23,950 nucleotides of DNA. Origin: a virus. Below, one piece after another: positions 1 through 23,950 of this stretch; positions within the stretch are counted from its first letter, which is position 1; every line of letters starts with the position of its first letter. Under the pieces are notes generated by a model. The model was not told the DNA's origin and searched no databases. It saw nothing but the letters and a program-made list of their open reading frames with translations. The stretch lies in the IMG/VR virus record IMGVR_UViG_3300008221_000030, positions 1 to 23,950 of that record; one strand, 5' to 3'. Made by a program: the position numbers and the translations under genes.

Positions 1-1
1 C

Positions 2-1855
2 CCGGCTATGGCGCAAGCTATGCCGATGGACCCCGGAATGCCAATGGGGATGGAGGTAGGCAACGCGCCGCCGGTAAATTTTAGATACGGCGGCTCGGTC
101 GCCTATATGCAGGCCGGGGGCGAACCTACTTTAGTTTCGGAGTACGAGGCTGTACGCCCAACGTACCAAAATATTATGGGGGATTTCCGTGCGGAAGACG
201 CGGCGGCGTTTGAGGAACAAAAAAACCTGACACAAGGGCAAATGTTCTTTGACGTAGCTAATACGGCTTTGGCTTTTGCATCGCCCGGTTCTACGCAAAT
301 GAGCCCGGCGCAACGGTTAGCCGAAGCGGCAACAGAAACAAAACTTTTAGACAAGTTTGGGGCTCGTGCGCAGTCTCTGCAAGACTTGACGGCTAAACAA
401 AAAGCCGCCGAGCGTTCAGACCGTAGATCTTTGGATTTAGCGGCGCTTGGGTCGGCCGAAAAATCAATGGATAGATTTGAAGCTTCTAAACTGGCTTTAG
501 AAAAAGCGCGGCTTAGTAGGACTGGGATGAAACAAGTACAGTGGGTACACGAAGACTCCGAGACATTTCCGACGCTTATGCGAGACATAAATAACATGTC
601 ACAAGAAGACTCGGCCACGTTGTATGGGCTTGGGTACACCCCTATTTCGGTCTCGTCAGGATCACGGGCCAGAGTAACTCCTAAGATGATGCTTCTTGTA
701 AGCAGCGACCCTACTATTCCCGATACGGCCATAGACATTAATTCGCTTACTCAGGCGGAAAAAGACAATTATTCGGCGAGGGGCTTTAGTTTTAATACTT
801 TCACCTCAAAAAGCGAGCCGTTAAGTAACAGCATGCAAATCCTTCAGAGCAACAAGGGTCAAAACTTGGCTGCATGGGCCGCGGGTGGAGTAGGTGGTTA
901 CAACGATAACATTGGCGGGGCTCTTCTTGATCTGGCAAGTGACCAAACAAGTGTCGATGATTCGGGGACAATAATTACAAAATCGGCGTCACCTCTTCCG
1001 GCCGGCTTGGCTAACGCTGTAAGGCAAAGAGCGGCTTTAACCGACCCTGCAACCGGAAAACCCCTCTTTCCAGACATACTTACAAATTTTTCCGCAGTCC
1101 TGCCGAAACAGCCTGAAGTTGATTATGGGGATTTAAACGATCCCGAGACCCTTGGTAAGTTGCTTATTACACAAGGTCAGGGTACGGGTTATTTGCCACA
1201 GAAAGTGACCGATAGCTCTGCGTTTAACCTTGCTATACAATCTCCAACGGGAGCAATAAACAAGGACTCCCCAGTGTGGAAACGTATGCAAGGCGATCTT
1301 TATGGCAACGAGGCTTTAGAAAAAGCGTTTGGCCCCGGTGAAGTAACCTCGATTGTTAGAAACTTCTTTGACGGGATTACTCAAGACGTGATAACGACTT
1401 CTGACGGTCAAGTTGATTTAAACGAGGCTCAACAATCTTTGAGAGCCCTAGGGTATCAATATAGAAAATTCTTGATGTCTGCAAGAACCGACCGCTTGTT
1501 AAAAATGGAAGCTGAGGACGTTAGGGCGTTGTCGGAACCCTTTGAGCCCGGAATTTTTAAGCCGGCTGCGGCGGGTTTGACCGCGATAAAATCGGCGAAA
1601 AAACAAGTTGCCGATACTATGAGACTGTTAGCAAAATCACAACCTGATTTCCGTAATGGCACGAAGACGAAAGAGACTGCCGCAGACAAAAACCTGATGA
1701 ATAGAGCAAAACTCATTATGGTTAATCTGACGGCGTTTGAAACAAACTTGAGTAATCACCTAGATAACCCTAAAAATAAAACAGGTTCCAGTGCGGATAT
1801 GGATAAAACTGCGCTAAATAATCTTGTGAACCTGACCCTGACCCCGACCCTATAG
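2..1855 (+). CDS. Putative virion structural protein, 5'-truncated by the window
   Basis: The frame is already open at base 2 and the first ATG is at base 8. The first 20 or so residues are rich in Met, Pro and Gly, followed by an RYGGSVAYMQAGG stretch. Such low-complexity Met/Pro segments with a GG-V-x-x-M-x-x-GG motif usually lie inside marine phage virion proteins, so the true start is probably upstream of the window. At least 615 residues are present. From about residue 60 the protein is mostly helical and charged, with Ala-rich stretches and no enzymatic motif or membrane helix. It lies 16 bp upstream of the giant virion gene on the same strand, which supports a late structural role (internal or tail-associated). 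The exact function is not recognisable. An ATG start at base 8 remains possible, but no ribosome-binding site can be seen at the window edge. Confidence 0.6.
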   Translation, partial: PAMAQAMPMDPGMPMGMEVGNAPPVNFRYGGSVAYMQAGGEPTLVSEYEAVRPTYQNIMGDFRAEDAAAFEEQKNLTQGQMFFDVANTALAFASPGSTQMSPAQRLAEAATETKLLDKFGARAQSLQDLTAKQKAAERSDRRSLDLAALGSAEKSMDRFEASKLALEKARLSRTGMKQVQWVHEDSETFPTLMRDINNMSQEDSATLYGLGYTPISVSSGSRARVTPKMMLLVSSDPTIPDTAIDINSLTQAEKDNYSARGFSFNTFTSKSEPLSNSMQILQSNKGQNLAAWAAGGVGGYNDNIGGALLDLASDQTSVDDSGTIITKSASPLPAGLANAVRQRAALTDPATGKPLFPDILTNFSAVLPKQPEVDYGDLNDPETLGKLLITQGQGTGYLPQKVTDSSAFNLAIQSPTGAINKDSPVWKRMQGDLYGNEALEKAFGPGEVTSIVRNFFDGITQDVITTSDGQVDLNEAQQSLRALGYQYRKFLMSARTDRLLKMEAEDVRALSEPFEPGIFKPAAAGLTAIKSAKKQVADTMRLLAKSQPDFRNGTKTKETAADKNLMNRAKLIMVNLTAFETNLSNHLDNPKNKTGSSADMDKTALNNLVNLTLTPTL

Positions 1856-1871
1856 AAAAGGTAGACAACTA

Positions 1872-4800
1872 ATGGCCGTACCTACGACGCCCACGGGGCC
1901 TCTTAACGTAAATCCTGTTTTTCCACCCCCTGCCGTGTTACAGCAGGAGGCGGATGATGCGGCTGATCTTGAGCGTTTAGCGGCTCAGTCCGGGGAAAGC
2001 CTTGTTAATTTTAACGACCCTGCGTTTTTTAGAAAGCTTATTGAAAAGCAAGGACTCGAGTCCGTAACAGACGATGTCGTAAGACTAGCTAATAATCAGG
2101 TGGACGGGTATGAATTTAATCTTGAGGGCATGTTGGACGGCACGGCATCTATTTTTGACGGTCTGCCTAGCTTTCAAGATAAGAAAAGCCCCGGAGAAAG
2201 GGCCCAGACCTTAGAGCAAGTTTTAACACTATTTTCAGATGTACAAGATGGGGTCGAAACAGGTAACCCCGTTATTGATTCAAGCACGGGGGAGCAGGTA
2301 GTTGACCCCGAAACGGGGCAGGCTCAGTTCTACGACCCTCTTTTTGGGCCTAGAATGACTGCGGTTGGATTGGGCGTTAAAGAAGCCATTATTCCGGCGG
2401 TAACAAGCACCGCGGCTGCCGTCGCAGGGGCCACCTTGGCAACGGCCGCCGTTGCACCTTATGCGGCGACAGTATCTTTAGCAAACCCTCTTTTGGGATT
2501 GGGTTTAACGGGCGGTGCTTTTATAGCCGGAGGCTTAACGTCGGCCGTTGCCGGAGGAATATTTGGAGACGCTGTTGATGATCTTATTTATGACGACCCC
2601 GATCCTATTTTAATACCGTCCTTACAGAAGTATTACAATGCCGCGGAGACCGGTACATACATGTTGGCGGGATCAGCAAGTGTCCCGGTCTTAGCGGCTA
2701 AACTGCCCGGTCCTCGTATTGTAGAAGCGTTTCAAGGCCGGAAGTTCTTAGATGCGTGGAAGACCGCTAGTTCAGGTTCCGCTAATTCAATAGATGACCT
2801 AAGTCGCGCTACAGTAGAAGCTTTAGGCTCACAAAATGCGGCAAGAGCTTTAGCGACTCGTTCCGTCGAACCGGGCGCATCCAAGCTCGGAAATGTGCTA
2901 CAGAAGTTGCGTACTGATCCCACAAAAGGTCCAAGATCGGTAAGAGCTTTTCAAGCCCTAACTGAAGGCAGTGCCCGAAATTCTGCCGACATTCTGTCAG
3001 GCAATAAAACACTCTTAGGTTTTGAAGCCTTATACGCGGCCGCCTCAGCCAGTGGAGCTTTTGTTGCAGAAGCGGTTGACCCTAACGCTCCGGGTACTAG
3101 ATTGGCTTTGGAAATCGCCCCTCCCGTTTCGGTTCCGGCGGCCTTAAAGCTTGGAATATGGACAACAAAAGGTGTTATAAACGGTGCCCAAGGTCTTTAT
3201 GATGGGCTATCCACTAAAGGTTTGGAAAAAACGGGTGATCGCATTGAGAGCATTCTATCGGTAGAAGCCGATTCCCGTTTATATAATTACTTGATGGAAC
3301 AACCCGAGTTTAAAAATTCCAACGACCCCAAAGAAAAAATGAATTTGTTCATTAAGTATATGTTGGACCCTGAAGTAGACTTAGGCCCCTCGGAGGCCGC
3401 CGTAGACGGTGCCCGTTTAGTTGATAAAAAACTTATTGAGGCTTTCGATGTTGGGCCATCACGATCTTTGATTCCCGGTGACGAATTTGGTCCCGTTGTA
3501 GAGCGGCTTAATTTAGAACTAGAAACCTCTAGCAATGCGTTGTCGATAGCCACTGACCGCGGTAGAGATCAATTTATTCAAAACGCCTTGCGCAAAATTG
3601 AAGCCCTAGAAGCATCGGGTAATCCAGAAGCTTTACAAATTGCGGCAGTTGTTAAACAGGGTTTAATAGAAGAAGACATCCTAAAAACTTTAACCGGAAA
3701 ACTCAGCAAGTTAGACGACGCTTTATTAAAAGTTTACGGGGGTGAATCTATTCCGGAAGATGTTGGTTTAGACCTTAGCCCTAAGATTTTTGATCTTTTA
3801 AAACAAACTATATCCGCTCAAAAACAACGTCAAAACCAATTGTGGAATAAAATAGGGGACTTTCAATTAACATCGTTTGAGTCAATAGCTCCGGACGGTA
3901 CTCTTGTAGAAACAAATGTTCCAAACATTGTGAGTATTTTTGAGGTCCCTAACATAGGCTTCAAGGGCCTAAAATTCAGGACCCAAGGCGCACAAGATGA
4001 GTTCGACACTATTTTAGGAGGGTACAAAAAAGACATTGAAGAAATAAGCGAGTTTTTTCAACCGCAAGCCGGGAGGGATCTTGAACTTAATGGTACCCCT
4101 GTTCCTTTTGAAATCGCAGAAGTTCAGTTGCCGTCTCAAAAAAGATTGGAGAAGCTACTAGACCAGTTAGCCGGTACAGGCTATGAAAATCAACCTATCC
4201 GGCAGCTTATACTTTTGGAGGAAGCCGGAGCACCCCCTGAAGTTCAAATTAAAAAGTTTCGAGAACTGGCGAACGCGGCAAGAAACGATGCGGTTCTTGA
4301 AGAAGGCGGTGTTGCGCGTAATACTTCAACCTTAACTTTAGCCAAGGCTTTCGACGAGCAAGCTACATTAATCGCAACGACGGCTCGCCGGGAAAAAGAA
4401 GTTTCTCAAACAAATGCGGAACAATTGTTACTTAGGAAAAAATTTGCAGCGGAACAACCTCCCGTGGAGATCGCGGTAAACCCGTATGATTTAAGGAAAG
4501 CTAGGGAGATTCTCTCGAACCTTAAAGACAAACAACGCAGCTTAACGAATGGGTCAAACCCCAATTATCAACAAGGGATGAATGTGGGTTTTCTCATAAA
4601 AGCCATAGAGCAAGACTTAGATGTTAGGAATATAGCTAGAACTTTGCCTACCGTCGATGCGGAAGGTGGTGTTTTGACTAAGGAAGCTCAACAAATTGTA
4701 AAAGACTATACGGATGCTACAAGTTACTCGCGAGCAGTTAACAACGTGTGGACTAGAACAATTGTTGGTAAGCTTGACAACACCGGGTCGGATGGTTCGA

Positions 4801-6539
4801 CTAGATTCGACCCCGAAAATTTGTTAAAAATGTTTAGAGAAGGTGGTTCTCCCGTTTCGGCAAAAAGAGTTCAACAAATACTACGGGTTGCCCAACAATT
4901 TGATGACAACACTGTAAAAAAAGTTACTAATGACCCGGCGTTTCCGGAGTTTGCGAGCGAAAAATTTAAGGGCATAGAATCTACGACGTATGTCAACCGG
5001 AGTGGAGAAGTAGTGACACAACCGTTTAATGCGGGAGGTGTGGAGAAATCAGTTAATGAGGCGGTAGAATCCGTAATCCGAAACAGTTTGCGCCGATTTT
5101 CTAAGGAAGGAGAGATAGACCCGGTTACGGGTGAACAACGGTACACAATAAACGCTGACGCGTTGCATAAGTTTAACAGCAGTACCGAGGGCCAACAGTT
5201 ACTTTCTTTTTTCCCGGACATTAAAACAGATTTAGCAACTGTGGATAGGGCTATGGTGTTGTTACGCTCAGAGCAGCAAGGTAATATTGCGTTACGGAAA
5301 ACTCCGGAAAACATAGCTTTTGAAAAATTTGCCAACGCTTCTTCAAACAACGGCGGAGTTGTTTCAAGCATTGTTTCGGATAAAAATGGAAATTCCCCCC
5401 TGCTGTTGAAATCTATAGTCAACGGTATCGTAAAGCAAGGCGATATCAAAGTCCTTGCAAAGGGGGCCGACAACTTACCCATTTTAGACTCTAAGGGTAA
5501 CCAAACCTTTATTACATACACCGAAAAAGAGGCTTTAGAAGGATTTCGTAGCGCCATATTATCTTATGCCGTACAGTCCGCCGGGGGTGCCGGAACGGGT
5601 TTTAATGCAAAAACATTTTATTCTAAATTATTTGATCCCATGGACAACACTGACGCTTCAAAGAATTTCAAGCTAATTGACTTTATGAAGAATAACGGTT
5701 TGTTAGGAGACAAGACTCCCGACGCTAAAACAGGCAAGTCCGAAGCCGATTTATATGTAGAAAACTTAAAGGATTATGTTGCTCAAATAAACGAAGTAGA
5801 TACTTATTTTCAAACAAACAGCACGTCGCCAATATTGTTTAAAGACCTAAGCATTGCCAAACTGGGGGCAGCGCGGGTAACGGGAGCGGTAAGCGCAAGT
5901 ATGGCTTTTAAGTTTATCAAAAGGCAGTTGGAAAAATTAGGCCTCGATATGGGCGATACAATGGCGGCGTCCTTTACGGTTAACAGTCTTGGTTCACAAA
6001 TGGCCGTCAATCTTTTTGCGACAGGGCCCGAGTCCCACGTTATTGCGACTATGACTAAGATCATGGAAAACCCTAAATTACTGGCGCTATCCTTGAAAAA
6101 AGCGGGTACCGAAGAAGTTTTGCAAAAAAGACTTATTGATATGTACGAAATACTTTCAGCGCCTATTAACCGTCGTCTTCCTGTTATAAACAGGGATATT
6201 AATGCTGATGAAAAAGCCACATTGTCGGTACCCGCAGGGGTTCTTAATGTTGTTCCCAAAGCCTTGGGGGAAGGTTTTGAAATCTTAGAGGGAGCGGGAC
6301 AGACGCCGGTAGGTGTGGACGACCCTAATCCCATAACAACTAAGCGTCCGATTAGACAACCAGTTGCCCAACTTCAGGAACCACGGCTTTCGACTCCCCC
6401 GAGAGCCGCGGTTCCCGTTGCTCCGCCCACGGCCCGGCCCACCGGGCCCGTGGACCGGAACCAATATGCCGCAATGTTTCCTAACGACATGGCGTCGGGT
6501 TTAATTAGGCAACAGGGTATAGGTAGTTTAATGGGGTGA
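1872..6539 (+). CDS. Large putative internal virion / DNA-ejection protein (1555 aa)
   Basis: A very long ORF on the late strand. Residues about 172-232 form a small-residue-rich hydrophobic block (many Ala, Gly, Val) of the kind that could insert in a membrane. The rest is helical and charged. The C-terminus is Pro-rich from about residue 1490 and ends in a short tail with AAMFPND and LIRQQGIGSL motifs, a pattern I recall from large marine phage virion proteins. Length, position after another structural gene and the amphipathic/hydrophobic block fit the internal core or ejection proteins of podovirus-like phages, but no lytic transglycosylase motif or other enzyme signature is visible. The ATG follows a weak AAAGG about 12 bases upstream. 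The following gene starts 4 bp after the stop. A tape-measure protein is an alternative, though regular heptad repeats are not obvious. Confidence 0.6.
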   Translation: MAVPTTPTGPLNVNPVFPPPAVLQQEADDAADLERLAAQSGESLVNFNDPAFFRKLIEKQGLESVTDDVVRLANNQVDGYEFNLEGMLDGTASIFDGLPSFQDKKSPGERAQTLEQVLTLFSDVQDGVETGNPVIDSSTGEQVVDPETGQAQFYDPLFGPRMTAVGLGVKEAIIPAVTSTAAAVAGATLATAAVAPYAATVSLANPLLGLGLTGGAFIAGGLTSAVAGGIFGDAVDDLIYDDPDPILIPSLQKYYNAAETGTYMLAGSASVPVLAAKLPGPRIVEAFQGRKFLDAWKTASSGSANSIDDLSRATVEALGSQNAARALATRSVEPGASKLGNVLQKLRTDPTKGPRSVRAFQALTEGSARNSADILSGNKTLLGFEALYAAASASGAFVAEAVDPNAPGTRLALEIAPPVSVPAALKLGIWTTKGVINGAQGLYDGLSTKGLEKTGDRIESILSVEADSRLYNYLMEQPEFKNSNDPKEKMNLFIKYMLDPEVDLGPSEAAVDGARLVDKKLIEAFDVGPSRSLIPGDEFGPVVERLNLELETSSNALSIATDRGRDQFIQNALRKIEALEASGNPEALQIAAVVKQGLIEEDILKTLTGKLSKLDDALLKVYGGESIPEDVGLDLSPKIFDLLKQTISAQKQRQNQLWNKIGDFQLTSFESIAPDGTLVETNVPNIVSIFEVPNIGFKGLKFRTQGAQDEFDTILGGYKKDIEEISEFFQPQAGRDLELNGTPVPFEIAEVQLPSQKRLEKLLDQLAGTGYENQPIRQLILLEEAGAPPEVQIKKFRELANAARNDAVLEEGGVARNTSTLTLAKAFDEQATLIATTARREKEVSQTNAEQLLLRKKFAAEQPPVEIAVNPYDLRKAREILSNLKDKQRSLTNGSNPNYQQGMNVGFLIKAIEQDLDVRNIARTLPTVDAEGGVLTKEAQQIVKDYTDATSYSRAVNNVWTRTIVGKLDNTGSDGSTRFDPENLLKMFREGGSPVSAKRVQQILRVAQQFDDNTVKKVTNDPAFPEFASEKFKGIESTTYVNRSGEVVTQPFNAGGVEKSVNEAVESVIRNSLRRFSKEGEIDPVTGEQRYTINADALHKFNSSTEGQQLLSFFPDIKTDLATVDRAMVLLRSEQQGNIALRKTPENIAFEKFANASSNNGGVVSSIVSDKNGNSPLLLKSIVNGIVKQGDIKVLAKGADNLPILDSKGNQTFITYTEKEALEGFRSAILSYAVQSAGGAGTGFNAKTFYSKLFDPMDNTDASKNFKLIDFMKNNGLLGDKTPDAKTGKSEADLYVENLKDYVAQINEVDTYFQTNSTSPILFKDLSIAKLGAARVTGAVSASMAFKFIKRQLEKLGLDMGDTMAASFTVNSLGSQMAVNLFATGPESHVIATMTKIMENPKLLALSLKKAGTEEVLQKRLIDMYEILSAPINRRLPVINRDINADEKATLSVPAGVLNVVPKALGEGFEILEGAGQTPVGVDDPNPITTKRPIRQPVAQLQEPRLSTPPRAAVPVAPPTARPTGPVDRNQYAAMFPNDMASGLIRQQGIGSLMG

Positions 6540-6543
6540 TGTC

Positions 6544-6753
6544 ATGGGTTTACAGCTTGTATTTGCGCTGATCGTATCGGTAAAAGGGGTCGTAGACCCC
6601 AATAACACTAGCTATTGGGAATCTGTGCAACGGTGCAGGTATTTTGCTACGGAGTTAACAATACAGGGAACACGCCGTAAATACGTTACGCCCGTGTTTG
6701 CGTACTGTGTCCCAAAATACGTCAATCCTGAAAAAGTGACGATTTACAGATGA
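6544..6753 (+). CDS. Small conserved phage protein of unknown function (69 aa)
   Basis: The ATG lies 4 bp after the preceding stop, with the GGGGTGA at the end of the upstream gene as ribosome-binding sequence, so translation is probably coupled. The product begins with a short hydrophobic strand (LVFALIVSVKG) and has a middle section with RCRYFATEL and a C-terminal AYCVPKYV. Two spaced cysteines (in RCRYF and AYC) and this layout match small late-region proteins I recall from marine phages, whose role is unknown. The stop overlaps the next start by 4 bp (ATGA). A minor virion component or a late accessory protein is the most that can be inferred. Confidence 0.65.
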   Translation: MGLQLVFALIVSVKGVVDPNNTSYWESVQRCRYFATELTIQGTRRKYVTPVFAYCVPKYVNPEKVTIYR

Positions 6754-7226
6754 TAGATCCACTCTCAGCCATAGCTGCGGCCACGGCGGCGTTTAATGCT
6801 GTCCAAAAACTAGTCGCTAGTGGACAGGGCATTGAAAATACCATGGGCCAACTGGGCAAATGGTACGGTGCTATCGCCGACCTGTCCGAGGCTGAGAAAC
6901 AAGCTGAAAACCCGCCACTGTTCAAGAAAATTGTGATGGGCGCGTCCGTAGAGCAAGAAGCGATGCAGATTTATGGCGCGAGAAAGAAAGCCGCTGCGCA
7001 AGAAAAGCAGTTGCGCGAGCTTCTAATGTATACTTACGGGATCGACGGGTACAAAGAGTTAGTCGATCTGCGTCGGAAAATTAAAAACCAACGCGAGAAG
7101 ACAGTTTTCGCACAAGCCCGCAGGCGCAAAGCTTTTTTTTGGGGTACCATACAAAGCATTTTAATTCTGGCAATGGCCGGTACTATATTCAAAATTTTTA
7201 ACCTAATTTATAATGCCGGAGTTTAA
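6750..7226 (+). CDS. Conserved phage protein with C-terminal membrane helix (158 aa)
   Basis: The gene starts in a 4-bp ATGA overlap with the previous stop. Residues 1-30 form an Ala-rich amphipathic helix. Residues about 35-125 are charged and helical, with PPLFKKI and a GIDGYKELVDLRRKI segment. An Arg/Lys-rich stretch (ARRRKA) precedes a hydrophobic helix at about residues 129-150 near the C-terminus, so a single-pass or tail-anchored membrane protein is likely, with the basic stretch on the cytoplasmic side. Proteins of this pattern recur beside virion genes of marine phages without assigned function. Its place at the end of the late region makes a virion or lysis-associated role possible. 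It does not look like a canonical holin, because the membrane segment is C-terminal and single. Confidence 0.65.
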   Translation: MIDPLSAIAAATAAFNAVQKLVASGQGIENTMGQLGKWYGAIADLSEAEKQAENPPLFKKIVMGASVEQEAMQIYGARKKAAAQEKQLRELLMYTYGIDGYKELVDLRRKIKNQREKTVFAQARRRKAFFWGTIQSILILAMAGTIFKIFNLIYNAGV

Positions 7227-7227
7227 T

Positions 7228-7350
7228 ATGACAGACCTCAGTAAAGATCAAACTAAAAAAATGATAAAAGAACTGAAGAACGCCTCTCGATTACACGCTA
7301 ATCAAGCAAAAACATTAGAGAAGACGCTAAAGAAAACTAAAAAAGCTTAG
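7228..7350 (+). CDS. Lysine-rich micro-protein (40 aa)
   Basis: This ORF starts 1 bp after the preceding stop. The product is highly basic: about a third of its residues are Lys, with a core of KNASRLHANQAKTLEKTLKK that is predicted to be helical. Similar 40-60 residue proteins with a K-x-A-S-x-x-H-A-x-Q-x-K core occur in marine phages as I recall them, always without function. The tight packing between two other late genes and the clean helix favour a real gene. No strong ribosome-binding site is visible, so coupling to the upstream gene is likely. The basic helix could bind nucleic acid, but this is inference only. Confidence 0.5.
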   Translation: MTDLSKDQTKKMIKELKNASRLHANQAKTLEKTLKKTKKA

Positions 7351-7364
7351 AAGAAGTGCGTTAA

Positions 7365-7697
7365 ATGGACCCTATCCTAGAGCATCATTACAACAACCTC
7401 GCGGAAAATAAAGCCGTTAATAATGAAGACGGCTCTGTTTCCACGGTTTTTACCGCGCAAGTTGATATTAACGGGAAACCTACTCTTATACCTACAGTTT
7501 GGGATGGTGAGGTTATTTCAACGGAAGAGGCTACCGAAAAAGCGGTAAGCTCGGGTGTGACATGGCCTACGGCAGATACACATCCGGAACTACGAGAATA
7601 CGACAAGAAACTGCACAAAGACATGAAGCCAATGTCTCAAGAAGAAGCCTTGAAGTTTCTCGAAGTATTTAAAGCAGGGAAAAGAGACATTATTTAG
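7365..7697 (+). CDS. Conserved phage protein with PTLIPTVWDG motif (110 aa)
   Basis: The central part carries NGKPTLIPTVWDGEVIS, followed by a GVTWPTADTHPE segment and a YDKKLHKDMKPM helix. This block (IPTVWDG, then a W-P-x-x-D/N-T turn and a helix ending in H-x-x-M) is a widespread small phage module. It occurs either alone or embedded in larger virion or internal proteins, and its biochemical function is unknown to me. This copy stands alone. The stop overlaps by 4 bp, tail to tail, with the opposite-strand helicase, so this is the last gene of the left rightward unit. No hairpin terminator is seen between them, and transcription may run into the antisense of the helicase gene. Confidence 0.7.
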   Translation: MDPILEHHYNNLAENKAVNNEDGSVSTVFTAQVDINGKPTLIPTVWDGEVISTEEATEKAVSSGVTWPTADTHPELREYDKKLHKDMKPMSQEEALKFLEVFKAGKRDII

Positions 7698-9151
7698 GTT
7701 AACCAGTCCTTAGTGTTTTCACCAAGCACCTGCCCGGCTAAATCTATTTTCCCGCGTAACGCGCCTAAGATCTTTTCGTCAATAGTCCCGGGAGACACTA
7801 GGTCGATATAGGTTACCGCCTTTTTCTGCCCTATTCGGTGCGCACGGTCCTCGGACTGTAGTCTAATTTCCAAGTCATAGCTGTTGCTAAAGTATACAAC
7901 GGTGTTGGCGGCCGTCAAAGTGATGCCGTATCCGCCAGTTTTAGGCTGTCCGATAAAGAACCTTAGCTCCGAATCAGGTTTTTGAAACTCTTCTACGATG
8001 TTCTGCCTTTCATCTTGTTCCGTGGCACCGTAATAGGTGGCAACCGAATTAGGCCCAAAACGCTCGCCTAACGCCTTTGCGATCTGCTTGATATCATGGG
8101 TATAGGACGCCCAGATAATGGCCTTACCCTGCAATTCATCGGTTATTTCAAGCAACTCGTCCAAGCGTCTACTTGGAAGCAACTCTATTTCCCCGTCATC
8201 CGGTTGTAAGAACCCGCAACAGATTTGTTGCAAACGCATGATCTGCGTTAAGACGCTTGCCGTCGTTGCCAACTCGCCGCTTTCCAGTTTGGCTAGTGCT
8301 AACTTTTGCATCTGGTTGTACACTCGGATTTGTTCCGGCGTCAACTGCACGTCTCTGCGGATGTAAAGCTTTGCCGGTAAATCTAAGCAGTCTACCTTTA
8401 GTACCCTGTTGCTAAACTTATCTAACTTAACATTTAGCTCGTCTAAACGGCGGTATCCCGTAATCTCTTGAAAACTGCGCTGACCCATAACCCGGCGTTG
8501 CACGATAGAGTACCGGCTTTGAAAGGCAAAGAAGCTATTGAACTCCAGAGCCTTCGCGTTGAGAAACAAGCACTGGCTAAACAGATCCATCGGGGACTTT
8601 GTGATAGGACTTCCAGTGAGGATGCGGCGATACTTGCTTATCTTGTTCATCCCAATAATGTTTTTTGTGCGAGCGGCTTTACGGTTCTTAATAGTCGTAG
8701 ATTCGTCTACGATAACCATGTTATCCGGGTTTTTCCTCAAGAACTGATAGGCAATGTTCGCGGCCCTCGGTGTAGAGAAAGCCTCTGTATTCATAACAAA
8801 TATCTTGAGACTTCCATCGGAGTTATTTGTAAAGTCCTCCAGTTCAGCTTGATACTTCTTTGACGTACTAGGTATCCACCGCAGAACAGTACGCTCTATC
8901 CTATCTGGCACATGCGTAGGTATTTCACCCCGAATCCAGTTGTCGTACACCCCTTTAGGGGCCACAACTAAGCAGGCGTTTATTTTGTTATCCTCGTAAA
9001 GCATGGATATCGTATCCAATGCTACCTTTGTCTTTCCCGTACCCATTTCCATGAGAAGAGCATAGTAGTCCTTGTCCCACGAATCAGACAGGGCCTGCAT
9101 CTGATGGGTAAAAGGTTCGGTTTTAAACTTGAAGTCGTTTATTTTAATCAT
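7694..9151 (-). CDS. SNF2-like superfamily 2 DNA helicase/translocase (485 aa)
   Basis: A DNA-dependent ATPase of the SNF2/DEAD superfamily, expected to remodel or unwind DNA during phage replication or recombination. Motifs are in order: Q-like FTHQ at 14-17, Walker A MGTGKT at 36-41, motif Ia VVAPKGV, motif II VDES at 148-151 (in place of the usual DEAH), motif III RRILTGSP at 175-182, motif V GYGITLTAA at 407-415, and motif VI QSEDRAHRIGQ at 432-442, which contains the arginine finger. Both RecA-like lobes are therefore complete, and 485 residues is normal for compact phage members. The ATG has an AGAGGAA ribosome-binding site. It is the only gene on the minus strand, expressed from the 95-bp divergent region at 9152-9246. 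Confidence in the family is high, but its partner and substrate are unknown. Confidence 0.9.
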   Translation of the reverse strand: MIKINDFKFKTEPFTHQMQALSDSWDKDYYALLMEMGTGKTKVALDTISMLYEDNKINACLVVAPKGVYDNWIRGEIPTHVPDRIERTVLRWIPSTSKKYQAELEDFTNNSDGSLKIFVMNTEAFSTPRAANIAYQFLRKNPDNMVIVDESTTIKNRKAARTKNIIGMNKISKYRRILTGSPITKSPMDLFSQCLFLNAKALEFNSFFAFQSRYSIVQRRVMGQRSFQEITGYRRLDELNVKLDKFSNRVLKVDCLDLPAKLYIRRDVQLTPEQIRVYNQMQKLALAKLESGELATTASVLTQIMRLQQICCGFLQPDDGEIELLPSRRLDELLEITDELQGKAIIWASYTHDIKQIAKALGERFGPNSVATYYGATEQDERQNIVEEFQKPDSELRFFIGQPKTGGYGITLTAANTVVYFSNSYDLEIRLQSEDRAHRIGQKKAVTYIDLVSPGTIDEKILGALRGKIDLAGQVLGENTKDWLT

Positions 9152-9166
9152 TTAGTTAAATTCCTC

Positions 9167-9194
9167 TTGACAGTTTACGAGTATAAGATAATAT
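9167..9194 (+). promoter_or_regulatory. Sigma70-like promoter for the replication operon
   Basis: A perfect TTGACA at 9167-9172 is followed after 16 bp by TAATAT at 9189-9194. GATAAT at 9187-9192 is a better hexamer but only 14 bp away. Transcription would start near 9200 and read into the gene at 9247, which has AAGGAG at 9233-9238. The element overlaps the opposite-strand promoter at 9180-9207. Confidence 0.6.
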
Positions 9195-9207
9195 AGAGCT
9201 TTGTCAA
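9180..9207 (-). promoter_or_regulatory. Sigma70-like promoter for the SNF2-like helicase
   Basis: Read on the minus strand, TTGACA (9207-9202) is followed after 16 bp by TATACT (9185-9180). That gives a perfect -35 and a 5/6 -10. The start point would be near 9173, giving a leader of about 20 bases before the helicase ATG at 9151. Its -10 region lies inside the spacer of the plus-strand promoter. Confidence 0.6.
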
Positions 9208-9246
9208 GACCCAACCGGTGTCTTTAATAACGAAGGAGTAAACGCG

Positions 9247-9828
9247 ATGAGCGATGTGTTACATATGATGGAGGAAGATTTTGAAAACGATCTTGCGACA
9301 TCTGTAGAGAAACTTGATCAGGAGGGCCTCAATTCTGTGGCCGGACTGGCTCGAGCTATCCGTGGGAAGGAGGCTACTATCTCGCATCTTGAAGAAGAAC
9401 TCAAGGCGCATAAGAAAGAACTTCTCAAACTCACGGATGAAGAGATGCCTGCAATGCTTGCAGAGATAGGCATTTCTAAATTTTCACTAGATGATGGTTC
9501 AGAAATCATAGTGAAATCCACTTACGGGGCATCAATCCTCGTCGATAACCGACCACAAGCCTTTGAATGGCTACGTGACCGGGGTTACGACGACATCATA
9601 AAGAACACTGTCGCATGTCAGTTTGGTCGTGGTGAAGACGACAAAGCTAGTGCATTCGCATCTTTTGCAGAGCAGGAAGGCTTTTATGCCGAGCAGAAGA
9701 CTGAGGTGCATCCGCAGACCTTGCGGGCATTTGTAAAAGAACGTGTTGAAGCAGGTGAAGAGTTCCCAATGGAATTATTTGGGGCATGGGTTGGGCAAAG
9801 AGCTACTATTAAAAAGGGTAAAATGTAA
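9247..9828 (+). CDS. Conserved coiled-coil phage protein of the replication region (193 aa)
   Basis: First gene of the long rightward operon, with AAGGAG at 9233-9238 giving ideal spacing. Residues about 30-70 form a heptad-like coiled coil (ISHLEEELKAHKKELLKL). This leads into MPAMLAEIGISKFSLDDGSEIIVK, a beta-hairpin-like segment, and then a region with FEWLRDRGYDDIIKN. The C-terminal third contains a helix (PQTLRAFVKERVEAG) and ends in a basic tail. This architecture is common in phages next to ssDNA-binding and primase genes, and I believe it corresponds to a domain of unknown function (possibly the family listed as DUF7173, not checked). It ends one base into the next gene. A role in DNA replication is inferred only from position. 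Confidence 0.7.
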   Translation: MSDVLHMMEEDFENDLATSVEKLDQEGLNSVAGLARAIRGKEATISHLEEELKAHKKELLKLTDEEMPAMLAEIGISKFSLDDGSEIIVKSTYGASILVDNRPQAFEWLRDRGYDDIIKNTVACQFGRGEDDKASAFASFAEQEGFYAEQKTEVHPQTLRAFVKERVEAGEEFPMELFGAWVGQRATIKKGKM

Positions 9829-10607
9829 TGGCAGAAGCAAAAGCAGTGGCGCAAGCCAAAAGCACAGAAGTATCTATCGACGTAAGCTCATTGTTTGAAG
9901 AGGACGCCGGTATAGGTATGGACAACATGGGTGTTGAGGATTTAGCACTACCTTTCCTCAAAGTATTGTCAGGCAATGACCCGGTCTTAGACGAGATGAC
10001 CGATGCTCGTAAGGGTGACATACTTAACACCGTTACAAACGCATTGTATAAGGGCGGAGAAGGCATCAAGGTTATCCCTTGTGCATATCAGCGCCGCTTT
10101 ATCCAGTGGTCACCACGCGGTGAAGGTAGCTCGGCTCCAATTGCTATATATGAGCCCACGCAGGAACGTCCAAAGACTGAGCGGTCTCCGGACGATAACA
10201 AAGAGTACGTTGTAGGTGGAAGCGGTGATTACATCGAAGAAACTCATCAGCACTTTGTCGTAGTTCTTAACGAAGACGGCTCTGCCGAAACGGCGTTGAT
10301 TGCTATGAAATCTACTCAGCTTAAAAAGTCACGTAAGTGGAACTCAATGATGCAGTCAGTACAGATGCAAGGGAAGAATGGTCCCTTTACTCCACCACGT
10401 TTTAGTCACATTTACCTCCTTAAAACCAATAAGGAAGAAAACAGCAAAGGTAGTTGGCACGGTTGGGAAATGACCCGCGTGAGCCCTGTGTCCGAGAAAG
10501 GTACTTACATCCGTTGTAAAGAATTCGCTGAAAGCATCACTGCCGGTGATGTAGTCGTCAAGCATGGCGAAGACAATGCGAACACCGGAGACCGTTCTGT
10601 ATTTTAA
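9828..10607 (+). CDS. Putative single-stranded DNA-binding protein (259 aa)
   Basis: The start overlaps the preceding stop by one base (TAATG). After a variable N-terminus, residues about 38-110 contain DLALPFLKVLSG, then GDILNTVTNALYKGGEGIKVIP and AYQRRFIQW, a mainly beta pattern. Later come HFVVVLNEDG, ALIAMKSTQLKKSRKW and SHIYLLKTNKEEN. The C-terminal 20 residues are acidic and polar and end in an aromatic (GDRSVF), as in the protein-interaction tails of many ssDNA-binding proteins. Phage proteins of this kind, placed just before primase and helicase genes, are usually annotated as ssDNA-binding or recombination-associated. No OB-fold signature can be proven by eye. Downstream hairpins could let this gene be made in excess over primase, as would suit a binding protein. 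Confidence 0.6.
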   Translation: MAEAKAVAQAKSTEVSIDVSSLFEEDAGIGMDNMGVEDLALPFLKVLSGNDPVLDEMTDARKGDILNTVTNALYKGGEGIKVIPCAYQRRFIQWSPRGEGSSAPIAIYEPTQERPKTERSPDDNKEYVVGGSGDYIEETHQHFVVVLNEDGSAETALIAMKSTQLKKSRKWNSMMQSVQMQGKNGPFTPPRFSHIYLLKTNKEENSKGSWHGWEMTRVSPVSEKGTYIRCKEFAESITAGDVVVKHGEDNANTGDRSVF

Positions 10608-10614
10608 GAACGGT
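10591..10614 (+). other. Hairpin spanning the stop codon
   Basis: ACCGTTCT (10591-10598) and AGAACGGT (10607-10614) are perfect inverted repeats with an 8-base loop holding most of the stop codon of the putative ssDNA-binding gene. It may protect the 3' end or slow readthrough together with the following hairpin. Confidence 0.5.
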
Positions 10615-10624
10615 TAGTAAGATG

Positions 10625-10650
10625 AGGGGCGGCCAATGTCGCCCTTTTTT
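10625..10650 (+). terminator. Rho-independent terminator or attenuator before the primase gene
   Basis: GGGCG (10627-10631) pairs with CGCCC (10640-10644), extended by a G-T and an A-T pair, with an 8-base loop and a run of six T. It lies between the putative ssDNA-binding gene and primase, with no obvious new promoter after it, so partial termination is likely. Confidence 0.6.
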
Positions 10651-10677
10651 ACCATTTCAGGACATGAAGGCATAATA

Positions 10678-12219
10678 ATGATTGTTATAGAGAAGTTCAT
10701 GACCATCTTTGATGGACTGCAAGAAGCTTACGGAACCTTCAAGATAGAGAATACCGGCCCGAACGGTAAGACAAAGGGTAAAGCACGATTAGTGCGCGAA
10801 CCCCGAACCATGCTCCTTTGGGAGAACCACCTAAAAGGAAAGAACGGGATCGGAATCATCCCAATTAACGAAGACAACAACTCCAAGTGGGGTTGCATAG
10901 ATGTAGATCAGTACCCGTTAGACCACAAGCTACTGATAGAGAAAATACGAAAGCTGAACCTGCCATTGGTAGTGTGTCGGTCTAAGTCCGGTGGAGCGCA
11001 CTGCTTCCTGTTTACAAACGACTGGATCGAAGCCAAAGACATGCAAAAAGCGTTACAGTGCATGAGCGCGGCACTGGGATACGGCGAGAGTGAGATATTC
11101 CCTAAGCAAATAAAACTGCACCTCGACCGGGGTGACGTAGGGAACTTTCTAAACCTGCCTTACTTTAATGCCGAAGAAGGATTGCGCTACGCAATTAGAG
11201 ATGATGGCACCTCCGGAACCATTGAAGAGTTTTTTGAGCTACATGAGAAGTATGCGCAGACACTGGAACAGGTGCAGGCCCTGCAAGTCATGGCAGAGAA
11301 AGGAAAGACTTCTCTCATGGCAGACGGCCCACCGTGCTTACAGATACTCTGCGGTAACAAGATATCGGAAGGCGGACGCAACAACGGCCTGTTTAACATC
11401 GGCGTCTATCTGCGTAAAGCTTACCCGGATTCTTGGGAGGACGAGCTACTTAGCTACAACATGCAATATCTGGTGCCGCCCCTACCCTTGAATGAAGTCA
11501 ATCTAGTCGCCAAGCAGTTGCACCGCAAAGAATATGCTTACAAGTGTAATGACGCACCCATCAATTCATACTGCAACAAAGAGTTATGCCGTACTCGCAA
11601 GTTTGGTGTCGGAGCGGCGATACAAGGCGCGTCTATTGCTAACCTGCGAAAGTATGACTCTACCCCACCAGTCTGGTTTATGGACGTTAACGGTGAGCCT
11701 TTGGAGTTAGATACGGAAGGGCTCATGAGTCAGCCTGTATTCCAAAAGGCGTGTATGGAGCAGTTAAACTTCATGCCAAGGTCCGTACAGAAACAGACGT
11801 GGGAGAGTCGCATCAGTACGCTTCTCACGGACATGAAAGAGAACGAGTCGGCTATCATAGAGGTTGCAGTAGATGCTAGTACCGCCGGACAGTTCTACGA
11901 CTATCTGGAAGAGTTCTGTAGGTTTCTACAGCAGGCACAGGACAAGGAAGAGATACTGCTTCGCCGCCCTTGGACCGATGAAGATACCAATGTTACTTTC
12001 TTTCGACTCCGTGATTTTGAGAACTTCTTAGCTAAGAACAAATGGTTTGCTTACAAGAGCCATAAGATCGCTCAACGGCTACGCGACATAAACGGAGAGA
12101 GTACTGTATTAAAGATTAAAGGCAGGGCAGTTCGAGTTTGGGCTGTACCGGCATTTGCTTCAGCCGATATAGACATCACTACACCAAGCTTTGGTGGACA
12201 AAATGAGGTTCCGTTCTAA
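10678..12219 (+). CDS. DNA primase, archaeo-eukaryotic primase (AEP) type (513 aa)
   Basis: It should synthesise primers for phage DNA replication. Residues 71-80 hold WGCIDVDQYP with the D75-x-D77 metal-binding pair. RSKSGGAH at 101-108 supplies the second AEP motif with His108, and LDRGDVGNFLNLPYF at 149-163 fits the third conserved block. This resembles the AEP subfamily described with TOTE conflict systems, not DnaG. The middle (about residues 235-275) has a GGRNNGLFNIGVYLRKAYPD helix like PriCT-type extensions. It is followed by a three-cysteine segment (C-x8-C-x4-C, then RKFG) likely to bind zinc. The start at 10678 is chosen because GAAGG lies at 10666-10670 with good spacing; an in-frame ATG at 10636 falls inside the terminator hairpin. 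It overlaps the next ORF by one base. Confidence 0.8.
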   Translation: MIVIEKFMTIFDGLQEAYGTFKIENTGPNGKTKGKARLVREPRTMLLWENHLKGKNGIGIIPINEDNNSKWGCIDVDQYPLDHKLLIEKIRKLNLPLVVCRSKSGGAHCFLFTNDWIEAKDMQKALQCMSAALGYGESEIFPKQIKLHLDRGDVGNFLNLPYFNAEEGLRYAIRDDGTSGTIEEFFELHEKYAQTLEQVQALQVMAEKGKTSLMADGPPCLQILCGNKISEGGRNNGLFNIGVYLRKAYPDSWEDELLSYNMQYLVPPLPLNEVNLVAKQLHRKEYAYKCNDAPINSYCNKELCRTRKFGVGAAIQGASIANLRKYDSTPPVWFMDVNGEPLELDTEGLMSQPVFQKACMEQLNFMPRSVQKQTWESRISTLLTDMKENESAIIEVAVDASTAGQFYDYLEEFCRFLQQAQDKEEILLRRPWTDEDTNVTFFRLRDFENFLAKNKWFAYKSHKIAQRLRDINGESTVLKIKGRAVRVWAVPAFASADIDITTPSFGGQNEVPF

Positions 12220-12362
12220 TGACATGCTTTAAAGAAAGAAATGCTGAAATTTACAGGTTGCGGATCGTAGAGAAGATGACTCTCGCCGCCATCGGATTGC
12301 GCTACGGTGTGACACGAGAGCGCATTCGTCAGATAGTGAAAAAGATTAAAAACGATGTTTAG
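12219..12362 (+). CDS. Mini helix-turn-helix protein like sigma factor region 4 (47 aa)
   Basis: The ORF starts one base into the primase stop (TAATG) and overlaps the helicase start by 8 bp, so it is embedded in the operon. Residues 20-42 read TLAAIGLRYGVTRERIRQI. This matches the region 4.2 helix-turn-helix of sigma70 factors, where the R-E-R-I-R-Q-I recognition helix contacts the -35 box. Nothing of regions 2 or 3 is present, so it cannot be a sigma factor by itself. It could be a DNA-binding regulator, a decoy that touches RNA polymerase, or a small subunit of a replication complex. Only the motif is seen; the function is inference. Its compact HTH and conserved overlaps argue strongly for a real gene. 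Confidence 0.7.
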   Translation: MTCFKERNAEIYRLRIVEKMTLAAIGLRYGVTRERIRQIVKKIKNDV

Positions 12363-13872
12363 AATATTTGGTCCTCCCGGGACAGGTAAGACCACGACCT
12401 TGCTGAACATGGTAGATAAAGCGTTGGAGTCGGGCACACAGCCTATGGATATTGCTTTTCTAGCCTTTACTAAGAAGGCGGCGACAGAAGCCAAGGAACG
12501 TGCGGCGGAAAGGTTTAACCTAGACCCTAAGCATGACCTGTGCAACTTTCGTACACTTCACAGTTTGGCCCTGACAATGTCCGACATTCGTGGCGATCAA
12601 GTCATGCAAGATGAGAACTACCGCGAGTTGTCTAAGGTTACCGGCGTCAGTCTCAATGGCTCCAAGGTGTCTAACTTTGATGACGACCTACCCAGTGTTA
12701 CTAAATCAAGCGATCCCGTGCTTGGTGTCATTAACCTAGCGCGGTTGCGTAAGGTTCCTTTGCGGGACCAATACAATATTAGCCGGTTAGAAGAGTCGTG
12801 GAACCTCGTAAACTACGTGGATAAATCTCTACGTGAATATAAGGAACGCTTCGGGCTCTATGACTTTACCGACATGCTGTCCGTCTTTGCAGAGCAGGGA
12901 GAACGGTGTTGCCCAAACTTTAAGCTGACCTTTCTAGATGAGGCTCAAGATTTGTCTCCGCTACAGTGGGACATTGCCCACATGCTAGACACCAAATCAG
13001 AGAAGATGTACTGCGCAGGTGACGATGATCAAGCTATCTACCGATGGGCGGGTGCCGACGTTGACCAGTTTATTAACTTGCCCGGAGGCTCCGAGACCCT
13101 GTCTCAATCGTATCGCGTACCACGCTCCGTGCATCACATTGCGGAAGGCGTAGTAAAGCGCATACACCGTAGGTTCCCGAAAAAGTATGAACCTCGCACT
13201 GAAGAGGGTGTGGTGTCCCGCATCTCGACCATAGCGTCAGTTGATATGGCTGACGGGTCTTGGTTGGTATTAGCGCAAGCAGGGTACCTGTTACAGCCCG
13301 TAGCGGAGGACTTACGTGCCAATGGATACCTTTTCACTTATCGCGGCCACAGGTCCATCTCGGAGCGCATAAGTGTTGCGGTAAACGGTTGGGAACACCT
13401 GCGCAAGGGTGGTGAGGTCAGCGGTGAGGTCGCCCGTAAGATATATGGGTTCATGTCAATCAAGCTACACGTTACCCGAGGCTTCAAAAAGATACCCGCG
13501 CTAGATGATCAAGAGTTTGCGACCCTTGCTGAACTGCAAAGTAAGCATGGTCTGTTGGTCGGTGCCGACCTTATCTGGCACGAGGCACTGGATAAACTGC
13601 CTGAGAAGGACAGAGCCTACATCATTGCAATGTTGCGCAGAGGTGAGAAGTTCAATGGCGAGCCCCGCATCACAGTGTCCACGATACACGGCTCAAAGGG
13701 TGGCGAGGCGGACAATGTTGTGTTGTTCACGGACCTATCCCCTGCGGCCGACAAAGAGATGGCCGATAACCCCGATGACATGCACCGGGTGTTTTATGTG
13801 GGGGTGACGCGAACTAAGCATAGTTTGTTCATTGTGGAGCCTGAAGACGTTAGTAAAAGTTACGACCTTTAA
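12355..13872 (+). CDS. Superfamily 1 (UvrD/Rep-like) DNA helicase (505 aa)
   Basis: An ATP-dependent 3'-5' type helicase by family. Motifs: Walker A GPPGTGKTT at 6-14, motif Ia FLAFTKKAATEAKER at 35-49, motif II LDEAQDLSPLQ at 194-204, motif III YCAGDDDQAIYRWAGAD at 219-235 with the QAIYRWAGAD signature of UvrD/PcrA, motif IV QSYRVP at 251-256, motif V STIHGSKGGEADNV at 442-455 and motif VI FYVGVTRTK at 480-488. At 505 residues it is shorter than UvrD (about 720), as usual for phage versions with reduced 1B/2B domains. It overlaps the small HTH ORF by 8 bp and has no clear ribosome-binding site, which suggests coupled translation. No DnaB-type helicase is present in the window, so this may be the replicative helicase, or it may serve recombination and repair. 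Confidence 0.92.
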   Translation: MFRIFGPPGTGKTTTLLNMVDKALESGTQPMDIAFLAFTKKAATEAKERAAERFNLDPKHDLCNFRTLHSLALTMSDIRGDQVMQDENYRELSKVTGVSLNGSKVSNFDDDLPSVTKSSDPVLGVINLARLRKVPLRDQYNISRLEESWNLVNYVDKSLREYKERFGLYDFTDMLSVFAEQGERCCPNFKLTFLDEAQDLSPLQWDIAHMLDTKSEKMYCAGDDDQAIYRWAGADVDQFINLPGGSETLSQSYRVPRSVHHIAEGVVKRIHRRFPKKYEPRTEEGVVSRISTIASVDMADGSWLVLAQAGYLLQPVAEDLRANGYLFTYRGHRSISERISVAVNGWEHLRKGGEVSGEVARKIYGFMSIKLHVTRGFKKIPALDDQEFATLAELQSKHGLLVGADLIWHEALDKLPEKDRAYIIAMLRRGEKFNGEPRITVSTIHGSKGGEADNVVLFTDLSPAADKEMADNPDDMHRVFYVGVTRTKHSLFIVEPEDVSKSYDL

Positions 13873-13884
13873 TAGGAGAATGTT

Positions 13885-14133
13885 ATGTTGAAAGCAGATG
13901 GTTACAACGCCGCAATTATGGGCATCGTCCAAAGATGCGGACAGGACGCAGTAATATTGTATGACACTGATAAGGTGTTGGAGATTTTAGTTTATAACGA
14001 CGGTATGACTTACGACGAGGCCGTTGAATACTTCGAGTTCAATATACTGGGATCATGGGTTGGGGAAGAGACCCCGGCGTTTTATTCAAAGGCAAGTCTA
14101 GAAGACCTGCAACAAGAAGAGGACTTGATATGA
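13885..14133 (+). CDS. Small conserved phage protein of unknown function (82 aa)
   Basis: A clear AGGAG precedes the ATG, 12 bp after the helicase stop. The product contains MGIVQRCGQDAVILYD, a short strand-helix unit, and GMTYDEAVEYFEFNILGSW, followed by GEETPAF. This string is very well conserved among unrelated phages as I remember it, always as a stand-alone protein of about 80 residues near replication genes. It has no assigned activity and is sometimes described only as a conserved phage protein. No catalytic motif is evident. It ends in a 4-bp ATGA overlap with the DUF3310 gene, consistent with co-translation. Confidence 0.8.
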   Translation: MLKADGYNAAIMGIVQRCGQDAVILYDTDKVLEILVYNDGMTYDEAVEYFEFNILGSWVGEETPAFYSKASLEDLQQEEDLI

Positions 14134-14465
14134 CAGAGCATTGGTCAGAAACCCTAGCGAAAAGTGAGGGCAGCAAATCGAAGTTGCCAACGGTTGATTG
14201 GGAAAAAGATTTTAATTTGGAACCAATAGACGAAACTCCAGACATGGTTTCACAGCCTAGTCATTACGCCGACAGTGAGATCGAGTGCATCGACGCCATG
14301 GTTGCCGCATTCGGTAGGGACAATGTGAACATCTATGCCGAGATTGCATCTTTTAAGTATGTCTGGCGTATGAACAAAAAGAACGATGAATCCAAGCAAG
14401 ATAAACGGAAAGCCGTTTGGTACTTGCGATACTCAATGAACGACGACCCAAGGACTAAAGAATGA
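14130..14465 (+). CDS. DUF3310 (SaV-like) protein (111 aa)
   Basis: The C-terminal domain contains VSQPSHYADSEIECIDAM at about 40-57, then KYVWRMNKKN at about 76-85 and a KRKAVWYLRY helix. This is the pattern of DUF3310 (PSHY, I-E-x-I-D-A, K-Y-x-W-R, K-A-x-W-Y-L), a small helical phage domain often found beside or fused to nucleotide kinases and polymerase genes, with unknown activity. The first 38 residues are polar and probably disordered. I choose the start at 14130 because it overlaps the previous stop as ATGA; an in-frame ATG 75 bp upstream would lie inside the preceding gene without a ribosome-binding site. The stop overlaps the polymerase start by 4 bp. Confidence 0.85.
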   Translation: MTEHWSETLAKSEGSKSKLPTVDWEKDFNLEPIDETPDMVSQPSHYADSEIECIDAMVAAFGRDNVNIYAEIASFKYVWRMNKKNDESKQDKRKAVWYLRYSMNDDPRTKE

Positions 14466-16354
14466 GTTTACAGATGGCAATGTTCACCCCCAAGACAGAG
14501 TGGATACCCCCTACGGAACTACCCGACCTAACAGGTGCCGTGCGAATCGCAATAGATGTCGAGACCCGCGACCCGAACTTGAAGACAAACGGACCGGGAT
14601 GGTCCACCGGGGACGGCGAAGTGGTTGGTTACGCGATTGCAGTAGAAAACTGGTCCGGGTACATACCTATCCGTCACCAAGGCGGTGGCAACCTAGATGA
14701 ACGAATCGTCAACAAGTGGCTAAAGAAAGTGTTTGAGTGCCCCGCAGAGAAGATCATGCACAACGCCCAGTACGATCTGGGTTGGATTAAACGCATGGGG
14801 TTTACAGTCAATGGCCGTATCATCGATACTATGCTGATCGCCTCACTGCTAGATGAGAACCGGTTTAGCTACACGTTAAACTCTCTGGCCTATGATTACC
14901 TAAACAAAACAAAGTCTGAGAAAGCGTTAGTCGAGGCCGCCCGTCAATTTGGAATTGATCCGAAGGCAGAGATGTGGAAAATGCCTGCCATGCATGTAGG
15001 ACCCTACGCTCAAGTCGATGCTGAACTTACTCTGGAGTTGTGGTCCTGCTTTTCGGTTTTGTTGGGCAAGGAAGACCTCTGGCCGATTGCTAATCTCGAA
15101 CTTGACCTGCTCCCATGCCTCGTAGATATGACTATGCGGGGGGTCCGTATCGACGCCAACCGGCTTGAACGCACCCGGGACCAAATCCTCAAGCGGGAAA
15201 AGGGCGTCATCAAACAAATCAAAGATATGGCCGGGGCCAATGTTGAAATCTGGGCCGCTCAATCCCTCGCCAAAGCGTTCGATAAGGTCGGGGTCCACTA
15301 CCCAAAGACCGAAAAAGGCGCACCGTCCTTCACGAAGCTTTTCTTGCAAGAGCATAAGCATCCACTCGCCCAACTCGTCCTCGAGGCGCGGAACCTGAAT
15401 AAGACTTCGGGCACTTTCATCAATACCATCATGAAGCACTGTCGCAATGATGGCCGCATTCATAGCCACATCAACCAGATAAGATCAGACGACGGCGGTA
15501 CAGTATCGGGCCGCATATCTATGTCCAACCCAAATCTGCAACAGATCCCGGCCCGCGACCCAGTGATTGGTCCCATGATCCGTTCGTTGTTTTTACCAGA
15601 AGAAGGTGAGCAGTGGGCGGCAATAGATTTCTCGCAACAGGAACCGCGCATCTTGGTACATTACGCGCACGTTTATGGAAAGATGAGGGGAGTAGAATTG
15701 GACGCCTGCCAAGAGTTTGTGGACGGGTACAATAATAACCCAGACATGGACTTTCATACAATGGTCGCGGAAATGGCTAACATCTCGCGTAAGCAGGCTA
15801 AGACCATCAATCTGGGAATGATGTACGGCATGGGTGTGAACAAACTGTCAGAGCAGATGGATATCGAGGTAAGCGAGGCCAAGCAACTAGTCAAGCAATA
15901 CCACTCCCGGGTGCCGTTTGTTAAAGGTTTGATGCAAGGTGTTACTAATCGACTCAATGATAAGTCAAGTGCGGGCTCAATTAGGTCGATTCTGGGCAGG
16001 AAATGCCGGTTTGACTTGTGGGAACCCGATACATTTGCTATGAATAAGGCTCTGCCATACCGCGATGCTATAAAAGAGTACGGAGAGACCACCCGGTTGA
16101 AGCGAGCATACACCTATAAAGCTTTGAATCGGTTAATTCAAGCGTCAGCCGCGGACATGACCAAGAAAGCAATGGTAGATATCTACAAGTCGGGCCGACT
16201 GCCCATGATTCAGGTACACGACGAGCTCGCAATGTCTGTTAAGGACCGCGAAGAGGCCGAAGAGATCGCAAAAATTATGGTCGGGGCAGTTCCGTTGGAG
16301 ATTCCAAGCAAATGTGACGTTGAGATAGGAGCGTCTTGGGGAGAGGCTGAATAA
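14462..16354 (+). CDS. polA: DNA polymerase I family A with 3'-5' exonuclease domain (630 aa)
   Basis: Replicative DNA polymerase of the phage. The N-terminal DnaQ-like proofreading domain is intact: ExoI IDVET (D32, E34), ExoII NAQYD (D105), ExoIII YAQVD (Y182, D186). No 5'-3' exonuclease domain is present, as in T7-type enzymes. The polymerase domain has the SGRISMSNPNLQQIP template block at 349-363 and motif A DFSQQE at 389-394. Motif B runs RKQAKTINLGMMYG at 443-456, and motif C is HDE at 586-588. The residue equivalent to E. coli Phe762 is Leu451, a variant reported for a large class of viral PolA. The length is close to other marine phage PolA proteins. The gene is coupled by ATGA overlap to DUF3310. 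All catalytic residues are present, so the enzyme should be active. Confidence 0.96.
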   Translation: MSLQMAMFTPKTEWIPPTELPDLTGAVRIAIDVETRDPNLKTNGPGWSTGDGEVVGYAIAVENWSGYIPIRHQGGGNLDERIVNKWLKKVFECPAEKIMHNAQYDLGWIKRMGFTVNGRIIDTMLIASLLDENRFSYTLNSLAYDYLNKTKSEKALVEAARQFGIDPKAEMWKMPAMHVGPYAQVDAELTLELWSCFSVLLGKEDLWPIANLELDLLPCLVDMTMRGVRIDANRLERTRDQILKREKGVIKQIKDMAGANVEIWAAQSLAKAFDKVGVHYPKTEKGAPSFTKLFLQEHKHPLAQLVLEARNLNKTSGTFINTIMKHCRNDGRIHSHINQIRSDDGGTVSGRISMSNPNLQQIPARDPVIGPMIRSLFLPEEGEQWAAIDFSQQEPRILVHYAHVYGKMRGVELDACQEFVDGYNNNPDMDFHTMVAEMANISRKQAKTINLGMMYGMGVNKLSEQMDIEVSEAKQLVKQYHSRVPFVKGLMQGVTNRLNDKSSAGSIRSILGRKCRFDLWEPDTFAMNKALPYRDAIKEYGETTRLKRAYTYKALNRLIQASAADMTKKAMVDIYKSGRLPMIQVHDELAMSVKDREEAEEIAKIMVGAVPLEIPSKCDVEIGASWGEAE

Positions 16355-16355
16355 T

Positions 16356-16490
16356 ATGAGTACAAACATACCTGTTAGAAAACGCGATGACAAAATTAAA
16401 CATCGTGTCCGGTTGTTGCAACAATTTAATGACAGTTGGTTGCGAAAGCCCCTGATCAAACCACTTTGCGAAAAAAAACCTAAGCAGTAA
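16356..16490 (+). CDS. Basic micro-ORF downstream of the polymerase (44 aa)
   Basis: The ATG lies 1 bp after the polymerase stop and the ORF ends 17 bp before a strong terminator, so it is the last gene of the replication operon. The product is rich in Lys and Arg (about 30 percent), with a central RVRLLQQFNDSWLRKP helix and a KKPKQ tail. I do not recognise a family. The GAGAGG inside the end of the polymerase gene could serve as ribosome-binding site. It is short enough to be chance, but the tight fit between polymerase stop and terminator favours a coding role. Basic character suggests contact with nucleic acid or an acidic protein; this is inference. Confidence 0.5.
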   Translation: MSTNIPVRKRDDKIKHRVRLLQQFNDSWLRKPLIKPLCEKKPKQ

Positions 16491-16507
16491 CTCTTCCCAT
16501 TAGGTTT

Positions 16508-16529
16508 ACCCCGTCTCGGCGGGGTTTTT
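16508..16529 (+). terminator. Rho-independent terminator of the replication operon
   Basis: ACCCCG (16508-16513) pairs with CGGGGT (16520-16525) across a 6-base loop, followed by TTTT. It closes the transcript that starts at the 9167 promoter. Confidence 0.85.
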
Positions 16530-16530
16530 G

Positions 16531-16559
16531 TTGCCTTATTATATATAATCCTATATAGT
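16531..16559 (+). promoter_or_regulatory. Promoter for the ribbon-helix-helix gene
   Basis: TTGCCT (16531-16536), a 17-bp spacer and TATAGT (16554-16559) form a reasonable sigma70-type promoter directly after the terminator. The bases after it (CTCAGAC) resemble those after the -10 of the units at 22950 and 23832. The leader has GAGAGTGG as ribosome-binding site, not the TACGGAG of later units. Confidence 0.5.
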
Positions 16560-16598
16560 CTCAGACAATCGCGACAACTAATATAATGAGAGTGGAAA

Positions 16599-16766
16599 AT
16601 GGATACAGATAAGTGGAAAAGCGTGTTAGTTCCAAAGGAAGTGTACGAAGAAATTAAGTTACGTTCTAAGAAAGAAGGCCGTACCATCAGTGGACAACTG
16701 CGTGTAATGTTTAGCGCATACAAAGAGCAGGAAGATTTAAAAAATAGTTCTACTGCCAAACAATAG
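16599..16766 (+). CDS. Ribbon-helix-helix (Arc/CopG-like) DNA-binding protein (55 aa)
   Basis: Residues 6-42 fit the ribbon-helix-helix fold. A short beta strand (WKSVLVP) would pair in a dimer to insert into the major groove. Helix A (KEVYEEIKLRSKKEG) follows, then a turn with R-T-I-S and helix B (GQLRVMFSAYKEQ). The remaining C-terminus is polar. Such 45-60 residue proteins are typical phage and plasmid regulators that bind operator repeats as dimers or tetramers. It is the first gene after the replication operon and has its own promoter. It lies immediately upstream of the candidate small RNA and of repeated CATAT/ATAC sites, so autoregulation or binding to these repeats is a reasonable inference. 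Too short for certainty about the target. Confidence 0.75.
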   Translation: MDTDKWKSVLVPKEVYEEIKLRSKKEGRTISGQLRVMFSAYKEQEDLKNSSTAKQ

Positions 16767-16796
16767 TTGTAATGCTCCCATATTGTCGCGTATACT
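16767..16796 (+). promoter_or_regulatory. Promoter-like block with no gene behind it
   Basis: TTGTAA (16767-16772) and TATACT (16791-16796) are 18 bp apart. In between, 16775-16795 carries CTCCCATATTGTC and GTATAC, nearly identical to the block at 16882-16900 that precedes the next gene. Transcription would reach the terminator at 16829-16867 without crossing an ORF. TATTGT at 16781-16786 is an alternative -10, which would move the start about 10 bases upstream. Confidence 0.5.
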
Positions 16797-16802
16797 TACT
16801 TT

Positions 16803-16867
16803 GTGCTCCGTAGGCACTTGGTGGTACGAAAAACCCTCGCAATTGACTAGTTGCGGGGGTTTTTTTT
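16803..16867 (+). ncRNA. Candidate phage small RNA with anti-leader loop
   Basis: Between the promoter-like block at 16767-16796 and a strong terminator there are about 65 bases without an ORF. The predicted RNA would begin with a small hairpin: GTGC (16803-16806), loop TCCGTAG (16807-16813), GCAC (16814-16817). The loop is the exact complement of CTACGGA. At least seven downstream leaders contain TACGGA just before their start codons, most as CTACGGAG. With G-U pairs, 7 to 11 contiguous pairs form at each site. A short single-stranded linker (TTGGTGGTACG) and the terminator hairpin follow. It could block ribosome binding to these mRNAs. Alternatives: the 3' UTR of the gene at 16599, or an inverted copy of the leader. 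The hairpin stem is only 4 bp. Seen: the sequence pattern; inferred: transcription and function. Confidence 0.4.
16829..16867 (+). terminator. Strong Rho-independent terminator
   Basis: ACCCTCGCAA (16833-16842) pairs with TTGCGGGGGT (16851-16860), with one G-T pair, across an 8-base loop. Five A on the left and eight T on the right can lengthen the stem, so it may work in both directions. Confidence 0.88.
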
Positions 16868-16874
16868 GTTTTAC

Positions 16875-16929
16875 TTGCCAACTCCCATATTGTCGTATAC
16901 AGTTGGACTTCAATTTTACTTTTACGGAG
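16875..16929 (+). promoter_or_regulatory. Promoter block and TACGGAG leader
   Basis: TTGCCA (16875-16880) is followed by the repeated block CTCCCATATTGTCGTATAC (16882-16900). TATACA at 16896-16901 or TATTGT at 16888-16893 could be the -10. The leader ends with TACGGAG (16923-16929), 7 bases before the ATG at 16937. Confidence 0.5.
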
Positions 16930-16936
16930 TACGAAC

Positions 16937-17158
16937 ATGCAGGATAAACAATTTGTTGATGGTTTAATGATTAAAAAAGCGAGCCCTAACGCGCCCGAGT
17001 GGATTAAGTGTAACGGATCTATCAAGCGCGAAGACCTCATACGTTGGCTAGGCGAGCAGTCTGGCGATTGGATTAATATCCAGATATGTGAGGGTAAATC
17101 GGGAAAATGGTATGCCGAGGTTGACAACTGGAAGCCGGAAAGCCAAGGTGGACAGTAA
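16937..17158 (+). CDS. Small conserved phage protein (FVDGLMIKKASPNAPEW family, 73 aa)
   Basis: The protein starts with FVDGLMIKKASPNAPEWIKC, continues with SIKREDLIRWLGEQ and a GDWINIQICEGKSGKWYAEVDNWKP end. This arrangement (a beta strand with D-G-L-x-x-K, N-A-P, a short helix, then W-x-N and S-x-x-G-K-x-Y-A-x-V-D-x-W-K-P) is a widespread small phage family. It is usually found near ssDNA-binding, recombination or polymerase genes and has no proven function. The pattern suggests a small mixed alpha/beta domain. The ATG has TACGGAG 7 bases upstream. The stop overlaps the next start by one base (TAATG), so the two genes are co-translated. Confidence 0.8.
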   Translation: MQDKQFVDGLMIKKASPNAPEWIKCNGSIKREDLIRWLGEQSGDWINIQICEGKSGKWYAEVDNWKPESQGGQ

Positions 17159-17373
17159 TGCCTTTGAAAAAAAGGCGCAATGAGTACGATCTAGCGACTA
17201 ATCTTTTGCTAAACATTAGCAAAGACGGGATGACTTGGAGTAAAGCTATAGAAGTTATCGAGACCCTAGTGTCGGAGCGCATTGAGGAACTGAATGCGGA
17301 TACGTTCAGTCGGTATAACGAAATCCAGTCCAAGCGTCTGCACGACGCTTGGTCCCGGGTACGCAAGGGCTAG
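17158..17373 (+). CDS. Hypothetical helical phage protein (71 aa)
   Basis: The ATG overlaps the upstream stop by one base. The product begins with a basic segment (MPLKKRRNEYD), followed by three predicted helices. The middle one is SKAIEVIETLVSERIEEL and the last carries SRYNEIQSKRLHDAWSRVRKG. No motif is recognised. Charge distribution and length are typical of phage early accessory proteins. Its neighbour downstream starts 2 bp after its stop, so genes 16937 to 17594 form a single translational chain. Confidence 0.65.
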   Translation: MPLKKRRNEYDLATNLLLNISKDGMTWSKAIEVIETLVSERIEELNADTFSRYNEIQSKRLHDAWSRVRKG

Positions 17374-17375
17374 TT

Positions 17376-17594
17376 ATGGATATTAATTCGGAAGAGTGGG
17401 ATAACATTCTCAGTGAAATGCACAAAATGTTGCCGCCTAATATGACGGATGCGCTCATTGTGGACGTTATCCATTTTATATTGGTGCAATACGATATCGA
17501 CTGGTCTCGCACACTGCGGCTCACGCACATCGTTAACGACCTACACGCCTCGCACACCGGTGAAAAGGTTGATAGCGCAAAAAAGTTACATTAA
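17376..17594 (+). CDS. Hypothetical phage protein (72 aa)
   Basis: The ATG at 17376 is 2 bp after the previous stop. A TTG nine codons upstream extends the frame but would overlap the previous gene without benefit. The product is acidic at the N-terminus (MDINSEEWDNILSEM), has a Pro-x-x-M-T-D-A turn, a hydrophobic helix (LIVDVIHFILVQYDIDW) too short and polar to be a clear membrane segment, and a histidine-rich C-terminal third (LTHIVNDLHASH). No family is recognised. A tight 3-helix fold is plausible. No ribosome-binding site is evident, which suggests coupling. Confidence 0.6.
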   Translation: MDINSEEWDNILSEMHKMLPPNMTDALIVDVIHFILVQYDIDWSRTLRLTHIVNDLHASHTGEKVDSAKKLH

Positions 17595-17604
17595 AAGAGG
17601 GCTT

Positions 17605-17931
17605 ATGATGCAAAAAGCACATTTACATTTAATAAAGTGGGGTTTAAAACGGGGTTACTCTGCGGCCGTATACGGCGAAGGTGAGTTTGACGGCGTCCAC
17701 TCTACTTACAAAAATATCAAAGACAACGTAGAGGCTTGCGACGAGGGGGAAATAATCTTAGTTAAGCCAAGCGTCAAGAAAGAAGGCAAGTGGGTAAGGG
17801 TCGCGAGTTTCGCGTATGTTCACGAGTACAATCAAGAGCCCGAGGAAAGCATCTACGATTACGCAATTAATGAGGTTTCAGAACAGTGGGCAAAGGATTA
17901 CGACGCCTCTAACGAGCGGCGGATTAACTAA
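17605..17931 (+). CDS. Hypothetical phage protein (108 aa)
   Basis: AAGAGGG ends just before the ATG pair at 17605/17608, which sets the start; the frame is open further upstream but inside the preceding gene. The N-terminal half has alternating strands (HLHLIKWGLKRGYSAAVYGEG), then GVHSTYKNIKDNVEACDEGEIILVKP, an alpha/beta pattern. The C-terminal part is acidic and helical (EPEESIYDYAINEVSEQWAKDYD). No catalytic motif is visible. The first 60 residues look like a small enzyme-free binding domain; I recognise no family. The next gene repeats the same leader (AAAAGAGGG before the start), so the two may be expressed at similar levels. Confidence 0.65.
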   Translation: MMQKAHLHLIKWGLKRGYSAAVYGEGEFDGVHSTYKNIKDNVEACDEGEIILVKPSVKKEGKWVRVASFAYVHEYNQEPEESIYDYAINEVSEQWAKDYDASNERRIN

Positions 17932-17945
17932 AAGAGGGTGTTGTG

Positions 17946-18128
17946 ATGGAAATCATTATGTCTATTTTGTTTTTAAGTGTTTTTTGTGTATTTGTATACG
18001 GTGCAGGATTGATAGTCTGCGACAAACAAGCCGCGTGGAATGCGCGGCATAAAACAAGGGGGAATAAAAAACCCGGCGAGCGGTGGCGTCGGGGGTTCCT
18101 GCTTCTCTCCGAGGAGTTTATAAAATAG
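17946..18128 (+). CDS. Small single-pass membrane protein (60 aa)
   Basis: AAAAGAGGG lies upstream of GTGATG; I take the ATG at 17946, with a GTG one codon earlier as alternative. Residues 2-25 (IIMSILFLSVFCVFVYGAGL) form a clear transmembrane helix preceded by one acidic residue. Residues 26-60 are strongly basic (ARHKTRGNKKPGERWRRG) and should be cytoplasmic by the positive-inside rule, so the N-terminus faces out. Proteins like this in phages include spanin-like, superinfection-exclusion and antiholin components, but no lipobox or signal cleavage site is seen, and lysis genes would normally sit with late genes. The function is unknown. Confidence 0.6.
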   Translation: MEIIMSILFLSVFCVFVYGAGLIVCDKQAAWNARHKTRGNKKPGERWRRGFLLLSEEFIK

Positions 18129-18209
18129 GGTAGATGAAGCTCCGGCCCCCATAGTTAGTATTCATTCCGGACAATTTACCTCACCACCGCATCTTTATCC
18201 CCCTCTGGG

Positions 18210-18260
18210 TTGACAAACTCCCATACCATATTCATACTGGCGCTTCACATATCTACGGAG
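18210..18260 (+). promoter_or_regulatory. Sigma70-like promoter and TACGGAG leader
   Basis: Perfect TTGACA (18210-18215), exactly 17 bp, CATACT (18233-18238). The spacer contains the repeated CTCCCATA word. The leader has TACGGAG at 18254-18260, seven bases before the TTG start at 18268. The preceding stretch 18129-18209 shows no ORF or RNA gene. Confidence 0.7.
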
Positions 18261-18267
18261 ATAGAAT

Positions 18268-18483
18268 TTGAAGCACTTATCAGACCTCGAAAACATTGTG
18301 TTTAAACTTCGAGTATTTATTATCCAGAACCGAAACCGTGACCGTGTCGCGGAACTATCCGGGCTTGCCCGTAACACCATCTCGGGCTTTGTAAATGACA
18401 AACATGAGATCCGATTCAAGAACTTAGTAGCAATTGATAAAGCCGTAACTCAAATTAAACTGACGAAGGAGTTTGTGAAATGA
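18268..18483 (+). CDS. Small Cro/XRE-like helix-turn-helix protein, TTG start (71 aa)
   Basis: Residues about 23-46 (NRDRVAELSGLARNTISG and the following turn) fit the helix-turn-helix of the Cro/CI/XRE family, with the A-x-x-S-G-L-x-x-x-T-I-S core. A further helix (RFKNLVAIDKAV) completes a minimal five-helix fold. It should bind operators as a dimer. The start must be TTG: the ORF contains no ATG at all, and TACGGAG is placed seven bases before TTG. A rare start keeps expression low, as is common for regulators. Its own promoter contains the repeated CTCCCATA word, so it may control itself and the other units. It overlaps the next gene by 4 bp. Confidence 0.75.
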   Translation: MKHLSDLENIVFKLRVFIIQNRNRDRVAELSGLARNTISGFVNDKHEIRFKNLVAIDKAVTQIKLTKEFVK

Positions 18484-18839
18484 TAGACCTTATACTGCGC
18501 CACGCCGATGAAGACGACAAGGATACTTTTTTACCCATTGTCCGCATAGATGAAGTTGAGGTCTATCGCGGCGAGTACCAGAACAGTTCTTTTAAGGCCC
18601 TGTATTGTTGCATGCGAGCCGCCGAGAACGCAGTAAAAGACAAGTTAACGGACATAGAGCAGGACTTAGATTTTAGGAATATAGACCTTATGCAAACAGA
18701 AGAAGGCAGGCAACTGGTGTGGAAAGTATTTGCCTGTCCAGATCACGGCGTTAAAGTGTCCACGCCGTCAAAAAACGATTGGCTTCGTTTGCAAAAAGAA
18801 TGCCCTGCAATTGAGCCGCCGGAAGGTGACGACGCATGA
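18480..18839 (+). CDS. Hypothetical acidic phage protein (119 aa)
   Basis: It starts in an ATGA overlap with the HTH gene. The N-terminal residues 1-35 alternate between hydrophobic and acidic (LILRHADEDDKDTFLPIVRID), followed by a helix with ALYCCMRAAENAVKDKL and an acidic middle part. Near residue 87 there is CPDHG and near 107 a KECPAIEPPEGDD tail. Three or four cysteines are present but not in a standard zinc-finger spacing. No family is recognised. The gene ends in another ATGA overlap, so genes 18268 to 19039 are translationally coupled. Confidence 0.65.
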   Translation: MIDLILRHADEDDKDTFLPIVRIDEVEVYRGEYQNSSFKALYCCMRAAENAVKDKLTDIEQDLDFRNIDLMQTEEGRQLVWKVFACPDHGVKVSTPSKNDWLRLQKECPAIEPPEGDDA

Positions 18840-19039
18840 TGATCAACGCTGTAGGACCTAACGGCAAGCGCAACCAGATGGCACTGGATGTGACGGAGAA
18901 ACAACTTAATGACTGGAAAAACGGCATGCTCATACAAGATGCCATGCCCAACCTAAACCCTGACGAACGGGAATTCTTGATCTCAGGCATGTTGCCCGAA
19001 GATTTTAATGCTTTATTTAATCCACTTGAGGAAACTTAA
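18836..19039 (+). CDS. Small conserved phage protein (IQDAMPNLNPDEREFLISG family, 67 aa)
   Basis: Residues about 16-60 carry ALDVTEKQLNDWKNGMLIQ, then DAMPNLNPDEREFLISG and LPEDFNALF. This pattern (a T-x-x-Q-x-x-x-W helix, G-x-L-I-Q-x-A-M-P, E-R-E-F-L-I-S-G, then a short terminal helix) is one of the commonest small phage protein families and occurs in phages of very different hosts. Its function is not known to me. The fold is probably three short helices. It is coupled to the gene before by a 4-bp overlap. The first two codons are ATGATG, and either could start. Confidence 0.8.
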   Translation: MMINAVGPNGKRNQMALDVTEKQLNDWKNGMLIQDAMPNLNPDEREFLISGMLPEDFNALFNPLEET

Positions 19040-19040
19040 A

Positions 19041-19325
19041 ATGTCCGTAAAAATCACGTTAGACCAGTATGAAGTAATGATGGCCCTCGGAGCTTACATG
19101 GAAAGAGAGTACGGAATAAGCGCCGATTTAAATGATCCCCTCGAATGGCCTACCTTCACCTACTCGACATACGAATACCCGTGGAAAAAACACAAAAATG
19201 GTCGTTTCGTTAAAGATCCGGACGGGCACAAACAAAAAGACTGGGACAAACAGACTGTTACTAGCCATACCGTAGAGTGGACTGAGATGGACGACCTGAC
19301 CGTGTATCTAAGTGGTACGGCATAA
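19041..19325 (+). CDS. Hypothetical phage protein (94 aa)
   Basis: I place the start at the ATG at 19041, 1 bp after the preceding stop, with GAGG at 19028-19031; longer versions would overlap the previous gene. The N-terminus has a helix (QYEVMMALGAYMEREYGISADL). The middle is rich in Trp, Tyr and Thr (WPTFTYSTYEYPWKKH), and the C-terminus has alternating Thr/Val segments (TSHTVEWTEMDDLTVYLSG), which looks like a beta hairpin. No motif is recognised. The stop shares one base with the next ORF. Confidence 0.6.
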   Translation: MSVKITLDQYEVMMALGAYMEREYGISADLNDPLEWPTFTYSTYEYPWKKHKNGRFVKDPDGHKQKDWDKQTVTSHTVEWTEMDDLTVYLSGTA

Positions 19326-19489
19326 TGGGACGCATGCCGTGCAGTATCACCGACGATCCCTACGCCGATGCCAGTGACTACTTTGAAGGCGAAGGCGTCT
19401 ACGCACCCTACCCCGAAGAAGAAGAAGACATCGACGACAAACCCACCCTCAACACCGGGCTCGGTCCACTTATCGCGCCACACGAATAA
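19325..19489 (+). CDS. Acidic micro-protein (54 aa)
   Basis: It begins in a TAATG overlap with the upstream stop. About a quarter of the residues are Asp or Glu, including a run of four Glu in PEEEEDIDD, with many Pro and Tyr and no predicted helix, so it is likely disordered. Highly acidic small phage proteins often act as DNA mimics or polymerase inhibitors, but nothing specific supports that here. The stop is followed directly by AAGGAG serving the next gene. Short length keeps the confidence moderate. Confidence 0.5.
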   Translation: MGRMPCSITDDPYADASDYFEGEGVYAPYPEEEEDIDDKPTLNTGLGPLIAPHE

Positions 19490-19502
19490 GGAGAACAAAC
19501 GC

Positions 19503-19655
19503 ATGATCTACCAACTCTATTTTACCTTCACGCTCTTTAACTCGCTCGCAATGTTCGCCGCGGCATACTACAAAAAAGATACAATCGGCGGCATACTATT
19601 CACGGCATCCGCATCATCTACCCTGTTTATCCTCCTCTATGCAATCTGGAGCTAA
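19503..19655 (+). CDS. Small protein with two transmembrane helices (50 aa)
   Basis: AAGGAG lies 8 bases before the ATG at 19503, the best ribosome-binding site of this cluster. Residues 3-22 (YQLYFTFTLFNSLAMFAAAY) and 28-49 (IGGILFTASASSTLFILLYAI) are two hydrophobic helices separated by a KKDT turn, giving both termini the same side with the turn in the cytoplasm. A two-helix hairpin of 50 residues is compatible with a class II-like mini holin or with a membrane-located exclusion factor, but no endolysin gene is adjacent and family recognition is lacking. It is the last gene before the terminator at 19714-19738. Confidence 0.6.
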   Translation: MIYQLYFTFTLFNSLAMFAAAYYKKDTIGGILFTASASSTLFILLYAIWS

Positions 19656-19713
19656 CCTTAACCCACGGTCTACCTGTCGGGGGATACCTCGTTTAGATCA
19701 CGAACCGCGGCTC

Positions 19714-19738
19714 AGGGCTCCTTTTTAGGGCCCTTTTT
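19714..19738 (+). terminator. Probable Rho-independent terminator
   Basis: AGGGC (19714-19718) pairs with GCCCT (19730-19734) across an 11-base loop, followed by four more T. The stem is short, but its position after a gene string and before noncoding DNA fits termination. Confidence 0.55.
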
Positions 19739-19748
19739 GCGTTAAATG

Positions 19749-19917
19749 GTTACGTTGTTACGCCGTTACCTATATAGAGTCAAAATTATAAAAAAATAAA
19801 AAAGGTAAAATATAGGTGTAACCGGTGTAACCGGTGTAACTTGGAGGCAGATGTCAGCAAACAAGAGGGTTGTAGCGGTGACATAAATGGTTACACGTCT
19901 TCAAATAAATATGTAAC
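19749..19917. repeat. Opposed short repeats: GTTAC x3, AT-rich core, GTAAC x3
   Basis: GTTAC occurs at 19749, 19757 and 19765 (8-bp period). After about 45 bp that are nearly all A and T, the reverse complement GTAAC occurs at 19818, 19827 and 19836 (9-bp period, full unit GGTGTAACC). Further single copies lie at 19890 (GTTAC) and 19913 (GTAAC). The symmetry resembles iterons around a DNA-unwinding element, or paired operator arrays. Confidence 0.75.
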
Positions 19918-20044
19918 TTTAGACAATATAAACGATTCTGCGTTAAGCCCTCTCAAAATTAAAAAGAAAAAGAAAAGAATAATACTTGGGTATATACATA
20001 CGGCGGGTTTTCAGTAAACTATCTTGCATTAACTGGAGAATAGT

Positions 20045-20677
20045 ATGGCGAAGAAAGCACTACCCAAGTCAGCCCCTGTTGTTGAAAAGAAAAGAGTTGG
20101 CCGACCTAAATCGAGTAAACAATCGGTACTTACAAGACGGCAGGAATTGTTTGTTAAAGAACTTGTAAGCAAAGACGGTCAGATAACTTTGCGCGAGGCC
20201 GCCATCAATGCCGGTTACCCTGCCGGATCTGCTCATACACGGGCTTACGAACTTACCAACCCCCATATATCCCCCCATGTCGTCAATGCCATTAAAAGCT
20301 ATCGCAATGAACTCGACGAGAAATTCGGCGTAACCTTTCAACGCCACCTGAGAGACTTACAGGGTATTCGAGACCTAGCCATAAAGAACGGCGCGTACTC
20401 TGCGGCGGTACAGGCCGAGTATCGTCGCGGTCAAGCGCACGGCGATATCTATGTAAGCAAGTCTGAAATACGCCACGGTAGTATCGACAGCATGAGCAAA
20501 GAAGAAGTTGAAAAAGCCCTCAATGAATTGAAGGATCAATATGCGCCAGTCACAATCGACATCACCCCCGAATCCGCAGACAATGCCGACAACCGCGACA
20601 AAGCGCGAGGCCGCATTCTATCTACAGATGAAGACGGCGGCGAAGACATCGAAGTTGAGGCGACTCATATTCACTAG
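20045..20677 (+). CDS. terS: Terminase small subunit (210 aa)
   Basis: DNA-recognition subunit of the packaging motor. After a basic leader (KKRVGRPKSSK), residues 30-80 contain LTRRQELFVKELVSKDG, then TLREAAINAGYPAGSAHTRA and YELTNPHISPHVVNAI. This is the helix-turn-helix layout of Terminase_2-type small subunits (A-A-x-x-A-G-Y followed by a Y-x-L-x-N-P segment). Residues 85-150 are helical and suited to oligomerisation, and SKSEIRHGSIDSMSKEEVEKAL near the C-terminus is typical of the end that contacts the large subunit. The start has CTGGAG upstream. No large subunit follows within the window, which is unusual for a phage; it may lie outside. The 3' end overlaps the nuclease ORF in another frame. 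Confidence 0.8.
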   Translation: MAKKALPKSAPVVEKKRVGRPKSSKQSVLTRRQELFVKELVSKDGQITLREAAINAGYPAGSAHTRAYELTNPHISPHVVNAIKSYRNELDEKFGVTFQRHLRDLQGIRDLAIKNGAYSAAVQAEYRRGQAHGDIYVSKSEIRHGSIDSMSKEEVEKALNELKDQYAPVTIDITPESADNADNRDKARGRILSTDEDGGEDIEVEATHIH

Positions 20678-21005
20678 GATTGAGTCCACCGCAGTCCCGG
20701 GGGTACCCGACCTTTTGATCTGCGACGAAGCGGGCCTGTTCCATATGGTGGAGTTGAAGTTTATTACGGGCAATGCCGTTAGCCTCAGACCCCACCAAGT
20801 TAGTTGGCTTACAAAGCACGGCGGTAGTAGTAGTTGGATACTGGTAAAGAAACAAAAGAACAATTTAGAGAAATCAGAACTGCACATATACCGCGCCGAT
20901 CAGGCTATCGACGTTAAACTTGACGGTCTTAAAACTGAACCGGCAATGATTCAAGTACAACCCTTCAACTGGCACGACGTGTTTAGCTTGATTTGTCCAC
21001 TTTAA
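20541..21005 (+). CDS. PD-(D/E)XK nuclease, VRR-NUC / resolvase-like (up to 154 aa)
   Basis: The core begins near residue 40. RIEST supplies Glu48, PGVPDLLI supplies Asp57, and VELK supplies Glu71 and Lys73, giving the D-x13-E-x-K catalytic signature. LRPHQVSWL with Gln86 follows and WILVKK forms the next strand. This is the pattern of small VRR-NUC-type nucleases of phages, thought to cut Holliday junctions or other branched DNA before packaging. The ATG at 20541 has AAGGA five bases upstream, so I use it, although it gives a 137-bp overlap with the terminase gene in the +1 frame. ATGs at 20583 or 20628 would keep the whole catalytic core. The first 38 residues look like unconstrained overlap-coded sequence. 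Confidence 0.75.
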   Translation: MRQSQSTSPPNPQTMPTTATKREAAFYLQMKTAAKTSKLRRLIFTRIESTAVPGVPDLLICDEAGLFHMVELKFITGNAVSLRPHQVSWLTKHGGSSSWILVKKQKNNLEKSELHIYRADQAIDVKLDGLKTEPAMIQVQPFNWHDVFSLICPL

Positions 21006-21043
21006 TCGCATACTATCGTATATCTAATAACTTACTTACGGAG
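21002..21043 (+). promoter_or_regulatory. Operator/promoter block and TACGGAG leader
   Basis: TCGCATACTA (21006-21015) is the exact inverse of the TAGTATGCGA word found at 21384 and 22003. ATAC and GTAT around TATC (21010-21021) form a dyad. TATATC at 21019-21024 may be the -10. TACGGAG at 21037-21043 is the ribosome-binding leader, six bases before the ATG at 21050. Confidence 0.45.
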
Positions 21044-21049
21044 TATCCA

Positions 21050-21220
21050 ATGCTTAAACTATTTGAAATGTTGCGCGACTTTCTAAACAAACCTTATATA
21101 TCACCGCCGGAAGAACCTATTGAGCCTACGGTCAATGTTGCACCCCCTCGTAAACCAAAAACAAAAACAAAAGCAAAGGCAAAGGCTAAACCTCGGTCGG
21201 GCCTCAAGGCGGTTAAATAA
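21050..21220 (+). CDS. Micro-protein with amphipathic helix and Lys/Ala basic tail (56 aa)
   Basis: The start is fixed by TACGGAG at 21037-21043. Residues 1-14 (MLKLFEMLRDFLNK) form an amphipathic helix. Residues 18-35 are Pro/Glu-rich, and residues 33-56 are a tail of alternating Lys with Thr or Ala (KTKTKAKAKAKPRSGLK), like histone H1 or nucleoid-protein tails. The layout suggests a DNA- or RNA-binding tail on a small helical anchor. The next ORF begins one base into the stop and has the same layout (hydrophobic helix, Pro-rich linker, basic tail), so they may be partners or diverged copies. No family is recognised. Confidence 0.55.
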   Translation: MLKLFEMLRDFLNKPYISPPEEPIEPTVNVAPPRKPKTKTKAKAKAKPRSGLKAVK

Positions 21221-21333
21221 TGTTTTTGCTTAATTTAATAGCGCGATTGTTATACGGTTCGGAGGCGGTTGACGAAATTAATAAGGCCCCGCCACCAAAA
21301 AAGAAAGCACCGCGAAAGCGAAAGCGAAGGTAG
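21220..21333 (+). CDS. Micro-protein with hydrophobic helix and Arg/Lys tail (37 aa)
   Basis: It starts in a TAATG overlap with the preceding stop and ends 16 bp before a strong terminator. Residues 1-12 (MFLLNLIARLLY) are a hydrophobic or amphipathic helix; residues 24-37 (PPPKKKAPRKRKRR) are an extreme basic tail. It shares the architecture of the previous gene. It is very short, but its snug fit between the coupled start and the terminator favours a real gene. Binding to nucleic acid or to the inner membrane surface is plausible by composition only. Confidence 0.5.
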   Translation: MFLLNLIARLLYGSEAVDEINKAPPPKKKAPRKRKRR

Positions 21334-21349
21334 CCTGCTTAAAATAAAT

Positions 21350-21375
21350 AGCCCGTTTAGTTGACGGGCTTTTTT
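21350..21375 (+). terminator. Rho-independent terminator (copy 1 of a duplicated module)
   Basis: AGCCCGT (21350-21356) pairs perfectly with ACGGGCT (21364-21370), loop TTAGTTG, followed by five T. Nearly the same hairpin recurs at 21968-21993. Confidence 0.9.
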
Positions 21376-21382
21376 ATGTGCA

Positions 21383-21415
21383 GTAGTATGCGACTTCACC
21401 CATATTAACTACGGA
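21383..21415 (+). promoter_or_regulatory. Operator/promoter block and TACGGA leader
   Basis: GTAGTATGCGA (21383-21393) is identical to 22002-22012. CCCATATT (21399-21406) may hold the -10. TACGGA at 21410-21415 lies eight bases before the ATG at 21424; the last G of the usual TACGGAG is T here. Confidence 0.45.
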
Positions 21416-21423
21416 TTAATAAA

Positions 21424-21930
21424 ATGAACGAACTAACGGAAACCATAGATGTAGCGATAAAGAAATACCTAGATAGATCAAGACAATACTATTTGGATCT
21501 AAGTGAGAGGTTTGATCTAAGTGTAGAGCGCACTGATGCTCTAAAAGAACGAGCGCACGAAAACGAGATAATAGCAATGAGAGATGCCAATAGAATTTCT
21601 AAGCTCGAGCGACTAGCGGCGTCAATTATTACGCAAGGGCATAAAATCGACAAATTAGAACAAGATAGTCATTGGTCTTTTTGCGATGTGGAACGGGTAG
21701 AGCGACGACTAGCCGTATTAGAGTCGTCCGAGCCATCCGAAATAACTTTTACACTCACGCTACCCCTTTCAAGTAAAAATACTCTAGAGGTTGCAATTGA
21801 TCATGCTATAGAACATCACGACGATTTGATCGACGACGAACTGCATTGCCCCGACAGTGTAAAAGTTTTTGAGGCCCGAAGGCGGGACTTACGTTTGATT
21901 AAATCGCAGTTACCCGATCCGGTTGACTAA
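21424..21930 (+). CDS. Coiled-coil phage protein of unknown function (168 aa)
   Basis: Residues about 3-105 are nearly all helical and charged, with heptad-like spacing (LSERFDLSVERTDALKERA, ISKLERLAASIITQGHKI, DVERVERRLAVLE), so a long coiled coil is likely. Residues 109-128 (ITFTLTLPLSSKNTLEVAID) look like a beta strand or hairpin, and the C-terminal 40 residues are helical and acidic with a histidine cluster (HAIEHHDDLIDDELH). No family is recognised. It is the only gene of its transcription unit, between two copies of the duplicated terminator-promoter module, and may therefore be a separately acquired cassette. Confidence 0.7.
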   Translation: MNELTETIDVAIKKYLDRSRQYYLDLSERFDLSVERTDALKERAHENEIIAMRDANRISKLERLAASIITQGHKIDKLEQDSHWSFCDVERVERRLAVLESSEPSEITFTLTLPLSSKNTLEVAIDHAIEHHDDLIDDELHCPDSVKVFEARRRDLRLIKSQLPDPVD

Positions 21931-21967
21931 TTAAGAGAGGCCGGGCATGTAACCGGATACGCTTGCA

Positions 21968-21993
21968 AGCCCGTTATAGTTGACGGGCTTTTT
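21968..21993 (+). terminator. Rho-independent terminator (copy 2 of the duplicated module)
   Basis: AGCCCGT (21968-21974) pairs with ACGGGCT (21983-21989), loop TATAGTTG, with T's to 21993. Same stem and nearly the same loop as at 21350. Confidence 0.9.
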
Positions 21994-22001
21994 ATTGTTA
22001 G

Positions 22002-22034
22002 GTAGTATGCGATATATCTTATACAACTACGGAG
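22002..22034 (+). promoter_or_regulatory. Operator/promoter block and TACGGAG leader
   Basis: GTAGTATGCGA (22002-22012) is followed by TATACA (22020-22025), a -10 candidate. TACGGAG at 22028-22034 lies nine bases before the ATG at 22044. The very short distance from -10 to leader leaves room for only a minimal 5' UTR. Confidence 0.45.
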
Positions 22035-22043
22035 TCAATTAAG

Positions 22044-22736
22044 ATGAAATTACTTAACACGACGGGCAGTAACTTTAAAATTAAAAAAACAATTAAGCGC
22101 GGCGGAAACATACGCGTCGCTAGTCTGTCATTAATGCCAGACCGCAAAATATGCGCGGGCAGTAAGGCGGCCGGATGCTTTGAAACATGTCTAAAGTCGA
22201 GCGGGCGGGGTGCGTTTAAAAACGTGGCAACTGCACGACAAAACAAAACTGACTTTTATTTGTCGGACCGTCAGGGTTTTCTTTCCCAGTTGCGGGCCGA
22301 GCTTACCAACTTTGACAAACTATGCGAAAAACAAAACGTAACGGGTTGGGTCCGGTTAAATACTATTTCCGATATTGATTACGAGAATCATGGCATCCCG
22401 CAAGCGTTTCCGGCGTTAAACTTTTACGACTACACCAAACGAGTTGACCGCATTGGCAGGACTCCGCCGAACTATAATTTAATATTCAGTTATAGCGGTC
22501 GCGACCAATACCAAAAAAGTGTAGATAAACGGCCGCGAGGTACTCCCATGGCAGTCGTATTCCGTAATGAATTGCCGCCCGCTTGGGAAGGGCAGACTGT
22601 TATCGATGGCGACCGGTCGGACATAATAAACGTTCAGGCGGGAGGCGTTATTATAGGGCTACTGGCGAAGGGCAAAGCAAAAAAAGACACTTCGGGTTTT
22701 GTCGTTGATTCAAAAATTATAGCCATAGGAGGCTAA
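22044..22736 (+). CDS. Gp88-like phage protein with cysteine cluster (230 aa)
   Basis: Residues 24-56 hold RVASLSLMPDRKICAGSKAA and GCFETCLKSSGRG, a C37-x7-C45-x3-C49 cluster likely to bind metal or an iron-sulphur centre. ATARQNKT follows at 62-69. Residues 102-133 hold VRLNTISDIDYE and then IPQAFPALNFYDYTKR, and 143-152 NYNLIFSYSG. This set (cysteine cluster, K-T after R, R-L-N-x-x-S-D, F-Y-D-Y-T-K, N-Y-x-L-x-F-S) is the pattern of the phage Gp88 family, found in mycobacteriophages and marine phages, with no established function. The start has TACGGAG. The C-terminal DGDRSDIINVQAGGVIIGLLAKG completes the domain. The length agrees with the family, and no truncation is seen. Confidence 0.75.
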   Translation: MKLLNTTGSNFKIKKTIKRGGNIRVASLSLMPDRKICAGSKAAGCFETCLKSSGRGAFKNVATARQNKTDFYLSDRQGFLSQLRAELTNFDKLCEKQNVTGWVRLNTISDIDYENHGIPQAFPALNFYDYTKRVDRIGRTPPNYNLIFSYSGRDQYQKSVDKRPRGTPMAVVFRNELPPAWEGQTVIDGDRSDIINVQAGGVIIGLLAKGKAKKDTSGFVVDSKIIAIGG

Positions 22737-22738
22737 AC

Positions 22739-22948
22739 ATGACATATTTTAGTCAAGATAAGTACCGAGACAATACCTTACCCGAGCCGACCATCGTCGA
22801 AATAAGGCGCAAAAATGTGGGTCAATTTGACGCCGTATTTATAGATTCTAATGGCGATACCACGCATAGCGTTATTAGTAGTACCACGCTTTCCGACATA
22901 GCCAGTGACCCGTTGTATGCAATTAAACGGTTAGACGGTTGGGAGTGA
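22739..22948 (+). CDS. Hypothetical phage protein (69 aa)
   Basis: AGGAGG, formed by the last codons of the Gp88-like gene, lies 7 bases before the ATG, 2 bp after that stop. The product has alternating strands (PTIVEIRRKN, FDAVFIDSNG, THSVISSTTL) and ends with a short helix (LYAIKRLDGWE), suggesting a small beta sheet plus helix. No motif is recognised. It is the second gene of its unit. No clear hairpin terminator follows; the next promoter begins right after the stop. Confidence 0.65.
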   Translation: MTYFSQDKYRDNTLPEPTIVEIRRKNVGQFDAVFIDSNGDTTHSVISSTTLSDIASDPLYAIKRLDGWE

Positions 22949-22949
22949 T

Positions 22950-23014
22950 TTGCATTTAATACTGTACTCTCATATAATCCCATACAGCGGGATGGTCCCG
23001 CGCTTACTACGGAG
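22950..23014 (+). promoter_or_regulatory. Promoter with consensus -10, 5' hairpin and TACGGAG leader
   Basis: TTGCAT (22950-22955), 17 bp, TATAAT (22973-22978, full consensus). The start point would be near 22985, directly before the hairpin GCGGGA (22987-22992), loop TGG, TCCCGC (22996-23001). TACGGAG at 23008-23014 then leads to the ATG at 23022. The hairpin would sit at the very 5' end of the mRNA. Confidence 0.6.
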
Positions 23015-23021
23015 TAACACC

Positions 23022-23612
23022 ATGAAAAATTATAATGAGAATGAATTTTCTACTGCCGCCGAATTGGATCAAATGGACAAATTAGAGTTGCAGGTAGAAA
23101 TTGCCGCGTTGAGCGATCACATTACTGCAACAAATAATGACAAGTTGACAGCATATAAGTGTCATAAAATGGCCTTAGATAACTTAGAGAGCCGCGCAGA
23201 AGATGATCAATTGGAAATAAGTATCCTGAATAACGCGGTTACTTTTCACGAGAGCCTAAATACCCGTATGGCCGACGCCACAATGGGTATTTTAAATGAA
23301 AAGCTCGACGCTTTAGTTAAAGTTAAAATTGACGATTACATGGCGCATACCTTCGAAATAGGCCAACATCTGACGCCTAATGAGTTATTTGCCGATATGA
23401 TGGAAAACTTTGATATTGACGACTATGTGGATTGGTCCGACGTTTTTACCGACCATTTCGATATTTCTGATTACGCCGATGATATCGATACCGCGGTTGT
23501 TGACGCAATAAATGATTGCGATGATCACAACAATTTACCGGAGAAGGTCCGCGAGGTCATACAAGAAATGGCGTCGGGCGGCGAAATTACTGTAAAACTG
23601 GAGGTCAACTAA
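23022..23612 (+). CDS. Acidic coiled-coil phage protein (196 aa)
   Basis: The start is set by TACGGAG at 23008-23014; the frame is open further upstream, but that part lies in the promoter. Residues 10-75 are helical with heptad-like Leu and Ile. Residues 75-105 form another helix (NTRMADATMGILNEKLDALVKV). Residues 125-170 contain repeated FDIDDYVDW, DHFDISDYADD and AINDCDD segments that are extremely acidic. No known domain is recognised; the repeated D-I-x-D-Y pattern could bind cations or mimic DNA charge. The gene overlaps the next start by one base. Confidence 0.7.
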   Translation: MKNYNENEFSTAAELDQMDKLELQVEIAALSDHITATNNDKLTAYKCHKMALDNLESRAEDDQLEISILNNAVTFHESLNTRMADATMGILNEKLDALVKVKIDDYMAHTFEIGQHLTPNELFADMMENFDIDDYVDWSDVFTDHFDISDYADDIDTAVVDAINDCDDHNNLPEKVREVIQEMASGGEITVKLEVN

Positions 23613-23782
23613 TGAAAATCGAACCAGTAGGATTATTTGCCACACCGGACGATATGAAAGCATTACAGGATTATCTCGCATTGTTCCATGGCAACGAGGC
23701 CGTTGTCGCTAATACATGCGCTTTTATGGCTTGGAATCTAGCGGCCAAATTAACCAGCCCCAACCTCGAGCCCGACGCGTAA
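23612..23782 (+). CDS. Hypothetical small phage protein (56 aa)
   Basis: It begins in a TAATG overlap with the upstream stop, with GGAGG at 23600-23604 as ribosome-binding site. The product has TPDDMKALQDYLALFHGNEA followed by VVANTCAFMAWNLAAKL, two amphipathic helices with a small glycine turn, and a Pro-rich end. The second helix is moderately hydrophobic but contains Asn and Cys, so membrane insertion is unlikely. No family is recognised. It ends 17 bp before a strong terminator. Confidence 0.65.
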   Translation: MKIEPVGLFATPDDMKALQDYLALFHGNEAVVANTCAFMAWNLAAKLTSPNLEPDA

Positions 23783-23799
23783 ACAATCCGTAGTACTAG

Positions 23800-23823
23800 A
23801 CCCCGCTTCGGCGGGGTTTTTTT
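23800..23823 (+). terminator. Strong Rho-independent terminator with TTCG loop
   Basis: ACCCCGC (23800-23806) pairs perfectly with GCGGGGT (23811-23817). The loop TTCG closed by C-G is the extra-stable tetraloop, and six more T follow. Confidence 0.93.
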
Positions 23824-23831
23824 ATGCCTGT

Positions 23832-23898
23832 TTGATTCTTAACATATACTCTTATATACTCTCATACGGCGGCGGGATTTACCCGCCTCACTACGGAG
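23832..23898 (+). promoter_or_regulatory. Promoter, 5' hairpin and TACGGAG leader
   Basis: TTGATT (23832-23837), exactly 17 bp, TATACT (23855-23860), followed by CTCATACGG as in other units. The hairpin GGCGGG (23871-23876), loop ATTTA, CCCGCC (23882-23887) would lie near the 5' end of the transcript. TACGGAG at 23892-23898 is nine bases before the ATG at 23908. Confidence 0.6.
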
Positions 23899-23907
23899 CA
23901 ATAAATT

Positions 23908-23950
23908 ATGTCGCAAGCTATCGAAATAAAGTACTTAGGACCCACCGATC
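23908..23950 (+). CDS. Start of a small phage gene, cut by the window end
   Basis: The ATG at 23908 follows TACGGAG with normal spacing. The visible residues are MSQAIEIKYLGPTD. A start of this form (a beta strand with E-I-K-Y-L-G/P-x-T-D/N) is what I recall from a widespread small phage protein family of unknown function, but 14 residues are not enough for assignment. The full length cannot be seen. It is reported because promoter, hairpin leader, ribosome-binding site and start codon are all in place. Confidence 0.55.
   Translation, partial: MSQAIEIKYLGPTD

Follow-up and report, generated by a model that had tools for sequence, protein, structure and literature searches.

Introduction

The c4 RNA of phages P1 and P7 acts around a ribosome-binding site (RBS), probably through loops, and underlies the heteroimmunity of the two phages. 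The OOP RNA of phage lambda, a short terminated RNA that acts by base pairing, is encoded opposite its target cII. Both c4 and the sar RNA of P22 are phage-encoded sRNAs that prevent the translation of ant by pairing at a phage translation start (PMC12197685). VpdS of phage VP882 affects phage and host mRNAs; like PreS of lambda it is a trans-acting, Hfq-dependent sRNA of a model temperate phage, and the text consulted in the same source describes for neither a common extended Shine-Dalgarno (SD) code that co-evolves with the sRNA (PMC12197685). Among bacteria, the alpha-r14 or 'cuckoo' sRNAs (NfeR1, Sinorhizobium) have unpaired anti-SD seeds, stems of free sequence and many predicted targets, and block initiation (PMC10746234). 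Within the open-licence literature, we found no phage sRNA with a multi-gene extended-SD regulon, and no sRNA in pelagiphages.

Here we describe a unit in an uncultured phage that is likely to be a trans-acting, base-pairing phage sRNA which occludes the RBSs of an accessory-gene regulon and co-evolves with their leaders. As with c4 and sar, a phage RNA would face a phage translation start; however, c4 and sar each have one antirepressor mRNA, whereas the present RNA has at least seven candidate leaders. Unlike the cis-encoded OOP and sar, with the former of which it shares the form of a short terminated RNA, it is encoded apart from its targets, in which respect it resembles VpdS and PreS. 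With the alpha-r14/cuckoo sRNAs it has in common the anti-SD seed and the predicted block of translation initiation, but those RNAs are bacterial and carry three ultraconserved copies of CCUCCUCCC, whereas the phage sRNA has one seed that changes with the leaders between lineages; the unit described here lacks CCUCCUCCC and has a single CUCCGUAG seed, which sets it outside that family. No Rfam family was matched at its gathering threshold in the DNA analysed here or in eight relatives, C4 included; locus hits retained to E=5 lay far under their cut-offs, and C4 was absent among them. Known riboswitches and leaders were rejected on the same lack of Rfam matches, as were tRNA and tmRNA, neither of which was found.

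Results and Discussion

The phage and the predicted sRNA unit

The window, i.e. the whole stretch of DNA analysed, is an entire IMG/VR virus record of 23,950 bases. It encodes a primase, a helicase, a family-A DNA polymerase and a terminase-small-subunit-like gene. Phage isolates gave no near DNA match to it, and its closest polA sequences among isolates were those of Phage DSL-LC04 (55%), 023Pt_psg01 (54%) and Pelagibacter phage HTVC023P (50%). Assignment of a host through matches in genome contigs was rejected, since the matching bins belong to unrelated phyla; of these matches only Pelagibacteraceae single cells (∼52% polA) look credible, and they are distant. An SNF2-family helicase (7694–9151) is encoded on the minus strand, against the direction of almost every other likely gene of the window, and a 39-nt repeat (87%; 4597–4635 and 18646–18684) is common to a 1555-aa ORF and a small downstream ORF.

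The unit sits between a ribbon-helix-helix (RHH) gene and a 73-aa gene (16937–17158), and comprises the following features:

16599–16766, plus strand: RHH gene, Arc/CopG-like (PF07878 RHH_5; Pfam 24.3 bits, just under the cut-off)
16767–16796, plus strand: sigma-70-like sRNA promoter, TTGTAA-18-TATACT (9 of 12 hexamer positions at consensus)
16776–16782, plus strand: TCCCATA box in the promoter spacer
16803–16868, plus strand: predicted sRNA of ∼65 nt, placed by promoter and terminator positions, fold and retention of the unit in relatives
16803–16817, plus strand: seed hairpin (GTGC 16803–16806, loop TCCGTAG 16807–16813, GCAC 16814–16817)
16806–16813, plus strand: seed CUCCGUAG, displayed by the hairpin
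16828–16865, plus strand: intrinsic terminator of 17 pairs, followed by a T-run

An earlier note, made from the window alone, had described a promoter-like block followed by a strong terminator with no ORF in between, and a GTGC/GCAC hairpin displaying UCCGUAG; both were confirmed. Mechanical ORFs overlap the unit (a TTG-start ORF at 16783–16947 on the plus strand, and others on the minus strand) but show no sign of being genes. For the 74-nt unit a folding energy of −31.6 kcal/mol was obtained (z −5.15, equalled in none of 200 shuffles), much of it coming from the terminator. The promoter consensus alone is near chance (2 found versus 1.2 expected), and comparative evidence was therefore needed.

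Leaders complementary to the seed in the window

Seven plus-strand leaders are complementary to the seed (contiguous Watson-Crick pairs, the same with G-U pairs admitted, and duplex energy are given for each):

16923–16929, plus strand: TACGGAG before the 73-aa gene (16937–17158); 7, up to 15, −22.0 kcal/mol
18253–18260, plus strand: CTACGGAG before an HTH gene (18268–18483); 8, 9, −20.3 kcal/mol
21037–21043, plus strand: TACGGAG before a 56-aa gene (21050–21220); 7, 12, −18.3 kcal/mol
21409–21415, plus strand: CTACGGA before a 168-aa gene (21424–21930); 7, 7, −17.5 kcal/mol, the weakest of the seven
22027–22034, plus strand: CTACGGAG before a GP88-like gene (22044–22736); 8, 9, −17.7 kcal/mol
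23007–23014, plus strand: CTACGGAG before a 196-aa gene (23022–23612); 8, 10, −23.9 kcal/mol
23891–23898, plus strand: CTACGGAG before a gene starting at 23908 that runs off the record end; 10, 10, −26.8 kcal/mol

All seven leaders had been proposed in the earlier note and are real. Its pair counts with G-U (11, 9, 11, 7, 9, 10 and 10) were close to ours, which are 15 at 16923 and 12 at 21037 and otherwise the same, and its gene set stands with two corrections: the gene at 18268 begins with TTG, and the last gene starts at 23908. The 15-nt run at 16923 partly uses bases before the likely sRNA start near 16803. The HTH gene matches PF01381 (HTH_3) just under the cut-off; the GP88-like gene is assigned to PF17338 (Pfam 9.8e-36), and the leader of its orthologue in relative L003 matches over 9 nt. 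The leader of the 196-aa gene is preceded by a 5' hairpin, GCGGGA-TGG-TCCCGC.

The seven genes lie 0.1–7 kb from the sRNA on the same strand. Contiguous Watson-Crick matching with the 5' part of the sRNA spans 7–10 nt in the seven and at most 6 nt in the remaining genes of the window; of the latter, those at 17376, 18836 and 19325 approach the seven by duplex energy alone, pairing elsewhere in the RNA. TACGGAG occurs nine times in the window versus 2.4 expected, a count reached in none of 100 shuffles, and its only minus-strand copy (the only plus-strand CTCCGTA) is the sRNA loop. Among NNNGGAG forms before window starts, TACGGAG is found at six starts and the next commonest forms at two. However, GGAG is the plain SD core, and, as the earlier note cautioned, the leader matches in the window alone therefore do not settle the sRNA question.

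The unit could also be read as a cis-acting leader or attenuator of the 73-aa gene family downstream, with conditional read-through of the terminator and trans pairing of secondary importance. An orthologue of the 73-aa gene comes after the sRNA in many relatives, and in many of them the SD of that gene follows the terminator immediately, without a clear second promoter in between. In the window, by contrast, a second promoter-like site (16875–16903) lies between the terminator and the gene, and attenuation leaves unexplained both the matches at genes kilobases away and their co-variation. We regard attenuation as improbable in place of a trans-acting sRNA, although the two are compatible and not exclusive.

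The unit in relatives and its seed alleles

Searches with the polA and RHH proteins brought ∼150 further loci. In ∼44 distinct relatives the RHH gene is followed by a promoter, a short stretch with structure and then a terminator; polA identity among the carriers of this syntenic unit goes down to ∼70%. RHH orthologues mark the locus in relatives, where the sRNA follows them at once or within ∼300 nt. The RHH protein had no match in 50,697 phage isolate records; isolates with a related polA likewise gave no match in the RHH search and were left out. Relatives thus repeat what is seen in the window, i.e. the sRNA hallmarks of its own promoter (by consensus only), an intrinsic terminator and no ORF.

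In the nearest relatives (L003, L092 and L096) the loop is identical and the rest of the unit has drifted, and in L010 a stem of ACGC/GCGT replaces GTGC/GCAC around the identical loop. The unit is conserved, but re-scaffolded, in ∼40 other loci. In a large group (L004, L009, L011, L013, L016, L017 and others), CTCCGTAG is kept as a linker behind a hairpin of free sequence; CUCCGUAG is retained while the scaffold shifts from hairpin loop to linker. Besides CUCCGUAG (the A-seed), about ten further seed alleles were found:

CUUCGUAG: L015
CUCUGUAG: L035, L043
CUCUAUAG: L036
CUCCGUGG: L052
CUCCGUUG: L028
CUCCAUGA: L040
AUUCUCCAA: L059, L064, L066, L139
UGUUCUCCAA: L076, L077
ACCUCAUAA: L069, L105, L113 and others
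CUCCAUGU: L070

Compensated changes were seen at 7 of 11 pairs of the terminator stem, and RNAalifold recovered the terminator only, because MAFFT cannot align the variable seed stem. Seed accessibility was modestly above that of other positions (0.58 versus 0.47 unpaired), and some folds (L009, L011, L158) partly bury the seed. A covariance model of the linker-type sRNA (R1), built from the present loci, found linker-type relatives at E ∼3e-9 or better and the window weakly (21.1 bits, E=0.077); homology of the window unit to the linker type therefore rests on synteny and seed.

Co-variation of seeds and leaders

Among lineages with better coverage, leaders bear the sequence that matches their seed. 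Contiguous leader matches in relatives reached 16, 13, 10 and 9 nt in L139; 13, 11, 10, 10 and 8 nt in L011; 12, 10 and 9 nt in L013; 12, 11, 8 and 8 nt in L069; 12, 10, 9, 9, 8 and 8 nt in L105; 11, 11, 9, 9, 8 and 8 nt in L076; and 10, 9, 9, 9 and 8 nt in L070. The 7-mers most frequent in leaders, identified independently of the sRNA, fall in the complement of the seed in L003, L011, L076, L139, L070 and L105.

The earlier note had held that independent divergence of loop and leaders in related phages would speak against an antisense RNA for many leaders; the opposite was observed, in that they co-diverge. When each sRNA was paired with the leaders of each lineage in a matrix (gene starts assigned by a simple rule), own seed with own leader outperformed foreign combinations by 2.24 kcal/mol (permutation sd 0.53, p=5e-5), with none of 20,000 permutations as good; the permutation takes lineages as exchangeable despite their shared ancestry, but the controls, on the same tree, are null. 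These gave 0.18 kcal/mol for the reversed seed, −0.20 for the sense strand (p=0.68), −0.08 for the unreversed complement, 0.20 for internal gene segments and 0.38 for upstream segments, none of them significant. Since the choice of seed windows was visual, centred on the anti-SD-like core and in part made with the leaders already known, the test was repeated with no seed chosen, on all 40 nt of the 5' part of the RNA, and the gain was 1.43 kcal/mol (p=0.0024; reversed control p=0.08).

Reciprocal counts over whole records pointed the same way, with the reservation that a few of the sites counted are the sRNA read in reverse complement, or a single site scored at two start codons. TACGGAG-N-ATG was found 7 times in G003, 2–9 times in other A-seed records and not at all in five records with other seeds, and TATGAGG-N-ATG 4 times in each of two ACCUCAUAA-seed records versus 0–1 in A-seed records. 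Matches to the reverse strand of the sRNA were discarded as artefacts.

Across the polA tree, 11 changes of the seed label are required. L015, nested beside the CUCCGUAG-bearing L008 (98/93 support), carries the seed CUUCGUAG; its leader CTACGAAGG precedes a gene of 229 aa that falls in one cluster with targets of L139 and L105, a second gene is preceded by a 13-pair match including two G-U pairs, and one TACGGAG-ATG site is left. L015 shows compensatory change, C to U in the seed and G to A in the leader. A conserved seed is complementary to the initiation regions of several unlinked mRNAs, and seed and targets co-vary in the own-foreign tests, the reciprocal counts and L015.

Agreement was not uniform. 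The alleles of L036, L043, L052 and L028, mostly on short contigs, have no convincing matching leaders, and the own seed ranks 5th (L036) and 8th (L043) of 12. No 8-nt leader was found in the A-seed contigs L016, L023, L151 and L006, again mostly short, by 8-mer counts over all possible starts, a noisy scoring. Of the further loci, the close relatives L097 and L095 agree, L240 is weak, and L123, L136 and L031 gave no leader match. In L099 (350–2300) the allele's best leader match, AACTAACTTA (10 nt), adjoins the SD rather than covering it, and this allele may represent a type of sRNA whose seed is not anti-SD.

The results above bear on whether a pyrimidine-rich loop carrying CUCC would simply pair with any RBS and have no special targets. 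Every classified seed allele does contain or overlap an anti-SD core (CUCC, CCUC, CUCU or CUUC). However, complementarity to the SD is shared by every lineage and cancels out of the own-versus-foreign comparison, where own seeds nevertheless beat foreign anti-SD seeds; it is the flanks of the leaders outside GGAG/GAGG that co-vary with those of the seeds, with matches of up to 16 nt, and core genes (below) are unmatched. Ordinary SD complementarity is already contradicted by these data, and we give it very little credence; the expectation that the flanking match, not CUCC, would be the informative part was borne out.

Could the motif instead be a DNA operator or promoter element, inverted in the sRNA region, with one evolving DNA-binding protein behind the co-variation? 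A protein ligand would likewise keep copies alike, and the sRNA and target promoters do have a box in common, albeit a different one (TCCCATA). Yet the leader copies sit on the SD at start-codon spacing, the sRNA copies are antisense (compare the sense-strand control, p=0.68), and the sRNA motif lies in a loop or linker beside a hairpin and a terminator with compensated stem pairs, all of which makes an operator highly improbable and favours a base-pairing RNA.

Target genes and their promoters

Across relatives the matches concentrate in accessory genes, i.e. GP88 (PF17338), DUF7227, DUF932 and small unknown proteins. In core genes an 8-nt match was found in 0 of 44 polA, 0 of 30 helicase and 1 of 23 primase leaders (the helicase and primase clusters named from length and position), and most other core genes were without one.

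A TCCCATA-type box was present in 40 of 44 sRNA promoters of relatives, and in 27 of 62 target promoters versus 72 of 666 others (OR 6.4, p 9e-10). The sharing of this box by the sRNA and many target promoters suggests that transcription of both is probably co-controlled. In the window, TC[CT]CATA boxes lie in the spacers of sRNA and target promoters (16776, 16883, 18219, 22968, 22978 and 23860); both there and in relatives they are sometimes tandem, ∼10 bp apart. The RHH protein, whose gene precedes the sRNA, is a candidate to bind this box as its operator.

Where the mRNA is presumed to begin, 19 of 62 targets have a GC-rich hairpin, versus 59 of 676 other genes (p 4e-6). Such hairpins lie between promoter and SD at 22987–23001 and 23868–23888 in the window and in many target leaders of relatives, in some of which a terminator-like T-run follows (L011 near 11550, L069 near 19560). 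Two target genes of the window are each preceded by a copy of a 36-nt direct repeat (86%; 21358–21393 and 21977–22012) that contains the tail of a terminator and a promoter-like TAGTATGCGA. Foreign ORFs were seen just inside the 73-aa target gene in L085 (∼2660–3290) and L084 (∼8430–8905); in L085 the leader and first codons of that gene are repeated behind the foreign ORF, like a leader-duplicating insertion.

The 5' hairpins could combine with pairing to affect mRNA stability, and the sign of regulation is not readable from sequence. The pairing might thus be real but of other sign, the RNA stabilising or activating its target mRNAs, or the leaders titrating, as a sponge, an RNA whose main effect is host-gene silencing. 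This seems rather unlikely, as the paired region includes the SD itself, where pairing normally prevents initiation, and seed changes are mirrored in phage leaders, marking phage genes as the selected partners.

Proposed mechanism and significance

For the preferred reading, an RBS-occluding sRNA, we propose that the unit would be transcribed into a ∼65-nt terminated RNA exposing its seed (CUCCGUAG in the window). In vivo, the seed would pair with the extended SD (UACGGAG and neighbours) common to at least seven phage genes, cover it, block 30S binding and thereby lower translation. One RNA may in this way set the translation of a dispersed accessory regulon (GP88-like, DUF932/DUF7227-type and small unknown proteins), probably switching off the whole gene set at once, while replication-core genes would escape and each lineage would keep its own seed/leader code. 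It is plausible that the RHH protein, or another reader of TCCCATA, ties sRNA and target transcription together. Plausibly, the RNA serves to shut down or tune accessory genes in concert while infection proceeds.

More tentatively, and with considerable doubt, this group of uncultured aquatic phages may possess a private RNA address code, diversified so that co-infecting relatives escape mutual silencing, in effect a regulon-scale RNA heteroimmunity. Whereas c4, sar and OOP face one phage mRNA each, here a single RNA seems to be directed at a whole set, and its pairing code has been rewritten several times in evolution, in both partners. This amounts to natural compensatory-mutation evidence, of a kind that normally has to be engineered, and provides sRNA/RBS pairs, already distinct in nature, for testing in laboratory bacteria. 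Furthermore, it points to post-transcriptional regulons in uncultured phages.
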